From Intestinibaculum porci (GTDB taxonomy: Bacteria; Bacillota_I; Bacilli_A; Erysipelotrichales; Coprobacillaceae): DNA of 64,000 bases. The position numbers and the translations under genes are program-made. The stretch is from positions 2,232,001 through 2,296,000 of the forward strand of contig NZ_AP019309.1 of assembly GCF_003925875.1 (NCBI RefSeq), read 5' to 3'. Positions 1 to 64,000 of this stretch are shown piece after piece. Each line of letters opens with the position of its first letter. The first letter of the stretch is position 1. The notes below the pieces were generated by a model, which did not search any database, was not told the origin of the DNA, and was given only the letters and a program-made list of their open reading frames with translations.

Positions 1-1776
1 CATTGAAGAACCGGTGACTGAATTATAGCCATAGTGCGCCTGCCATAAAGAATTAAAGTTTGTCACATAGTAAGCTGACTGTAAGTAGTTCTTATACCAT
101 GAAGTTGAAGAATAAATACCAATATTGTTGTAGCCATAAGCTTTTAAGGTATTGGTAAACGTTTCGACAATGGTCTGTAAGTTAGCCACTTTTTCACTGG
201 CATTAGACCCCGTTATTAAAGCCGAAGTCTGCTCTAAATCTAAATAGATCGGCATCGTAAACTGACTCGTCTTATATTGTGATAAGTACGTTGCCAACAT
301 CGTCGCCTGGGCGCTCGCTTGATCTGTTGTCATCAGCCCGCTATTACTGCTGGCGTTCATATACCAGTAGACACCATATTTCATGCCGGCTGCTTCCGCT
401 TTATCAATATTCGTTTTTAAGTTTAAGTCAATGCCATCACTGTTAGTAGTCGATAATTTCTTTAACGTATTGCCGCCACGGATAATAGCGAAATCTACCC
501 CCGCTGCTTTCATCTTATTAAAATCAACATTGCCATTATGATAAGACACATCAACGCCAACTTCCACATTACCCGGATCGGTAATGGTTATCGTCATGGC
601 CGCATTATTTTTTGTATTGGTAATGGTGACAGTCCCCGCTTTAAGCGGCATCACTAAACCGGCTTTAGAAACTAAGGCAGTTGTTGGATCACTAGAGGTA
701 TAAGTGCCGCTTGATCCTAATGTCGAAGTGACTTTGATTGTTTGCCCTACAACCCCTGCCGTTGTCGTTGTGCGCACGGTATCAAATGATGTCTTGGGCG
801 TTGTGACTGGTACTGGTGCGGCTGGTGCATTGACCGTAACCTGTGTTGATAAGATTGTTGTCCCCACCTGGGCATTTACCGTTGTTGTCCCGGCACTTAC
901 TCCAGTAATGATGCCCCCTTTTACAACGCTTGCAACGGCGCTGTCAGCCGACGACCAAACCGCCGTTGCTTTACAGTTACGAATATTCACATCAACCTTT
1001 TGCCCTGCTGTTAAGGTTACGCTTGTCTTTGTTAAAGACATCGCTGGAACCGTAACTTTACAGCTATAAGCTTTGCCGTTGATCGTTGCTTTAATGGTCG
1101 CAGAGCCGGCGGTCTGCCCCGTGACCACCCCTTTGGCGGTTACCGACGCGACGCTTGGCTTACTAGACGTCCATTTAACTGTGCCATAAGCTTTATTTAA
1201 TTTCAGCGTTTTCTTAGCGCCAACATAAATCGTTGCTTTTGATGCTGATAACTTAGGATTAACAACTGTCACTTTACGGCTGTAACGCTTTTTGCCAATT
1301 TTCGCATAAATCGTCGCTTTGCCCGTTTTCTTGGCAGTCACTTTTCCTTTACTATTGATGGTCACAATTTTCTTATTGGATGAAGACCATTTCACTTTTT
1401 TCTTGTTGTAAGCAAGTTTTAAGGTTTTACTGCCACGGACATTTAAAGTGACCGACGTTGGTGAAATATAAGGGCTCGGATTTTTAACTGTCACAGCGCA
1501 GCGATAGGTTTTACCGCTCACTTTGGCCTTAATTGTCACCTTACCGGCACGTAAGCCTTTGACTTTGCCTTTACTCGTTACAGAGGCAATCTTTTTATTT
1601 GAGGAAGACCAGCTTACTTTCTTTTTGGTCCCTTTGATGGTAAGCGTCTTCGTTTTCCCTTTCACAATGGATGCCTTTTTCGCGCTGAGTTTCACCGCCG
1701 CATAGGTCGGTGTTAACTGCAATGACGTCATCGTCAATGCTAACGCTGGCATCATCCACAATGCTTTTAATCTCAT
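1..1776 (-). CDS. Secreted GH25 muramidase with Ig-like (Big_2) repeats, C-terminus cut by window edge
   Basis: The gene begins at ATG 1774-1776, preceded by the ribosome site AGGAAAGGA, and runs off the left edge after 592 codons. Residues 1-29 are a Sec signal peptide ending near TYA-A. Residues about 30-400 are roughly five tandem Ig-like modules of the Big_2 type, with recurring VTVKNP, WSSSNKKI and GKVT strings. From about residue 403 a glycoside hydrolase family 25 domain starts with DVSYHNG; later it carries IYLDLE, the expected catalytic Asp/Glu region, and a GIYSS strand. GH25 enzymes cleave the MurNAc-GlcNAc bond of peptidoglycan. The Ig stalk probably holds the enzyme in or across the wall. 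The role is inferred as autolysin or wall remodelling; the missing C-terminus could add further domains. Confidence 0.9.
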   Translation of the reverse strand, partial: MRLKALWMMPALALTMTSLQLTPTYAAVKLSAKKASIVKGKTKTLTIKGTKKKVSWSSSNKKIASVTSKGKVKGLRAGKVTIKAKVSGKTYRCAVTVKNPSPYISPTSVTLNVRGSKTLKLAYNKKKVKWSSSNKKIVTINSKGKVTAKKTGKATIYAKIGKKRYSRKVTVVNPKLSASKATIYVGAKKTLKLNKAYGTVKWTSSKPSVASVTAKGVVTGQTAGSATIKATINGKAYSCKVTVPAMSLTKTSVTLTAGQKVDVNIRNCKATAVWSSADSAVASVVKGGIITGVSAGTTTVNAQVGTTILSTQVTVNAPAAPVPVTTPKTSFDTVRTTTTAGVVGQTIKVTSTLGSSGTYTSSDPTTALVSKAGLVMPLKAGTVTITNTKNNAAMTITITDPGNVEVGVDVSYHNGNVDFNKMKAAGVDFAIIRGGNTLKKLSTTNSDGIDLNLKTNIDKAEAAGMKYGVYWYMNASSNSGLMTTDQASAQATMLATYLSQYKTSQFTMPIYLDLEQTSALITGSNASEKVANLQTIVETFTNTLKAYGYNNIGIYSSTSWYKNYLQSAYYVTNFNSLWQAHYGYNSVTGSSM

Positions 1777-1834
1777 TTCACAATCATTCCTTTCCTGCAG
1801 TTGCTATTCTATCATTAAAAATGCAAGTGAAACT

Positions 1835-1859
1835 TAAAAAACATCCAGAAACTGGATGT
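1835..1859 (-). terminator. Intrinsic terminator of the two-component operon
   Basis: An 8-bp perfect stem (ACATCCAG/CTGGATGT, 3-nt loop) is followed by a run of T on the minus strand. The stem abuts the histidine kinase stop codon, so it should end the regulator-kinase transcript before the muramidase gene. Confidence 0.85.
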
Positions 1860-3055
1860 TAAGAAACCGGTAAAATGACAATCATCGCTAAGGATTTCTC
1901 ATCACTGGTGGTGGCATGAATCTTGCCTTTATGCGCTTCGACAACACTTTTCGCAATCGATAAGCCAATACCGTAGCCGCCCGTTTCGGAGTTACGAGAC
2001 TTATCCGAACGATAGAAACGATCAAAGAGTTTAGGTAAATCTTCCCTTTTGATATTATCTGTCGTGTTATAAACCGTAAAGACTAAAAACTTCTTTTGCT
2101 TTTCTAAAGTCACCTGGATTTCACCATGACGTGGTGAATATTTCACGGCATTATCTAATAAGATCGTCATTAATCTTTCAATATTTTTCTGATCCCCGCA
2201 AAATGATAAATTAGGTTCGATCGTAATATGCATAGCTTTATGCTGCGTCTTGGCTAAAGACGCATAGGACTGCGCAATTTCCGCTAAAATATCGGAAATT
2301 GGAAAATCGATCATCTGATAAGTCGGATGTTCATCTAACTTTGATAAGAAGATCAAATCTTCAGTTAACGTCTTCATGCGATAAGCCTGATGCTGGATAT
2401 CTAAGACCCATTCATCATCACCATACTTGGATTTGAGTACTTCACTATCGGCATCGATAATCGTGATCGGTGTTTTCAAATCATGACCAGCATCAGAAAT
2501 AAAAGTACGCTGACGTTCCTGAGCGATCGCAAAAGGACGCACAATCCGCTTTGAAGCAGTCAAAATAAGCAGCGTGAAAACTAACAGCCCGGCTAGGGAT
2601 ATACTAATCGAATAAATGATTAACTCTTTAAAATTTTGAATTGATGTCGCACAATTTAAAAAGACAATAATTGTTTCTTTCTGATGTTTCGTTTTTGCAT
2701 AACGTAAATAGTCTAAGCGATTATTTTGACTTTTTTGTTTATAAGCCTGCATGCCATATTTCATCGCCTCACTGTTTTTGATCGCCGCCACTTTTGTCGT
2801 ATTCATTTCAATTAAATTGCCAGAAGCATCATAGATCATTACAAAATAGCGACTTTCATAAGGCACATCAGAATCAAACGTCACCGTGGTCCCAGTTTTC
2901 GCATAATAGGATGTTAAGGTTTTTAAAACATGATTTTCATTTTTTCGGGTCATATAATAGTTTGATAAAATAATTGTCGAAAGAAAGATCGCAACGACGA
3001 CTAATGAGCCGATCACGGCGATCTTCACAAAACGTTTTCTTAATTGATCAATCAT
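1859..3055 (-). CDS. Membrane sensor histidine kinase
   Basis: The gene encodes 398 residues. I place the start at the ATG at 3053-3055 (MIDQLRKRF), because it sits in an 8-bp overlap with the end of the response regulator; an upstream in-frame ATG would extend 22 residues deep into that gene. There is a TM helix at about residues 10-32, an extracytoplasmic sensor of about 125 residues, and a second TM near 155-180. The cytoplasmic kinase then shows the H-box GHDLKTP, N-box LLDNAVKYSP, F-box-like LFDRFYRSD and G2 box GYGIGLSIAK. The usual DxGxG G1 box is degenerate (YNTTDNIK), as in some Firmicute kinases. It should phosphorylate the neighbouring regulator. The signal is unknown; the wall-enzyme genes on both sides suggest an envelope stimulus, which is inference. 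Confidence 0.92.
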   Translation of the reverse strand: MIDQLRKRFVKIAVIGSLVVVAIFLSTIILSNYYMTRKNENHVLKTLTSYYAKTGTTVTFDSDVPYESRYFVMIYDASGNLIEMNTTKVAAIKNSEAMKYGMQAYKQKSQNNRLDYLRYAKTKHQKETIIVFLNCATSIQNFKELIIYSISISLAGLLVFTLLILTASKRIVRPFAIAQERQRTFISDAGHDLKTPITIIDADSEVLKSKYGDDEWVLDIQHQAYRMKTLTEDLIFLSKLDEHPTYQMIDFPISDILAEIAQSYASLAKTQHKAMHITIEPNLSFCGDQKNIERLMTILLDNAVKYSPRHGEIQVTLEKQKKFLVFTVYNTTDNIKREDLPKLFDRFYRSDKSRNSETGGYGIGLSIAKSVVEAHKGKIHATTSDEKSLAMIVILPVS

Positions 3056-3725
3056 CAGCCTGCTCCAGAGAATAGCCGGTATTACGATAGGCTTTGATCT
3101 TAATATTCGCATGCAGCGCATTCAGTTTCTTTCTTAAGTAAGAAACATAAGTCCAGACTAAGTTGGTTTCCGCATTGGAATCATAGCCCCAGATCTTTTC
3201 GATAAAAAATTCAATGGAATAGACCCGATTAGGATGGCTCATGAACAATTCCATCATCTGATATTCTTTATTCGCTAAATGGTAAGAGCCGACCGTTGAG
3301 GATAATTCATGACTTGAACGATCCAGATTGATATTTCCAACATTAAGAATATCATCACGCTGGGTATACTGCACGCGACTTAACACGCGAATACGCGCCA
3401 ATAATTCTTTCGGTGAAAAAGGTTTCGTCAAATAATCATTAGCTCCTAAATCCAGCCCGCGCACACGGTCATCAACGGATGAACGCGCACTTAAGACAAG
3501 CACTGGAATCATATTGGAAGCCGCTCTTATTTCTTTCAAGACATCAAAGCCGTTCTTTTTTGGCAACATGATATCGAGAATCATCATGTCATAAATATCG
3601 TTGGAGGCAAAGTCAATGGCATCCTGCCCATCATAAACAGCATCCACGCTATAACCATTATCTTCTAATATACTGCACAAGGCATGAGAAAGAGATTTCT
3701 CATCTTCCGCTAAAAGTAATCTCAT
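3048..3725 (-). CDS. OmpR/PhoB-family response regulator
   Basis: The gene encodes 225 residues. The N-terminal receiver domain has the acidic pair E7/D8, phosphoacceptor D51 (in ILDIMLP), S79 and K101 (LTKPF). A C-terminal winged helix (about 130-222) shows the expected SIEFFIEKIWGY and VSYLRKKL strings. The ribosome site GGAGG lies 9 nt before the ATG. An extended -10 (TGATATAAT, 3752-3760 on the minus strand) lies upstream, so the pair is likely transcribed from here. It is translationally coupled to the kinase by an 8-bp overlap. Targets are unknown; the flanking muramidase and L,D-transpeptidase are candidates by position only. Confidence 0.95.
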   Translation of the reverse strand: MRLLLAEDEKSLSHALCSILEDNGYSVDAVYDGQDAIDFASNDIYDMMILDIMLPKKNGFDVLKEIRAASNMIPVLVLSARSSVDDRVRGLDLGANDYLTKPFSPKELLARIRVLSRVQYTQRDDILNVGNINLDRSSHELSSTVGSYHLANKEYQMMELFMSHPNRVYSIEFFIEKIWGYDSNAETNLVWTYVSYLRKKLNALHANIKIKAYRNTGYSLEQADD

Positions 3726-3751
3726 CTGTATTCCTCCTCACAATCATTTTC

Positions 3752-3760
3752 ATTATATCA
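3752..3760 (-). promoter_or_regulatory. Extended -10 promoter element of the two-component operon
   Basis: TGATATAAT matches the extended -10 consensus and lies 27 nt before the regulator ATG. No clear -35 is visible; its place is taken by the T-tract of the preceding terminator. Confidence 0.5.
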
Positions 3761-3771
3761 GGTTTTGACCG

Positions 3772-3803
3772 AAAAAAAAGAAGATGTATGCAAATACACC
3801 TTC
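3772..3803 (-). terminator. Intrinsic terminator of the L,D-transpeptidase gene
   Basis: The hairpin GAAGGTGTAT/ATACATCTTC (10 bp with one wobble, 4-nt loop) is followed by eight T on the minus strand. It lies directly after the transpeptidase stop codon. Confidence 0.9.
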
Positions 3804-3811
3804 TCTCACTT

Positions 3812-5236
3812 TTAGTAAATAACTGTTGTTGTGCCAGCTGGGATGACATCATGGATATATTTAGCATTATTAATGGCTAAACGGATACAGCCATGCGATA
3901 AGTTTGCCCCTAATGTTCCATTATTGAGTGCCCCTGGTTTAGAAGCGATCTTATAAAGGACAGAGTGGAACATGTAACCATCATGAATACGGGTTGGATA
4001 CCAGCAGCGTGATGGATAAGAATCAAAGTATCTGGCTTTGACATATTTTCCTTTCGTCTGACCGATATGGAAGACACCTGATGTTGTCGGCGTTGAAGGT
4101 TTCCCAACGGTACATAAGAAAGAACGCACTTTCTTCCAGTTATCCTGTGAGCCTTTATAAATAGCTACCGTATGGGAAGATTTATTAACTAAGATTAAAT
4201 ATTTTGTTGGTGACGTATATTTCTGCGCTTTTGCATCCATACCTGTTAATTTACGAATGGCTGCCACCTTTGTACATTTACCAGTTTTATTAAAAGTATA
4301 TTTCTTACCATTTAATTTTAATGTTTTATTTGTGACTAAAACACCATTTTTTGAACCGTAATAGTACGCCCCTTTGACTTTGAATAAACCAGTTAAAGCG
4401 CGGCCTTTAACCCCTGCTTTACCCGTTGTTTTAAAGTAATAACGTTTTCCTTTAATTGTCGCAAAGCCAGTTTTTAATACCCCGTTAGAGGCAAAGTTAT
4501 AATAATATTTACCAATTTTTCTAAAGCTTGTAGCGGCGTTCCCACTGACTAAATAATAGTTTTTCTTGTTGTAAGTAAACCATTTTGTAGCCGTTGATTT
4601 CACCCCTTTGGTGAAATAAGCATAAGCATTATTAACCGCAAACATCCCTGTCGCTAAATGACCATCTTCATCTAAATAGACATTGATATCACCTTTGGCG
4701 GCGTAAGCGCTCTTCACAATTGTCCCTTCTGGGCCATAGAACTGATCCTTATACCAGGTATTGACGGCTTTTGCGCCATCTTTAAAATAATAGGTTTCTC
4801 CCTTAATGGTTTTGACGCCATTTTCATAACGAACGCCCTGATCACCATAGTAAGCATTGCCTTCCCAGGTATTGACGACTTTCACGCCATTTACGAAGAA
4901 ATAATGATCTTTCCCTTTGACGCTGTGGTCACCATCTTCTAAACGGATCCCCTTTAAATTAAAGTAAGAATCACCAACCCATGCACTTTTCACCATCACA
5001 CCGGTTGTTTCATCAAAATAATAGTTATGTCCATCAATGGTCACTAAGCCTTTTTTCTGCACCCCATTTTCATAGTAAGTGCCATCAGCCTGTAACCCAT
5101 TTTTTACTGTTTCTGTTGTCGTTGTTGTTGTAGCTGTATCAGCGGTATCTGCGCCCTGCGCAAAGACCGGATTGAACGCTGGTGTGATCACCATCGCAGC
5201 GATTAAACCAGACATCATTGCTTTCTTAATCTGCAT
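3812..5236 (-). CDS. Secreted L,D-transpeptidase with wall-binding repeats
   Basis: The gene encodes 474 residues. The signal peptide covers residues 1-27 (cleavage near VFA-QG), followed by a short Thr-rich linker. About 13 short aromatic/Gly repeats (YYFDETTG, YYFKDGAK and similar) span residues 50-325. These resemble the choline/glucan-binding repeat family and should bind wall polymer. The C-terminal YkuD domain (about 345-474) has the catalytic motif SHGCIR with its nucleophilic Cys. The enzyme should form 3-3 crosslinks in peptidoglycan or attach proteins to it. A minus-strand -10 (TATAAT at 5261-5266) and ribosome site AAGGAGG lie upstream, so it has its own promoter even though it follows the Wadjet operon by only 50 bp. 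It is monocistronic, with its own terminator. Confidence 0.93.
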   Translation of the reverse strand: MQIKKAMMSGLIAAMVITPAFNPVFAQGADTADTATTTTTTETVKNGLQADGTYYENGVQKKGLVTIDGHNYYFDETTGVMVKSAWVGDSYFNLKGIRLEDGDHSVKGKDHYFFVNGVKVVNTWEGNAYYGDQGVRYENGVKTIKGETYYFKDGAKAVNTWYKDQFYGPEGTIVKSAYAAKGDINVYLDEDGHLATGMFAVNNAYAYFTKGVKSTATKWFTYNKKNYYLVSGNAATSFRKIGKYYYNFASNGVLKTGFATIKGKRYYFKTTGKAGVKGRALTGLFKVKGAYYYGSKNGVLVTNKTLKLNGKKYTFNKTGKCTKVAAIRKLTGMDAKAQKYTSPTKYLILVNKSSHTVAIYKGSQDNWKKVRSFLCTVGKPSTPTTSGVFHIGQTKGKYVKARYFDSYPSRCWYPTRIHDGYMFHSVLYKIASKPGALNNGTLGANLSHGCIRLAINNAKYIHDVIPAGTTTVIY

Positions 5237-5286
5237 GTATATGCCTCCTTAACGGAGCCTATTATAAAACATCACTTATGAAATTA

Positions 5287-8200
5287 CTAGAGGTTTGCCC
5301 CATTTTTTATGAGGTTGGTAATCGTTAAATGACTTTCTTCCATGATGACATGCGTGCCTTTATGCACTTCTTCACTGGCGATCAGCTTTTTCTTGTCCGG
5401 CTGAAGCGCTGATGGCTGCAGTTTTAAAACATAGATATTGTCATAACATGAACGAATCGTTTCATCATCATGAGCGGTCAAAGAAATTAACTGAATATTA
5501 TTTTTCTTCGCAATTTCCATCATCGGCTTTAATAAGTGCACCGCACTGGCTTTGCCAAACGGGTTATCCATAATAAGCACTTTTCCATCATTTTTCGACG
5601 CAAAGAAATCAGTATCGTTATAGCGCATATAATAGAGCAATGAAGCTAAGACAATAAATGAGGTTAAGAACGTTTCCCCATCAGAGAACTTCGTGATCGC
5701 CTCCTGCCAGTGAATCGGCTGCATAGAGGTAGAGGCGGATGTAACTTTGCAGATTTTAATCGTTAAATCATGAAGATCAACAGCATGTTCAAACAAATTG
5801 GCCGTTGTTAAACGATTACGAACATATTCATGCAGACTCTTATTTTTCCCAGCAAGTTCCTCCTGATAGGCCTTGACACCGCCTTCACATAAATCATTAT
5901 AAAAATCATCAATATGCGTATAATTAAAGGATTCCTGTCCGCTTTGGTTCACATCATCCCACTTTGGCAAGTGAATCATTAACATTTTATGCGAACGCTC
6001 CCCAAGCGTAATCGTTGAATGACTATCAATCTTATCGACTTCCTCATAAAGCATATGGGCATAGTTATACAAACTATCAACATGTTCTTTCTTTTGTTTC
6101 GCTAACATGTCCATCGTCGCTACTAACGCTTCAGTATACTGATGGAAACTGTGAACCACCTGGGTGATCGCTAACGTTAATAAAGAGTAATCATTTTGGT
6201 TCATCGCATCATCTAAAGCTTTGTTAATGGCATTGAGACTACGGACAAAGATATCTTTACGATAAGCAGGATTATGACGCGTATCATCAAAGATTCGGAC
6301 AAACATCGTCATTTTCGTATTACGCTCTTCTTTCGCCTTTTCATACGTCGTTTTTAACATGCTAGATGTGCTTAACAAATTTTCATCAGCGAGTAATGTC
6401 AGATCTTCTTCATAAGGTGTCGCTCCTTCGCCCTGATAGACATCTAAAGACGTGAGAATCCGATTCATTAATTCATAACGCTTCTGCAAACGATTTAATG
6501 TCTCTTCTTCCTGCTTGATTTGCGCACGCAAACGCTGACGGCTTTGCGCGTAATCCTGCGGTTTAATCTCATCCTCACTTAATGGCGTTTTCCCGGGCCA
6601 TTTCTCCCGCAAGGTATTGACAATTGTTTCTTTCTTTGCTTCAAGGCGCCCCGTTTTCTTTTCTTCCTGCGCAACGCGTTTGCGTAAATCTTCTAACAAA
6701 CGATCTAGCGTTTTCTTTTGCGTTGTCAGATGCAGCGTTTTTTCGCGATCATAAGTCACATATACATAATCATCTTCATTTAGTCCATAACGGGTCACTA
6801 AAGATGTTAAGTTATCGATTTCCTGCTCATGCCGATGCAGACATTCCGCTAAACGCTCTTCTAGGTCTTTACGTTCATGTGATAAGCGCTGATCTAAGGC
6901 TAAGAAACGCGTTTCCATCTCTTCTACGCTGGTATAAGGAACATCTTTTTCTTCCTTCGTATACCCTTGATAGCTCTGTGCTTTTAAGCGTAAATCATGT
7001 AAGGTATTTTTCAGGTTATAGATATCATCTGTTAATCGACTACTCTTCTCACTTAATAACTGTTCCTGTTTTTGCTCCTCATCATACTGATTTTCTAAAC
7101 GCGCTTTTTCACTCAAATCACGGCTGATGGCATCCTTGCGTTTGACATATTCAGCGTAATCACCACATAATTCCTCAAAGGCTTTCAAGGCCGTTTCTAA
7201 ATCTTTCAAATGCAGCGCTAAAGCCTGCATTTCACGATTATAATCCTCAATCATCTGCCCGGCTTCTTTGAACTCTTCCTGAATTTTCACGCCTTGTGCT
7301 TGTAACGCCTGCTGTTTCTCTTCTAACGAGGCTAAAACACGCTCGCTTTCCGCCATGGTCTCGCTGCTTAAATCCTGTGAAGACAGTTTAACTTTCATCG
7401 CCTGGAAGTGCTCTAACTCATTATTCATCGTATTTTGTTTATCTTCATAGCGTGCACGTTTCGCTGCTAATGAGGCCATCACCTTGCCTAACTCTTCCGC
7501 AATTAATAACTTTTCATCAAAAAGCATATAGAAAGAGGTATCCTGCAAGGTATAAAAGATATCCTGATCAGCCTTCTTACGGCTTTGCAGGGCTTCATAA
7601 GTAATAAAAGGAATCGGTTCCTCACTATAGAGATCAGCACCGTTTTGCATCATATCTTTCAGCATCGCTAAGTCCTGGGCACTGATGACGATGGCATAAG
7701 GTAAAAACGGATGGGCTTCAATCAGTTTATGACGCACCTTTTCACTTGATGTCGCCATCTTTAACCACTGACCGCCATATTCATAGTTAATCCCATGATC
7801 TTCTAACAGTTTTTTCAAAGCATCCGGTAATACGACATTCTGCCCTGTTTCTAAACGTGAAATACGACTATCAATATTGTGAATATCTAAACTGCATAAG
7901 GCAATCTCCTGACTTTTCTCATTCATCTTTAACACTAAGGCTTGATTGATCTTTTCCCGATCATAGACATCTTCACTCGCCAAATCCACATATCTTAACA
8001 TCTTGAGACGTTCCTGCTTTTGTAAGTCTAATGCCTCTTGACGCTGCTTTGCTTCGTGTTGATCAATCATCACTTTCGTCATTTCCTGGGCATTGCTTTC
8101 TTTTCTTTTCGTCAGATGTTCCTGTTTACTTTTGGTTTTCACCAGCGCCACGCGCATTTCTTCCTGGCGGGACTGATGCTTTGTCATCCTCGCTTGAAAA

Positions 8201-9753
8201 TCGGCCTTTTCGCTTTCTAAAAAGCCCTCTTCATAAAGACCATTTAATAAACGCGTATAATGCTTATCATAACGTTTATTAAAGCGCGCTTCCCGGTGAT
8301 CATAATCTTTTTGGCGACTCATCAGTGAAGCGATCCGGCTTTCAACCTGCGCTAACGCTTTTTGTGATTGCCGTAAGTCTTCTTTCACCTTTTGCTGTTT
8401 TTCTTTCGTTTGCGCCCTTTCGCTTTGCGCATTTGTGAGCTGCTGCTTTATCTGCGCACTAGCGCCTTGATAATACGTCTGTAAGTGATAGCCTAAACCA
8501 TCATGTTCTTTTTCTAGAGGTGCCCGGTCTTTTTTCGCATAATCCATTTCATACTGAATTTTCTCTAAAGCCGTTTTCGCTTCAGCTACGCGCGCATAAG
8601 CCTGCGCCGTTTCCTGAATATGAATCTGGTCATTTGTCTCTTCCCGTTTGCGCGTTGTCTCCACTTCTTCGGTTTGCACCTTTGTTAAAGCATCATTTTG
8701 TGCTAATAACGCTTTACTGGCGGTAATCAGTTCATAACTCTTTTCTTCAAAATCCAGATCATCTTGCTGCTGATGCAAATCATCAATCTCATCAGATTGT
8801 TTTAAAACAGCTTTATTTTGGTCAACAGATGCATTATTCAACGCCTCTTTAAAACCTAAGATCGTATGATAATCATCCTGTTCCTGACGCCATTTTTCAT
8901 ACAGATCATGACCTTTATCCTGCATCTTGGATAAATCATTTTCAAAGCTTTGCGCCTGATTGTTTTCTTCAATCTTGCTGGCATTTTGAAAACATTGGGT
9001 GATATACGCTTCCGTCATTTCCTGGAACTTCGTCATATGACTCGTTTCGGTATTGAGTTTATCTTCCACCGCCGGCAGTAAGACCTTTTTTAATAAATCC
9101 GGAGCTGTCGTACAATCACTAAACATCTTGACTACTCCTGATTCATCTTCATTGATCTTATGAATAATGCTTTCCCATTCTTTTGGCGGAATCTTATTTT
9201 CATCGAGTTTTTCAAAATACTTTCTCGCCTGACGATTTTCATTCATGTCATAGACAAACATCTTATGACGATCGCGATACTTATTGAAAAGATCTTTGCC
9301 TTTCTGATAGGTAATTGGCTGACGTTTTTTCGTTTCAATGACTGGAATATGACGAATATCATATTCTGCCCCATCGCGATATTCCCCGATGAAGTTCCAC
9401 ATTTTTAATGATTCCCCTTCATTAATAGAACCTGGCATGCGGTAAACCATCGCCCCCGTCATGACTTTACTGACGCCATCATCGCGCAGCCATTCCACCA
9501 TCAAAAAGGAAGGGCGATGATTAACGGTAAAGAAATCGCCAAAAGGTCGGTCTTTTCCGCCCTGGTTGACGTTACGGTAACGTTTATGGACAAACAAAGC
9601 AGTAATTAACTGAATCAATGTCGATTTTCCCCCGCCGTTCGTTAAATTGATCAAAGTATTTTCTCCGTTGGCTTCAATCATCAGATCATCGATCTGGTTC
9701 AAGTCATGGTTATAATGTAAGTTAATAATACGAATGGCATTGATCTTACTCAT
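5287..9753 (-). CDS. jetC: Wadjet SMC-like ATPase JetC (MukB/MksB type)
   Basis: The gene encodes 1488 residues. The start is the ATG at 9751-9753 (MSKINAIRI) with GGAGG 6 nt upstream; an ATG 15 codons earlier lies inside jetB and lacks such a site. The N-terminal head has a Gly-rich Walker A (LTNGGGKST, about 37-45). Two long coiled-coil arms (about 250-620 and 760-1190) flank a hinge-like section. The C-terminal head has the signature FSDGE (about 1356) and Walker B LIMDNPFG (about 1393-1400). Known Wadjet JetC proteins form the loop-extruding ATPase that measures small circular DNA before JetD cuts it. Asn replaces the usual Walker B glutamate. It is last in the jetD-jetA-jetB-jetC operon, overlapping jetB by 8 bp. 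Confidence 0.9.
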   Translation of the reverse strand: MSKINAIRIINLHYNHDLNQIDDLMIEANGENTLINLTNGGGKSTLIQLITALFVHKRYRNVNQGGKDRPFGDFFTVNHRPSFLMVEWLRDDGVSKVMTGAMVYRMPGSINEGESLKMWNFIGEYRDGAEYDIRHIPVIETKKRQPITYQKGKDLFNKYRDRHKMFVYDMNENRQARKYFEKLDENKIPPKEWESIIHKINEDESGVVKMFSDCTTAPDLLKKVLLPAVEDKLNTETSHMTKFQEMTEAYITQCFQNASKIEENNQAQSFENDLSKMQDKGHDLYEKWRQEQDDYHTILGFKEALNNASVDQNKAVLKQSDEIDDLHQQQDDLDFEEKSYELITASKALLAQNDALTKVQTEEVETTRKREETNDQIHIQETAQAYARVAEAKTALEKIQYEMDYAKKDRAPLEKEHDGLGYHLQTYYQGASAQIKQQLTNAQSERAQTKEKQQKVKEDLRQSQKALAQVESRIASLMSRQKDYDHREARFNKRYDKHYTRLLNGLYEEGFLESEKADFQARMTKHQSRQEEMRVALVKTKSKQEHLTKRKESNAQEMTKVMIDQHEAKQRQEALDLQKQERLKMLRYVDLASEDVYDREKINQALVLKMNEKSQEIALCSLDIHNIDSRISRLETGQNVVLPDALKKLLEDHGINYEYGGQWLKMATSSEKVRHKLIEAHPFLPYAIVISAQDLAMLKDMMQNGADLYSEEPIPFITYEALQSRKKADQDIFYTLQDTSFYMLFDEKLLIAEELGKVMASLAAKRARYEDKQNTMNNELEHFQAMKVKLSSQDLSSETMAESERVLASLEEKQQALQAQGVKIQEEFKEAGQMIEDYNREMQALALHLKDLETALKAFEELCGDYAEYVKRKDAISRDLSEKARLENQYDEEQKQEQLLSEKSSRLTDDIYNLKNTLHDLRLKAQSYQGYTKEEKDVPYTSVEEMETRFLALDQRLSHERKDLEERLAECLHRHEQEIDNLTSLVTRYGLNEDDYVYVTYDREKTLHLTTQKKTLDRLLEDLRKRVAQEEKKTGRLEAKKETIVNTLREKWPGKTPLSEDEIKPQDYAQSRQRLRAQIKQEEETLNRLQKRYELMNRILTSLDVYQGEGATPYEEDLTLLADENLLSTSSMLKTTYEKAKEERNTKMTMFVRIFDDTRHNPAYRKDIFVRSLNAINKALDDAMNQNDYSLLTLAITQVVHSFHQYTEALVATMDMLAKQKKEHVDSLYNYAHMLYEEVDKIDSHSTITLGERSHKMLMIHLPKWDDVNQSGQESFNYTHIDDFYNDLCEGGVKAYQEELAGKNKSLHEYVRNRLTTANLFEHAVDLHDLTIKICKVTSASTSMQPIHWQEAITKFSDGETFLTSFIVLASLLYYMRYNDTDFFASKNDGKVLIMDNPFGKASAVHLLKPMMEIAKKNNIQLISLTAHDDETIRSCYDNIYVLKLQPSALQPDKKKLIASEEVHKGTHVIMEESHLTITNLIKNGANL

Positions 9754-10465
9754 GGTGTTCCTCCTTGATAGTTTCAAACATCGCTTCAACGCGATCATAA
9801 TTGGTGCGGTTTAATAAATCGAAGTCCATAAAGGCATTGAGCTTGGGCGTCAATAATATCATATGATCCTCGCGAACATAATCGACGAGCTGCTGGGCAC
9901 TTAAAAAGCTCATAATTTTCGAAATAAAGCCTTCTTTAGTTTTCACTTTTGCCCCTAAACTTTCCGAGCCGGATAAGGCATTATAGTGTTCATAAAGTTT
10001 ATGGAAGCTGATCCCCATCTTCTTCTCTTCTTCTTCACTATAAAGCGCACTGCCTTCTCTGAGGTACTGTTCTACTAAATCTTCTAATTCTTCCTCTTTC
10101 ATAAAGTCACGGGCTTTGCTGGTTTCTCCGTTCGCGTCGTAACATTCCATCAAAAAGACAAGAATAATAAACATTGCTAAGTTATACGCTTCATAGCTGG
10201 CATTACTGCCCACTAAACGGTTTTTTAATTCTGAACGGGTATAGCCGAAGGTGGTATTATCCTGCTGGGGAATAAGATAAATAGTATTCCCATATAAAGC
10301 TAAATCAAACTGCGCCGCAGCGCCTAAACGCTTGACGGCTTTCTGCACTTCTAAGTCTTCCACGTAAGCCTGATACAAAGTGCGATCATCATCGCGTTCT
10401 AACTGATGATATTTTAATAAGTAGGCATAAAGGTCAGCGGCCTTTTGAAATGTCTCTTGTGTCAT
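9746..10465 (-). CDS. jetB: Wadjet subunit JetB (MksE-like)
   Basis: The gene encodes 239 residues, mostly helical and acidic. By size and position it is the small kleisin-associated winged-helix (MukE/MksE/JetB) subunit between the JetA kleisin and JetC. Residues about 120-170 are very acidic (EEELEDLVEQYL, EEEEKK), and 185-235 look like a winged helix. Its ATG overlaps the jetA stop codon by 4 bp (ATGA), and its last codons contain the GGAGG site of jetC. Sequence identity to a named family is not obvious by eye, so the call leans on gene order. In Wadjet complexes this subunit regulates DNA loading of the SMC ring. Confidence 0.8.
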   Translation of the reverse strand: MTQETFQKAADLYAYLLKYHQLERDDDRTLYQAYVEDLEVQKAVKRLGAAAQFDLALYGNTIYLIPQQDNTTFGYTRSELKNRLVGSNASYEAYNLAMFIILVFLMECYDANGETSKARDFMKEEELEDLVEQYLREGSALYSEEEEKKMGISFHKLYEHYNALSGSESLGAKVKTKEGFISKIMSFLSAQQLVDYVREDHMILLTPKLNAFMDFDLLNRTNYDRVEAMFETIKEEHHE

Positions 10466-12045
10466 GCATCTTCCCCCTCAATTGTGATCGTTAAATCGGT
10501 ACAGCGAATTTGCTTTTCATCTTTATAGATAAAGGTGGCATCTTCTGCCCTTTTGGTAAAGTTAATCTTTTGAATATCTGACAGATGTTCTTCGTTGACA
10601 ATAGTAAGTACCATGCGGTTGAGTTCAAAGCTTAAAAACTCTTCATCAATCATCGTTGCTTCATGACGCATGGCATGAACATCAATCACATCCGCTTTTA
10701 AAAAGCTGACTAATAAACCTTTTAAAGTTTCTAAATCCGGCATAAACTTTTGTGTCATGCGAGGATGCTCCCCTAAATAATCGCTAAAAGAAGAGAGCGT
10801 GATCGTCTTTTCCTGTTTGAGATAACGCATAAAGATAAGCATCGCATCATGATAACGGCGATATTCTGCTTCTTTTTCTAAGCGCTGCGCTTCTAGAATA
10901 GCTTCTTCATCAATGTCTTCAAAAACATCACTGGTCGCTTCTTCTTTAGGTGCCAGCGTCATCTGCAGATCAAAGACTTTATTGATATTTAACATCTTAT
11001 CAATCTTCTTAAAAAGCAATGGCTTTAAAAAGAGATCAAAGTTGCCCATCGCATCAGGATCCTGAATGATCCGATCATATAAATCGGTCTTGATCTGGAA
11101 ACGTTTGACTTCTGGTGTAATCAGCTGGTTTTCTACCGCTTCCATATATAACTGATAATAACTCAAATTCTTCTTTAAAATATTCTGAATCGTTTCTAAC
11201 TCTTTCTTTAAGATCTCATCCATCTCATTTAAAGCATGAATCTTGCTGGCAATCTCCGGATCAGTCAGATCGACATCTGAAGCGAGTAAAGTCTCAGTTT
11301 TGTTTTTGATCGCCTGCCGGTGATCATTGAGCTGCTTATGGGCACTCTTCATGATCTTCTCATTATCACTAATAAGCGTCTGATAATCCTCGACGGAGTA
11401 AGCCGCCACATTCCGTTTAATACGTAATTCGGCCTGATCGAGCTTATCAATTAAAGCTAATAACTGGGCAAAGATCTGTTTGACAGTAACCAAAGCTTTT
11501 TCATAATCCTGGTTTTCAATCTGTTGCTGGAGGATCATTTCAGAAATAGGAATCTTTAAATTATCTTCCACTTCCATCGTCCCTAAAACCAGACTATAGC
11601 CATCATAAGTCATCTTATAGGCTGTTTTGCGTCCGGTATCACTGGCGATGGCATAGTTGGTAATATAAGAAACAGGAATGTCCTGATTTTCTCCTGTGGT
11701 ATAGTTATGACCAGTAAAACGCATGACCTTGCCTTCATTAGATAATACGGTATTAACGATAAAATCACTAAGGATCCGCGCATCATCAGGAATAATGTCA
11801 ATACCATAATCATTGACCATGATTTCTTCCACAAAATCACTGATATCATCTAAGCTGCAGTCCTGATCTCGTAAATTGTATTCCATAATATGAAGCAGCA
11901 CGCTAAAGACAATATTAATACGTAAATCGACATCCTCTAAGCCATAACTGCTCCAGCGGTTTTTCATAATAATATTATTGATCAGCTTGGCATAGAGTCC
12001 CACTGTTTTCATACGGCGGGGAAACTGCTGTAAATAATCTCTCAT
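10462..12045 (-). CDS. jetA: Wadjet kleisin subunit JetA (MksF-like)
   Basis: The gene encodes 527 residues. The N-terminal third is helical and hydrophobic (RINIVFSVLLHIMEYNL). The middle, about 200-300, is strongly coiled-coil with many Lys/Glu/Leu heptads. The C-terminal third (about 390-527) contains winged-helix-like segments. This layout matches the MukF/MksF/JetA kleisins that bridge the two SMC heads and carry JetB. The ATG follows the jetD stop by 9 bp with an AAGGAGAG site, and it ends in a 4-bp overlap with jetB. The family call rests on length, architecture and the adjacent unmistakable JetC and JetD. The sequence is only distantly similar to MukF. Confidence 0.82.
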   Translation of the reverse strand: MRDYLQQFPRRMKTVGLYAKLINNIIMKNRWSSYGLEDVDLRINIVFSVLLHIMEYNLRDQDCSLDDISDFVEEIMVNDYGIDIIPDDARILSDFIVNTVLSNEGKVMRFTGHNYTTGENQDIPVSYITNYAIASDTGRKTAYKMTYDGYSLVLGTMEVEDNLKIPISEMILQQQIENQDYEKALVTVKQIFAQLLALIDKLDQAELRIKRNVAAYSVEDYQTLISDNEKIMKSAHKQLNDHRQAIKNKTETLLASDVDLTDPEIASKIHALNEMDEILKKELETIQNILKKNLSYYQLYMEAVENQLITPEVKRFQIKTDLYDRIIQDPDAMGNFDLFLKPLLFKKIDKMLNINKVFDLQMTLAPKEEATSDVFEDIDEEAILEAQRLEKEAEYRRYHDAMLIFMRYLKQEKTITLSSFSDYLGEHPRMTQKFMPDLETLKGLLVSFLKADVIDVHAMRHEATMIDEEFLSFELNRMVLTIVNEEHLSDIQKINFTKRAEDATFIYKDEKQIRCTDLTITIEGEDA

Positions 12046-12054
12046 AAGCTCTCC

Positions 12055-13029
12055 TTAATAATCACTGATCGTTAAGTATTCCTGAGGCACATAACGACCA
12101 GCTGATAAAATAGCCTTCATCGCTTCGACATCCTTTTTTGAAAAATACGAAAAGAAGCGCGAAGCAATATGCTTATTCTGATCCTTCTTACTAAGCGGCA
12201 ATAATGCCACATCACTTGTTAGCATCTTTTGATAAGCGGGGACAAAAGGCCTAAGAGGATAAGGAAAACCTTTAGATAGTGTTTCATAAATAAAGATGCC
12301 TTCATAATCGAGATCCCCATAGTAATAATAGGTATTAGATGGATCACGCATATAAGGTTCACTGGCAATTTCAAAGTCTTTTAAGTTGGCAAGAATACGT
12401 TTTCCCGCCCCATAAATCAGTGTATCGATAGGCACCTCCATAATGGTGCTGCGTCCCGCTAATAAGTGCTCCCGCATGCCGCAAAATGGATCTTTATTTT
12501 CAATAATGAGTAAGGTTTGCGGATGCTTTCGCGTTTTGGCATAATAAGCAAACGGTTCGGCCGTTTTGGTGAGATGCAAATCTTCTAAGGAAATCTCGCA
12601 ATGGGCAAGAACACGTTTCCCCGCGGAGGACTTCAAATACTTTTCCTGGTGAAAGATCTGAAAACTGCGTTCATTTTCCGAAACAGCGATATTCAGTTTA
12701 TCACTATGTTTTAAAAAGAAGGTCATTAAAGCCTGGACATCCTCTCGCTCTTTTACATAAACATCTACATGATTGCGGTAGTAAGTAAATGAAAGCGGCG
12801 GCGCATAGAGATATGCTAATTCTGCCTTATAGGCAGAATAATCCTGATCTTCTTCAATCAGCCAGTATTTTAAAGCCAATGCCGGGGATTTGCCATTGCC
12901 CCGACTGCTTTTCATCGGTTTTAAAGTGCCGGCTTTTATAAGCTTATGAACATAGGCCACCTGCTCTAAATAATCTTCATGAATCACCGGCTTTAAGATT
13001 TCATCTAAGGTTATTTTCTTTTTACTCAT
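12055..13029 (-). CDS. jetD: Wadjet nuclease JetD (TOPRIM/topoisomerase VI-like)
   Basis: The gene encodes 324 residues. The N-terminal 100 residues form a winged-helix-like arm. The C-terminal TOPRIM domain shows the catalytic Glu in IIENKDPF (E177) and the metal-binding DxD in YYGDLDYEG (D239/D241), as in JetD/DUF2220 proteins related to the A subunit of topoisomerase VI. In characterised systems JetD cleaves the extruded plasmid. Here it is the first gene of the operon, unlike the jetABCD order of type I Wadjet. With a JetC of about 1490 residues, this points to a type II-like system, a tentative assignment. A minus-strand TATAAT (13056-13061) and AGAGGACC site precede the ATG. Confidence 0.9.
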   Translation of the reverse strand: MSKKKITLDEILKPVIHEDYLEQVAYVHKLIKAGTLKPMKSSRGNGKSPALALKYWLIEEDQDYSAYKAELAYLYAPPLSFTYYRNHVDVYVKEREDVQALMTFFLKHSDKLNIAVSENERSFQIFHQEKYLKSSAGKRVLAHCEISLEDLHLTKTAEPFAYYAKTRKHPQTLLIIENKDPFCGMREHLLAGRSTIMEVPIDTLIYGAGKRILANLKDFEIASEPYMRDPSNTYYYYGDLDYEGIFIYETLSKGFPYPLRPFVPAYQKMLTSDVALLPLSKKDQNKHIASRFFSYFSKKDVEAMKAILSAGRYVPQEYLTISDY

Positions 13030-13105
13030 ATAGGTCCTCTTTTCTTTGCTTATTAATTATAACGAAAACCTTTTCATAAGACTATTATTTTTCTTAAAAA
13101 ACATG

Positions 13106-13134
13106 TTGACGAATAAAGTAATCTTTAGTATACT
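13106..13134 (+). promoter_or_regulatory. tRNA-Asp promoter
   Basis: TTGACG, a 17-bp spacer and TATACT form a near-consensus vegetative promoter 20 bp before the tRNA. Confidence 0.88.
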
Positions 13135-13153
13135 AAGCATGCACCAAGGAAAT

Positions 13154-13231
13154 GGTCTGGTAGTTCAGTTGGTTTAGAATGCCGCCCTGTCACGGCGGAG
13201 GTCGCGGGTTCGAGCCCCGTTCAGACCGCCA
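13154..13231 (+). tRNA. tRNA-Asp (GTC)
   Basis: The sequence folds into a complete cloverleaf. The acceptor stem GGTCTGG pairs with TCAGACC, the anticodon stem is CCGCC/GGCGG with loop CTGTCAC, and anticodon GTC falls at 13189-13191. The T-loop is TTCGAGC, and the CCA end is encoded. It has its own promoter and terminator and is divergent from the Wadjet operon. Confidence 0.97.
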
Positions 13232-13242
13232 TTTGATGTGTA

Positions 13243-13270
13243 CAGTCTGCAAGTTGCAGACTGTTTTTTT
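13243..13270 (+). terminator. tRNA-Asp terminator
   Basis: The 8-bp perfect stem CAGTCTGC/GCAGACTG with a 5-nt loop is followed by seven T. Confidence 0.92.
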
Positions 13271-13283
13271 GCATTTAGGTATT

Positions 13284-13308
13284 TAAAAAAGACTGGTTTA
13301 CATACCAG
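13284..13308 (-). terminator. Terminator overlapping the CPBP protease stop codon
   Basis: The stem CTGGT/ACCAG with the TAA stop in its loop, followed by TCTTTTTT on the minus strand, ends the protease transcript and faces the tRNA terminator. Confidence 0.75.
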
Positions 13309-14047
13309 CCTGCAATAAGAAAAACATAGCAACGGCATTTTGTGTCATATGCGTCAATATAGAGCCATAAATACTATTGGTACTTTCATACATATAACAG
13401 AAGACTAAGCCCATAACCGTATAAGGAATCATCTGAACCATTTCACTTAAGTTTCCCGCTAAAACAGAATCCATGACATGGATAAAACCAAAAAGCAAAG
13501 CGGAAATAACATAAGCGAGCACGCGTGAGTGTTCACGAACACTGGTGAAGACGACGCCTCTAAAGATCAGCTCTTCAGTAACCGGGGCTAAAAACACAGT
13601 CATAAAGATCATCACTAAAGGATATTGTTTTGTGAGAGAATTGATCGCACTCTGATTGACACTCGTTGTCGTTGAAGTAAAAAAACGTAATAACAAGTTT
13701 CCAATTGTATTACCCAACACACACAAGATATAGCCGATCACGACGCCCGAGAAGAGTGTCACTAAGAAGTTCTTCTTAAGATCGACTGCCTGACGTTTCA
13801 GAAACTTGCGCATAATAAAGACCACCAGCAGCCACATCAGCAGATCATCAACGAGATTAACGGCGGTATTGACCGTATAGTAATTGACGCTTTTTCCTAG
13901 TGAGAGAAAAACAAATTTCACTAAAGCGCTGGAGACATAAACCGCACAGAACAAAAACGCAGGTAAGGCAATCAGATAGCCCATCGCTGTTTCGGTGCCG
14001 GAAAGTCGCCTTGTAAAATACTTTCCTCTATTCAAATATTTTTCCAT
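13298..14047 (-). CDS. CPBP (CAAX/Abi) family intramembrane metalloprotease
   Basis: The gene encodes 249 residues from the ATG at 14045-14047 (MEKYLNRGKYF). A longer reading from 14101 would start inside the terminator hairpin of the upstream gene, so I reject it; an AGGA lies before the chosen start. About six hydrophobic helices are visible. The CPBP motifs EELIFRG (motif 1) and FGFIH (motif 2, His ligand) are intact, consistent with a zinc-dependent intramembrane protease. In Firmicutes such proteins act in bacteriocin self-immunity or protein processing. No bacteriocin gene is seen nearby, so the substrate is unknown. It appears monocistronic. Confidence 0.88.
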   Translation of the reverse strand: MEKYLNRGKYFTRRLSGTETAMGYLIALPAFLFCAVYVSSALVKFVFLSLGKSVNYYTVNTAVNLVDDLLMWLLVVFIMRKFLKRQAVDLKKNFLVTLFSGVVIGYILCVLGNTIGNLLLRFFTSTTTSVNQSAINSLTKQYPLVMIFMTVFLAPVTEELIFRGVVFTSVREHSRVLAYVISALLFGFIHVMDSVLAGNLSEMVQMIPYTVMGLVFCYMYESTNSIYGSILTHMTQNAVAMFFLLQAGM

Positions 14048-14086
14048 ATTTTTTTCACATCCTATAGTGTTCATTCTAACACGAAA

Positions 14087-14112
14087 GCCTTTGTTCATCA
14101 ACGAACAAAGGC
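14087..14112 (-). terminator. Terminator after the teichoic acid polymerase pair
   Basis: A perfect 10-bp inverted repeat (GCCTTTGTTC/GAACAAAGGC, 6-nt loop) is followed by TTTCGTGTT on the minus strand. The T-tract is short, so termination may be partial. Confidence 0.7.
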
Positions 14113-14137
14113 CTTTTCATGATGTGGAAATATGTGA

Positions 14138-15268
14138 TTATGACTTTAATGAAGAAACTAAGAAATCACAGAAATCTTTCGTATAAGATCTTTTACAAGG
14201 AGCCACCATTAAATCCGCAAAGTCTTCGACTTTTTGGACATCGGCATCACGGCGATTAATCGCTGAGATTAAGGCTTTCGCAGTAAAACAGATCGGCCCG
14301 GGCATATGCGCTTTGTAATCGATATAGAAAGAGCGGCTCTTAGTGTAAACATCATAATCGAAAGCATAAAAGTAGATTGGTTTTTTTAACATGCAAGCTT
14401 CAAAGAGCACGGCACTGTAATCGGTAATAATGGCATCCGCCGCATAAAAGAATTCCAAAGAACTAAACTTTGTATCCACGATGACACGGGGATCGCTAAT
14501 CGTAAACTTAGTTAACGGATGTAATTTGATCACGAGCTCATAACGGGTAAAGTTAACCTGCTCAATAAGTGCTTCGATCGCTTCTTTGAGATGATCGTGC
14601 GTCTTTCTGAACGTTGGCGCATACACTAAGATTTCCTTATGGGTATGGCGTAAACGCGGATAAGCTGTTTCGATCTGGTTCATGATCTCTCTCGCATACG
14701 CTTTGTTGACTAATAAATCCGTTTTGGGCAAAGGATAGACTTTCATCTTACTTTTATCAACATCAAACGCTTCAGCGAAATAAGGCAGCGCGGCGACGGA
14801 TGAGGTCAACACATACGTGTAATGGCGATGCATTGACATCAGCTTGGCCATTTTCGAAGAGGAACCTTCCTGCTTATCTAAAATAGAATAGCCAAACTTT
14901 TTAAAAGCGCCTAAGGCATGCCACATTTGAATGACGACTAAGCTGTCGCGCTGTTTTAAGATGCTGATGGGAATACAGTAAGTATCAAGGATCACAGCCT
15001 TGCTGGTAGCAATATGATACATCTGATGAAACATATGGAAGATATAACCAATTTTAGAAAAGAGTCCTTGATGGATCATCTTCGCTAAGATCACATGCTT
15101 ATACTCCGGATGATCCTGAATCATTTGTTCTTTAACCATCTCAAAATCTACTGGCGTCGTGTCCATTTGCCGCGAAATATAGGTAATTTTATTTTGGACT
15201 GGCAGGCATTTCATAAAAAAGAAAATGACATTGAGAAAACCAATCCCACATTTGACGATGATTGTCAT
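14138..15268 (-). CDS. CDP-glycerol glycerophosphotransferase family protein (TagB/TagF-like)
   Basis: The gene encodes 376 residues. The N-terminal hydrophobic segment (about 5-22) may be a membrane-associating helix. The GT-B-like teichoic acid polymerase core has WHALGAFKKFG, APTFRKTH, KLHPLTK and ITDYSAVLFE, the last being the CDP-alditol-binding site. Family members transfer glycerol- or ribitol-phosphate from CDP-alditol onto a lipid-linked primer at the cytoplasmic face. It starts in a 4-bp overlap (ATGA) with the end of the similar upstream gene, so the two are co-translated. Which alditol it uses, and whether it primes or polymerises, cannot be told from sequence. Confidence 0.88.
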   Translation of the reverse strand: MTIIVKCGIGFLNVIFFFMKCLPVQNKITYISRQMDTTPVDFEMVKEQMIQDHPEYKHVILAKMIHQGLFSKIGYIFHMFHQMYHIATSKAVILDTYCIPISILKQRDSLVVIQMWHALGAFKKFGYSILDKQEGSSSKMAKLMSMHRHYTYVLTSSVAALPYFAEAFDVDKSKMKVYPLPKTDLLVNKAYAREIMNQIETAYPRLRHTHKEILVYAPTFRKTHDHLKEAIEALIEQVNFTRYELVIKLHPLTKFTISDPRVIVDTKFSSLEFFYAADAIITDYSAVLFEACMLKKPIYFYAFDYDVYTKSRSFYIDYKAHMPGPICFTAKALISAINRRDADVQKVEDFADLMVAPCKRSYTKDFCDFLVSSLKS

Positions 15269-16380
15269 AAATCCTGTCCTCCTAATAATGTATGGACAAA
15301 CCGAGTGGTCGCATGACCGTCACACGATGACATAAAGTAATCAATAAACGCTGCTTTCTTCTTTTCATCAATCGTTCCTTCACGAATCGCCGTAATCAAA
15401 TCTTCTTCATTTTTCACGACCGGGCCATAAGTATAAGACGAATAAGGATAGAAGAAATCACGTGAAGCGATATATTCTTCTAAATCATAGGCAAAGAAAA
15501 TCGTCTTAATCGGTAATAAAGCCGCTTCAAAGATGACGGAAGAATAATCCGTAATCAAAATATCTGTGACCATTAAAAGATCATTGATTTCCCGACGGCT
15601 TGAGAGATCGATAAAGAAATGCGGATCGAGAATTTCTTTCATATGATTTTGTACAAAAGGATGCATTTTAATAATGCAGACATAGTCATCCCCTAACGCT
15701 TCCTGGAGATGTTTAAAATGGATATGATCATAATCATAATAGCCATTATAAACGTTATTACCACGGAAAGTCGGCGCAAAGAGAATGACTTTTTTCCCTT
15801 TTAGAAGAGGGAATTCTTCATAAAGAGAGGCGCGGATAGCCGCTTTCTGATCGTCATGAAAGAAGACATCACTGCGGGGAATACCAATAGGTAAAATCTT
15901 CTTTGGCTTCATATGAAAAGCTAAGGCATAGTCTTTCACAATCGCTGGTGAAGAGACAATCGCATGAGAATAATTGCGATGGGTTAAGGAATAGCGATCA
16001 TCGCTATTGCCTTTACGCGCATAACCGACGGTTTTAAACGCCCCTAAAGCATGCCAGACCTGGATCAGCTGAGTCTTATGACGAAGCGGAATCGGATAAA
16101 TGATCGGGCAGAAGTCATCGACAATAATGTAATGGGAGACGGCCATTTTATAGGCTAAGAGCTTCCGATCATGAAGCTCTCCTAAGGCCGTTTCAATGAG
16201 GTAATCATCGCGAATAGCCGAGGCAATGAACTCAAAGTTCCCATCTAAGCGGCTGCGTGACTGGGAAAGGAAAAGCACCTGCCGATTCATGACTTTATGA
16301 TGCGTAGCGTAATAAATATAATAGACGATCAAATCAAGCTGCCTGAGGATCTGATAAATACGCTTTAAAAAACTGATCAT
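15265..16380 (-). CDS. CDP-glycerol glycerophosphotransferase family protein (TagB/TagF-like)
   Basis: The gene encodes 371 residues of the same family as its 3' neighbour and the 542-residue gene upstream. The shared motifs are WHALGAFKTVGYARKG, APTFRGNN, KMHPFV and ITDYSSVIFEAALL. A hydrophobic N-terminus suggests peripheral membrane location. An AAAGGAGA site lies 7 nt before the ATG. It is separated from tarJ by a terminator (16438-16466) and about 55 bp, so this pair is its own transcription unit or is reached by read-through. It is likely a teichoic acid primase or polymerase. The presence of three paralogues in the locus suggests a stepwise chain: primer, linker, polymer. Confidence 0.88.
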   Translation of the reverse strand: MISFLKRIYQILRQLDLIVYYIYYATHHKVMNRQVLFLSQSRSRLDGNFEFIASAIRDDYLIETALGELHDRKLLAYKMAVSHYIIVDDFCPIIYPIPLRHKTQLIQVWHALGAFKTVGYARKGNSDDRYSLTHRNYSHAIVSSPAIVKDYALAFHMKPKKILPIGIPRSDVFFHDDQKAAIRASLYEEFPLLKGKKVILFAPTFRGNNVYNGYYDYDHIHFKHLQEALGDDYVCIIKMHPFVQNHMKEILDPHFFIDLSSRREINDLLMVTDILITDYSSVIFEAALLPIKTIFFAYDLEEYIASRDFFYPYSSYTYGPVVKNEEDLITAIREGTIDEKKKAAFIDYFMSSCDGHATTRFVHTLLGGQDL

Positions 16381-16437
16381 GGCAATCTCCTTTCTACCTG
16401 CCTTCTAGTTTAATACATTTATCCTTTCTTTGTCCAT

Positions 16438-16466
16438 GAAAAAAGATTGAGAAGTTCCCAATCTTT
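16438..16466 (-). terminator. Terminator after tarJ
   Basis: The stem AAAGATTG/CAATCTTT with a 9-nt loop runs into TTTTC on the minus strand, directly after the tarJ stop codon. Confidence 0.75.
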
Positions 16467-17482
16467 TAGATTTCCCATTTCATAACAGTCTTGAAATCAT
16501 TATTGACATCATCTTCGAAAGCACGAATCATATCATCAATGGAATGAACGTAGACCATTTCTGAGACGATGGTTGATAAATATTCACGCACATCATCATT
16601 TTCTGACATTAAATCAACGCATTTTTTGAAATCGTCATAGTTAGAACGTGAGTTACCAAGTAATGTTAACCCTTTTTCTAAGACCATCCGCGTATTAATA
16701 GGGACTGGTTTTTCTGAAACCCCCATCAGGTTAATGGTTCCCTGTGGTTTGATATAATCAATGATCTGGTTAATCGCTGCTTCAGAGCCGCGGCCACCGA
16801 CACATTCGAAGGCATGATCAATGACTAAGTCATCAGGAATGTCATCAACTAAGAAGGTCTTGTCCGCAAATGAGAAATAATCATTCTTATGTTCCTGAAC
16901 CCCGAAAACATAAAGCTTAGCATTCGGGAATTTCTTACGTAAGATTAAGGCCGTAACGAAACCTACGTTGCCATTGCCCCAAATTCCGATCGTATCACGA
17001 TTTTCATTGGCATGGGCATCAAAGTTTTCCACGGCATTCATGCCAACAGAACATAATTCTAATAAGACGGCTACGCTTGGATCATAATCAAATGGAATGA
17101 TGAGATCACGACGCATCGAAACAACGTTCTGCATAAAACCATCAAAGCCTGACGCTCTAAATTTTGAGGAACGCAGATAGTTTTCTTTGATGACAGGATC
17201 TTTTTCATAAGGCGTATTAGGCACCATAACAACCTGAGTGCCAACTTTGTATTCTCCTTTTGGGTCATAAACAACTTCTCCAACCGCTTCATGAATTAAA
17301 GCCATTGGTAATTTCTGTTTCATGACGACTTCCCCACGTGAACCGGTATAGTAGCGTTCATCCGCTGCACAGATGGAAAGATATGTTGGTCTGATAATAA
17401 CTCTTTCTTCATCAATGTTTAAATCAACGAAATCGGCACGAATCGATTTAGGGGCAATAAGACGGTAAACTGTATTAATCAT
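16466..17482 (-). CDS. tarJ: Ribitol-5-phosphate (ribulose-5-phosphate) reductase TarJ
   Basis: The gene encodes 338 residues, a medium-chain alcohol dehydrogenase. The N-terminal half keeps the zinc-site pattern (SICAADERYY, IHEAVGEV, LLELCSVGMNA). The C-terminal Rossmann fold has GIWGNGNVGFVTA. TarJ reduces ribulose-5-phosphate to ribitol-5-phosphate with NADPH, and TarI then activates the product. Its ATG shares one base with the tarI stop (TAATG). This pairing argues for TarJ over a general alcohol dehydrogenase and for ribitol-phosphate polymers in the wall. The chain is of normal family length, and a terminator follows. Confidence 0.9.
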   Translation of the reverse strand: MINTVYRLIAPKSIRADFVDLNIDEERVIIRPTYLSICAADERYYTGSRGEVVMKQKLPMALIHEAVGEVVYDPKGEYKVGTQVVMVPNTPYEKDPVIKENYLRSSKFRASGFDGFMQNVVSMRRDLIIPFDYDPSVAVLLELCSVGMNAVENFDAHANENRDTIGIWGNGNVGFVTALILRKKFPNAKLYVFGVQEHKNDYFSFADKTFLVDDIPDDLVIDHAFECVGGRGSEAAINQIIDYIKPQGTINLMGVSEKPVPINTRMVLEKGLTLLGNSRSNYDDFKKCVDLMSENDDVREYLSTIVSEMVYVHSIDDMIRAFEDDVNNDFKTVMKWEI

Positions 17483-18192
17483 TAGATATTCTGTCTTTCT
17501 ACCAGACCATTAGCGACTTTTAAATCATATTGGGTAGTAATTTTCATATTATAACTTTCCCCACGAACTAAATGCACATCAGTGCCTTTCATAACTAAGG
17601 CTTTGCAGGCATCGGTTAAGATTTCTTTTTCATCTTCAGTCAAAGATTCAAAGAAGCTCTTTAATAATTTAATATTGAAAGACTGTGGTGTCTGACCCTG
17701 ATACATTTCACTGCGGACAGGAATGTCAGTAATGATTTTCCCATCTTTAGAATGCACGATGGTATCGAATGCTTCGACAACCGTATCAGTTGCGCCATAT
17801 TTTAAAGCCCCTTCAATATTATCATCGATAATCCGCTGGGTTAAGAATGGACGCACGGCATCATGGGTTAAGATGACATCATCATCGTTTAAGCCATAGT
17901 TATCTTCAATATATTTGATCCCATTCATAATGGTATCATTACGTGAAGCTCCGCCTGCAACAACGACGATTTTATCACGATTGGCAATATACTTCTTTAA
18001 CGTATCGTTGGTATACGCCATCCATTTCTTAGGTGTACAGATGAGAATCTTTTCGACTTTTGTATTTAATAAAAACTGTTCAACAGTATGAATAAAGATT
18101 GGTTTATCTCCTAACATTAAAAACTGCTTTGGCATAGCTGTGTTACCCATACGAGTTCCTTTGCCGCCGGCAAGTATTTCTGCATAAATCAT
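17482..18192 (-). CDS. tarI: D-ribitol-5-phosphate cytidylyltransferase TarI
   Basis: The gene encodes 236 residues from the ATG at 18190-18192 ([10 protein letters not shown]), with AAGGAGGA 8 nt upstream; a 14-residue extension starts before that site. The IspD/TarI fold shows the nucleotide-binding [11 protein letters not shown], the CTP-site GGASRNDTI, and HDAVRPFLT. It should make CDP-ribitol from ribitol-5-phosphate and CTP. IspD (methylerythritol pathway) has the same fold; the tarJ neighbour makes TarI far more likely. It is followed without a gap by tarJ. Confidence 0.9.
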
Positions 18193-18253
18193 TGTATACT
18201 TCCTCCTTGAAAAGACATTTGTACAATAGCACACTTTTCCCTATTCGACAACC

Positions 18254-19261
18254 TTAATGATTATAAACAATGACATCACTTGTCATTGAAGTAATCGGCC
18301 AGGAAAGGTACTTTTTCGCTTCTTTTGGATCATTGACAATCCACACATCGACTTTTAAACCAGCATCTAAGACTTTCTGACAAAAATCTTTTTTGGCTTT
18401 TGATTTCTTGATCGAATAATTCCAGTGATGCGTGACAAGTAAATCAAGATCATCAAAATCCTCTTCTAAGATATACCACAATTCATGGCCTTGATTGATT
18501 TTTTCATAAGCGAGCAGATTCTCTTTGAGCGCTGATGTCACCCGCGCTTTCTTTCCTAAATGATGGGCATCAATCATATCTCTGATCGTCACTAATAAAT
18601 CTTCGTTTTCACCGCATAAGGTTTCATCTTTTAACTCAATCATCGGCGCCGCATTGCTTTTTTCCATTAAAGTTAAGTATTCTTCAAATGTCGGCACTTG
18701 TAAATCAGAATATTCCTCATGATTTGTCCCGCCGATAAAAGGCAAAGCGCGGATTTCGTCAAACGTCAGTTCATTGACTGATTTCTCACTGTCTAACATC
18801 CGTTTCACTGATGATTTGTCATGGAATAAAACGAGCTGACGGTCTTTCGTAACCGCAATATCCGTTTCGACATAGTCGACCCCCGCATCCAAGGCTAACT
18901 GGAAGGAAGGCATCGTATTTTCTGGTGCTAACTTACGAAAACCGCGATGACCAGTAAAAGCTTTAATACCTCTTGGCACATCAATGACATCTAAGCCAAT
19001 GCGTGCCAGTTTTCCGCAAGCATAAGCAAGAATCTCGCCATAGCCTTCTTTTAAGCCAGTGACTTGACCTTTTTCATCAACCCTTAAGATATCCGGATTA
19101 TCACTGACATAGTGAATCGGCGCCTGCATCACGCCGCCTGGGCCAATGATCTTGGGTACAACAGAAATCGTTTCGTGAGGATGTAAACAGGTCGTTTTAA
19201 AATCTTTATAAGTCGGATGGGCAAAGACTTTACGGCCGGGATTATTAGGATTTTTAGCCAT
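18254..19261 (-). CDS. Glycerophosphodiester phosphodiesterase with N-terminal Ig-like domain
   Basis: The gene encodes 335 residues. Residues about 15-92 form a Big_2-like Ig domain (SDNPDILRVDEKGQVTGLKEG). From about 95 to the end is a GDPD TIM barrel with FTGHRG, PENTMPS, VETDIAVTKD and LFHDKS, covering the catalytic His pair and metal-binding Glu/Asp. GDPDs hydrolyse glycerophosphodiesters to glycerol-3-phosphate and an alcohol, and some trim teichoic acids. There is no signal peptide or TM segment at the chosen start (AGGAGG 8 nt upstream), so an Ig domain normally seen on surface proteins appears to be cytoplasmic. A hairpin after tagF precedes it. A role in recycling or editing teichoic acid precursors is inferred from location. 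Confidence 0.88.
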   Translation of the reverse strand: MAKNPNNPGRKVFAHPTYKDFKTTCLHPHETISVVPKIIGPGGVMQAPIHYVSDNPDILRVDEKGQVTGLKEGYGEILAYACGKLARIGLDVIDVPRGIKAFTGHRGFRKLAPENTMPSFQLALDAGVDYVETDIAVTKDRQLVLFHDKSSVKRMLDSEKSVNELTFDEIRALPFIGGTNHEEYSDLQVPTFEEYLTLMEKSNAAPMIELKDETLCGENEDLLVTIRDMIDAHHLGKKARVTSALKENLLAYEKINQGHELWYILEEDFDDLDLLVTHHWNYSIKKSKAKKDFCQKVLDAGLKVDVWIVNDPKEAKKYLSWPITSMTSDVIVYNH

Positions 19262-19275
19262 AAGATTTACCTCCT

Positions 19276-19304
19276 AAACAAAGTGGATATCAACGATATC
19301 CACT
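19276..19304 (-). terminator. Hairpin between tagF-like gene and GDPD (terminator or attenuator)
   Basis: A 9-bp perfect stem (GTGGATATC/GATATCCAC, 3-nt loop) overlaps the tagF stop and is followed by TTTGTTT on the minus strand. With the GDPD ribosome site directly behind it, partial termination or mRNA stabilisation is possible. Confidence 0.6.
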
Positions 19305-20931
19305 ATTTCTTTAATAGTAATGTATCAATAATACGATCCGTTGAATGACCATCCGTATAACGGAAGTTCTTCTTCACAAATGGATCGACTTTTTCAAATT
19401 CGAAATCACGTTTTTCTAACGCTTTTAATAAATCTTCCGAAGTGCGGACAATCTTGCCTGGCACCATTTCTGAATACGGTTCATAGAAACCGCGATCTGC
19501 TTCATATTTCATGCGGTCAAAAGCATAGAAAAGCATTGGTTTTCTAAATAATGAGAATTCATAAATCACCGATGAATAATCAGTAATCAGCAAGTCCGTC
19601 ACAAAAAGCATATCATTGATTTCTCTAAACGAAGAAGCATCAATGATAACATCCTTAAATTCATCAGGAATCGGTAAAGGTTCCCGGACAAAAGGATGCA
19701 TCTTAATAAGCATAATCGACTGATGAGCTTTTAAATAAGCGCCGATCCCTTCAAAGTCTATCATATCCATCGGAAAAGAAGCGGTGCGGGCATTCACCCC
19801 GCGAAAAGTCGGAGCATACATAATGACTTCTTTCGCCCCTTTGATCTGCGGGAAGGATGCTAACACTTCCGGAATGACTTTCTTTTTATAGTTTTCATCA
19901 AAGAAGATGTCTGTACGCGGCACTCCTAAAGGCATAATTTTATGTTCTTCAATGCCGAATGCTTCGGCGTAATGGGCCGCCGCTAACTGTGATGAGACAC
20001 ACATTGCTGTGTAACATTTATGCACGCGGGTATCAAACGCGGGCGCACCGGGTTTGCCTAAACGCTCTAAGCCAACGGTTTTAAAGGCCCCGCAGGCATG
20101 CCATACCTGAATAATATCGGTATGCGGCGCATAGTCCACATGATAAAGCTCTGGCTGATAGTCATCACAAATGATGATATTGGCCATCGCTAATTTACGG
20201 GTGAACGAAAACTTATTGAAAAAAGAACGGCGGTCTTTGATATTTTCCTTGAAGGAAAAATCAATCTGAAACTGCTTGTCGACACCGCGTTCCACCATCC
20301 GGTTATAAATAAAGGCTTCATTCCCGCCTAATTCCTTCCGTGATGAAGAGGTAAAAAGCAGACGGTTACCGCCCGGTTTATTAAAACGCTTAAAGAAATT
20401 AAACGTTTTCACAAAGCCCCAGACGCTTAAATTATGCATTCGCTTTTTATGCGCTTTCTTCTTTTTCTGCAGCCAGGTTAATGGCACCGCCGGTTTCGAG
20501 TAATCGATTTTTAAGAAATAGGATAAGTTATCCTGATCGATTTTTGATTCGGCATGATAATAGTTTTTCGCACTTTTATCAAAATACGCATTGTACTGAT
20601 TAGAAATATTGAAAGTTCGCTCGCCCATCGCTTCCACTAAAGAAGGAATCGGATAACTTTCATGGCTATGATCTTTGCCATCGATGGCGATGAGATACCA
20701 GTCGCCACTTGGCAGCGGTGTTTCATGATTGATCGACATCAGATTAAAAGAAAGGTGAAAATGCGTCCCGTCCCACGTAATCTTGGTTGGTTTTAAAATG
20801 GTATTGGTGATATAGTCACGTAAAACAAGGGCTTTCACCGTTAAGTGAGGATTCGTATTTTCCCCATCGATATGCACCATAATACGTTTTATAGCCACAT
20901 TTTCAATAATAATACTTCTCGTTGAACGCAT
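19303..20931 (-). CDS. Teichoic acid polymerase, TagF/TarL-like, with N-terminal extension
   Basis: The gene encodes 542 residues. The first 150 or so residues are a beta-rich accessory region (WDGTHFHLSFNL, SGDWYLIAIDG) absent from the two shorter paralogues. A basic linker (KKKKAHKKRMH) follows at about 165-180. The C-terminal catalytic region has WHACGAFKTVGLERLGK, APTFRGVN, KMHPFV and ITDYSSVIYEFSLF. Full TagF/TarL polymerases also carry an N-terminal domain, so this is the best candidate for the main polyol-phosphate polymerase of the locus. The ATG follows an AGGAGG site that was duplicated in tandem (see the repeat at 20929-20976). It follows the exporter genes and precedes GDPD-tarI-tarJ. 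Confidence 0.9.
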   Translation of the reverse strand: MRSTRSIIIENVAIKRIMVHIDGENTNPHLTVKALVLRDYITNTILKPTKITWDGTHFHLSFNLMSINHETPLPSGDWYLIAIDGKDHSHESYPIPSLVEAMGERTFNISNQYNAYFDKSAKNYYHAESKIDQDNLSYFLKIDYSKPAVPLTWLQKKKKAHKKRMHNLSVWGFVKTFNFFKRFNKPGGNRLLFTSSSRKELGGNEAFIYNRMVERGVDKQFQIDFSFKENIKDRRSFFNKFSFTRKLAMANIIICDDYQPELYHVDYAPHTDIIQVWHACGAFKTVGLERLGKPGAPAFDTRVHKCYTAMCVSSQLAAAHYAEAFGIEEHKIMPLGVPRTDIFFDENYKKKVIPEVLASFPQIKGAKEVIMYAPTFRGVNARTASFPMDMIDFEGIGAYLKAHQSIMLIKMHPFVREPLPIPDEFKDVIIDASSFREINDMLFVTDLLITDYSSVIYEFSLFRKPMLFYAFDRMKYEADRGFYEPYSEMVPGKIVRTSEDLLKALEKRDFEFEKVDPFVKKNFRYTDGHSTDRIIDTLLLKK

Positions 20932-20976
20932 AGTTCCTCCTTATCTTGAACGCATAGTTCCTCCTTATCTTGAACG
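20929..20976. repeat. Two tandem copies of a 24-bp unit at the tagH-tagF junction
   Basis: Two perfect copies, 20929-20952 and 20953-20976, plus a third partial copy of 7 bp at 20922-20928. Each unit carries, on the minus strand, codons for RSR, a TAA stop, AGGAGG and an ATG. The duplication leaves a 5-codon minigene (ATG at 20955, stop ending at 20941) with its own ribosome site between tagH and the true tagF start. Confidence 0.95.
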
Positions 20977-21786
20977 GATCGCCGCAAAGACTTTATCTAA
21001 AAATGAACGTTTAGAATTTTTGATAATACGACGAGCAAACTTACGATCACGTTCTTTCTTTTTCTCTTTACCTGATAAGCCATTATAGTAATCAACATAT
21101 TCCGCGTAGCGATCACAGACTTCATCGATATCGCCATATTCTCTCAGCATCCCGCCTTCGATCCACATCGCGGTATCACAGAAGTCACGTACCTGTTTGA
21201 GGTTATGGGAAATGAAGATGATCGTTTTGCCTTGATCACGTAATTCTTTCATTTTTTCCAGACACTTAGCCGCAAAGCCTTTATCACCGACACTTAACGC
21301 TTCATCGACGATCATAATTTCTGGATCCAGACATAAGTTAATGGCAAAGCCTAAACGGGATTTCATACCACTCGAATACTTTTTCACGGGCTGATAGAGG
21401 AAGTCCCCGATTTCTGCGAAATCGATGACCCCCTGTTTAATTTTATCAATACGTCGTTTTGATAAACCTAACAAAGCCCCTTTCAGTTCGATATTTTCCA
21501 TTCCGGTTAACTGCTGATTGAGACCCGTATTAATCGCGACTAAGGCCTGTGAGCCGTTAACGATCATTTCGCCTTCATCAGGATCGCAGATCCCCGCTAG
21601 GATAATCGACATGGTCGACTTCCCGGAACCGTTAGTACCTAAAATACCGACAACTTCACCTTTTTGCACAGTAAAGTTAAGATCTTTTAAGGCGTAAAAC
21701 TTAACGCCTTCATCTTTTTTCTCTTTTCCTCGTAATTCGTATATTTTAGAAGCATGGCGCGCTTCAATTGCAATATTGGAATCCAT
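20965..21786 (-). CDS. tagH: Teichoic acid export ATP-binding protein TagH
   Basis: The gene encodes 273 residues. The ABC ATPase has Walker A GTNGSGKST (50-58), signature YSSGMKSRL, Walker B IMIVDEAL and switch His in FISHNL. The SSGM signature and the insertion before Walker A (residues 18-30) are typical of polysaccharide/teichoic acid exporters of the TagH/Wzt class. A short basic C-terminus replaces the long extracytoplasmic extension of Bacillus TagH. It pairs with TagG, 11 bp upstream, to flip lipid-linked teichoic acid. The last codons are part of the duplicated 24-bp unit. Confidence 0.93.
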   Translation of the reverse strand: MDSNIAIEARHASKIYELRGKEKKDEGVKFYALKDLNFTVQKGEVVGILGTNGSGKSTMSIILAGICDPDEGEMIVNGSQALVAINTGLNQQLTGMENIELKGALLGLSKRRIDKIKQGVIDFAEIGDFLYQPVKKYSSGMKSRLGFAINLCLDPEIMIVDEALSVGDKGFAAKCLEKMKELRDQGKTIIFISHNLKQVRDFCDTAMWIEGGMLREYGDIDEVCDRYAEYVDYYNGLSGKEKKKERDRKFARRIIKNSKRSFLDKVFAAIRSR

Positions 21787-21797
21787 TCGTCATCCTC

Positions 21798-22601
21798 CTA
21801 AATAAAGTCTACGAATTTGGCTTTAAACTTATACATCATCGTTGAGCCAAAGACAAATAAGAATGCGGTAATCACCCAAAAGGTCACCATCGAATATTTA
21901 TAATACATAAACCCTTTATGGTAGAAGAAACAGTCACGATACCCTTCGACAATATAGTACACTGGATTCGTTAACATAATGCGCTGCAAGACCCCTGGTA
22001 ATCGTTTGATATCCCATAAAATCGGAGTCATATACAGCAGCAGGCGCATCAATGCCAAAACGAGCTTACGCGTATCACGGGCTAACATATTGAGCACGGA
22101 TGTGGTCATCGATAATGAAATGGTAAAGATGATCGCACAAACGCAGTAATAGACTAAACCTAACCAATGTAATGAAGGATAATAACCGCCACATGCAAGC
22201 AAGACTGTTAAAATGATCATTAGACAAAAATGATCAAAAAGCTTCGCAAAGATGACTGTTGCCGGTAATACACTGACCGGGAACTTCATTTTGGTAATGA
22301 TATTGATCCTCTTGAAAATCGCATTGCAGCCATCAGTAATACAAGGTGAGATAAAAAACCAGCAGACCATGCCGCCCAGCATCCACCAGATATAGGTAAT
22401 GCCATCGACATCCTTTCGATCAAAGACTAACCCGAAGACAAACCAGTACGTTAAACACTGGATCACCGGGTTGGCAAAGTTCCAGAATAAGCCGAGTTTG
22501 GAATCTCGCATATCCGCTAACACCTGATACTTCGCAATGGAATAAATACGAAAGAGGTTTTGAAAGTTCTCTTTCAGAACAAACTTACAAGCATCAATCA
22601 T
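21798..22601 (-). CDS. tagG: Teichoic acid export permease TagG
   Basis: The gene encodes 267 residues with six hydrophobic helices, in the ABC-2 type polysaccharide export permease family. It shows the typical amphipathic N-terminus, DSKLGLFWNFANPVIQ, and the late NPVYYIVEGYRDCFFY. With TagH it forms the two-component exporter of undecaprenyl-linked teichoic acid. It is the first gene of the exporter-polymerase operon; an AGGAGGAA site precedes the ATG. A possible promoter (TTGATT, 17 bp, TAATAA) lies in the 56 bp behind pyrE, but it is weak. Confidence 0.92.
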   Translation of the reverse strand: MIDACKFVLKENFQNLFRIYSIAKYQVLADMRDSKLGLFWNFANPVIQCLTYWFVFGLVFDRKDVDGITYIWWMLGGMVCWFFISPCITDGCNAIFKRINIITKMKFPVSVLPATVIFAKLFDHFCLMIILTVLLACGGYYPSLHWLGLVYYCVCAIIFTISLSMTTSVLNMLARDTRKLVLALMRLLLYMTPILWDIKRLPGVLQRIMLTNPVYYIVEGYRDCFFYHKGFMYYKYSMVTFWVITAFLFVFGSTMMYKFKAKFVDFI

Positions 22602-22657
22602 TTTCTTTCCTCCTAGACAAAATAATATTATTACTCCTTTTGCGAGTCATAATCAAG

Positions 22658-23296
22658 TTATTTATCTAACCAGGATTCATCACGTGGGTCTTTTTTCCAA
22701 GCCTGCAGTTTTTCTAAAGCATCATGAGAAACATAGTTATGGGCAATTGCCACTGGTAATAAAGTGTCATAATTAGATAACGTGACAAACTTGCAGTTGG
22801 CTTTCGCAAAGTTTTCCACGCTTGCTGGTAAACCGTAAGTAAAGATCGCAACTAAGCCTAACACTTCACAGCCAGCTTCACGCAGCGCTTCAACAACTTC
22901 CAAAGAAGAACCGCCTGTGGAAATCAAATCTTCCACAACAACAACCTTCATCCCTTTTTTAACAACACCTTCAATATTATTCTGACGGCCATGTGATTTG
23001 TGACTGCCGCGAACATACCCCATTGGCAGCCCTAAACGTTCAGCCACTAAAGCCGCATGCGCGATGCCAGCCGTTGATGTGCCTTCTAAGACTTCGACAT
23101 CAGGGAAGTTTTCTTTAATTAAAGCAGCTAAGCCATCTTCGACATCATTTCGCACATTTGGATAAGATAAAGTCAAACGGTTATCACAATAAATTGGGGA
23201 CTTAATTCCGGAAGCCCAGGTAAAAGGTTCTTCTGGTCTTAAAAAGACCGCTTTGATATCTAATAAATCTTTCGCAATTTTTTCTGCAGTGTTCAT
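22658..23296 (-). CDS. pyrE: Orotate phosphoribosyltransferase
   Basis: The gene encodes 212 residues from the ATG at 23294-23296 ([12 protein letters not shown]), with AAGGAGAG upstream. An earlier in-frame ATG overlaps pyrF and has no such site. The PRPP-binding motif [13 protein letters not shown] is intact, as are the orotate-site loop ([21 protein letters not shown]) and the flexible loop KSHGRQNN. The enzyme converts orotate plus PRPP to OMP, the step before PyrF. It lies 4 bp after pyrF and is followed, without a visible strong terminator, by tagG. No other pyr genes are in the window. Confidence 0.97.
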
Positions 23297-23300
23297 ATTT

Positions 23301-24008
23301 CTACTCTCCTTCAAACTGTCTCACAACTTCTTTATAAGCAGCTACGGGATCCGCAGCGGCGGTGATGGAACGGCCCACCACAATATAACTTGAGGTTAAC
23401 GCGCGCGCTTTCGCGGGCGTGGTTACACGTTTTTGATCATCGACATTATTGCCGGCTAAGCGAATTCCTGGGGTTACGGTTAAAAAATCTGTTCCTAAAG
23501 CGTCATGAATCGGTTTCGATTCTAGCGGCGAGCAGACCACGCCATCTAAACCAGCCGCCTGGGCATTTTTCGCTAAATGGACAACAACATCTTCTAACGG
23601 TTCATGAATACCTAATTCATTATCTAAGACATCCTGATCTAAAGATGTTAAACAAGTCACGGCAATACATAACGGACGTTTGTCATGTACTTTGCCTTCT
23701 TCTAAGCCTTCAATAGCCGCTTTCATCATGGCCACCGAGCCGCTGGCATGAACATTAACGATATCACAATCTAAACGGGCTAACTGCTTCATCGCCTGTT
23801 TCACAGTATGTGGAATATCATGTAACTTAAGATCTAAGAAAATCTTATGTCCTTTATCTTTGATCATCTTAATAATGGCTGGACCTTCGCCATAGAAAAG
23901 TTCCATGCCGACTTTGACATAGAGCGATTCTCCTGCGAATTTGTCTAAAAAATCAGCAACGGCCTGCTGGTCTTGAAAATCCAGCGCCACAATAACTTTA
24001 TTTTCCAT
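23301..24008 (-). CDS. pyrF: Orotidine-5'-phosphate decarboxylase
   Basis: The gene encodes 235 residues, a type 1 OMP decarboxylase TIM barrel. It has VALDF at the N-terminus, the catalytic K-D-x-K-type array in [13 protein letters not shown], and the phosphate-binding TPGIR and VVGRSI. It forms UMP from OMP in the last step of de novo pyrimidine synthesis. A promoter (24037-24064) lies upstream. No PyrR-type leader hairpin is evident in the 28 bp between the -10 and the ATG. Confidence 0.97.
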
Positions 24009-24036
24009 ATGTTCCTCCGTTATTTCAGTTTGCCTT

Positions 24037-24064
24037 ATTATATCATAGAAACGCTCTCATTAAA
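24037..24064 (-). promoter_or_regulatory. pyrFE promoter
   Basis: On the minus strand TTTAAT, a 16-bp spacer and TATAAT precede pyrF by about 30 bp. Confidence 0.6.
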
Positions 24065-24164
24065 TGATTTTCCATCGTTTTCCAACGTTTTTACATCGTG
24101 AAACGTTATTTTGTAGAAGACACCCTATCATTGTGATATACTTTTTGGCGAAGGAGAGAAAAAG

Positions 24165-25778
24165 ATGAACAAAAAGTCAATCGTCAAGCAAGCTGGGATT
24201 CTTGCGATTGCGGGTATTATTGTCCGTATTATCGGGGTTTTATACCGCAGTCCGTTAACTGCGATGATTGGAGATGAAGGGAACGGCTATTATTCAACCG
24301 CTTATAATATTTATGCCATGATCCTGCTGATTTCCTCGTATTCCATCCCGACCGCCATATCAAAGCTTGTCAGTGAAAAAATCGCCCTGAAACAATATGC
24401 CAATGCGAAAAAAATCTTCAAGTGTGCGATTCTCTATATTACCGTCGTAGCTGGGGCTGCGGCCATCATTACTTTTATTTTAGCGCCATGGATCGTCGAT
24501 CCCGGAGCTGTTTTTGCCTTAAGAATCTTATGCCCAACCATTTTCTTATCTGGTTTAGTGGGCGTTATGCGTGGTTATTTCCAGGCTTACAATACGACTC
24601 TTTATACGTCGGTCTCCCAGATCTTAGAGCAGATTTTTAATGCCATCGTCTCTGTTGGCGCGGCTTATTTCTTTATCCGCAGCATCGGCGCCGGTTTGCC
24701 TAAGTCTGTCTCCGCGCAGCTAGGGGCTGGCGGCTCGGCTTTAGGGACAGGCGCCGGGGTCATGATTGCCCTGATCTATTTATTCACGATGTTCTTGTCA
24801 AAACGTTCAAGTATGACAATGGAAACGGGCCATGACCATGCCGATAGTACAAAAGCTATTTTTAAAGCCATTTTAAATATTGTCACACCCATTATTATCG
24901 CGACTTGTGTTTATAACTTAGTCACCGTCGTCGATATGTCAATCTTCTATTCGATCATGAAATTCAAAGGCTTAGATCGCATTACCCGCGTTTCTACTTA
25001 TGGTGTCTACGCCGGAAAATATACGGTCTTAATGAATGTCCCGGTCGCTTTAGCGAGTGCGATGTCAACCGCTTCGATTCCGGCTATTTCCGGAGCTTAC
25101 GCCAAAAAAGATATAAAAGCTGTCCGCGCCGCTATTGAAAATGCCATTTCGGTATCAATGCTCGTCATTATCCCTTGCGCTGTCGGTTTAGCCGTTTTAT
25201 CTTACCCGATCATGGGCGTGCTCTTCCCGCAGCGAGAAACTCTGATGCTCGCTTCCACGACTTTAAAAATTGGTGCGATCGCGACTGTATTCTATGGCAT
25301 TTCCACAATTTCCAACGGGATTTTGCAGGCCTTAGGAATGCCTAATATTCCTTTGAAAAATGCCGTTGTGGCATTAATCGTCCATGTTGTTTTATTAAGC
25401 GTTTTATTATTAGGAATGCCGCATCGCTATTTACGTTATTCCCTTTATATGTTAGCGATTGGGACAACTGTTTATGCCTTCCAGATGTGTATTACCAATC
25501 AGAAAGCATTATTAAAAATCGTTGGCTTTAAATACAAATGGAAACGCGTCTTCGTTATTCCAACGATCGCTGCCCTGCTTATGGGCGTGGCGACTTACCT
25601 TGTCTATACGCTTTTATTCTCGCTCACCAGACGTGTCTTCCTGCCGCTCATGTTAGCGATTATGATTGCCATGGTCGTGTACTTTGGAATTATTTTATTC
25701 TTCTATAAAGATCATCCACAAGTACTTTACAATATTCCTGGCTTTGATAAAATCGCCCGTAAAGTATATAAAAAGTAA
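24165..25778 (+). CDS. MOP-superfamily lipid flippase (MurJ/YtgP/SpoVB-like)
   Basis: The gene encodes 537 residues with about 14 TM helices. The N-terminal IVRIIGVLYRSPLTAMIG and the loop GVMRGYFQAYNT followed by SVSQILEQIFN are characteristic of the YtgP/SpoVB branch of the polysaccharide transport family, which includes Bacillus MurJ. It probably flips lipid II or another undecaprenyl-linked precursor outward. It is a single gene with AAGGAGAG before the ATG, and its stop lies in a terminator shared with convergent acpP. Whether it serves peptidoglycan or a polysaccharide cannot be told; the nearby teichoic acid genes use their own ABC exporter. Confidence 0.88.
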   Translation: MNKKSIVKQAGILAIAGIIVRIIGVLYRSPLTAMIGDEGNGYYSTAYNIYAMILLISSYSIPTAISKLVSEKIALKQYANAKKIFKCAILYITVVAGAAAIITFILAPWIVDPGAVFALRILCPTIFLSGLVGVMRGYFQAYNTTLYTSVSQILEQIFNAIVSVGAAYFFIRSIGAGLPKSVSAQLGAGGSALGTGAGVMIALIYLFTMFLSKRSSMTMETGHDHADSTKAIFKAILNIVTPIIIATCVYNLVTVVDMSIFYSIMKFKGLDRITRVSTYGVYAGKYTVLMNVPVALASAMSTASIPAISGAYAKKDIKAVRAAIENAISVSMLVIIPCAVGLAVLSYPIMGVLFPQRETLMLASTTLKIGAIATVFYGISTISNGILQALGMPNIPLKNAVVALIVHVVLLSVLLLGMPHRYLRYSLYMLAIGTTVYAFQMCITNQKALLKIVGFKYKWKRVFVIPTIAALLMGVATYLVYTLLFSLTRRVFLPLMLAIMIAMVVYFGIILFFYKDHPQVLYNIPGFDKIARKVYKK

Positions 25779-25800
25779 GAGATTGCTCTCTTACTTTTTT
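25771..25800. terminator. Bidirectional terminator between flippase and acpP
   Basis: The 9-bp stem AAGTAAGAG/CTCTTACTT carries A-runs on one side and T-runs on the other, and contains both convergent stop codons. Confidence 0.92.
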
Positions 25801-26018
25801 GTTTTGCGATCAATTAAGTCGCATAAATCTTTTACTGTTTTAATCGATAACAATTCATCATCTTCAAAAGTCGTACCGATTTCTTCTTCTAAGGCAAAGA
25901 CTAAATCTACTAAGTCTAAGGAATCAATGCCTAAATCTTTGAAAGAAGAATCCATTGTCAATTCTTTACCGTTTAACTTATCCGCTAACGCTTCTTTAAT
26001 TTTATCAAAATAGTCCAT
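25791..26018 (-). CDS. acpP: Acyl carrier protein
   Basis: The gene encodes 75 residues, an acidic four-helix carrier protein. The phosphopantetheine attachment site is LGIDSLDLVDL, with the modified Ser at position 33. It carries growing acyl chains in fatty acid synthesis. It stands alone, away from fab genes, so it may be the housekeeping ACP or a dedicated one (for example for lipoteichoic acid D-alanylation, though no dlt genes are visible). Confidence 0.95.
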   Translation of the reverse strand: MDYFDKIKEALADKLNGKELTMDSSFKDLGIDSLDLVDLVFALEEEIGTTFEDDELLSIKTVKDLCDLIDRKTKK

Positions 26019-26188
26019 TTATTTCACCTCACAAAATAATTATACAAATCTCTCGCTGACAATCAAGAACAATACATAACCATGCCCACGATAAATTTTT
26101 CTCCCACAGCTTTTCGTTTCCGATATTAAGCTGCTTGTCTATCGTATTCCTAAGACTGTTCACTTTTTGTCATAAAATGTTTTAGCTT

Positions 26189-26923
26189 TTAAATAATGAA
26201 GGAATCTTTAAGATCCATGACCTCATCTTCACTTAAGCCGATGCTTTCTAAATACGCCTGCGCTGAGCCATAATGTTCATGCAGATAATCTAACATGATC
26301 ATCATATAGCGTGGTGAAGACTGTAAGTAATCTTTTGCATCTTCATCCATCATCTTGTCTAACTCTTCATTGATTGATTCATTATTGGCATAAGATTCAC
26401 TATAATCTTTCACGATATCATATTCATGACAACCTGCTAAATCTAATAATAACGCCGCAATAATGCCTGTTCTGTCTTTACCAGCCGAGCAGTGGAAAAG
26501 CACACAGTCATAAAGATGCTCTAAAAAGACCTTAAAAACCGCTTTGATCTGCTCTTTATGCGCTTCTAACGCATAAATATAAACACCGCCAAGATCGCGA
26601 TATTCACGCACTTCATCAGGGACAACCTTGACCACCTGACTGTCCATCAGATTGATTTCAATATTTTCAAAACGATCATCTTGCGCAAGACGTGATTTCA
26701 TGACACCTTTTTCAAAATCACTGCGTAAATCAATGACGACTCTAACGCCATAATCATAAAGCGTATCAAGATCATGATCCGTGCATAAGTATGGACCGCT
26801 TGCGCGAACATAGTGATGGGCCTTGGTATAGTGTCCATCCTGCGTTTCATAACCGCCCAAATCTCTGGTATTAGGCATATGTTCAAGTTCAATATAACGA
26901 TCTTCTCTTGTCATGTATTGCAT
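26189..26923 (-). CDS. Tyrosine/serine protein phosphatase (Y_phosphatase3 type)
   Basis: The gene encodes 244 residues. The N-terminal region NTRDLGGYETQDG is typical of this family. The active-site P-loop HCSAGKDRTGI holds the CX5R nucleophile and lies near residue 145. Homologues dephosphorylate phosphotyrosine or act on phosphoinositides. It is last in a tight operon: its ATG is 2 bp after the radical SAM gene. No kinase is adjacent. The substrate is unknown; it could be a small phosphorylated metabolite such as a pyridoxal compound, given the first gene of the operon (speculative). Confidence 0.88.
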   Translation of the reverse strand: MQYMTREDRYIELEHMPNTRDLGGYETQDGHYTKAHHYVRASGPYLCTDHDLDTLYDYGVRVVIDLRSDFEKGVMKSRLAQDDRFENIEINLMDSQVVKVVPDEVREYRDLGGVYIYALEAHKEQIKAVFKVFLEHLYDCVLFHCSAGKDRTGIIAALLLDLAGCHEYDIVKDYSESYANNESINEELDKMMDEDAKDYLQSSPRYMMIMLDYLHEHYGSAQAYLESIGLSEDEVMDLKDSFII

Positions 26924-26925
26924 GT

Positions 26926-27588
26926 TTAATTCTCCTCGTACGGACGCACTCTTAAGGTGACACCTAAGCGATCACAAATCTTTTGACACTGCGCGATCTC
27001 TTCATCAGAAATCACGTGATCCACAACTGTTAAGACGACATGCGGAATGTAATCTTTACATTCCTTCGCAAAAGCGAGCATGTAATCCTGGGAATCAGGG
27101 CCAAATTTTGAGCGCGTCAATTTGTAGTATTCTTCTTTTGATGGGGTGTTTAAAGAAATTGAGACGGTATCAATGCGCCCTTTTAATTCTGGTATGATAT
27201 CGCGGTTATGCACCTGATTGGCTAACCCAACAGTATTGACACGAATTGGTAAATCCGGACGGATACTTTTAATATAATCGGCCACCTGCATCAGATCATC
27301 GCTGCGGACTAACGGTTCGCCAAAACCACAGAAAATAACTTCTTTAAAATTGTTTAAGTCATATTTCTTAAACGCCGCTAAGATTTCTTCTAATGTCGGT
27401 TCGCGTTTTAACCATAAGGTATTGCTTTCGGCCATATGTTTTTTCGTGCGCAGACAAAACGTGCAGGAACATGGGCAGCGGTTGGTCGCATTGACATACA
27501 CTTTAATGCCGCTTTGCATTTCCTCATCACTGATATTTTCTAAATTGACATATTGTCCACCGGGATGGACGGTATATAAAATGGTCAT
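26926..27588 (-). CDS. Radical SAM protein, TatD-associated type
   Basis: The gene encodes 220 residues. The Fe-S cluster motif CPCSCTFC fits CxxxCxxC, followed by FCGFGEPLVR, the SAM-binding GGEP-like site. It is short for the superfamily, with a truncated barrel. The N-terminal ITYVNATNRC-like region and overall length match the family named for its frequent location next to a TatD nuclease. No tatD gene is present in this window. It lies between a pyridoxamine kinase (2-bp gap) and a phosphatase (2-bp gap). The reaction is unknown. Confidence 0.82.
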   Translation of the reverse strand: MTILYTVHPGGQYVNLENISDEEMQSGIKVYVNATNRCPCSCTFCLRTKKHMAESNTLWLKREPTLEEILAAFKKYDLNNFKEVIFCGFGEPLVRSDDLMQVADYIKSIRPDLPIRVNTVGLANQVHNRDIIPELKGRIDTVSISLNTPSKEEYYKLTRSKFGPDSQDYMLAFAKECKDYIPHVVLTVVDHVISDEEIAQCQKICDRLGVTLRVRPYEEN

Positions 27589-27590
27589 GT

Positions 27591-28415
27591 TTATTCCCCC
27601 AATTCACTTAAATATTCTTCAAATGCTAAACCATAAATATTCGGCACATTGTTTTTCTCACAATAACCGATACATTGACTTGTAAAGTCACAGGCTTTCT
27701 TGACTGATTCATAAAAGCTGTGCCCATTCATATAAGAACCGGCGATCACACTTGTGATCCCGTCACCGGTGCCGCTGCGATCTCCGCCAATACGTTTGAC
27801 GATAATTTCAAAACAGTGACCGCGATCATAGATAAAGTTCTTGATCTGCCTTGAATTCATAATAATCCCAGTAATGACGATCATCTGCGGCCCTTTCGCA
27901 GCTAAGCGTTCGCACTTTTCTTTAAGCTCATCGCTATCTGGAACATGATCAGGATACGTTTCATTGAGTAATGAACAAAGCTCGGTTAAATTCGGCGTTA
28001 AAATATCCGCATACGGCACTAATTCCTTCATCTTATCCGCTAAGGCCGGCGTATAGGTTTTATAGAGGTGACCATAATCCCCCATCACCGGATCAACGAT
28101 TACTAAAGTCTCTGCCCCTTTAAAATTTTTAAAGAAGTCAATGACAATATCAACCTGTTTTTCTGAACCGAGAAAGCCCGTCGCAATGCCGTCAAAAGTC
28201 AAATGAAGATCTTTATAGGTTTGTATATAGTTTTCCATCTTATCCGTATAATCATCAAAATAATAAATAGGAAATTGGGTATGGGTACTTAAAATCGCTG
28301 TGGGAATCGGCACTGCCTGAATTTTCATAACCGATAATATCGGCGCCATAATGGCAATCGAGCAGCGTCCAAAACCCGTGATATCATTAATCAGCGCCAT
28401 CCGCTTCTGTCTCAT
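27591..28415 (-). CDS. Pyridoxamine/pyridoxal kinase (PdxY-like)
   Basis: The gene encodes 274 residues of the ribokinase superfamily. The N-terminus NDITGFGRCSIAIMAPILS is characteristic of this kinase family. The nucleotide-binding VIVDPVMGDYG and the catalytic GDRSGTGDGITS, with the conserved Asp, are present. It phosphorylates pyridoxal, pyridoxamine or pyridoxine with ATP in B6 salvage. It is first in a three-gene operon with a radical SAM protein and a phosphatase, spaced by 2 bp each. Confidence 0.9.
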   Translation of the reverse strand: MRQKRMALINDITGFGRCSIAIMAPILSVMKIQAVPIPTAILSTHTQFPIYYFDDYTDKMENYIQTYKDLHLTFDGIATGFLGSEKQVDIVIDFFKNFKGAETLVIVDPVMGDYGHLYKTYTPALADKMKELVPYADILTPNLTELCSLLNETYPDHVPDSDELKEKCERLAAKGPQMIVITGIIMNSRQIKNFIYDRGHCFEIIVKRIGGDRSGTGDGITSVIAGSYMNGHSFYESVKKACDFTSQCIGYCEKNNVPNIYGLAFEEYLSELGE

Positions 28416-28586
28416 GGTAACACCTGCCTTACTTTACCACAAATATGTATTATTTGCACATATTATGTTCTACCACTCATTATAGTGACCTTTCCCCTTT
28501 TTTACAACTGAATGCATTTTCAGTGCATCCGTTTTGTAATTTTGGTAAGATAAAAGTAGAGAAAAATCAAAGGAGTGATCATTATT

Positions 28587-29519
28587 ATGAATTTTAAAAA
28601 AGTAGTGGTAGCCGGCGGCGGTGTCCTCGGCTCACAGATTGCCTACCAGAGTGCTTTCTGGGGGTTTGATGTAACAATTTGGCTGCGCTCAGAAGCATCG
28701 ATCGGCCGTGCTACCCCTAAATTAGCACGTTTAAAAGACATCTATGTCGATACCTTAGAAGCGATGAAAACATCCACTGTTTATCCTCGCGGCTTCGCCA
28801 CGGATAAATTAAGTGATGAAGAAATTGATGCGATGAAAGAAAGAGCCATCAAGGCGCATGATTCTTTAACCCTCACCACCAGCTATGAAGAAGCGTTTAA
28901 AGATGCTGACTTCGTCATTGAATGTATCGCTGAAGATCCTAAGCAGAAAATTGCTTTCTACACCGAAATGGCAAAATATCTGCCAGACAAGACGGTGATC
29001 GCCACCAACTCATCAACGATGCTGCCAAGCACGTTTGCGTCTTATACTGGCCGTCCAGAAAAATATTTAGCTTTACATTTCGCTAATGAAATCTGGAAAA
29101 ACAATACGGCCGAAATCATGGGCCATGCCGGTACAGATTCAAAATATTACGATGAAGTCGTGGACTTTGCAAAAGCGATCCATATGGTACCATTATGCTT
29201 AAAGAAAGAGCAGCCTGGTTACATCCTTAATACGATGTTAGTGCCATTTTTAACAGCTGCTGAATACTTAGCAGCTAACGATGTGGCGGATCCAGAAACG
29301 ATCGACAAAACCTGGATGCTCGGTACGGGGGCACCAGCTGGACCATTTAGAATTCTCGATATTGTCGGCTTAACAACAGCTTATAATATCGTCATCATGA
29401 AACCTGAAGCGAAAGATCCAAATTCTAATGCCGGCAAGATTGCGGCGATGTTAAAGAAATACATCGACGAAGGAAAAACCGGTATTAATGCCGGTGAAGG
29501 CTTCTATAAATACAAATAA
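28587..29519 (+). CDS. 3-hydroxyacyl-CoA dehydrogenase family protein
   Basis: The gene encodes 310 residues from the ATG at 28587, chosen because AAGGAGTG sits 9 nt upstream. The N-terminal Rossmann fold has VVAGGGVLGSQIA. The catalytic region shows ATNSSTMLPS and LHFANEIWKNN, with the usual His-Glu arrangement. The C-terminal helical domain has PGYILNTMLVPFL. The family oxidises (S)-3-hydroxyacyl-CoA with NAD+; related 3-hydroxybutyryl-CoA dehydrogenases act in butyrate formation. No thiolase or crotonase is nearby, so the physiological substrate is open; a non-CoA hydroxyacid is possible. Confidence 0.88.
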   Translation: MNFKKVVVAGGGVLGSQIAYQSAFWGFDVTIWLRSEASIGRATPKLARLKDIYVDTLEAMKTSTVYPRGFATDKLSDEEIDAMKERAIKAHDSLTLTTSYEEAFKDADFVIECIAEDPKQKIAFYTEMAKYLPDKTVIATNSSTMLPSTFASYTGRPEKYLALHFANEIWKNNTAEIMGHAGTDSKYYDEVVDFAKAIHMVPLCLKKEQPGYILNTMLVPFLTAAEYLAANDVADPETIDKTWMLGTGAPAGPFRILDIVGLTTAYNIVIMKPEAKDPNSNAGKIAAMLKKYIDEGKTGINAGEGFYKYK

Positions 29520-29522
29520 CAC

Positions 29523-29549
29523 GAAAAGCTCCGTTTTGGGAGCTTTTTT
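29523..29549 (+). terminator. Terminator of the dehydrogenase gene
   Basis: The stem AAAGCTCC/GGGAGCTTT with a 5-nt loop is followed by a T run. Confidence 0.9.
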
Positions 29550-29587
29550 CAACTGCTCCGGATACAATAAAGACAGGAGGAAGAAAT

Positions 29588-29770
29588 TTTCTAGATAATC
29601 AAAAGACAAAGGTGTATCACTATATTGATGTGAAAAAGAAAATCAGAGATCATAATCATGGGCTAAAGATCAGTAAGCGTCTTTCCACCATTGTCGAATA
29701 TGGGATTTTAGTACGTAATGAAACCTACACCGGCTTAGATGATGCCTATTACTGGCATACGCATAAGTAA
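29588..29770 (+). pseudogene. Short open frame with strong ribosome site but no start codon
   Basis: A 60-codon open frame (first codons TTT CTA GAT AAT, last codons CAT ACG CAT AAG TAA) follows a perfect AGGAGG at 29575-29580 and a possible -10 (TACAAT, 29563-29568). No ATG, GTG or TTG lies 5-12 nt after that site; the first GTG is at codon 10. The translation looks protein-like, with a basic helix and a YGILVRNETY strand. I read it as a decayed small gene or one using a rare start. A similar arrangement occurs at 48958-48990. Confidence 0.45.
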
Positions 29771-29771
29771 A

Positions 29772-29798
29772 CAAAAAAGTCGGAATGATCCGACTTTT
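29772..29798 (-). terminator. Terminator of proS
   Basis: The stem AAAAGTCGG/CCGACTTTT is followed by T residues on the minus strand and abuts the proS stop codon. It could also serve the small plus-strand frame. Confidence 0.88.
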
Positions 29799-31237
29799 TA
29801 GTATGCTCTGGCATAGTAGATAATATGTTTGGCTTTTTTCCCGCAGCAAGGACAAACGTCGTCCTCTTTCGCTTCGTTTGGTTCATAGCAGCGTGAAGTC
29901 GCCTGATAAGCCTCTTTGACTTTGACTTCGCAAGCATCATCACCACACCATGGCGTTTTAATATAACCGCCCACTGTGTCTAAGATCTTGCCAAATTCAT
30001 CAAAGTTCGTAGATTCCGTAATGTGCGCTTTTAAATGTGCCTCAGCTTTGGCGTACATTTCATTATGAATTTGATCCATTAAGGCAATGATCTTTTCTGG
30101 TAATGCTTCATCGATCGTCATCGTATCTTTTACGCCATCATTACGCTTAGCAACGACGCAGACACCTTTTTCTAAGTCACGAGGACCGACTTCAATACGC
30201 ACTGGAATACCGCGCATTTCCGCTTCTGAGAATTTCCATCCTGGAGATTTATCAGAATCATCGACTTTCACACGGATGCCTTTGGCTTTTAAGCTTTCAC
30301 AGATTTTATTGGCTTGATCTAAAACCCCTGGCTTCTGTTGCTGGATTGGGACAATAACAACCTGCGTTGGTGCCACTCTTGGTGGTAATACTAACCCATT
30401 GTCATCACCATGAACCATGATGATCGCACCAAGTAAACGCGTTGAAGCACCCCATGACGTCTGGTAGATATATTTCTGCTTATTATCCTTATCCAGGAAC
30501 TGAATACCGAAGGCTTTCGCAAAGCCCTGACCAAAGTAATGAGAAGTCCCCGACTGAAGCACTTTTCCATCATGCATTAATGCTTCGATGGTATATGTTT
30601 CTTCTGCCCCAGCGAATTTTTCTCGTTCGGTCTTACGTCCGGTGATCAGTGGAATCGCTAGTAAATCTTTACAAGTTTCTACATAAACATCACGCATCTG
30701 CAGTGTTTCTGCGCGTGCTTCTTCTTCCGTTGCATGAACTGTATGCCCTTCCTGCCAGAGGAATTCTGAACCTCTTAAAAATGGACGGGTCGTCTTTTCC
30801 CAGCGGACAACTGAGCACCACTGGTTGTATTTCTTTGGTAAGTCACGATACGATTTGACAATCTTCGCATAATGTTCACTAAAGAGTGTTTCACTGGTTG
30901 GACGCACGATCAGCGGATCTTCGAGTTCGTTTTGTCCGCCTCTGGTTACGACCGCGCATTCTGGTGCGAAACCTTCCACGTGATCTTTTTCTTTCTGTAA
31001 TAATGATTCTGGAATTAACATTGGCATGTAGACATTTTCATGTCCTGTTTCCTTGAATCGGCGATCCATAAACTGCTGGATCTGTTCCCACATAGCATAG
31101 CCATATGGACGATAAATGATAAACCCTTTGACACTGGAATAATCCATTAATTCTGCTTTACGGCAGACATCGGTATACCACTGGGCAAAATCATCATCTC
31201 TTGATGTAATGGCATCATTTTTAATATTTTTGGCCAT
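29798..31237 (-). CDS. proS: Prolyl-tRNA synthetase (archaeal/eukaryotic-type, ProS3)
   Basis: The gene encodes 479 residues, a class II aminoacyl-tRNA synthetase. Motif 2 is VVRWEKTTRPFLRGSEFLWQ, and motif 3 includes GASTRLLGAIIMVHGDD. An anticodon-binding domain follows (VVIVPIQQQ). The C-terminal zinc-like domain has CGDDAC and CPCCGKK and ends in Tyr, a hallmark of the short archaeal-type ProS without the bacterial editing insertion. It charges tRNA-Pro with proline. It is monocistronic, with TATAAT in the upstream region. Confidence 0.96.
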   Translation of the reverse strand: MAKNIKNDAITSRDDDFAQWYTDVCRKAELMDYSSVKGFIIYRPYGYAMWEQIQQFMDRRFKETGHENVYMPMLIPESLLQKEKDHVEGFAPECAVVTRGGQNELEDPLIVRPTSETLFSEHYAKIVKSYRDLPKKYNQWCSVVRWEKTTRPFLRGSEFLWQEGHTVHATEEEARAETLQMRDVYVETCKDLLAIPLITGRKTEREKFAGAEETYTIEALMHDGKVLQSGTSHYFGQGFAKAFGIQFLDKDNKQKYIYQTSWGASTRLLGAIIMVHGDDNGLVLPPRVAPTQVVIVPIQQQKPGVLDQANKICESLKAKGIRVKVDDSDKSPGWKFSEAEMRGIPVRIEVGPRDLEKGVCVVAKRNDGVKDTMTIDEALPEKIIALMDQIHNEMYAKAEAHLKAHITESTNFDEFGKILDTVGGYIKTPWCGDDACEVKVKEAYQATSRCYEPNEAKEDDVCPCCGKKAKHIIYYARAY

Positions 31238-31299
31238 AATTGTACCCCTTTCTTAACGGTGTTATTATATACGAATTATTCAAAAATATAAAGCGTAAT

Positions 31300-34200
31300 C
31301 TAGAGATCTAAGCGCAGATGAGAACCTTTTGGCCCTTTGAAGACTTCAATTTTCGCATCGATACGGTTTTCCAATTCCCCCACATGGGAAATAATCCCAA
31401 TGACTTTATTGTCCGACTTCATATCAATGAGCACATCGATCGCTGTTTCTAATGATTCAGCATCTAAAGTGCCGAAGCCTTCATCAATAAAGAGGGCATT
31501 GAGCTCAATTCCGCCAGCTTGCGACTGGATCATCTGTGATAAGCCTAAAGCTAAGGCGAGCGCCGCTTTAAACTTTTCCCCGCCAGACATCGAGTTAACC
31601 TGACGCGATTCCCCCGACTGGTAGTCGATGACATCTAAGTCTAACCCCGCACCAGCATTCCCGCTGACATTTTCTCGAATGACAAATTCATAGCGATCAT
31701 TGGTTAAACGTTTGAGTTCGACATTGGCATACTGTAAAACCGCATTGAAATACACTTGCAAAACATAACGTTCAAACGATGTTTTGGAATCATTCTTCCC
31801 ACGAATCATTTCATCGAGATGATGATAAAGCTGATACTGTTTCTGCAGTTTCTGATACTGCGCATCACGCTTCTTCATATCACTCATCAGATTTTCTCGA
31901 TCGGCAATCGTTTTCTCCTTTTGATTATATGTCTTAGAAAGCGTCTCTAATTTTTCTTTTTCTTCTTTTACCTGCGCCGCTAATGGGGCTAAATCGATCA
32001 GCTGACCATTTCCGCCATTGTTTTTTGCCTGCGCTAATGCGCCTTCCGCTTGACTATAGGATGCTTTAAACTGAGCAAGCGCATCTTCCAGTTTTTTTAA
32101 ATGATCAATTTCTAAACACATCTTATGATAGAAGTCTTCATCAAAGCCTTGCTTATCTAACGCTGAGGCAAACGCTTCCTGCTTGCTAGCAGCAACCAAT
32201 TTTTGTTTTTGATAACGCTGCGCGTTATCAGCAAGGGAAGTTGTTAATTGCGTTTTTTGAGCTTGAAGCGTTTTTTCCTTCGTTTCAATCTTGGCTTTCT
32301 CTCTTTTATGCTTATCTAATAGCTGCGTCATCTCTGCTAGCTTTTCATCAATTGCCTCTAAATGCGGATGGCTTTCGGCAATCGCCTGCAGACGCTCGCT
32401 TAACGCCTGCACACTCGTTTCCGCTTTGGCCTTTTCTAACGATAACTGATTACGTTTAGTGACATATTCCTGCAGTTTCTTTTCATGCTCTTTTTGATCT
32501 TTTTTGAGCTTTTGCAGCGTTTTCAGCTGCGCTTCTAAACGCTGACTTTCTTTTTGCTGATCCTGATATTCCTGCTGCGCCGCAAACAATCTTTTCGTGA
32601 GAATATCTTTTAACGGTAAACGATCCTGATCATTCCAGTCAATAGCTAAGTCCTCACACAACTTTTTTAAACGCTCGCGCGCTTCATTAGCCGATGTTTC
32701 GGCACTGCTTTTGCTGGCTGTTTTTTCCACTAAAATCTTTTTGTATTTGTTTTCTTCTTTTTGCGCCTTTTCTAAATCTTCTTCACTATAGTTCGTCCCT
32801 TCCATCGCTGCTAAATGGGGATGGTGGAGGGCGCCGCACACCGGACAGGGCTGTCCTTCTTGTAAGTGCGCCGCTAAAATGCCGGCACTGTTACGATCAC
32901 GACTTAAACGTACTTCTAAAGCATAGGCTTCCGCCGCATCCGCTTTGCTTTTGGCATCCTGATACACTTGCATCGCATCCAAATAGGTATTTTCTTTATG
33001 ATGGAATTCATCCTGCGTCAGGCTTGCTTCTTCCAGTTTCGCGATCTTTTCATTTTGCATCTGCATCAAAGCATCTTTAAGATCCTGAAGCTGTGTATGC
33101 AGCGTCTCTTGTGCTTCTAACGCTTCATTATTTTGCCTGATTGTTTCCTCAAGGTCTTGCTGCTTGCGCTGTAAAGCAGCTTCCTTTTGTGCCTGCGCAG
33201 CTAAACGTTTTAATAAACGCGCGCGTTCATTTGTCTTCTCATCATATTCCTGTTTGATGGCAACGCTTTTTTCTAATTCTGCCTTTTGAATTGACGCCTC
33301 TTCAATCGCCTGTTCTAATGCTGGCAGCTTAGCTTTTTCAACTTGGAACATATCCAGTTTTTCCTGAAGCTTCTTTTGATTGGCCGTTAACTGCTCTTTT
33401 TCATGCATTAAATTTTGTAATTCCTGCGCTTCTCGGAGACTCTCTTTTTCTAATACCTGCAAATCTTTAGCCTGCTTGATATAGGCAATCTTTTGCTCTG
33501 TTTGCTGGAATTCCATCTTTTGTGAACGTAAGGATTCATAATGCGCTTTGGCTTGCTTATAGGCATAGACTTTTTCATTCACTGCTTTTTGCGTTTGATA
33601 ACGATCAAAGATTGTCTGATAAGTCTCTTCCTGCTGATGATAGGTCTCTCCTAGCACGGCATAATCAGCTTTCTGCTGATCTAAATCTTTTGCTAAATCA
33701 TCTAAGGTATGAATCGTATAACTCATCTCCGGATCAATCGCCCGTAATTGCCCATTAAGAGCACTATGAATATCCGAGGTTTCTTTACCTAATTCGCTTG
33801 TTTTCATCATTAAAGTCTTTTCTAAACGCTGCAATTTTTCGGTATGAAAAATATCCCGGAAGATTTTTTCTTTATCTTTGCTGGAAGCGGTCAGTAATTT
33901 GGAAAATTCCCCCTGGGCAATCATGACGATCTGTTTAAACTGATTGGCATCGACTTGTAAGAGATCCCTGATTTTATCATTGACCTGTTTCTTTCCAGTT
34001 AACTCCGTGCCATCAGGGAAAATCAGACTTGTATCATCATGGTTAGAGCGTAAATGACCGCCTCTGGTATAAACGAGTTTTCGGGTCGCAATATACCTTT
34101 TCTTGCCAAGTTCAAAAGTCAGTTCAACAATCGTTGGCGTTTTTAAATCGGCATACTGACTGCGGAAGACATCACTGCCGCGATCACTGCCGGAAGTTTC

Positions 34201-34362
34201 CCCATAAAGGGCAAAACAGATGGCATCAAAGATCGTGGTCTTGCCGGCTCCGGTTTCCCCAGAAATCAGATAAAGGCCTTGACTATTGAGGCCGGAAAAG
34301 TCAATTTCCGTTTTGTCTAAATAAGTAGAAAAGGCCTGCATGACTAATTTAAGTGGTTTCAT
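31300..34362 (-). CDS. sbcC: Exonuclease subunit SbcC (Rad50-like ATPase)
   Basis: The gene encodes 1020 residues. Walker A GETGAGKTT lies at 35-43. Two long coiled coils (about 190-490 and 540-870) flank the zinc hook CPVCG near residue 507. The C-terminal head has the signature NSMSGGEKFKAALAL and Walker B ALFIDEGFGTLD. With SbcD it forms the Mre11-Rad50-type nuclease that opens DNA hairpins and processes blocked ends. It is coupled to sbcD by a 4-bp overlap. Confidence 0.97.
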   Translation of the reverse strand: MKPLKLVMQAFSTYLDKTEIDFSGLNSQGLYLISGETGAGKTTIFDAICFALYGETSGSDRGSDVFRSQYADLKTPTIVELTFELGKKRYIATRKLVYTRGGHLRSNHDDTSLIFPDGTELTGKKQVNDKIRDLLQVDANQFKQIVMIAQGEFSKLLTASSKDKEKIFRDIFHTEKLQRLEKTLMMKTSELGKETSDIHSALNGQLRAIDPEMSYTIHTLDDLAKDLDQQKADYAVLGETYHQQEETYQTIFDRYQTQKAVNEKVYAYKQAKAHYESLRSQKMEFQQTEQKIAYIKQAKDLQVLEKESLREAQELQNLMHEKEQLTANQKKLQEKLDMFQVEKAKLPALEQAIEEASIQKAELEKSVAIKQEYDEKTNERARLLKRLAAQAQKEAALQRKQQDLEETIRQNNEALEAQETLHTQLQDLKDALMQMQNEKIAKLEEASLTQDEFHHKENTYLDAMQVYQDAKSKADAAEAYALEVRLSRDRNSAGILAAHLQEGQPCPVCGALHHPHLAAMEGTNYSEEDLEKAQKEENKYKKILVEKTASKSSAETSANEARERLKKLCEDLAIDWNDQDRLPLKDILTKRLFAAQQEYQDQQKESQRLEAQLKTLQKLKKDQKEHEKKLQEYVTKRNQLSLEKAKAETSVQALSERLQAIAESHPHLEAIDEKLAEMTQLLDKHKREKAKIETKEKTLQAQKTQLTTSLADNAQRYQKQKLVAASKQEAFASALDKQGFDEDFYHKMCLEIDHLKKLEDALAQFKASYSQAEGALAQAKNNGGNGQLIDLAPLAAQVKEEKEKLETLSKTYNQKEKTIADRENLMSDMKKRDAQYQKLQKQYQLYHHLDEMIRGKNDSKTSFERYVLQVYFNAVLQYANVELKRLTNDRYEFVIRENVSGNAGAGLDLDVIDYQSGESRQVNSMSGGEKFKAALALALGLSQMIQSQAGGIELNALFIDEGFGTLDAESLETAIDVLIDMKSDNKVIGIISHVGELENRIDAKIEVFKGPKGSHLRLDL

Positions 34363-35462
34363 ACGTTGTCCTCCAATAGTGTACTAATAAGCTGAATTTC
34401 CTCTTCGTCCGGCTCTCGCATGGTCATATCACGATAGAAATCAATAAATAAATCCAATGCGTTTTTACTTTGGATTTCACTCATCGAATGTTTATCAAAA
34501 TGCGTTGTCGTGACAATTTGCGGATAACTGATCGATAAAATATGAGGATAATAAGTCCTTAATGTGTCAATGGCATGAGGAATAATTTTCTCATCCGAAA
34601 GCTCGGCAGCTAGTAAATCATCATTATGTGCGTCCTGCCGATGAATGAGTTCATCTAAGCTGCCTTTTAGTACCCGGACATCTAAGCTTGGCTTTAAAGG
34701 CACAAAGGTGCTTGAGAAATCTTTCGTATCAACGACCAGGAAGCCTTTTTTCTGATGCGCTTCATCAAAAGAGTATTTCGCAAGCGACCCGCTGTAGCGG
34801 ATCGTTTCGCGGCCAACATACTGCGGAGCATGTAAATGGCCTAAGGCAACGTAATCAAAGGACTCAAAGATCTTTGGATCAATAACTTCTGTGCCGCCCA
34901 CTGATAAGGTTAACTCAGAATCACTGGTCTGGGCATGATGTCCGACAAACTGATGGGTTACTAAGACTTTCTTGCCTGGCGCGGTTAAATCCTGCTTATC
35001 TAAATAATAAGCTAAAGCCACATGATAATTATCTCGAGGGGCCTCAGGGAAGAGCTGATGAACACCAGATGGTTTGATAAATGGTAATAAGTAGAATTTC
35101 ACATCTTCAATTTCGACATAAGGCATCTGCGCTTTCGCATTGGCGCAAATATAAAGACCTTCTTTTTCGAGAATCGAAGAAGTAAAGTCTAAACGATCCG
35201 CACCATCATGATTACCAGCGATCATTAAGACTTTCACATGTAAATCAAGAATTAAAGTGGATAAGAAATCACTTAGTAACGTGACCGCTTCCTGCGATGG
35301 AATAGCGCGATCATAAACATCGCCAGCAATAACCACCACCCTAATATCATGATCGCGAATATAAGCTGTTACCTTTTCCAGCAACTCTTTTTGAATATCT
35401 AATAAGGCATAGCCATGTAACTGGCGCCCTAAATGTAAGTCCGCTAAATGGATAAACTTCAC
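34359..35462 (-). CDS. sbcD: Exonuclease subunit SbcD (Mre11-like)
   Basis: The gene encodes 367 residues. I choose the GTG at 35460-35462, which overlaps the GNAT stop codon (GTGA). GGAGG lies 8 nt upstream, whereas the ATG five codons earlier would put that ribosome site inside the gene. The metallophosphoesterase motifs are complete: HLADLHLG, AGDVYD, AGNHDG, the His in VTHQFVGH, and ALGHLH. It is the Mn-dependent nuclease partner of SbcC. It is co-transcribed with the upstream GNAT and dehydrogenase. Confidence 0.96.
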   Translation of the reverse strand: MKFIHLADLHLGRQLHGYALLDIQKELLEKVTAYIRDHDIRVVVIAGDVYDRAIPSQEAVTLLSDFLSTLILDLHVKVLMIAGNHDGADRLDFTSSILEKEGLYICANAKAQMPYVEIEDVKFYLLPFIKPSGVHQLFPEAPRDNYHVALAYYLDKQDLTAPGKKVLVTHQFVGHHAQTSDSELTLSVGGTEVIDPKIFESFDYVALGHLHAPQYVGRETIRYSGSLAKYSFDEAHQKKGFLVVDTKDFSSTFVPLKPSLDVRVLKGSLDELIHRQDAHNDDLLAAELSDEKIIPHAIDTLRTYYPHILSISYPQIVTTTHFDKHSMSEIQSKNALDLFIDFYRDMTMREPDEEEIQLISTLLEDNV

Positions 35463-35875
35463 GAATGCATCCTCCATATATAAATTTCTTTGTCATGTTC
35501 CTGAGGTGTAAAAAACTTGCGATGAGTGCTTGGCACCGGTAAGGTTTCGACATATTCAGCCCCTAAGCGGGCAATCGTTTTTTTAGAAGCGATATTATCT
35601 GGATCACAGGTAATCAGGACATGATCATAACCCGCTTGACGAATCTCCTTACGCAATAATAAACAGGCTTCATAAGCATAGTGATGACCACGATGAATTT
35701 CATCAATGGTATAAGCAATGTGCCCATCATAACGATGCTCTTCATCACTGCCTAACCGAAAAACCAACGTTCCGACCTGCACCGTATTGACAATAATTTT
35801 ATAAATATAAAATGGGGTAAAACCAGGACGAATGGCACCTTCAATAAATTCATCTAAAACCAGTCTCATAAGCAT
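35459..35875 (-). CDS. GNAT family N-acetyltransferase
   Basis: The gene encodes 138 residues. The core GNAT strand-helix is recognisable: VGTLVFRLG, then HIAYTIDEIHRGHHYAYEACLLL, corresponding to the acetyl-CoA-binding motif A in a weakened form, then ITCDPDNIASKKTIARLGAEYV. The substrate is unknown. It starts directly after the stop of the dehydrogenase gene (TAAATG) with no good ribosome site, so it likely depends on translational coupling. It ends in a 4-bp overlap with sbcD. Confidence 0.88.
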   Translation of the reverse strand: MLMRLVLDEFIEGAIRPGFTPFYIYKIIVNTVQVGTLVFRLGSDEEHRYDGHIAYTIDEIHRGHHYAYEACLLLRKEIRQAGYDHVLITCDPDNIASKKTIARLGAEYVETLPVPSTHRKFFTPQEHDKEIYIWRMHS

Positions 35876-36832
35876 TTATTTTAATGTGTTGACCACATTA
35901 ATAGGTGCTCCTTTCTCAAAAGCATCGATATCATCTTTAATAATTGATAATAATCGCTCTCTTGTCTCTTTGCCTTTCCAGCCCATATGCGGCGTAATTA
36001 TGACATTATCTAAATCAAAAAGCGGTGAATCTGGGGATAAGGGTTCATGTTCCTGAACATCTAAGCCCGCCCCGGCAATCGTATGGGCCTTTAAAGCCTC
36101 AATCAAGGCCGCTTCATCAATGAGCGCCCCACGCGCTGTATTGATCAGAAAAGCTGAAGGCTTCATCAGAGCTAATTCTTCTTTGCCAATCATGTGATAA
36201 GTATCACCATTTAAAGCCGTATGCAAAGAAATGTAATCTGCCTGCTGTAATAATGCTTCTTTGGTGACATAGGTGACACCTTCCGTGTTTTTAGGATGAC
36301 GGGTATGCACCAGAACCTTCATGCCTAAACTTTGAGCAATGGCAATCACTTCACGGCCCGTGTGTCCTTCGCCAAAAACACCTAAGACTTTATCATTGAG
36401 TTCGACGTGAGGAACCATCAAATGCTGCGTAAAATTACGTTTATCCCCTTTCGCTAACATTTTCATCTGCACCTGCATGCTTGATGATAAATTGAGCATA
36501 AACATGATCGCTGTATGCGCCACCCGCTTGGTGGAATAAGCCGGAATATTGCAGACGGTGATCTTCTTTTCACTAGCTGCCTCTAAAGCAATATTATTAT
36601 AGCCGGTTCCTGCTTCGACGATCAGTTTGACACTTTTTGGAAACTGCATCAGCACTTCACTTGGCACGCTTAATTCCTTAGTCACAACAACCTCAGCCTC
36701 TTCAATTCGGCCTAAGATTTCCTCAGTGGACGTATCACTATAGACCGTGACCTGATCCGATAAGATCTGATAATCTAACACGCCATCAAAATTCATTTTA
36801 TCGCCATTTAAAATAACTACTTTTTTATTCAT
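35876..36832 (-). CDS. D-2-hydroxyacid dehydrogenase (glycerate/phosphoglycerate dehydrogenase-like)
   Basis: The gene encodes 318 residues. The NAD-binding GVFGEGHTGREV, catalytic Arg in NTARGALIDE, Glu in AGLDVQEHEPL and His in ITPHMGWKG are all present. No ACT domain is present, so it is a glycerate/hydroxypyruvate-type enzyme or a short SerA. A nearby DUF1015 gene, which in other Firmicutes often sits with serA/serC, leans slightly to serine metabolism. AGGAGG precedes the ATG. A structured RNA with a terminator (36884-37040) lies 52 bp upstream and could control it. Confidence 0.9.
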   Translation of the reverse strand: MNKKVVILNGDKMNFDGVLDYQILSDQVTVYSDTSTEEILGRIEEAEVVVTKELSVPSEVLMQFPKSVKLIVEAGTGYNNIALEAASEKKITVCNIPAYSTKRVAHTAIMFMLNLSSSMQVQMKMLAKGDKRNFTQHLMVPHVELNDKVLGVFGEGHTGREVIAIAQSLGMKVLVHTRHPKNTEGVTYVTKEALLQQADYISLHTALNGDTYHMIGKEELALMKPSAFLINTARGALIDEAALIEALKAHTIAGAGLDVQEHEPLSPDSPLFDLDNVIITPHMGWKGKETRERLLSIIKDDIDAFEKGAPINVVNTLK

Positions 36833-36883
36833 TGTAAAAAACCTCCTGATGCTATTTTACCACGTGCATCCTTTTGAGAATAT

Positions 36884-36907
36884 AAAAAAAGCCGCCGAAG
36901 CGACTTT
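36884..36907 (-). terminator. Terminator of the structured RNA upstream of the dehydrogenase
   Basis: The 8-bp stem AAAGTCGC/GCGGCTTT has a TTCG tetraloop (read on the minus strand) and is followed by seven T. Confidence 0.93.
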
Positions 36908-37040
36908 AGCTTTTAGGTTCTATGACAGATATGGGCTTGACGCCGCAGTTTAATAAGTAAAGGGAAGTATTAATCTTTGCACCTGTCATAGAATTGTCTC
37001 CGGGAACCGAAAACAAGTCAATGGATAATCCATTTAACGA
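36884..37040 (-). ncRNA. Candidate structured RNA or regulatory leader, family not recognised
   Basis: This non-coding stretch has its own promoter and ends in an intrinsic terminator. On the minus strand it forms in order a 5-bp hairpin (AATGG/CCATT, about 37020-37034), a perfect 10-bp hairpin (TTGTTTTCGG/CCGGAGACAA, 36994-37016), and a large arm closed by a perfect 11-bp stem (TTCTATGACAG/CTGTCATAGAA, 36918-36993) around 54 nt. The terminator (AAAGTCGC/GCGGCTTT, TTCG loop, seven T, 36884-36907) follows. I do not see a T-box, SAM, purine, TPP or lysine motif. It could be a riboswitch-like leader for the dehydrogenase or a free-standing small RNA. Confidence 0.6.
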
Positions 37041-37044
37041 CTAC

Positions 37045-37072
37045 AGTATAACACATTTTCTTAAAAAGTCAC
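37045..37072 (-). promoter_or_regulatory. Promoter of the structured RNA
   Basis: GTGACT, a 16-bp spacer and TATACT on the minus strand place transcription start near 37038-37040. Confidence 0.65.
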
Positions 37073-37111
37073 ATGTTTTATAGATTATTTTTACATTTGT
37101 TTATTTGTGAC

Positions 37112-37852
37112 CTATTTCACTTTTTCAAGCAACTTCTTAAGGGCTTTCCAGTCATCCTTAAGATGTTTGACTTTCAGCGTCTCTTTGGTCTGATCTAAGA
37201 CGCCCGCATCTTCTAAACTATCGCTGTAATCTTTATAATGAGCAATAATCCCATCGGCGGTATCTAAAATCGAATCCTTGTTGCCATCTAAAGTGGCCTG
37301 CTGCTCTTTTGTTAAACCGGTATACCATGACGTAACGGCTTTGGTTAAAGCCTTTTTATCCGCCTTCGCTAAGTTGATCTGCGCCACATACGTGAGTAAA
37401 TCGGATGCTGCTTCAACAACTTTGGTACTTGAGCCGGAATCTCCGCTATCAAAGACAATCATTTCATTGAGGATATTTTTAAGCGCTGTTTCATCAATCT
37501 TCTTTAAAGATTTGACAATCGTAAACGTCTGATGCAGCGTACCTTTATAATTTTTTAAACCTTTTATAGTGATATCAGCAGTGCCCACTTTCGTGTTATT
37601 GGAATACGTTACACGGTAATCCGTGCCTTCTTTCAACGCATCATTATCCCCGCTTGTCACCGTAACTTTTGGGGTTTTGGGTTTCCCATCATAAACATAT
37701 GTTTTTTGGGGAATGGTCACCTTAAAATTCGTCAGATCAATACTCTGATCCGCTGATTCTGTCGTTTTCACTTTTGGTTTAGGACTGCAGGCCGTGAGTG
37801 ATGTCATCATCATAACACTTAACAATGCCGCGCCCATTTTCTTTGTGAACAT
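37112..37852 (-). CDS. Lipoprotein with Ig-like (MBG/YDG-type) domain
   Basis: The gene encodes 246 residues from the ATG at 37850-37852, with GGAGGTGG 4 nt upstream; an earlier ATG lies inside that ribosome site. The signal peptide ends in a lipobox, SLTAC, so the mature protein is lipid-anchored through Cys. Residues about 45-112 form a small Ig-like domain (YVYDGKPKTPKVTV, GTDYRVTYSNN, GLKNYKGTL) common on Firmicute surface proteins. The rest is helical and of unknown function. It is transcribed alone between DUF1015 and the structured RNA. Confidence 0.85.
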   Translation of the reverse strand: MFTKKMGAALLSVMMMTSLTACSPKPKVKTTESADQSIDLTNFKVTIPQKTYVYDGKPKTPKVTVTSGDNDALKEGTDYRVTYSNNTKVGTADITIKGLKNYKGTLHQTFTIVKSLKKIDETALKNILNEMIVFDSGDSGSSTKVVEAASDLLTYVAQINLAKADKKALTKAVTSWYTGLTKEQQATLDGNKDSILDTADGIIAHYKDYSDSLEDAGVLDQTKETLKVKHLKDDWKALKKLLEKVK

Positions 37853-37901
37853 AACGCCACCTCCTATTCCCATCTTATCATTTTCACATCAAATCAGCCA
37901 T

Positions 37902-37930
37902 AAAAAAACGATAAGATTCCTCTTATCGTT
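37902..37930 (-). terminator. Terminator of the DUF1015 gene
   Basis: The 10-bp stem AACGATAAGA/TCTTATCGTT overlaps the stop codon and is followed by seven T on the minus strand. Confidence 0.93.
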
Positions 37931-39170
37931 CAAAAGCATGGATAAACAAACCACTGCGCAGCTTTGGTTCAAACCACGTTGATTTCGGCGGCATCAGACG
38001 CTTGGCATCAGCGACCGCTAAAAGTTCACTGATCTGCGTTGGATACATCGCAAAAGCGACGCTTCCAGGCAGCTGATCAACATCTTTTACGAGTTCACCC
38101 AGGCCGCGAATGCCGCCAACGAAATGAATACGCTCGTCAGTGCGGGGATCCTTGATTCCTAAAATAGGTGTTAATACTTCATCTTGTAGTAAAGCGACAT
38201 CCAAGCGGTCAACCGGATCGTTATCACGCACCTTAGCAATCGCGTCTTTGACATCTAAGGCATACCACCTATGATCGAGATACATTTTTACCTGTCCCTT
38301 ATGAGTGGGATGACTTTGATCACTTGGCGTGATCGTAAAGATCTTACTCAACTTATTCATAAACGTATCTTGATCTAACCCATTCAGATCTTTCACAAAG
38401 CGGTTATAGTCAAGAATCTTTAACTGATTATCAGGGAATAAAACCGATAAGAAATAGTTGAATTCTTCATTTCCTGTATAATCAGGATGCTCTTTTCGGC
38501 GTTTGAGACCAACCTTGACCGCTGAAGCAGCGCGGTGATGGCCATCGGCAATATACGTGCAAGGCACCTGCGCGAAGGCATCCTTAAGCGCCTTAATATC
38601 CGCTTCTTCTTTAATGATCCAGACGCGATGAATAACCCCGTCATCCGCGGTAAAATCATAAATCGGTGTTTGTTTTTTAGCCTTGGCAATGAGGGCATCA
38701 ATGGCTTCTTGAGCGCGGTACGCCAAGAAAATTGGCCCTGTCTGCGCGCTGGTCGTATCAACATGATGGATACGATCGGCTTCTTTTTTGGCCACCGTGT
38801 TTTCATGTTTCTTGCAGACGCCATTTAAATAATCATCGATAGAGGATAAGGCCACAAGTCCGCTCTGCGCGCGCCCATCCATGGTCAGTTCATACACGTA
38901 GTAACAAGGCTGCTCGTCCTGAATAAAAATGCCTTCAGCGCGCTCCTCTTCGAGCATCTCATTAGCTTTGGCGTAAACATCTTTCCCATACATGTCATGA
39001 TCATCAGGAAACTGCGTCTCGGGACGATCGATATTTAAAAACGAAAGCGGATGTCCTTTCACCGCTTCTTTCGCTTCGGCGCGTGAATAAACATCATAAG
39101 GTAAAGCAGCGACATCAGCGGCCGCTTTCTGATGCGGGCGAATAGCCCGAAATGGTAATACTTGTGCCAT
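37923..39170 (-). CDS. DUF1015 family protein
   Basis: The gene encodes 415 residues. The start is the ATG at 39168-39170 (MAQVLPFRAIRP), 8 nt after GGAGG; a TTG one codon earlier is less likely. Conserved family segments are ALPYDVYSRAEA near the N-terminus, CKKHENTVAKKEADRI, and YIADGHHRAASA. The family is widespread in Firmicutes, often beside serine-biosynthesis genes, and is related to the SbnI free-serine kinase. That makes a small-molecule kinase function plausible but not shown here. A consensus promoter precedes it and a terminator overlaps its end. Confidence 0.9.
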   Translation of the reverse strand: MAQVLPFRAIRPHQKAAADVAALPYDVYSRAEAKEAVKGHPLSFLNIDRPETQFPDDHDMYGKDVYAKANEMLEEERAEGIFIQDEQPCYYVYELTMDGRAQSGLVALSSIDDYLNGVCKKHENTVAKKEADRIHHVDTTSAQTGPIFLAYRAQEAIDALIAKAKKQTPIYDFTADDGVIHRVWIIKEEADIKALKDAFAQVPCTYIADGHHRAASAVKVGLKRRKEHPDYTGNEEFNYFLSVLFPDNQLKILDYNRFVKDLNGLDQDTFMNKLSKIFTITPSDQSHPTHKGQVKMYLDHRWYALDVKDAIAKVRDNDPVDRLDVALLQDEVLTPILGIKDPRTDERIHFVGGIRGLGELVKDVDQLPGSVAFAMYPTQISELLAVADAKRLMPPKSTWFEPKLRSGLFIHAFER

Positions 39171-39199
39171 CAATAGTTCCTCCTTAAAAAGTTAATCCT

Positions 39200-39228
39200 A
39201 TTATAGTGAGCTTATTCTTCTTATTCAA
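39200..39228 (-). promoter_or_regulatory. Promoter of the DUF1015 gene
   Basis: TTGAAT, a 17-bp spacer and TATAAT on the minus strand, about 30 bp before the ATG. Confidence 0.82.
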
Positions 39229-39278
39229 GAAATATTATCGCATATTTTGCATATATCGAATCATAGTAAGTTTATTTA

Positions 39279-40124
39279 TTATTTTAGTAAATTATCCAAA
39301 AGAGTTAACTGCTCTATTTTCACCTCTTCGCCAAAGTTATTCAAGGTGCCTAATGGAATGTTTTTATTAGCACCATGATAATCACTGCCGCCGCTCACCA
39401 ATAAATGATGGCGCTTTGCTTCTTGCAAAAGCAAAGTGATTTCTTCTTCATTATACCGTGAGTAGTAACATTCCATTCCCTGAATACCGGCTTCTAAAAG
39501 CAGGTCTAACTGACGCTCTAACTCCCATTTTTCAAAATGACGCATGTGTTCACCGCCAAGGGGATGGGCCCAGATGGCGATTCCGCCAGCTTTGCGAATA
39601 GCGGTAATCGCGGTGCGATAATCAAGGCGATCCTGATCGCCAGGACAGCCTTTGATATATTTCTCAATGCCTTCACTGATACTTTGACAATAGCCATATT
39701 TCATAAGCATCCGTCCCAAATGCGGCTTAGCGGCGCTATTAAGACTATGTAAATAAGCCACATCATCGCTGTCAAAGACAATATGAAAATGCTCTTTGAG
39801 ATAATCTAAACGATTGTCTAACTTACGTTTGCGCTTTTCTCTGCCTTCGGCAATAGCGGCTAATAAAGCGGGCGAAGACGGATCATAGTTATAACCTAAA
39901 ATATGGACTTCACGATACTTAGTGATGGCGGAAAACTCAATGCCGCGGATAAAATGATCACCTGGCTCAATCATTGCCTCTACCTTTGCAATACCTTTGA
40001 TCGTATCGTGATCAGTTAAAGCAAAGGTATGAATATGCGCCTGCTGGACATGGCGATAAAGTTCTTCGATCGTATCTGAGCCATCCGAACAAGTCGAATG
40101 CATATGTAAATCAACGTTACTCAT
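39279..40124 (-). CDS. PHP-domain phosphoesterase
   Basis: The gene encodes 281 residues. The PHP metal-binding motifs are DLHMHSTCSDGSDT, ALTDHDTIKG, the Glu in RGIEFSA, AIWAHPLGG and GGSDYHG. This resembles the stand-alone PHP proteins of the TrpH/YciV type, which act as 5'-3' exoribonucleases or nucleotide phosphatases. Its ATG shares one base with the stop of the 156-residue gene before it, so both are translated together. The IS605 element sits just upstream of that operon. Confidence 0.92.
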   Translation of the reverse strand: MSNVDLHMHSTCSDGSDTIEELYRHVQQAHIHTFALTDHDTIKGIAKVEAMIEPGDHFIRGIEFSAITKYREVHILGYNYDPSSPALLAAIAEGREKRKRKLDNRLDYLKEHFHIVFDSDDVAYLHSLNSAAKPHLGRMLMKYGYCQSISEGIEKYIKGCPGDQDRLDYRTAITAIRKAGGIAIWAHPLGGEHMRHFEKWELERQLDLLLEAGIQGMECYYSRYNEEEITLLLQEAKRHHLLVSGGSDYHGANKNIPLGTLNNFGEEVKIEQLTLLDNLLK

Positions 40125-40594
40125 TAGTTGACGACATCCTCACTTTCTGGCGGTGTGACATCGAAGATTAAGGCGACTAACATCGTATTCACATCGACGA
40201 CATTCAAGGTTTCTCCGGCCAAAATGGCTAAACCGACGACAATTTCCTGAGCCCCTACCTCGCCTAAGAAATTAATGGAAATCTCATTATTTTCATCAAT
40301 TTCCATAATTGCCCGAAACTCATTCACTTCAATATTTAAATCGGATAATGAAGATGGCAGTTCACTACGGCGCAGCTGATAGACATCAATGAGACGATGT
40401 AAATCTGTTAAGACCGAATAAGAAACTTCTAAGCGATCCTGAGACGTTTCAAATTCGAAGAAATCATCCATCATCTGCGTATACAGCTTTTCATATAATC
40501 CTAAATAGACATCAGCGGAAATGCCGGCAGGCAGGTTTTCGACATCGAAGTGGATATCTCCATTATAATGTAATTCAATAATTGTACGACTCAT
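40124..40594 (-). CDS. Conserved-looking protein of unknown function
   Basis: The gene encodes 156 residues from the ATG at 40592-40594 (MSRTIIELHYNGDIHF), with AAGGAGGG 9 nt upstream; a longer frame would read through the IS605 end. The protein is acidic and mixed alpha/beta, with no signal peptide or TM segment. It has no motif I recognise. It is the first gene of a two-gene operon with the PHP phosphoesterase. The IS605 right end lies 42 bp before its start and has replaced the original upstream promoter region. Confidence 0.8.
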   Translation of the reverse strand: MSRTIIELHYNGDIHFDVENLPAGISADVYLGLYEKLYTQMMDDFFEFETSQDRLEVSYSVLTDLHRLIDVYQLRRSELPSSLSDLNIEVNEFRAIMEIDENNEISINFLGEVGAQEIVVGLAILAGETLNVVDVNTMLVALIFDVTPPESEDVVN

Positions 40595-40636
40595 AGGCAA
40601 AGCCCTCCTTTCTTTCATTGTATCCCATTTCACATC

Positions 40637-40870
40637 TTGACATCCTCCCACGGCTAAAGCCGTGGGATTCCTTAGAGGGCGGTTGCCATCACCACACCGT
40701 ATAGATGAAGATATAGGCCTCATGGCAGAATGGCATAAATGCTCATTCTGTACATGCGTTTTCGCTGTTCAGGATTCCTCCTCTATGGGGATTTCAAGGC
40801 GAGCCTCTAATTTCCTAGAAGAGCGGGTGATGTCTGACCCGTTTTTTTACTTTGTATCAGAACCCGAAGC
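40637..40870 (-). ncRNA. Predicted right-end omega RNA (reRNA) of the TnpB element
   Basis: The region between the tnpB stop and the right end is non-coding and rich in inverted repeats, including the terminal CCCACGGC/GCCGTGGG hairpin. TnpB guide RNAs are known to come from this position, with the guide read from host DNA past the end. The guide here would be the 16-20 bases starting GATGTGAAATGG at 40636 and running to lower coordinates. The 5' boundary is not determinable by eye and probably lies inside tnpB. Confidence 0.65.
40647..40666. repeat. IS605 right-end subterminal hairpin
   Basis: Perfect 8-bp stem with a 4-nt loop, identical in sequence to the left-end hairpin. This is the expected TnpA recognition structure in single-stranded DNA. 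Confidence 0.92.
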
Positions 40871-42375
40871 ACTGAGGCATCGAGATGTTGGTTGACTGCA
40901 TGCGTGCAATAAGCATATCCTGCACGCCTGTGAAAGAGAAGTACATCGCACTGCACATATCCCTGTCCGGCTTTTTGAGCGATGCATCAGCATGACGAAT
41001 GAGGAATGCACTGTACAGATCTCTCTGTACAGCGATCCCGGCTATCTGTTTGGAGCGCTGGCTCAGAGGCACTTTGACGTACTTGCCTGTATCATGGCAG
41101 TACTGGCTCGCTCTGAACTTCGCTGTATCTATGTATCTGACGCTGCCGCCGTAGAATGAGGCTTTTTTTTTCAAGAATGCTCATGAACAGTCCTGGTGAG
41201 CGGGAGCTAAGGCTTTTTCCAAAGCGCTTCTTGCGCCTGCACTTCCTGATCTGCTTCCGATTTCCGGCACTGTCTGTAACCTCCATAGTTCTATCAGTTG
41301 TCTCAGTCTGCTTCTTCGAGCGTCTGGCGAGTCCCTTCCAGTTCATTTTCTCGGCAATGATATCAGTGCCGGCTTCTATGATCCTGTTGGCAAGAGCACC
41401 GTGCGAACACTTTATATAGCGTGACTTGCATCCGTGCAGGTATTTGTATAAGTCCCGCAGCTTCAGATAGTTCTTCGAGAAAACCCACGGCTCACGGCAC
41501 TGCCTGTTTACTGTGCCGTCTGCGTTGTAGTGAGACGGATTGGATGCTCGCTTTGATGCGTCCATACGCCGTTGAATGTCAGACAGCTTCTTTGCATAAG
41601 CGTGTGTCCTGGGAGCCAGCTCTTCAAGCCAGGCTTCATCATCAGCCACAGCTGCAATTGTTGACACGCCCGGATCAATGCCTATTGTCCTGTTTCCAGG
41701 GATAAGCTTTTTTGGAGCATCGCCCTTCAGCGTTATAATTACGTAGTAGTGCCAGCCGTTAGGAAACATCAGTCTTGAAATCGTGCAGTATGAAATGCTG
41801 TCATTGAGAGCTTCACAGATGTATTCGGCGGAATCGGCATCCTTTGGAAGCTTCACGATTATGGTCTGCCCGTTCATTCTTACTGTGAATGATTCAGGGT
41901 CAAACACAGCACCGTTTTGCGGAGACTTTCCTTCAATGGAACTGAAATCTCTGTACTTCTTAAAGTGCACTGACTTGCCATTTTTGAAAAGATAAGCCTG
42001 AGCACTTCTGTATACGCGCGTAGCTTCCTTCTGAATCTGCTGGGATGAAAGGAGCTGTTTGAACTGCTTCGCACATACCTTGATGTATGCCTGAAGCGCA
42101 TACTCGCTTAAGCCCAGCGACTCACGAATCCCTTTCATTCCTGACGAAAGAGCCTTTTTCTGGCACTCCTCTTCTCTGGAGAGCTTCTTTCTGCCAAGCA
42201 GATCAATATAGGCTTCACGCATGTCCTGATACTCATGATTATGCTCCAGCTGGCATAGCAGCTTACGTACATGAGCAACCAGAACATTATGGATATGTGA
42301 CAGTGCATGGAAGCTCCGTTCGAGCATATCTCTCTGCTCCTTATCCGTTTCAAGCTTAAGTCTTACTGTATGCAT
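40857..42375 (-). pseudogene. tnpB: TnpB RNA-guided nuclease, split by a frameshift at an A9 tract
   Basis: The start is the ATG at 42373-42375 with AAAGGAGA upstream, overlapping tnpA by 20 bp. The first frame has the RuvC Asp in GIDPGVSTI and Glu in IIAEKMNWKG, then runs out of frame and stops at 41092. The family C-terminus (KASFYGGSVRYID, SQYCHDTGKYVKVPLSQR, VQRDLYSAFLI with the third RuvC Asp) continues one frame over from about 41172 to 40857. The switch lies at nine consecutive A (minus strand; 41163-41171). Eight A would give one intact protein of about 505 residues. It is either a mutation, a homopolymer error, or programmed slippage. TnpB acts with the right-end RNA as a guided DNA nuclease that retains the transposon. 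Confidence 0.85.
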
Positions 42376-42787
42376 GGTATTCATCTCCTTTCTGTGACCT
42401 GGTTTTCTGGGTTTCAACATACCATCTGATTGTTTCTGCACTGACATTACCTGCCGTGCTGACAAAATAGGATCTTGTCCACAGCGATGGCATAAATCGT
42501 ACTTGAGGAAATTCATTTCTTATGATGTATGAAGTGCGCCCTTTGATAAGATTCATTATTTCGGGAATGCTTATCTGTGGCAGAGCACTTAGAAACAGAT
42601 GCACATGATCAATATGGCATTCCATAGCCAGAATATCGATACCGTTTTCGGCACATACATCGCGTGTGATCTGTTTAAAACGCTCCTCAAGCTTCGGAAT
42701 CAGAAATATTCTTCTGTAGCGAGAGCAGAAAACAAAATGGTAGTTGATAAACGACACGGTTGTGGCTGTTCTTCTGTATCTGTTCAT
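42356..42787 (-). CDS. tnpA: IS200/IS605 transposase TnpA (HUH Y1)
   Basis: The gene encodes 143 residues. The HUH metal site is HIDHVHLF (H61, H63), and the nucleophile Tyr is in ETIRWYVETQ (Y123). It is of normal family length and intact. It catalyses single-strand excision and insertion at the hairpin ends. It overlaps the start of tnpB by 20 bp in another frame. Confidence 0.95.
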   Translation of the reverse strand: MNRYRRTATTVSFINYHFVFCSRYRRIFLIPKLEERFKQITRDVCAENGIDILAMECHIDHVHLFLSALPQISIPEIMNLIKGRTSYIIRNEFPQVRFMPSLWTRSYFVSTAGNVSAETIRWYVETQKTRSQKGDEYHAYSKT

Positions 42788-42888
42788 AGCTGTATTATAT
42801 CACACAACAGTATCAAATTAATTTTTTTAATTTTTTTGCAGACAAACTGACAGAGCACCCATTTATAGAGGAAAAAGGTGGCTTTCAT

Positions 42889-42908
42889 CCCACGGCTAAA
42901 GCCGTGGG
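42889..42908. repeat. IS605 left-end subterminal hairpin
   Basis: Same 20-bp palindrome as at the right end, 19 bp inside the predicted left boundary after TTTAC. Confidence 0.92.
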
Positions 42909-42985
42909 CTTTCCCGCCGCCATTTTGTAAAAAAAGCCTGTTCGCACATAGTGATTGTGTTACAATACCAAAAAAGGAGGACCTT

Positions 42986-43966
42986 ATGAATATTATTATT
43001 TGTGCAGAAATTGATCAAAAAAATGTGGAGCGGATTATCGCTTCTAAGCCCGACTGGCATTTCCTTTATAAACCTGCCAAGACGCTTACACAAAGTGAGA
43101 TCGATGAGGCCGATCTCATCATTGGCAACCCCGCTCATACTCTCAATTTAAATACCCCTCGCTTAAAAGCCCTGCTTTTAAACAGTGCCGGCAATGACCG
43201 TTTTCTTGATGACGGTGTCTTAAATCCTGATACATTATTAACCAATGCCTCAGGCTCTTATGGTCCAACGATTGCCGAACATGCCTTAGGCATGCTGATT
43301 GCCATCAATAAGAATTTCCCTTTCTATTTTACCAATCAGCTTTCCGGTAAATGGCAGCCCTCTTATATTGGGAAAGAGCTTTATCAAAGCACTGTCGCAA
43401 TCGTCGGCTATGGCGATATCGGCCATGCTTTTGCCAAGCGTGTCAAAGCTTTTGATACCCATATCATAGCTTTTAAAAAACATCCTGGAAAAACAGATGC
43501 CTACACTGATGAATTATATACGACAGATGATTTAAAAGCGCATATTGGTAAAGCGGATTATGTCTTCCTTTCCCTGCCGGAGACAAAGGAAACGATTCAT
43601 TTATTTGATGAAGAAATGTTTGAGGCTATGAAAGAAGGATCCGTCATTATTAATGTGGGACGCGGCAGCGCGATTGAGACAGCGGCTTTAATCAAAGCCT
43701 TAGAAAGTCATCATCTTTATGGTGCCGCCCTAGATGTGGTTGAACCGGAACCATTACCAAGCAGCTGCCCGCTCTATCATATGGACAATGTGATCATCAC
43801 CCCACATGCTTCCGGCGGTTATCACTGGGAGAGTGTGCAGCGCTATTACACGGATTTGGTCATCCGTAATCTCGATCATTTTGCGAAAGGCGAAGAATTA
43901 GAAAACTTAGTGGATCGTACATTAGGTTATCGCGCAAAAGTCGTGATCCGAGGTGAAAGATCATGA
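42986..43966 (+). CDS. D-2-hydroxyacid dehydrogenase
   Basis: The gene encodes 326 residues from the ATG at 42986, with AAGGAGG 6 nt upstream; an upstream in-frame start lies in the IS605 end. The NAD-binding motif is AIVGYGDIGHAFAKRV, catalytic Arg in NVGRGSAIE, Glu in AALDVVEPEPL and His in ITPHASGG. The family reduces 2-oxoacids or oxidises D-2-hydroxyacids. It is the second paralogue in 10 kb but clearly diverged from the gene at 35876. The IS605 insertion lies 60 bp upstream; a -10-like TACAAT remains, but the -35 region may have been changed. It is coupled to the patatin gene by a 4-bp overlap. Confidence 0.9.
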   Translation: MNIIICAEIDQKNVERIIASKPDWHFLYKPAKTLTQSEIDEADLIIGNPAHTLNLNTPRLKALLLNSAGNDRFLDDGVLNPDTLLTNASGSYGPTIAEHALGMLIAINKNFPFYFTNQLSGKWQPSYIGKELYQSTVAIVGYGDIGHAFAKRVKAFDTHIIAFKKHPGKTDAYTDELYTTDDLKAHIGKADYVFLSLPETKETIHLFDEEMFEAMKEGSVIINVGRGSAIETAALIKALESHHLYGAALDVVEPEPLPSSCPLYHMDNVIITPHASGGYHWESVQRYYTDLVIRNLDHFAKGEELENLVDRTLGYRAKVVIRGERS

Positions 43967-44817
43967 AAACAGGCTTAGTCTTAGAAGGCGGCGCCATGCG
44001 TGGCCTCTTCACATGCGGGGTCATGGATGTGCTTTTAGAAAACCATATTCCCTTTGATGGCGCCATCGGCGTCTCTGCCGGAGCATGTTTTGGCGTCAAC
44101 TATAAATCCAAACAAATCGGCCGGGCGGTGCGCTATAATCTCGAATATATCGATGATGATCGTTATGGCTCCTGGTCTTCCCTTCTTCATACCGGCAATA
44201 TGTTTGATGCCCAGTTTTCTTACCATGATATGACCCACTTTCTTGATCCGCTTGATTTTGCGACGTTTCAAAAGAATCCGATGGCTTTTTACTGTGTCGC
44301 AACTGACATTGATACCGGCAAACCGGTTTATCATCAGCTGCATGATGCCTTGTATGATGATCTGGAATGGGTCCGGGCGGGCTCTTCGATGCCATTAGTC
44401 TCAAAACCCGTTGTCATTGAAGGGAAACGGCTGCTTGATGGCGGGATCGCTGATGCCATTCCCCTGCATTACTTTGAAAGCTTAGGCTATGATCGTAATG
44501 TCCTCATTTTAACGCAGCCGCGAGATTATGTGAAAGAGCGCAGTAAGCTGATGCCTTTGATTGCCCGCGCTTATAAAAACGAGATCCCTCTCGTTGAAGA
44601 TATGGAATCTCGTCATCATCGTTATAACCGTCTTACTCAGGAAATCTATGCGCGGGAAGAGGCTGGTGAACTGCTGGTCATTGCGCCAGAAAAACCGCTT
44701 CATATTCCTGCCAATACCAAAGCGCGCCGGGAACTCATTCGTGTTTATGAAGAGGGGCGCGTGGCGGCGAATAAACAGTTAGACGCGGTGCGTGCTTTTC
44801 TTAAAGAAAAGTCTTAA
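43963..44817 (+). CDS. Patatin-like phospholipase
   Basis: The gene encodes 284 residues. The oxyanion loop is LEGGAMRGLFTCGV, nucleophile Ser in GVSAG, and catalytic Asp in LLDGGIADAIP. The C-terminal helical region follows the YjjU type. It hydrolyses acyl esters of lipids in the cytoplasm or at the membrane. The substrate is unknown. The ATG overlaps the dehydrogenase stop. The 3' end overlaps the convergent esterase gene by 17 bp, with no terminator visible between them. Confidence 0.93.
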   Translation: MKTGLVLEGGAMRGLFTCGVMDVLLENHIPFDGAIGVSAGACFGVNYKSKQIGRAVRYNLEYIDDDRYGSWSSLLHTGNMFDAQFSYHDMTHFLDPLDFATFQKNPMAFYCVATDIDTGKPVYHQLHDALYDDLEWVRAGSSMPLVSKPVVIEGKRLLDGGIADAIPLHYFESLGYDRNVLILTQPRDYVKERSKLMPLIARAYKNEIPLVEDMESRHHRYNRLTQEIYAREEAGELLVIAPEKPLHIPANTKARRELIRVYEEGRVAANKQLDAVRAFLKEKS

Positions 44818-45646
44818 AATAGTTGCAGAGATCCTCATTGGCTCGCCAGCCGAGAGGATCTTTTATATTTAGGAAGAAACAGTGTAAAACATCTCTTTCC
44901 TTGCTCGTATAGTAATGAAACGTTGTAGGAATATGCTTGTCGATCAAAACATTTAAGAGCGCCTTAGCATCATTTCTTAAAAAGTCATCTTGACAGGTAA
45001 CTAAATGCACGGGCGGATAATCGCTATTGACATAAGACAAAATTTCCACTTCTTGAATGTCATGATCCCCTAACATGCAAGTGATTAGCTGCTTGCTTTG
45101 GTCATCCGCAAACATATAAGCGCCGCAGTTCAGGGATATTGCTTTGATCTTAATATCCTGATGAATAAAGGCAAACTGATTATGTGCCGGATTGGTGCGG
45201 GCATTGAGATAATCGCAAAGCAAATGGGCGCCAGCTGAATCACCGGCCATGAAAACATGATGTAAATCCAAGTGCAGCATCGCCGCATTTTTATAAAGAT
45301 AGTCCATGACTAAAGCCGTATCTTCTAAACTGGCCGGATAGGTATGTTCGGGCGCTAAGCGATAAGAAAAATTCACAACGGCAAAGCCGCGCCGCGCTAA
45401 GGACATGCAGTAATGCTGGTAACGGTCTTTATCACCATATACCCAGCCCCCGCCATGGACATGCACAATAACCGGATCAGGTGGGGTGATGTTTTGCGGT
45501 AAATAAAGATCTAAGACCTGCATAGGATCTTCCCCATAACGAATATCATCTAAGCGCGTAATATCACGCGGGGATGTCAGTCCTTCATCTCTTTTAGTAT
45601 CAATATCTCCAAAACGTTTACGAATCGTTTCCACTAAATTTGCCAT
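44801..45646 (-). CDS. Alpha/beta hydrolase (HSL-type esterase)
   Basis: The gene encodes 281 residues from the ATG at 45644-45646, with GAGAGGAGG upstream. The oxyanion-hole motif HVHGGGWVYGD and nucleophile elbow GDSAGAH are typical of hormone-sensitive-lipase-like esterases that cleave short acyl esters. The late catalytic His is probably in DVLHCFF. There is no signal peptide. It lies 19 bp after the T-tract of a structured RNA that may control it. Confidence 0.9.
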   Translation of the reverse strand: MANLVETIRKRFGDIDTKRDEGLTSPRDITRLDDIRYGEDPMQVLDLYLPQNITPPDPVIVHVHGGGWVYGDKDRYQHYCMSLARRGFAVVNFSYRLAPEHTYPASLEDTALVMDYLYKNAAMLHLDLHHVFMAGDSAGAHLLCDYLNARTNPAHNQFAFIHQDIKIKAISLNCGAYMFADDQSKQLITCMLGDHDIQEVEILSYVNSDYPPVHLVTCQDDFLRNDAKALLNVLIDKHIPTTFHYYTSKERDVLHCFFLNIKDPLGWRANEDLCNYFKTFL

Positions 45647-45664
45647 AATACCTCCTCTCAAAGC

Positions 45665-45872
45665 GCAAAAAAGATACTTCAGTGTTTGTTTGTCCAAGTG
45701 TCCTGACCACAAATCTCACGACTTTCACATCTCTTGGACTATTTTCCCTCAATCCTGCAAATATTCATTTTGGAGGATTATTCAAGCTTTACCTAGATAT
45801 TACCCTATTTGTTTGCTCGTCTTTTCACTTTTTTCCACCGAAGTATCTATTTACGAAGGTTCCCCTTCTACT
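45665..45872 (-). ncRNA. Candidate structured RNA closed by a 13-bp stem and T-tract
   Basis: A consensus promoter starts a transcript of about 205 nt. A short GAAGG/CCTTC hairpin (45855-45868) is followed by a perfect 13-bp pairing with one wobble (AGATACTTCGGTG/CACTGAAGTATCT; arms 45836-45848 and 45672-45684). That pairing encloses about 150 nt and runs straight into TTTTTT. Inside are AATCCT/AGGATT and GTCCAAG/CTTGGAC stems. A long closing stem plus T-tract fits 6S RNA or a terminator-controlled leader for the esterase. I could not match specific conserved bases of 6S, RNase P, SRP or known riboswitches. Confidence 0.6.
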
Positions 45873-45878
45873 AATTAT

Positions 45879-45907
45879 AATATAGCACTATCTGAAATCG
45901 CTTTCAA
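45879..45907 (-). promoter_or_regulatory. Promoter of the second structured RNA
   Basis: TTGAAA, a 17-bp spacer and TATATT on the minus strand, located just after the phosphatase stop codon. Confidence 0.82.
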
Positions 45908-45917
45908 GTGCTTTTTA

Positions 45918-46463
45918 TTATTTTTCATCCGGATATGTAAATTTTAAAATTTCACAGTTTTTTATGCCATAAGAGGCAAAATCTTCGTTGCTCATATTAT
46001 AAAAATAAGAGCGCACCATACGCGAAATGCCATTATGTGCAACAAGTAAAACTGTCTCATTACGCTTTTTACAGTCATCTAAGACATTATAAATGCGCTG
46101 CGCTAGTTGCAGCATCGTCTCCCCGCCGTCAAAAGAATAAACGAAATGGCTTTTGGCTTCATCAAAATCTTCACTATGGCGCGGCATTGATTCAAAGCGG
46201 CCAAAGTTCTGTTCTTTAAGGCGCGGCTCTTCAATCGCCGGAATACCGGTGATTTTCGCAATTTCTAAAGCCGTATGTTTGGCTCTTGATAAAGGCGAAT
46301 AGAGAATCAGATCAATAGGTAGTTGTTTCGCTTTGATTTTCTCTCCTAATTCTCTCGCCTGCGCGTAGCCTTGCGGCGTTAAATCAATATCAGTTGCTCC
46401 ACAGATTTTGTTCTCGACATTCCAAAAGGTCTGTCCATGTCTAGTAAAATAAATATCTTTCAT
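45918..46463 (-). CDS. Histidine phosphatase family protein (phosphoglycerate mutase-like)
   Basis: The gene encodes 181 residues. The catalytic RHG motif lies at 8-10 (FTRHGQTFWN), second conserved Arg in YSPLSRAKHTA, and second His in LLVAHNGISR. Family members are cofactor-independent acid or sugar-phosphate phosphatases. The IscB element ends at or next to its start codon. The sequence upstream (TATATATCA) has no ribosome site, so the insertion has probably removed its own. It is likely poorly expressed unless the element supplies translation. Confidence 0.9.
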   Translation of the reverse strand: MKDIYFTRHGQTFWNVENKICGATDIDLTPQGYAQARELGEKIKAKQLPIDLILYSPLSRAKHTALEIAKITGIPAIEEPRLKEQNFGRFESMPRHSEDFDEAKSHFVYSFDGGETMLQLAQRIYNVLDDCKKRNETVLLVAHNGISRMVRSYFYNMSNEDFASYGIKNCEILKFTYPDEK

Positions 46464-46487
46464 TGATATATAGGCACAAAGATACCT

Positions 46488-46501
46488 GCGAATTCATTCG
46501 C
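46488..46501. repeat. IscB element right-end hairpin
   Basis: 5-bp stem with TGAA loop on the minus strand; shares the CCC...AGG context with the left-end hairpin. Confidence 0.8.
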
Positions 46502-46527
46502 GGGAGGAATTGTGCCATCCTCCTTCT

Positions 46528-47883
46528 CTATTTAACAGGCATATACCCACCTGCATGAATAATCTTCTCTACTTTCTTAACAGGCACTGACTTCTTCGCG
46601 TCTGTCACAACATATGTGCCTTTGTTATGAACGCCCTTTGCCCTATGCTTCTCTCCGCCAATAACAACAGTATCGCCAGGACGCAGTGTATAGTGGCTTC
46701 TTCTGATCACGCGTCTGCCTTTCGAAACTTTCCGCTCTCTGAATACGCGAAGGTTCTTCTCGGAGTGTCTTGACTCGCTTCTGGCTGTGCGTCCGCATGA
46801 CAGCTCTGCACCTTTCTTTGTCTTGCCGTCTCGCGCATCAACGTATTTTGCATCAAAGAATTTTTCAAGGATGCGGTTATTCCGTCTCAGCTTCTGAAAA
46901 TGCATAAAAGGCGTCCTGCGTCTTGGATAGAATTCTCCCATGGCGTAGGAGTCATTGGCATGCGACTTTTCAAGGTGTAGGACTCTTCTTGCCTCCTGCG
47001 TAGCAGCGCCATATGTCATGTGCCATTCTAAATCAGGGTGGGTGCTTTTCAGCGTTCTGAACATCTGCCATCTGACAGCGTTCATGAAGGCTGCGCCGTT
47101 AAACGTCTTCGTCCTAGGCTTCAGGTCGTACAGCTTTCCGCCCGGCTTGTGGTTTGCCGAAGTATGGCATTTTGTGCAGACGGTCAGCAGATTGCTCATG
47201 CGGTTCGTATGATCGCCTGTTTCGAAGCCGATATGATGCACTCTCAGAATAGCGCCTTCATCCGCGGTTTCCCCGCACACCTGGCATGTGTAATTATCAC
47301 GATAGAAAACGGCTTTTCTCAGCGTGTTCATGCCGTATCGCGGCCCCTTCTGATAATCATCGCCTTTAAGCACGGTGCCTGTTGCCTCAAACTCATGCAT
47401 GGCGTGGACGTCAAACGAGCCCATTTCAAACGTGGCTGAGACTATCGGCATGACCTCAAGGAACCGCTCAAAAATACGGATATGCTGATCACGGATGTTT
47501 CTCAGCGACGGCGCCAACCATCCTTCCTTTTTGGAAGCTGTCCGATTATCAAAACGGGGCTTTCTGTAGCGAAGCCTGTTTCTTCTTGCGCGGCGCATTT
47601 TCCGACGGTCATCGTGCCGCTTCTTCTCATCCTGAAGCATGTCAAATTGGCAGTCAAAATACTCGTGTTTTTCTGATTTGATGGATACACCAATATGTTT
47701 GTATCCCGTATCGCAGCAGTACTCGATCGGCTGCATATTCTCGCTTACGATTCTTGTAAGCATGATCGTGAACGGCTTATACTTAAAGATAACAGCCTTG
47801 CCGCTTTTCAGCAGCTTTCTTGCACGGTACTCGCTTGTCGGCATCAGCAGCTTTTTATCCGGCGCTACAACGCATACGCTCAT
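46528..47883 (-). CDS. iscB: IscB RNA-guided endonuclease (Cas9 ancestor family)
   Basis: The gene encodes 451 residues, intact. The N-terminal PLMP domain is at 1-50 (LLMPTSEYRARKLLKSGKA). RuvC-I has D58 in CDTGYKHIGVS. An Arg-rich bridge helix spans about 92-110. RuvC-II has E153 in TFEMGSFD. The HNH domain has zinc pairs C200/C203 and C236/C239 and H216-H217 in LRVHHI. RuvC-III has D311 in SHANDSYAMG. A basic C-terminal PAM/TAM-interacting-like region follows. All nuclease residues are present. IscB uses the omega RNA encoded just upstream of its start to nick or cut both DNA strands at guide-matched sites. An AAAGGAGG site precedes the ATG. Confidence 0.94.
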   Translation of the reverse strand: MSVCVVAPDKKLLMPTSEYRARKLLKSGKAVIFKYKPFTIMLTRIVSENMQPIEYCCDTGYKHIGVSIKSEKHEYFDCQFDMLQDEKKRHDDRRKMRRARRNRLRYRKPRFDNRTASKKEGWLAPSLRNIRDQHIRIFERFLEVMPIVSATFEMGSFDVHAMHEFEATGTVLKGDDYQKGPRYGMNTLRKAVFYRDNYTCQVCGETADEGAILRVHHIGFETGDHTNRMSNLLTVCTKCHTSANHKPGGKLYDLKPRTKTFNGAAFMNAVRWQMFRTLKSTHPDLEWHMTYGAATQEARRVLHLEKSHANDSYAMGEFYPRRRTPFMHFQKLRRNNRILEKFFDAKYVDARDGKTKKGAELSCGRTARSESRHSEKNLRVFRERKVSKGRRVIRRSHYTLRPGDTVVIGGEKHRAKGVHNKGTYVVTDAKKSVPVKKVEKIIHAGGYMPVK

Positions 47884-47934
47884 GGAAATTCCTCCTTTCC
47901 TGTAAAATAATAACGTTTGAATATATAAACTTAA

Positions 47935-48270
47935 TCAGCTGAGCTAAGATTGATGAATAAGTGTGCGCTTACGCACGCCTGCATACGCTTGCCAGAGGCA
48001 GTATATATGCAGCTTCTCCCTTTCGGGGTGGTTCCCATCGCCAAGGTTATCCGCAGTTGTGTATGACATGCACACTTCTCCTGCCCGTCAGAGATGTTTA
48101 ATGCATGTCCGCAGAGCGAGGGACGTGGGAAGAATCCCCTGGTGCCTGTATTTTTGCGGATAACGTAGTGCCTAAGGCACATTAGGCTAATCAGCTAGTA
48201 CGTATGTACCGACGCCAGTCTTAGGCCTGCGCGAGACAAGCCTGCAACTTCAGTCGCGGGTAGTTGACCC
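47935..48270 (-). ncRNA. Omega (HEARO) RNA of the IscB element
   Basis: This GC-rich non-coding stretch lies between the left end and iscB, the known position of omega RNA. It contains a perfect 10-bp long-range pairing (GTTATCCGCA/TGCGGATAAC; 48155-48164 with 48046-48055), a nested 8-bp pair GACATGCA/TGCATGTC, and hairpins GTGCC/GGCAC (48168-48181) and GTGCG/CGCAC. In characterised systems the guide lies 5' of this scaffold and is read from host DNA outside the left end, here the bases ending in GAAAGGAATCT(A) around 48271-48290. The exact 5' end is not visible. Confidence 0.82.
48244..48257. repeat. IscB element left-end hairpin
   Basis: 5-bp stem (one wobble) with TGAA loop on the minus strand, 13 bp inside the predicted left boundary. 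Confidence 0.8.
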
Positions 48271-48735
48271 TAGATTCCTTTCTTTTTCTCTTTTTAACAT
48301 TGTCTCGGTAATGATTTCATCGACTTCTTTATTGTTTAAAAAACGGGAAGCGAGATAACTGACGCCAATGACGATATGTTCTTTCTTACCAACATATGGC
48401 CATTTGATCGGTAAGGCTATCTCATACGAGTTGAGTAATGAGAGAATCTTAAGGTCAAGGGTTGGCTTCAGTTTGGCTTGCTTATCATTGAGATACTTGC
48501 CGCCTTTTAGCTTGTAGTAATCATAAAAATGGGTAAAGAGGGTTAGCACCCTGATCGCTCTTTCAACGGGATCTTTCCCTTCGCCATCTTCTAAACCGTC
48601 GCGCTCTGTCATTACCTGAATCAGGCAGCGTTTGATGCTGCGGCTTAGTTTGGTATGATCGAGACTATGCTCTTCTTTTGTCACTTCGGGAATGAAGCTT
48701 TCCTGAAAAGAAGCCTCAAATAATACGTAATCCAT
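48250..48735 (-). CDS. Unknown protein whose last codons are replaced by the IscB element
   Basis: The gene encodes 161 residues from the ATG at 48733-48735, with AGGTGG upstream; an ATG five codons earlier has no site. It is helical and charged, with a Cys/aromatic core but no recognisable motif. The last six residues (GSTTRD) and the stop are encoded by the inserted element. Without it the frame would end ...KERNL-stop with the TGA overlapping the ATG of the histidine phosphatase. The protein is therefore nearly full length with a short foreign tail, and was probably co-translated with the phosphatase before insertion. Confidence 0.82.
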   Translation of the reverse strand: MDYVLFEASFQESFIPEVTKEEHSLDHTKLSRSIKRCLIQVMTERDGLEDGEGKDPVERAIRVLTLFTHFYDYYKLKGGKYLNDKQAKLKPTLDLKILSLLNSYEIALPIKWPYVGKKEHIVIGVSYLASRFLNNKEVDEIITETMLKREKERNLGSTTRD

Positions 48736-48750
48736 AAATTTCCACCTCAA

Positions 48751-49048
48751 ATGTATTTTACCATAAATAAAAAAGCATACAAAAAAAGATACATCCTATC
48801 TACTCGTATTACACTACCTTCTCATCCTTTAAGTTCCTTAAAATCGATCACCATTAACGTTTGATCGTGTGTTGAAGAAAGTCTTCATGCTTGTCTCTAT
48901 AAGATCGGGTTATAATACTTTCAGATTAGAACATATCTTTTCTTTGTGATGATTTATATTATCTAGAATTTTGGAATCTCCTTCTTTCTTTCTACAACCA
49001 TAGTATAGTACCAAATGGCATCGGTTTCAAGTAGGAATTTCCTAATTC
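48751..49048 (-). other. Intergenic region with a consensus promoter and no clear gene
   Basis: A minus-strand promoter (49002-49030) starts a transcript into about 230 bp with no convincing reading frame before the truncated gene. A ribosome site (AAGGAG) is followed 8-10 nt later by ATT CTA GAT AAT and an 18-codon frame without a normal start. The 11-mer TTCTAGATAAT is shared with the startless frame at 29588. A T-rich tract near 48780-48790 may end the transcript. It could be a small RNA or a long leader. Confidence 0.4.
49002..49030 (-). promoter_or_regulatory. Consensus promoter in the 48.8-49.0 kb intergenic region
   Basis: TTGAAA, a 17-bp spacer and TATACT on the minus strand. Confidence 0.8.
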
Positions 49049-49423
49049 TTAATATTTTATTAACGATATTATGCAAAAACCAGTCCACATCGCATACAAA
49101 GGCATTTCATCATAGAGAAAAGCGGTATAAGATGCGGGGATGACGCTTTGGATAAGATGCATATTGGCGGCGCATAAATAAACAAAAAGTGCAATATAGG
49201 CGAGGCAGAGCACTTTATGAATAATGTTATGAAAATACATGGTCATGCAGTGATAAAAGATCAAAGCAATAAGCAAATAAATCACACTGGTAATAACTAA
49301 AGTCGGATCACTGATGGTAATCTGGGATGTGATCAGCCCCAAATGATGAAACAAGTAGTTTTTCACATAAACCGTTAATAACGGGGCAATAATAAATGTC
49401 AGTAAATGTCCTTTATGTTCCAT
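49049..49423 (-). CDS. Small membrane protein of unknown function
   Basis: The gene encodes 124 residues with four hydrophobic helices (about 8-25, 42-60, 70-92, 105-122) separated by short loops and several His/Tyr residues. No motif links it to a family I recognise. It starts 8 bp after the dus stop codon with AGGAGG before the ATG, so it is in the dus operon. Confidence 0.75.
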   Translation of the reverse strand: MEHKGHLLTFIIAPLLTVYVKNYLFHHLGLITSQITISDPTLVITSVIYLLIALIFYHCMTMYFHNIIHKVLCLAYIALFVYLCAANMHLIQSVIPASYTAFLYDEMPLYAMWTGFCIISLIKY

Positions 49424-49431
49424 AGTTCCTC

Positions 49432-50403
49432 CTAACGAAAATGAATATCTCTTTTTTCTCGCGGATCGATCTCACTTACGGAAATAAAATAAGTGACGGC
49501 TGCTTTATAATCTTCCTCCGTGCGGGCTTTGAGAATCTTTTTAAGGTCTTTCTTTTCAAAGATAAATAATGACTGTAAATAAAACCACAGTTCTTTCATC
49601 TTCATTAAGGTATTACGCACGCCATCGATGCGTACCTTATACAAATCAAAAAGTTCCATCAGAAAAGCTAAGAGCACCTCTTTATCAATCACTTCACCGG
49701 TTTGGATCTGATGCACTAAATCCGGATCCGCGATTAAACCGCGTCCCATCATCACCGCTTTGACCTGAGGGAACTGCGCATGAAACTGTTTATATGAATA
49801 GACATCTAAGATATTGCCGTTATAGACAATCTCATGATTGGATTCCTGCAGCGCTAAAGCAAAGTCATCAAGATGCACAGGCTTTTTATAATAGTCCTTT
49901 GTGCAGCGAGGATGAATAATCAGCTCACTAAGAGGATATTTATTGTAGAGATGCATGAGTTCTCTGGTATGTGAGGTATCTTCAATGCCTAAGCGCGTTT
50001 TAATGGAAAGCGACATCCCTTGTGGCATCATTTTAAACGTACGATCAAGCATTTCATCTAAGGCATTGAGATCCCCTAACATCCCTGAACCGCGTCTTTT
50101 GGTAACTACGGTTGGCGAAGGACAGCCTAAATTCAGATTCACTTCATGATAGCCTAAGCGCTGGCATTCAGCAATCGCCCATATCAGCGCATCCGCATTA
50201 TTGGCTAAAATCTGCGGTACGACATAGAGGCCTTGATTATGATCAAAGCAAATGTCGCGTTTTTCATTATTTTTAAGCCGTAAGTTTTGGGTTGCTACAA
50301 TAAACGGCGTATAGTATTTATCAATATGATCAAAGTATTTATGAACCGTATTACGATACGTATAGGTCGTAATACCTTCCATCGGTGCTAAGTAAAATTT
50401 CAT
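49432..50403 (-). CDS. dus: tRNA-dihydrouridine synthase
   Basis: The gene encodes 323 residues, an FMN-dependent TIM barrel. It starts with LAPMEGITTYTYR, has the catalytic Cys in NLGCPSPTVVTKRRGSGML, SIKTRLG, IIHPRCTKDYY, and the phosphate-binding VMMGRGLIADP. A C-terminal helical tRNA-binding domain follows. It reduces uridine to dihydrouridine in tRNA. The family subtype (DusA/B/C) is not resolved; it resembles the Firmicute DusB-like group. AGGAGG precedes the ATG. Confidence 0.93.
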   Translation of the reverse strand: MKFYLAPMEGITTYTYRNTVHKYFDHIDKYYTPFIVATQNLRLKNNEKRDICFDHNQGLYVVPQILANNADALIWAIAECQRLGYHEVNLNLGCPSPTVVTKRRGSGMLGDLNALDEMLDRTFKMMPQGMSLSIKTRLGIEDTSHTRELMHLYNKYPLSELIIHPRCTKDYYKKPVHLDDFALALQESNHEIVYNGNILDVYSYKQFHAQFPQVKAVMMGRGLIADPDLVHQIQTGEVIDKEVLLAFLMELFDLYKVRIDGVRNTLMKMKELWFYLQSLFIFEKKDLKKILKARTEEDYKAAVTYFISVSEIDPREKRDIHFR

Positions 50404-50433
50404 AGTTCCTCCTATGGCCGTTATTTTATCATA

Positions 50434-50604
50434 TTACGAAGTATATGGAAGCATGATTTTTAACGTCCTCATGACCATGAACATCACTAACAGCTCATCA
50501 AAAGTTTGTTTCGAATCAATCACTGTCATATTCATCTTGAGGTCCTCAGCAATCTGCTCTTTGGTCTTTTCATCTAAAGCATGATACATTTCCATGACGT
50601 TCAA
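50434..50604 (-). CDS. Small acidic protein, unknown (TTG or internal ATG start)
   Basis: The frame has 57 codons including the stop. A ribosome site AGAGGTGAG precedes a TTG at 50602-50604 by 5 nt and an ATG three codons later (50593-50595). The translation is helical and Met-rich (MEMYHALDEKTKEQIAEDL, then TFDELLVMFMVMRTLK), suggesting an amphipathic small protein. It sits alone between the PsiE-like gene and dus. No family recognised. Codon usage looks like its neighbours. Confidence 0.55.
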   Translation of the reverse strand: MNVMEMYHALDEKTKEQIAEDLKMNMTVIDSKQTFDELLVMFMVMRTLKIMLPYTS

Positions 50605-50662
50605 TTTGTCTCACCTCTAGGTAAGCTTATCATAAAAAAGAAAATCTCTTTTTTGTAAAGTG

Positions 50663-50692
50663 CAAATAAACTCCGCAAATGCGGAGTTTATT
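50663..50692 (-). terminator. Terminator of the PsiE-like gene
   Basis: A 12-bp stem (AATAAACTCCGC/GCGGAGTTTATT, 4-nt loop) overlaps the stop codon and ends in TTTATTT on the minus strand. Confidence 0.85.
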
Positions 50693-51104
50693 GTTGATGT
50701 TCATATTTTTCTTCATCAGAGATGAAATCATCTGGTAAAAGCAGATACTTACGTACGGCAAAGAGAACAGCCAAAGCTAAGATACTGATTGCTAACGAGA
50801 CCGTATTGGCATGATCCACGATCAAGCCACGGGCAATGGCGAAAATCAGCACTTCAATGACATTCTCCATCGAATGCTTTACAAGCATACGAATAAATTC
50901 AACTAAGATAATCAGATTGAAACAGTAAGAAAGAATCTCATGGACCCCGGAAGTAAGCAGCTTGTTATTAATAAGATGCGGAATATCGAGAATCAGATAG
51001 ATCGCCGCAATAAAGACCGTCACCGCTAAGATTGTGGAAATAAAGAATTCCATATAAAACGTTAAACGAATCAGGACTTTATCAATACTATTGCATTTTT
51101 TCAT
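50688..51104 (-). CDS. PsiE-like (phosphate-starvation-inducible family) membrane protein
   Basis: The gene encodes 138 residues with four TM helices. The loop RMLVKHSMENVIEVLIFAIARGLIVD is typical of the PsiE family, in which a conserved Arg/Glu core lies between helices 2 and 4. Function in the family is unknown. It follows the polyamine transporter by 9 bp, so it is likely the last gene of that operon, and a terminator follows. Confidence 0.82.
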   Translation of the reverse strand: MKKCNSIDKVLIRLTFYMEFFISTILAVTVFIAAIYLILDIPHLINNKLLTSGVHEILSYCFNLIILVEFIRMLVKHSMENVIEVLIFAIARGLIVDHANTVSLAISILALAVLFAVRKYLLLPDDFISDEEKYEHQQ

Positions 51105-51113
51105 AAGGACCTC

Positions 51114-53012
51114 CTAGTTCGCATTGGAAGCGACCACTTTGACCCGTGACCATAAGTCGGCAATCACTTTACGTGATTTATCATTGTAGCCAAAGACTTC
51201 ATCTTTTGCATAGCTTGAGCGGGGCGTATAGGCTTCAACGCCTTTAAACGTCGTTTTCGCAAGTGTCTGTTCAACCTTAACGACTGGCGAGGTGTAACCA
51301 ATATACTTGGAGTTGGCTTTCGCCACTTTATAACTATTGATATAGTTCATGAATGCATAAGCGAGTTTTTCATGACTGCAGGTTTTTGGTAAAACCATCG
51401 CATCCACCCAGATATTTGTTCCTTCTTTTGGCATATAGAAACGGACATTTTTATTTTGCGTGGTCACCGATGCCGCATCGCCCGAATAGACTAAACCTAA
51501 CGCTTTACGCGCTTGCGCCATGTTATCGATAATTTCATCCGTGACGATTTCAGGTTTCATCGTTTTGACGACTTTCGCTAACCAGTTATAAGCAGCCTTT
51601 AATTGTTTGGTGTTGCTGGTATTCATTGAATAGCCTAAGGCTTTTAAAGCCATCATAAAGGAATCACGTTCACTATCATACATGTAAATATCGCCTTTGT
51701 ATTTCTTTTGTAAGAAGATACTCCAGCCATAGCGATCTAAATCCGCCTTTGACACTTTGCGTTTGTCATACGAGATTCCCACACTGCCCCAGAAGTAAGG
51801 AACAGAATATTTATTGCCCGGATCATAAGCAATATTCAGAATATCTTTATTGAGCGAGGCTAAGTTTTTAGAAACCTGTTTCTGATCAATCTTCTTTAAC
51901 AGATGTTCCCCAATTAATCGCTGAATCATATAATCACTTGGAATGAGAATATCATAGGCTTCTTTATTAGCGACTTTGATATACATCTGCTCGTTTGAAT
52001 CAAAGTTATCAATAACCACCGAAGCACCGGTTTTATCTTCAAAGTTTGAGACTAAGTCTTCATCAATATATTCCCCCGGCATATAAATATGTAAGGTCTG
52101 TCCGGAATAAGGCTGATTGCCATTGCTTCTTAAGCCATAAACGCTGGCGACAAGAAGCGCACAGGCGGCCACAGCGATCGTTACCTTTGGCCAGACTTTG
52201 CGCTGTTTCATTTCCCCTTCTGGCGCATTTTCACGCGCTTTTTTCGCCATCATTGGGGCGATGTTGACAATCGTTAAAATAATCGTAATAAGAATAACGA
52301 CAACCGTTGAAATGGCATTGACGCTTGGATTGACACGCTTACTCATCGTATAAACCATGATTGATAGGTTTTTCACTCCACGGCCAGTAACGAAGTAAGA
52401 AATAATAAAGTCATCAAACGACATCGTAAAAGCAATGAGAGCGCCAGCGATAATGCCTGGCATAATTTCTGGCACGATGACGCGAGTAATGGCATAAGAT
52501 GGCGTTGCTCCTAAGTCCATCGCCGCATCCGCTAAGTTAGGATCCAGGGCGCGCACCCGCGGCATCACACTTAAAATAACATAAGGGATACAAAAGGCAA
52601 TATGCGCTAATAATAAGGTCACAAAACCTTTGGGCACATTGAACGTAATAAACAGTAACATGAGACCAATCGCCGTGACGATATCCGGGTTCATTAATGG
52701 GAAATCATCCATAATACTAATGAAACGGCGAATGCGTCTTCCTGACTGTGATAAGCCAATCGCTGTAACCGTGCCGACGATGGTTGAGATCGCGGTCGCT
52801 AAAAAGGCGATAATAACAGTCACATAAAGGGAGTTCATCATCGAATGGTTCTTGATCATCGCCTGATACCAGCGTAAGGAAAAGCCAGTAAAATGGGTTA
52901 ATGACTTGGAACTATTAAATGAGAAAACGATCATAAAGAGGATCGGCAGATAAAAGAAAATGAGAATCAGCGTCATGAGGACGGTGCCAAAATAGCGTTT
53001 TTCTTTTTTCAT
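51114..53012 (-). CDS. Polyamine ABC transporter PotC-PotD fusion
   Basis: The gene encodes 632 residues. Residues 1-260 are a PotC-like permease with six TM helices and the EAA loop (DAAMDLGATPSYAITRVIVPEIMPG). A seventh TM (about 275-296) links to a PotD-like periplasmic-type binding domain (about 305-632) with LHIYMPGEYIDEDLVSNFE and IWVDAMVLPKTCSHEKLAYAFMNY. Fusion tethers the spermidine/putrescine receptor to the outer face. Such fusions are known in Firmicutes. It starts at the last base of the potB stop. Confidence 0.93.
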   Translation of the reverse strand: MKKEKRYFGTVLMTLILIFFYLPILFMIVFSFNSSKSLTHFTGFSLRWYQAMIKNHSMMNSLYVTVIIAFLATAISTIVGTVTAIGLSQSGRRIRRFISIMDDFPLMNPDIVTAIGLMLLFITFNVPKGFVTLLLAHIAFCIPYVILSVMPRVRALDPNLADAAMDLGATPSYAITRVIVPEIMPGIIAGALIAFTMSFDDFIISYFVTGRGVKNLSIMVYTMSKRVNPSVNAISTVVVILITIILTIVNIAPMMAKKARENAPEGEMKQRKVWPKVTIAVAACALLVASVYGLRSNGNQPYSGQTLHIYMPGEYIDEDLVSNFEDKTGASVVIDNFDSNEQMYIKVANKEAYDILIPSDYMIQRLIGEHLLKKIDQKQVSKNLASLNKDILNIAYDPGNKYSVPYFWGSVGISYDKRKVSKADLDRYGWSIFLQKKYKGDIYMYDSERDSFMMALKALGYSMNTSNTKQLKAAYNWLAKVVKTMKPEIVTDEIIDNMAQARKALGLVYSGDAASVTTQNKNVRFYMPKEGTNIWVDAMVLPKTCSHEKLAYAFMNYINSYKVAKANSKYIGYTSPVVKVEQTLAKTTFKGVEAYTPRSSYAKDEVFGYNDKSRKVIADLWSRVKVVASNAN

Positions 53013-53845
53013 TAAGCTTCCTCCTTCCCAGCGCGACGATCAGCGAGACGTACTAAGTACATTGAGATCATCATAATGACCGCCATAATCATGGAAATAG
53101 CGGAACCAAAGTTCCATTCACCAACGGTAATAAACTGGTTTTCAATGACATTCCCAATTAAGAAATACTGTCCGCCGCCTAATAACTTCGGAATGAAGAA
53201 GGAGCTGACAGCTGGCAGGAACACCAGTGTAATCCCCGATACTACCCCAGAAATTGATAATGGCAGAGTTACGCGTTTAAAGGTTTCTCGTTTATTGGCC
53301 CCTAGATCAGCTGCCGCTTCAAGCAATGAATGATCCATTTCTGATAACGAGGTCTGAATCTGTAAAATCATAAACGGTAAGAAGTTGTACACCATCCCAA
53401 TCAGAACGGCTGTCTCGGTATAGAGGATGTTGACATTTTTAAAGCCTAGCAAATGCAGGAATGAAACGATAATGCCATCATTCGATAATAAACCAATCCA
53501 GGCATAAGTACGAACTAACATATTGATCCACATTGGTAAGGTAATCAGTAAGACGAGTTTACGCGCTAACTTTTCGCCGGAACGGGCGATAAAGAAAGCA
53601 ATGGGATAACCAAGTAATAAACAAATAATCGTCGTTTTAACGGCAATCCATAAAGAACGTCCTAGGATCAGTAAGAAATCCGCATCCGTAAAGAAACGAG
53701 CATAGTTATGAAACGTCATTTTAAAAGGTAAGATGGCATTGCCCTGCTTCATGACCGAATAAAGTGCAATCAGCAGCATCGGCAGCAATAACATCAAAAC
53801 CGCCCAAACCACATAGGGAATGACTAACTGTTTGAATTTTTTCAT
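53012..53845 (-). CDS. potB: Polyamine ABC transporter permease PotB
   Basis: The gene encodes 277 residues with six TM helices. The binding-protein-dependent permease signature is EAAADLGANKRETFKRVTLPLSISG, and the N-terminal part has the typical long periplasmic loop. It forms the channel with the PotC part of the next gene. It follows potA directly (stop and start adjacent). Confidence 0.94.
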   Translation of the reverse strand: MKKFKQLVIPYVVWAVLMLLLPMLLIALYSVMKQGNAILPFKMTFHNYARFFTDADFLLILGRSLWIAVKTTIICLLLGYPIAFFIARSGEKLARKLVLLITLPMWINMLVRTYAWIGLLSNDGIIVSFLHLLGFKNVNILYTETAVLIGMVYNFLPFMILQIQTSLSEMDHSLLEAAADLGANKRETFKRVTLPLSISGVVSGITLVFLPAVSSFFIPKLLGGGQYFLIGNVIENQFITVGEWNFGSAISMIMAVIMMISMYLVRLADRRAGKEEA

Positions 53846-55426
53846 TTAAAAGCCCATCTTTTCCATGACATGGATCATTTCTGGTTCGAAGGTTAAGCCG
53901 ACTTCTTTGCCTTCTTCTACATATTTGGTGGTATGAATTTTAAATTCACGCCCGGTCGTCGAGAATGTGACGGGATAAACGCCTTCCTTAATCGTTTCCT
54001 GATCAAAATCGTAATCAACGAACAGTTCAACCGTTTCATCCTCGTTATTTAATTTCCAGGCCTGGGCATTGGCCCATACCATTAAATCGGTATCTAAAGT
54101 CATCGATTCCTGAATTTCATCAGTTGTTTTAAAGAAGTTAAAAGCGGAAATCGCTTCATTGGCCTTTTTATTTTCAACGACGCGCTGGTCGATGACACGG
54201 ATCTTACGAGTGACCGATAAGCCTGATGAAGTGGAGAATGTGACATGATATTCGCCAACTTCCTGTTTAAGATCGGTATCTACTTTCGCAATCGATAAAT
54301 AGTCATCACTTGTTAAACTCCACGCCTGCGCATCAGCACGGGCAATGATTTCTTTCTCATCAATTCCTTCCATATCTTCTAAGTCTAAGTAGAAATCATT
54401 GGCAGAAATGGCTTCATCATCTTTTTTCACGACGTTCGCATTTTTATTCATCACATGCATATTGACGGTAACAGTGGTTCCGGGTACGGTTTCCACCATA
54501 ATTTCATAATGGACCCCTTTAAATAAGACGGAAAGCACTTCCCCAGTTAATTTTCCCTGATCTTTAGGGACGATTTCAATATCTTCCGGACGTAACACAA
54601 CATCGACTTTTTCATTGTCTTTAAAGCCGACATCAACACAGTCAAAGACCTGATCATCAAATTTCACTTTCTTATCTTCTACCATCACGCCAGGAATAAT
54701 ATTGGATTCCCCAATAAAGGAAGCAACGTAACGGTTAACCGGTTCATTGTAGATATCTTCTGGTGAGCCGACCTGTTGGATTTCACCATCTTTCATAATG
54801 ACAATCTTATCCGACATCGTTAAGGCTTCTTCCTGATCATGAGTGACAAAGATGAAGGTAATGCCGACTTCCTGCTGGATACGCTTGAGTTCATACTGCA
54901 TCTCTTTACGAAGGCGCGCATCTAAGGCTGATAGTGGTTCATCTAATAATAATACCTTTGGTTCATTAACGAGCGCGCGAGCAATCGCGACACGCTGCTG
55001 CTGACCGCCGGACATTAAGGTAATATCTTTCTTTTCATAGCCTTCTAACCCAATCATTTTTAACATTCGCATAACTTTCTGATCGATGACATCTTTCGCT
55101 TCTTTCTTAATCTTTAAGCCAAAAGCGATATTGTCATAGACATTCATATGCGGGAATAAGGCATATTTCTGAAAGACGGTATTAAGTTCACGCTTATAAG
55201 GAGGCAGATCTTTAATATCCTGACCATTTAATAAAACGGCGCCTTCGGTCGGTTCAATAAAGCCGCCTAAAATACGAAGTAAGGTTGTTTTTCCACAGCC
55301 CGATGGACCAAGCAGGGTCACAAATTCATTTTCATAAATATCCAGGTCAATTCCTTTAAGGACGACCTGATCATCAAAACTTTTCACAATGTGCTTAAAT
55401 TCAATGATTTTCTTTTTTTCATCCAT
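53846..55426 (-). CDS. potA: Polyamine ABC transporter ATPase PotA with two extra domains in its C-terminal region
   Basis: The gene encodes 526 residues, against about 350-385 usual for PotA. Residues 1-235 are a standard ABC ATPase: Walker [11 protein letters not shown]-loop, signature MSGGQQQR, Walker B VLLLDEP, switch [16 protein letters not shown]-like region starts at about 250. Inside it, at about 343-500, are two related segments, each with a DEAIS/NEAIS start, an A(D/N)AQAW(S/K)L centre and a (YHVTFST/YPVTFST) strand. After them a final TOBE-like strand ([13 protein letters not shown]) resumes. The repeats look like small beta-sandwich domains normally seen on surface proteins. It is first of the transporter genes, 15 bp after the regulator. 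Confidence 0.93.
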
Positions 55427-55441
55427 ATCGCATTTCCTCTC

Positions 55442-55972
55442 TTAAAACATAGGGGGATTGGTAATCCATAAGACGCGCACGTCCTGATCGGTCGGATTGT
55501 AGAGATAATGACTTTTCTTACCAGAAATATAAAAGACTTCTTTCGCTTTCACCTTATACTGATGATCGCTCACCAAGATGATCCGCCCCTTGAGCACATA
55601 GCCGAACTCTTCGCCGTTATGCGACGAGATCACACTGGTTTTCTGGTGCGGTTTGATGGTCACGATAATCGGTTCCATGGCATTTTTCTGGGCATTGGGA
55701 ACGATCCATTCGATCGTTTCATTGTCCCGCTTATCGACGAAAATATCTTCTTTTTTAAAGACCACCTGTTCTTCTGGCTCTTCCGAAAAAAATTCCGTTA
55801 AGTTCGTCCCTAACGCTTCCAAGATATTTTCTAAGGTTGTAATATTCGGGCTTGTAAGATCCCTTTCTAGTTGTGATAAAAAGCCTTTTGTCACTTCACA
55901 GCGGCTCGCTAATTCTGATAATGTTAAATCATTGCGTAATCTGAGTTCTTTAATCTTATGTCCAATCTCCAT
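55442..55972 (-). CDS. XRE-family regulator with C-terminal cupin (PuuR-like)
   Basis: The gene encodes 176 residues. The N-terminal helix-turn-helix (about 5-60) has LTLSELASRCEVTKGFLSQLERD. The C-terminal cupin (about 105-172) has SSHNGEEFGYVLKGRI. Such regulators often head polyamine uptake operons and sense polyamines or derivatives. It is likely autoregulatory: a palindrome (55991-56006) lies between promoter and ATG. Confidence 0.93.
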   Translation of the reverse strand: MEIGHKIKELRLRNDLTLSELASRCEVTKGFLSQLERDLTSPNITTLENILEALGTNLTEFFSEEPEEQVVFKKEDIFVDKRDNETIEWIVPNAQKNAMEPIIVTIKPHQKTSVISSHNGEEFGYVLKGRIILVSDHQYKVKAKEVFYISGKKSHYLYNPTDQDVRVLWITNPPMF

Positions 55973-55990
55973 ATGTCTTCCCTGTTCTAA

Positions 55991-56006
55991 GTTTAGTTAA
56001 TTAAAC
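55991..56006. promoter_or_regulatory. Putative operator of the polyamine operon
   Basis: The sequence GTTTAGTTAATTAAAC is a near-perfect palindrome between the promoter and the regulator start, a position suited to autorepression by the XRE-cupin protein. Confidence 0.5.
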
Positions 56007-56034
56007 TATTTGTTTATTTATTTAAACCTCTATT

Positions 56035-56062
56035 ATTATACACACTCTTGCCGCATTTACAA
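56035..56062 (-). promoter_or_regulatory. Promoter of the regulator-pot operon
   Basis: TTGTAA, a 16-bp spacer and TATAAT on the minus strand. Confidence 0.75.
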
Positions 56063-56200
56063 CAGTCCTTACCGCTTTTTTTCAAAAGCTTTACTGCTTC
56101 TTTACACAGCTCCTCATCAGTCCCTTTTTGACAGTAATACCTGCTTTTCTTCTTGAAAGTAAAATTCGGTGTTATAATGAAAAGGAAAGGAGTGAAGTGT

Positions 56201-57847
56201 ATGAAAAGAATTCCTAATTCAACAGATGACTTTAAAACAATGATCGATAAAAATATGTATTTTGTCGATAAATCCATGCTCATTGAGCATATTATGGATG
56301 ATCAGATTTCTTTGATTCCAAGGCCGCGACGTTTTGGAAAAACACTGAATATGAGTATGTTAAAGTATTTTTATAGTATCAAAGAAAAAGATAATGCCTA
56401 TTTGTTTCATGATCTTAAAATCACTCACAGCATTGCTATGAAAGATCAAAATCAATTTCCTGTCATAATGCTTACATTGAAAGATATGATTGGAGAAGAT
56501 TTCGAAAGCGCACTTTATGATTTTAAGTTTAGTGTAGCCCATTATTTATCAATGCATCAGGAACTTTTACATTCCTCAAAAATTGATGCGAATACCATGT
56601 ACCTTTTACAGTCTTATTGGAATCGTACGGCAAATGATAAAGATTACGAATTATCTTTATATACACTTTCAGTTGCTCTTTACCAGCATTATGAGAAAAA
56701 GGTTATTATATTAATTGATGAATATGATGTTCCATTACAAAATGCTTATGCATTTGACTTAAAGTATCATGACTCAGAATACACTTTTTATAACAAGATG
56801 GCTCTTTTTTTTAAAATCCTTTTTTCAAAAACTTTTAAATCGAATCTCTTCTTGGAAAAAGCTGTTCTTACAGGATGCTTACGCATTGCGAAAGAAAGTA
56901 TTTTTACAGGTATGAATAATTTAGAAGTTCATTCTATTTTTGATAACAATACAGCGACTGACTTCGGCTTTACACAGGAAGAGATCAATTCCTTACTCCA
57001 GGCCTTTTCGCTAACGCAATACAGCCATCAAATCAAAGACTGGTACGATGGCTATCACTTCGGTAAAGCAGATATCTATAATCCCTGGAGTGTTATGAAT
57101 TACTTAAAAAATATCAATAACGGCAACACCACAAAGCCAATTTCTTATTGGGCTAATACGAGTGGGAATGATATTATTTATCACTATATTTCAAAAGCTG
57201 ATGCTTCTATGAAGCAAGAATTTGATGCCCTTGTTAACGATCATCCGATCGTCAAGGAAATCCATGGCGATTTAACATATCGTGAGTTAGATTCTATTGA
57301 TCATATTTATTCATTTTTACTTTTCACAGGCTACTTAAAATATCAAAAAGAAGTCCGCAGTGGTTGCTATGAACTCTCCATTCCTAATAAGGAAATCAAG
57401 GAAATTTATACAAGGACTTTTAATCAATGGTTTAAAGAAGAGAAAAGAAGTTATGGGCCAAAGATTTTAAATGCTTTTCTGAGTGGTGATCCAAACGAAG
57501 CGTCCTTACTTCTTAACGCGTTTATGAATAAAACGATAAGTTACTATGATACGCTTAATGAAAACTCTTATCATATGATGTTAATTGGCTTACTAAGCTC
57601 AGTAGAACTCGTATCTAACCGTGAAGCGGGATTAGGTCGCTTTGATATTGCCTATATTCCTGGCGATGTTTACAGTACGGCTTTTATCATTGAATGTAAA
57701 GTCGCGCCTAGTGATCAAAAGCGCCAAGACAGTGCTCTCACCGCTTTATCGCAGATAAGAAATAAGGGCTATGCCCAATCTTTGAAGAGGCAAGGCTATC
57801 GAAAAATCCACTGTTACGGCAATGTCATTCAGTTAAGCATTTTTTGA
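56201..57847 (+). CDS. AAA-ATPase-like / PD-(D/E)XK nuclease family protein
   Basis: The gene encodes 548 residues from the ATG at 56201 (MKRIPNSTDDF), with AAAGGAGTG upstream. The N-terminal region YFVDKSMLIEHI with the P-loop-like RPRRFGKTLNMSML is the AAA-ATPase-like domain. Walker B is VIILIDEYDVPLQNA. The C-terminal nuclease-like domain has the D...ExK core in RFDIAYIP and FIIECKV. This family is abundant and multi-copy in gut Firmicutes and Bacteroidetes; its function is unknown, with proposed links to mobile DNA. AT content is higher than in its neighbours. A -10 TATAAT lies at 56173-56178, and a terminator follows. Confidence 0.9.
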   Translation: MKRIPNSTDDFKTMIDKNMYFVDKSMLIEHIMDDQISLIPRPRRFGKTLNMSMLKYFYSIKEKDNAYLFHDLKITHSIAMKDQNQFPVIMLTLKDMIGEDFESALYDFKFSVAHYLSMHQELLHSSKIDANTMYLLQSYWNRTANDKDYELSLYTLSVALYQHYEKKVIILIDEYDVPLQNAYAFDLKYHDSEYTFYNKMALFFKILFSKTFKSNLFLEKAVLTGCLRIAKESIFTGMNNLEVHSIFDNNTATDFGFTQEEINSLLQAFSLTQYSHQIKDWYDGYHFGKADIYNPWSVMNYLKNINNGNTTKPISYWANTSGNDIIYHYISKADASMKQEFDALVNDHPIVKEIHGDLTYRELDSIDHIYSFLLFTGYLKYQKEVRSGCYELSIPNKEIKEIYTRTFNQWFKEEKRSYGPKILNAFLSGDPNEASLLLNAFMNKTISYYDTLNENSYHMMLIGLLSSVELVSNREAGLGRFDIAYIPGDVYSTAFIIECKVAPSDQKRQDSALTALSQIRNKGYAQSLKRQGYRKIHCYGNVIQLSIF

Positions 57848-57848
57848 G

Positions 57849-57888
57849 CCAGTTCACTCAATTCTACTTGAGTGGCCTGGCTTTTTTA
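57849..57888 (+). terminator. Terminator of the AAA/PD-(D/E)XK gene
   Basis: A two-part stem (GCCAG/CTGGC and CACTCAA/TTGAGTG) is followed by six T. Confidence 0.9.
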
Positions 57889-57975
57889 TTTTTAAAATAA
57901 TGCAAAAAAGACTTGACAAGCAAAATTCCGGAATAAATTCATAATCCGAAGGAAATTGTAGGAGGATTTTTACTT

Positions 57976-59361
57976 ATGATTTCTAAACAAGATAAAGAAC
58001 GAAATTTTGATTATGAAACGGAGGCTTGTGCTTTTAATACTACCCCCGAAGGGGTGAATTTGGCATTGGAAAAATCGATTAAGATGGTTACAGACAATAT
58101 TGCATGTTATGTTATTGATCCTGTATCTGATATGACAAGAAGCCGTAAAGTTCCAGCTGATATGATTATTAGATTTCTCATTCACAAGGAAGGAAAATCC
58201 ATCAGATCTGAGATTTGTGAGCAGATGCCTGAAGGTATGGAGTTTCAAGCTTCAGCTTTCTGCATGCAGAGATATAAAATAAAGCCTAATGCATTTAACA
58301 GAGTAATGACGCTTTTCAATCAGACTATCAAACCTAAGAACACATTTAATGGCTACTATATCATTGCCTGCGATGGCTCCGACTTGAACATTCCTTTTAT
58401 GAAGGATCATCCTGAGTTAATCGTTAAAAGCAAAAAAGGAAGGGATTTTTGTCAGATCCACCTCAATGCTCTTTATGACTGCCTTAATGGAGTCTATTGG
58501 GACGCAGAAATGACAACACCTAACAAAAAAAGAGAACCTGGTGCTTTGATTACTATGACTGAAAGAAAGTATTACCCAGAAAAATCAATTATTGTATGTG
58601 ATAGAGGATATGTTTCATACAAACTGATGGCTGATTTTATTGAGAAAGGACAAAAATTTGTGATTAGGTCTAAGGATATTAATATCCGTAGTTCAATCCT
58701 AAAAAGATTTGATTTGCCAGATGAGGAATTAGACCAGGAAGTCAGCGTTACACTGACAAGAAGCAATAAACGTTATAATAGCGATCGAAAAAAATATGCA
58801 TTGGTCAATTCAAATATCGATTTCCCACAAATTGATACATGGAGTAATGATGATTACGTAATAAGCTACAGAGTTGTCCGCATAAAGCTTGATGATGAAA
58901 ACTTTGTAACTCTTGTCACTAATTTAAGCAAGGAAGAAATACCGTTTGAGTATATGAAAGAGCTCTACCATTTAAGATGGTCTCAAGAACAATCATTTTT
59001 TAATTTGAAATATAGAATAGGTTTAAAATATTTCAATTCAAAGAAAGTTGATGGCATACTGCAAGAAGTATATTCGAAACTTATCATGTTTAACGTAACA
59101 AGTGTTATTACGAATAGTGTTGATATTCCTGATATGAAAGCTGAAGAGTATGAGAAAAACAAAAAAAGAGTTGCACACAAAACGAAGGCAAACTTTGCCG
59201 TCGCAATCACCAATGTACATCTCTTTCTTAAGGGAACTATTTCTGAAAAAGGACTCATAAATAGAATCAAGAAATTTGTAATCCCAATCAGACCTGGAAG
59301 ATCATTCACTCGAAAAATAAGACCCCAGTCACTAGCTCCTCTGAACACTAGGGTATCATAA
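57976..59361 (+). CDS. IS4-family DDE transposase
   Basis: The gene encodes 461 residues. The catalytic triad lies in IACDGSDLN (first D), IVCDRGYVS (second D) and the IS4 signature YHLRWSQEQSFFNLK, which fits Y-x2-R-x3-E-x6-K exactly. The frame is intact, with GTAGGAGG before the ATG. It should carry out cut-and-paste transposition. I could not find convincing terminal inverted repeats, so the element borders are undefined; it lies between the AAA gene terminator (57888) and about 59460. AT-richness exceeds that of the flanking genes. Confidence 0.92.
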   Translation: MISKQDKERNFDYETEACAFNTTPEGVNLALEKSIKMVTDNIACYVIDPVSDMTRSRKVPADMIIRFLIHKEGKSIRSEICEQMPEGMEFQASAFCMQRYKIKPNAFNRVMTLFNQTIKPKNTFNGYYIIACDGSDLNIPFMKDHPELIVKSKKGRDFCQIHLNALYDCLNGVYWDAEMTTPNKKREPGALITMTERKYYPEKSIIVCDRGYVSYKLMADFIEKGQKFVIRSKDINIRSSILKRFDLPDEELDQEVSVTLTRSNKRYNSDRKKYALVNSNIDFPQIDTWSNDDYVISYRVVRIKLDDENFVTLVTNLSKEEIPFEYMKELYHLRWSQEQSFFNLKYRIGLKYFNSKKVDGILQEVYSKLIMFNVTSVITNSVDIPDMKAEEYEKNKKRVAHKTKANFAVAITNVHLFLKGTISEKGLINRIKKFVIPIRPGRSFTRKIRPQSLAPLNTRVS

Positions 59362-59458
59362 TTTTTCAAAATCTCAAGAATAATTAGGAAATTAATAAAT
59401 ATAGGGATATTATGCCAAATTACATCAATTTACTTAGGATAAAGCTAAATGAGCAAAA

Positions 59459-59509
59459 TCAAAAAAACAGACCATGAGAATTGGATCATGTTTCGCATTC
59501 TCACAGTCT
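59459..59509 (-). terminator. Terminator-like hairpin in the region after IS4
   Basis: CAGAC/GTCTG and TGAGAAT/ATTCTCA pairs form an interrupted stem, followed by seven T on the minus strand. It may have belonged to the degraded gene beside it. Confidence 0.6.
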
Positions 59510-59566
59510 GAAACTTTGGTTAACTGAATAGCCGGTCTCAGCTTTTTCAGATCATTCGTCGCAATT

Positions 59567-59620
59567 TCAGCTTAATTGAATGACATTGCTGTTACGGCGT
59601 ATCATTTTATAAAAAGAACG
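59567..59620 (-). pseudogene. Remnant of a second AAA/PD-(D/E)XK family gene (3' end)
   Basis: On the minus strand the codons for NVIQLS and a following TGA match the NVIQLS end of the gene at 56201, with 17 of 18 identical bases (CAATGTCATTCAATTAAGC against its counterpart at 57831-57848). Frame and position near a stop are the same. Sequence farther upstream is too short or diverged to place. Confidence 0.45.
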
Positions 59621-59639
59621 CATCAATTGTCATAGATGA

Positions 59640-59676
59640 ATAAAGGACATTGAGTTTTTGAGACTCAATGTCCTTT
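59640..59676 (-). terminator. Terminator of the three-gene unit at the right end
   Basis: A 13-bp perfect inverted repeat (AAAGGACATTGAG/CTCAATGTCCTTT) lies directly after the stop of the 114-residue gene; the T-tract is short. Confidence 0.75.
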
Positions 59677-59679
59677 CGC

Positions 59680-60024
59680 TTATTTTAATAAATCCTGATA
59701 AGCAATGATCTTGGCGCCATTTTGACAGGCATCGCATAAGCAATGTTTTTCCCCCGCTGCTTTGGCTTTTTGACCGGCTTCAATCATGCCTGGCAACGCG
59801 TCACCAAAGATGTTTTTCGCAGCGTCGCTGCCCACAAAGCCAAGATAATCATCAATGCTGCAGACATCTTCCTGCGCCTCTTTGATAAGCGCCTTGGCCG
59901 CGGTTTTTTCATCCGCAGTGCCGACGGCTGTTAAATAGTGTTCGCACGCTTCTTTGAGCTCTTCACAGCAGCTATCGGCGTCTTTGGTTTTCTCAATACA
60001 CGTTAATAATTCTTCTTTTGTCAT
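59680..60024 (-). CDS. Small Cys-containing cytoplasmic protein of unknown function
   Basis: The gene encodes 114 residues from the ATG at 60022-60024, with AAGGAG upstream; a GTG three codons earlier overlaps that site. It is helical, with Cys residues grouped as ADSCCEEL and HCLCDACQ, the latter a possible metal-binding or redox site. There is no TM or signal. It follows the zinc-ribbon protein gene by 5 bp. I do not recognise the family with confidence. Confidence 0.75.
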   Translation of the reverse strand: MTKEELLTCIEKTKDADSCCEELKEACEHYLTAVGTADEKTAAKALIKEAQEDVCSIDDYLGFVGSDAAKNIFGDALPGMIEAGQKAKAAGEKHCLCDACQNGAKIIAYQDLLK

Positions 60025-60029
60025 TGATA

Positions 60030-61310
60030 TCACTCCTTTTCACGATATTCTTCCGGTACTTTATAAACGACCGGCGTTTTTAATAACTGGATCAGCTGAT
60101 CCTGCGTCTTTTCCATTTCCTCACTTAACTTTGCCACCTGCTTATCTGCTAATAAGTCAGGAATTTGTTTTGGCATGCCCGCGCGGGCAACGCGACGCAG
60201 CCCGCCCGTGACGTTATAACAGTCATTCTGCTTAGCGATATACGCTGGCGTTGTGACATCCATCATCTGATCAATAATCGGAATAATTTCTTTGCCGTTG
60301 TAAGTTTCGACGATGATATTCATCGCGTCGCAGCGTTTCACTTTTTTCATTTCAGTGACTGGTTCGACAAAGGCATAATGTTTATACACCCCTGACTCTT
60401 CATCATAAGTGACTTTATCATGCTTATTCATTGCATCCTGGGAATGGGGTAAAACATTGAAATCTTCCGGTGCTTTGAAATAGCCATCTTTAATCACCAC
60501 TTCTTCCTCATCATCATAGACATGATTCATCATCTCCGCACTATTGATTTCATCAAAGCGATACTCATGGCCATTGATGATGACAATGCCAAGTTTAAAA
60601 CTGATTGCCACATGGTAGCCATAATCTTTAAACATCGATGCTTTTAAGCGCTTAAGTGTTTCTTCTCGCTGACTATACAAGGACGCAATGGTGTTTTTAT
60701 AATTCTGTATTTCAATACGCCGATTCATATTGGTTTCTTTACGCACGCGTGACATAATCCGATCATGATAAAGCGGATCGGTTTTAAAGCGATAAGGCAA
60801 GCCTTCTTTCTTTAAGGTTCGTAAATACTTCAGATAAGCGAGGCTGCAGCCTAATTTAGTCTTATGCTTTTCACTAAGCAATTTCATCTGATAGTCCTGA
60901 TTGAGCATATCGATGATAATCATTTCCTGCTCCTCTGAATCCAAACCTAAGCGTCGGCGAATGTTGAGATAGCCATGAATGAGGTATACGGCAATAATCA
61001 GCACTACTCCTAAAAAGATATAAGAAATAAGGGCATTTCTAAAAAGCAGTGAAATGAGTGTACAAAGTACTAAAAGGCCTTCGAGAATCGTCATCAGCTT
61101 GAGCGTCATCGTCATACTTAACATATAATGACGACGCTGCGAAGCGGACAAGCGATCAATAGGTGTTGATTCATCTTTTTCAAAATCTGTCTGAGCTAAT
61201 AAATCAGCCAATTCATCATGGTGATAATCACATTGCGGGCATTTTTCAGAAATGCCCTCGGGGCTGTACACTTGTTCAAGTGGTGCCCCGCATTTTGGAC
61301 AGGTCTGCAT
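60030..61310 (-). CDS. Zinc-ribbon membrane protein of unknown function
   Basis: The gene encodes 426 residues. The N-terminal zinc ribbon has TCPKCG and KCPQCDYHHDE. Two TM helices lie at about 72-92 and 95-113, followed by a cytoplasmic coiled-coil and mixed region to the end. The conserved-looking stretch GIVIINGHEYRFDEIN resembles a PH-like or SHOCT-type beta domain, but this is uncertain. It starts 11 bp after the giant repeat protein and precedes the small Cys protein, so the three genes form one operon. A role linked to the repeat protein is possible only by context. Confidence 0.75.
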   Translation of the reverse strand: MQTCPKCGAPLEQVYSPEGISEKCPQCDYHHDELADLLAQTDFEKDESTPIDRLSASQRRHYMLSMTMTLKLMTILEGLLVLCTLISLLFRNALISYIFLGVVLIIAVYLIHGYLNIRRRLGLDSEEQEMIIIDMLNQDYQMKLLSEKHKTKLGCSLAYLKYLRTLKKEGLPYRFKTDPLYHDRIMSRVRKETNMNRRIEIQNYKNTIASLYSQREETLKRLKASMFKDYGYHVAISFKLGIVIINGHEYRFDEINSAEMMNHVYDDEEEVVIKDGYFKAPEDFNVLPHSQDAMNKHDKVTYDEESGVYKHYAFVEPVTEMKKVKRCDAMNIIVETYNGKEIIPIIDQMMDVTTPAYIAKQNDCYNVTGGLRRVARAGMPKQIPDLLADKQVAKLSEEMEKTQDQLIQLLKTPVVYKVPEEYREKE

Positions 61311-61321
61311 CTAATCCCTCC

Positions 61322-64000
61322 TTAATTATCGGCATAGTTATCGACAAACTGGGCTTCACCATCAAATAAGCCATCATAAATGGTAATCGAACCTAACGTT
61401 CCTTTAGAACGTAAGCTGCCGCCATCTAAGTAGGCGCTTTGGACTTCCCCGTTATTGAGGAAAGTCCCTTTACGGATATCAATCATGCCCGCAGACTTCG
61501 CATTCGTCGCATGACCGCCTTGTAAAATAATGGTATCACACTGTCCATTATTAGTCAGTGTCCCCTGGTTATAAACCGTATCGATATAGCCGTTATTGAC
61601 TAATGAGCCCGTGGAACGGACATCACGATCACAGCTTGCTTCATTATCTAAAGTACCTTTATTAAGGACCGGCACATCTAAGCTGCCATGACCATGGCTG
61701 TCGATGACTTTAACCTGACTTAAAATCTTTAAGCCGCCTTCATGAATACTCCAGCCATTTAAATCAATGGTGATGCTATGACGGGTATTGGCAATTTCAT
61801 AAAGATGATCGCCAAAGACATCATGACTTAAGACAATTGTGACATCCTCATCACTGTTATTAGCCGCTTCAATAGCTTTCGTTAACGAACCATAGTAATG
61901 CGTATCAATCTTGGCGACACTATCAATGGCATCGTTGGTTCCTTGATAAGTCCCGCTCGTTAAAATCACATGTTTGATTTCACCCTGGTCATCAACGGCG
62001 CCGTTATTTTGTGATAAGGTCACAATCACACCGGTATTGCTTAAAGAACCATTTTCAATGGTCGCATCGTTGATGCGTCCTTTATTGACAGTTTCGCCAG
62101 CATCCTGATGATAGAGATCCAAATCACCATTTTCACCATTGGTGAAACGACCGCTATTGCGGACAATCGCCATCTTGCCAGTATTTTCGGTTTTTTCATT
62201 ATTGATGAGTTCGTTGATCGTACCATGGTTAACGAGTAAATCATTATTCTTCACTTTCCGTAAACGGCCTTCGTTACGTAAAGTGGCATCATTGACGATG
62301 AAGCCATTGACTTCGACATCAATTCTTAATGTGCCCTTATTTGAAATCTCATTATCAATATGCGAACCGACGCCCTGACTATTGGCTAAAACCACATCAT
62401 TGATCGTCGTAATCGAAGCACCATGCATGCTGTAATGATTCAAATCAAGGGTTAACTGGGCATTTTTATTCGTTAATAAGAGATCTTTATCTAACGTGAC
62501 ATCTTTATTCAGGGTCATTGTCACATCTTCTGTGGCCGCCATGGCCTGTTCTAACAATTCATCAAACGTCGCATAATAGGTGGATGCAATAGAGCCCTGC
62601 GCGTTGGTTTCTTTCACTTCACCCGTGAAATGACCGCCGATCGCTTCTAAATGATCGACCACTTGTTTGGCGATGATCTGACCGCTTTCCTGGGTGATTG
62701 TCTGAATGACGCCGTCACTATCGACATGGCCCTGCATCATATGCAGATGATTGATCATGCCGCTGTTTTTAATCGTCCCTTTAGATTCCAAGTTTTCAAT
62801 AACCCCATTTTTATTATTCATTAAATCAATCTGGTTATTGAGCTGATGAATCAGACTATTGTTTTCAATGCGCTGGTAGTTCATCACCTGATCGATTTCC
62901 CCATCATTCGTCATCGTGCCATTATTTGTGACTAAAGCCGTTAAATGACCACGGTTATTAAAGTATGAGGTATTCGTTAAGGACCCTTGCGCTAACACTT
63001 CGAGACAAAGTGTGCCTTTATTGACTAAGGCATTTAATAAGGCGCCGTGATGCTGACTATCTACAATCCGCACATCATTGGCGGCGGTTAATTCAGCCCC
63101 CTGCATCTTATAGCCCGCTAAGTCAATCATCAGCGATTCCTGATGATGCATCGTTAACGGCGAAGCTACCGCAATATCGCCGCAAAGCGTAATCGTATGG
63201 GCGATGTCCGCCTTTTCTGAGCGGAGCAGCGCGTCTTCGAAAGTTGGATAATACGTGGCATCAATGCGCGCTAAGGCATTGGTTTCTTCCACCGTGCCGT
63301 TAAATGTTCCGCCGGTAATCGTTAAGCTGCTTACTTTACCAGTTGAGATACTTTCCCCATCATTCATAACGAAGTTAGTGATCTCTCCTTCATTGCTTAA
63401 CTTACCGCTCTTCATGACAAGCGAAGAGGTAATCCCGATGTTATCAACGAGTCCTTCATCGAAGGTGATATGTTCAATGACGCCTTCGTTAGTAAGTTTC
63501 TTTTCATTGATGACTAACGCCATATGACTCTTATTGAGCAGCGTTGCCCGGTTTTCCACCTGACCATTGACAGCGCCAATGTTGACAAACTCTTCATAGT
63601 TTTTGATCTCTTTATTAAGAATAATGCCATTGGTGAACTGACTGCGGTTTTCAATCGTATTTTCAACGCTGGCATCTTCATCAGAAACGAAAGAGACAGG
63701 ATCGACAATCTGTAATGGTGCCCCAGTCATATTGTGACCATGAAAATCAATCGTCAGCTGATGATGACTTGTCACTCCTAAATCTGTTGGATAAGCAATC
63801 TCAGTATCACGATCTAAGACTAAGGTGACATCCTTTTCACCATCCGTCGCCGCTTTTAAGGCATCAGTGAATAAGCCATAATACGTTTCTTCAATATGGG
63901 CCGCATTGCTCATATCCTTAACCTTGCCGGTAAAGGTGCCGGCTTCCATTGTCACATTCTTGACTTCACCGGTATTGATCGCCGTGCCCGATACTTCAAA
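61322..64000 (-). CDS. Very large repeat protein, probable beta-helix, N-terminus outside the window
   Basis: The frame stays open to the right edge; 892 codons plus the stop are visible. Four long modules of about 209-227 residues start with a (I)DxTYYxxFxxA sequence and contain DVTLVLDRD or TITLCGDIA, then LTIDFHGHNM or LMIDLAGYKM. A run of short strands rich in G, N and T follows (LTNEGVIEHI, LSNEGEITNF, MTNDGEIDQV). These short strands recur every 12-20 residues, as in right-handed beta-helix adhesins and pectate-lyase-like folds. No LPXTG or TM anchor is present; the chain ends FVDNYADN. A surface or secreted role is likely only if a signal peptide lies outside the window. Confidence 0.82.
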   Translation of the reverse strand, partial: FEVSGTAINTGEVKNVTMEAGTFTGKVKDMSNAAHIEETYYGLFTDALKAATDGEKDVTLVLDRDTEIAYPTDLGVTSHHQLTIDFHGHNMTGAPLQIVDPVSFVSDEDASVENTIENRSQFTNGIILNKEIKNYEEFVNIGAVNGQVENRATLLNKSHMALVINEKKLTNEGVIEHITFDEGLVDNIGITSSLVMKSGKLSNEGEITNFVMNDGESISTGKVSSLTITGGTFNGTVEETNALARIDATYYPTFEDALLRSEKADIAHTITLCGDIAVASPLTMHHQESLMIDLAGYKMQGAELTAANDVRIVDSQHHGALLNALVNKGTLCLEVLAQGSLTNTSYFNNRGHLTALVTNNGTMTNDGEIDQVMNYQRIENNSLIHQLNNQIDLMNNKNGVIENLESKGTIKNSGMINHLHMMQGHVDSDGVIQTITQESGQIIAKQVVDHLEAIGGHFTGEVKETNAQGSIASTYYATFDELLEQAMAATEDVTMTLNKDVTLDKDLLLTNKNAQLTLDLNHYSMHGASITTINDVVLANSQGVGSHIDNEISNKGTLRIDVEVNGFIVNDATLRNEGRLRKVKNNDLLVNHGTINELINNEKTENTGKMAIVRNSGRFTNGENGDLDLYHQDAGETVNKGRINDATIENGSLSNTGVIVTLSQNNGAVDDQGEIKHVILTSGTYQGTNDAIDSVAKIDTHYYGSLTKAIEAANNSDEDVTIVLSHDVFGDHLYEIANTRHSITIDLNGWSIHEGGLKILSQVKVIDSHGHGSLDVPVLNKGTLDNEASCDRDVRSTGSLVNNGYIDTVYNQGTLTNNGQCDTIILQGGHATNAKSAGMIDIRKGTFLNNGEVQSAYLDGGSLRSKGTLGSITIYDGLFDGEAQFVDNYADN

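Follow-up and report, generated by a model that had tools for sequence, protein, structure and literature searches.

A conserved, self-terminating structured RNA of narrow distribution before a D-2-hydroxyacid dehydrogenase gene of Intestinibaculum porci: a candidate C/U-rich-loop RNA

Introduction

Does a structured RNA that is encoded directly before an enzyme gene, and that ends in a terminator of its own, control that gene or act elsewhere? This question is raised by a non-coding interval in Intestinibaculum porci, within the 64,000-nucleotide stretch of DNA analysed here (the window). An earlier note on the same DNA had described the interval as a promoter-driven structured RNA, and had offered either a terminator-type riboswitch or an independent small RNA as its explanation. 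Among 46 bona fide small RNAs of Staphylococcus aureus, 48% carry an unpaired UCCC motif (PMC5826253), and UCCC-type motifs of RsaE bind ribosome-binding sites (PMC6435200). Small RNAs seem to have received little study in the order's gut and rumen lineages; a full-text literature search for Kandleria vitulina together with small RNA returned no paper.

Results

The structured RNA (37040-36884) and the gene for the D-2-hydroxyacid dehydrogenase share the minus strand, and the RNA interval is flanked by that gene on one side and by a lipoprotein gene (37112..37873, minus strand) on the other. The predicted promoter (37045..37072, minus strand) consists of a -35-like GTGACT (37072-37067), a 16-nt spacer and an extended -10 element, TGTTATACT, in which the hexamer TATACT (37050-37045) is preceded by TG; transcription would start near 37038. 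This promoter matches at 9 of 12 positions, which taken alone is near chance (7 such sites found, 5.1 expected). Between the lipoprotein gene and the promoter, an inverted repeat GTCACA...TGTGAC (37066-37112, minus strand) overlaps the -35 element; it may be the terminator of the lipoprotein gene or an operator.

The RNA begins with a palindromic 5' hairpin, AATGGATTATCCAT (37021..37034, minus strand). We considered the palindrome ATGGATNATCCAT as the operator of a regulon and rejected this, because its other genomic copies lie inside groEL and other coding genes. The minimum free energy (MFE) fold contains a 10-bp hairpin, TTGTTTTCGG-TTC-CCGGAGACAA (36994..37016, minus strand), followed by a 76-nt arm (36918..36993, minus strand) whose 11-bp closing stem pairs 36993-36983 with 36928-36918. 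At the tip of the arm stands an apical hairpin, GATTAATACTTCCCTTTACTTATTA (36951..36975, minus strand), with the loop core TTCCCTTTACT (36966-36956, minus strand). The transcript would end at an intrinsic terminator (36884..36907, minus strand), in which a T run comes after the hairpin AAAGTCGC-TTCG-GCGGCTTT (36907-36888). Between the end of this run and the dehydrogenase ATG (36832) are 51-52 nt, in agreement with the 52 bp given in the earlier note, whose promoter, 10-bp hairpin, 11-bp closed arm of exactly 76 nt and terminator were likewise borne out by the sequence and the MFE fold.

On the minus strand, the predicted fold has an MFE of -47.8 kcal/mol (z -5.17), and none of 200 shuffled sequences folded as well; the plus strand of the same region was unremarkable (z only -1.55). 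The window RNA retained a z of -4.72 when its terminator was removed. In full-length folds the arm and the terminator coexist, and step-wise folding together with inspection gave no stable antiterminator and no structure competing with the terminator. Sequence inspection found 4-6 bp of complementarity between loop and terminator, varying by species.

RNA homologues occupy the equivalent interval in two further species: one of the same genus (genome G001, locus L002), and a more distant one from another genus (genome G009, locus L009). In all three genomes the order of features is lipoprotein gene, RNA, dehydrogenase, GNAT and sbcD, so that in G001 and G009, too, the lipoprotein gene precedes the RNA. 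The G001 RNA precedes an orthologous dehydrogenase (71% identity) and has kept the promoter, the 5' hairpin (13 of 14 nt identical), the 11-bp arm, the 25-nt apical hairpin and the terminator. Its promoter, laid out as GTGACG-16-TGCTATAAT, has the same GTGAC-16-TGnTATAAT architecture as that of the window; the inverted repeat upstream has 11-bp arms in L002 (GTCACATAAAA/TTTTATGTGAC). The apical hairpin, identical at 25 of 25 nt, is the longest stretch common to the window and L002. In pairwise alignment the arm strands were identical at 10/12 and 11/11 positions and the terminator at 18/25, and the linkers at 33-50%. The region of the 10-bp hairpin, which is absent from L002, matched in 10 of 27 columns, and the P3 branch was identical at 5 of 22. 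Without its terminator the L002 RNA is not unusually stable (z -0.69).

RNAalifold predicted 24 pairs for the window/L002 alignment. The terminator showed one compensatory pair (G-C to A-U) and one one-sided change (U-G to C-G), and the 11-bp arm one G-U exchange. By hand we found a compensatory change in the outermost arm pair (U-A in the window, A-U in L002), hidden by an alignment gap. Covariation in the 10- and 11-bp stems, which the earlier note had proposed as a check, was thus marginal: the 11-bp stem offers these two exchanges, and the 10-bp stem has no counterpart in L002. A three-way MAFFT alignment that included L009 was misaligned, and we therefore make no claim of three-sequence covariation.

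At the equivalent position in G009 we found, by eye, the promoter-like sequence TGATACAAT, followed by a hairpin, an arm and a strong terminator; the L009 RNA folds with a z of -4.0. Its apical loop contains TTCCCTTTACT, and the remainder of the RNA has diverged. The stem that closes the loop has changed from UAAUA/UAUUA to GCUC/GAGC, with the 11-nt loop core retained. The covariance-model score of L009 was only 11.8 bits (E 0.24), and its homology rests on synteny and the 11-nt match. Among 3000 shuffled G009 intergenic sequences, 53 (~1.8%) shared an 11-mer with the window interval; the 11-mer that the window and G009 share belongs to the apical loop, and the RNA that bears it is syntenic and ends in a terminator. 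In all three species UUCCCUUUACU, in the apical loop, is the sole surviving sequence. The overall fold varies, being a three-way junction in two species and a simple arm in L009. According to the predicted folds, most of the loop core is unpaired; in L002 and L009 its 3' half is weakly and partly paired. A pattern scan reported no terminators in L002 or L009; the folds show both, and the scan probably missed them because an extension of the stem absorbs the T run.

The distribution of the RNA is very narrow. A covariance model (R1) searched against 43 genomes of the family gave convincing matches only in the window genome (G000) and G001, and the weaker matches lacked the loop. A loop-plus-T-run pattern searched in 315 genomes of the order found the fold at the three known loci and at no further homologue: most other matches lay in long open frames, and two intergenic ones (L043 and L046) had no arm. 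One match in G045 (L003) sits in a surface-protein gene and is due to chance. No homologue was found among viral contigs, and in two Sharpea species the dehydrogenase (~60% identity) directly follows another ORF and the RNA is absent.

A search of Rfam gave no match at gathering score for the RNA interval, where the permissive matches are due to chance, and nothing in the homologous loci, in keeping with the statement in the earlier note that no known riboswitch signature was visible. The best sub-threshold match was to the preQ1-II riboswitch, across part of the 5' region; at 17 bits (E 2.7), against a gathering cut-off of 47 bits, we regard it as chance. The published idnO motif, some of whose members come from Erysipelotrichaceae, has a different context, being located between manX and idnO.

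The dehydrogenase (35876..36832, minus strand; 318 aa) matches PF02826 and PF00389, and scores below every NCBIfam equivalog cut-off. Its ribosome-binding site, AGGAGG, lies at 36847-36842 (minus strand). On inspection, a possible second -10 element, TGGTAAAAT (hexamer 36859-36854), stands just upstream, the two together covering 36842..36859 (minus strand). Shortly before TCAGGAGG there is a -10-like TAAAAT in the window and TACAAT in L002, which could be a separate promoter; the distance from TACAAT to the ribosome-binding site equals that in the window, and L009 has no such room. About 6 kb from this gene, on the opposite strand and beside a patatin-like ORF, lies a second D-2-hydroxyacid dehydrogenase (PF02826; 42878-43966, plus strand).

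Searching for target sites of the loop, we found no anti-loop site before a start codon, defined by the perfect core, that recurred among the three genomes. Near-matches to the 13-nt anti-loop sequence were not enriched in G000, with 158 sites against 232 for a reversed control. The target candidates lysS and some others were rejected as coding-internal, and an anti-loop site at rpsU was set aside, because Sharpea, in which we found no copy of the RNA, has it as well.

Other features were noticed in the window. An RNA of the HEARO family (RF02033, 122 bits; 48026-48268, minus strand) lies directly upstream of a 451-aa ORF (46528-47883, minus strand) that by eye has the look of an IscB-type HNH nuclease. 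An IS200/IS605-like pair (41092-42787, minus strand) comprises a Y1 transposase (PF01797; 42356-42787) and an ORF judged by eye to be TnpB-like (41092-42516); the latter lacks any Pfam match and, towards its end, where it overlaps another ORF (40857-41174), seems to be frameshifted.

Discussion

Our results show that the interval before the dehydrogenase gene encodes a real, conserved and unclassified structured RNA, predicted to be transcribed and self-terminating, of very narrow distribution. The best single reading, which we hold tentatively and at somewhat less than an even chance, is an RNA whose C/U-rich loop pairs in trans with G/A-rich sites. Such a non-coding RNA of ~150 nt would be transcribed from its own promoter and released at its intrinsic terminator; these signals, predicted from sequence, are both kept in the same-genus homologue. 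Its long hairpin arm would display the C/U-rich apical loop UUCCCUUUACU, which could base-pair with G/A-rich sequences such as the Shine-Dalgarno regions of other mRNAs. For the action of the loop, the UCCC-loop small RNAs of Firmicutes (such as RsaE/RoxS) may serve as a model by analogy. Like these, the window RNA appears to have its own promoter and an intrinsic terminator, is of similar size range, and carries a UCCC-containing, C/U-rich motif that is unpaired in a hairpin loop; the motif is conserved in the apical loops of three species. Unlike them, it has no sequence or covariance match to an Rfam small RNA and carries the conserved motif only once. The identity of the apical hairpin between the window and L002 while the linkers drift supports this reading, and fits selection for the presentation of one loop rather than of a pocket. 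The suggestion in the earlier note of an independent small RNA therefore fits better than its riboswitch alternative, but a conserved target was not found in the three genomes.

Close behind stands a strong rival, to which we assign a probability of somewhat over one third: the RNA is a cis-acting 5' leader, its promoter is the promoter of the dehydrogenase gene, the terminator attenuates, and read-through or translation is altered by a protein or RNA bound to the loop. In G009 the distance from the T run to the ATG is only 18 nt, all taken up by the region of the ribosome-binding site, which leaves no room for a separate promoter; the dehydrogenase thus seems to need read-through there, and this is the strong point of the cis alternative. 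In the window and L002, by contrast, a -10 element may follow the terminator. In 3/3 species the RNA lies upstream of the same gene, and neither Sharpea species has it, but the entire block from the lipoprotein gene to sbcD is syntenic, so that the shared position is weak evidence. Similarly, in the window and in L009 the loop is predicted to pair with the gene's own ribosome-binding site (-7.4 to -7.5 kcal/mol), yet any CUUCC loop would pair likewise with AGGAGG. The lack of an antiterminator and the short, species-dependent complementarity between loop and terminator also speak against a leader. An attenuator of a hitherto unrecognised class, in which a trans-acting RNA or protein binds the exposed UUCCCUUUACU loop to control read-through into the dehydrogenase gene, the RNA then being both leader and terminated small RNA, is unlikely, though it deserves some weight.

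We consider it improbable that the RNA serves the dehydrogenase pathway as a metabolite riboswitch. The classic order of promoter, three-way-junction-like arm, terminator and enzyme gene is present, as in terminator-type riboswitches and attenuator leaders, but the window RNA differs from these in its variable junction and in lacking a conserved aptamer core and an antiterminator. Known aptamers keep their pocket conserved, whereas here the apical loop alone is conserved: no nucleotides of junction, bulges or internal loops outside it persist, neither the P3 branch nor the 10-bp hairpin is conserved, and L009 has no three-way junction. With no Rfam match, no switchable expression platform and a fold that changes between species, the terminator-type riboswitch of the earlier note is not upheld. 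The absence of an antiterminator and of a conserved aptamer-like junction favours the C/U-rich-loop RNA over such a riboswitch. Still less probable is that the promoter, a terminator of the upstream gene and chance hairpins merely adjoin, with the RNA itself functionless. Homologues are few, and L002 without its terminator folds no better than shuffled sequences; against this, the 25-nt apical hairpin and the 11-bp arm are preserved amid drifting linkers, and z values of about -4.7 to -4.9 without the terminator were obtained in two species. The least credible proposal is a leader peptide, in which ribosomes translating a 27-codon ORF (MTGAKINTSLYLLNCGVKPISVIEPKS; 36906..36989, minus strand) would control the terminator by their position. 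This ORF, contrary to the earlier claim that there is no coding frame, has an ATG with GGAG (37001-36998) 8 nt upstream, and its stop codon overlaps the 5' arm of the terminator. However, the Shine-Dalgarno sequence is buried in the non-conserved hairpin, the equivalent ATG in L002 opens only five codons (MAGIR*), and L009 has no start in frame; since the ORF is broken in one homologue and startless in the other, it is probably not a gene, and we reject it as an explanation.

The C/U-rich-loop RNA thus remains our preferred reading, and the conserved element looks more like the loop of a UCCC-type small RNA than a metabolite pocket. With a sample of three homologues, we regard the RNA as a modest new candidate and not as a demonstrated riboswitch. 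If it is merely local to three species, its interest is modest. If confirmed, it would be a C-rich-loop regulator in gut and rumen lineages of the order for which Rfam has no existing family, and would provide a clean case for separating a leader from a small RNA.
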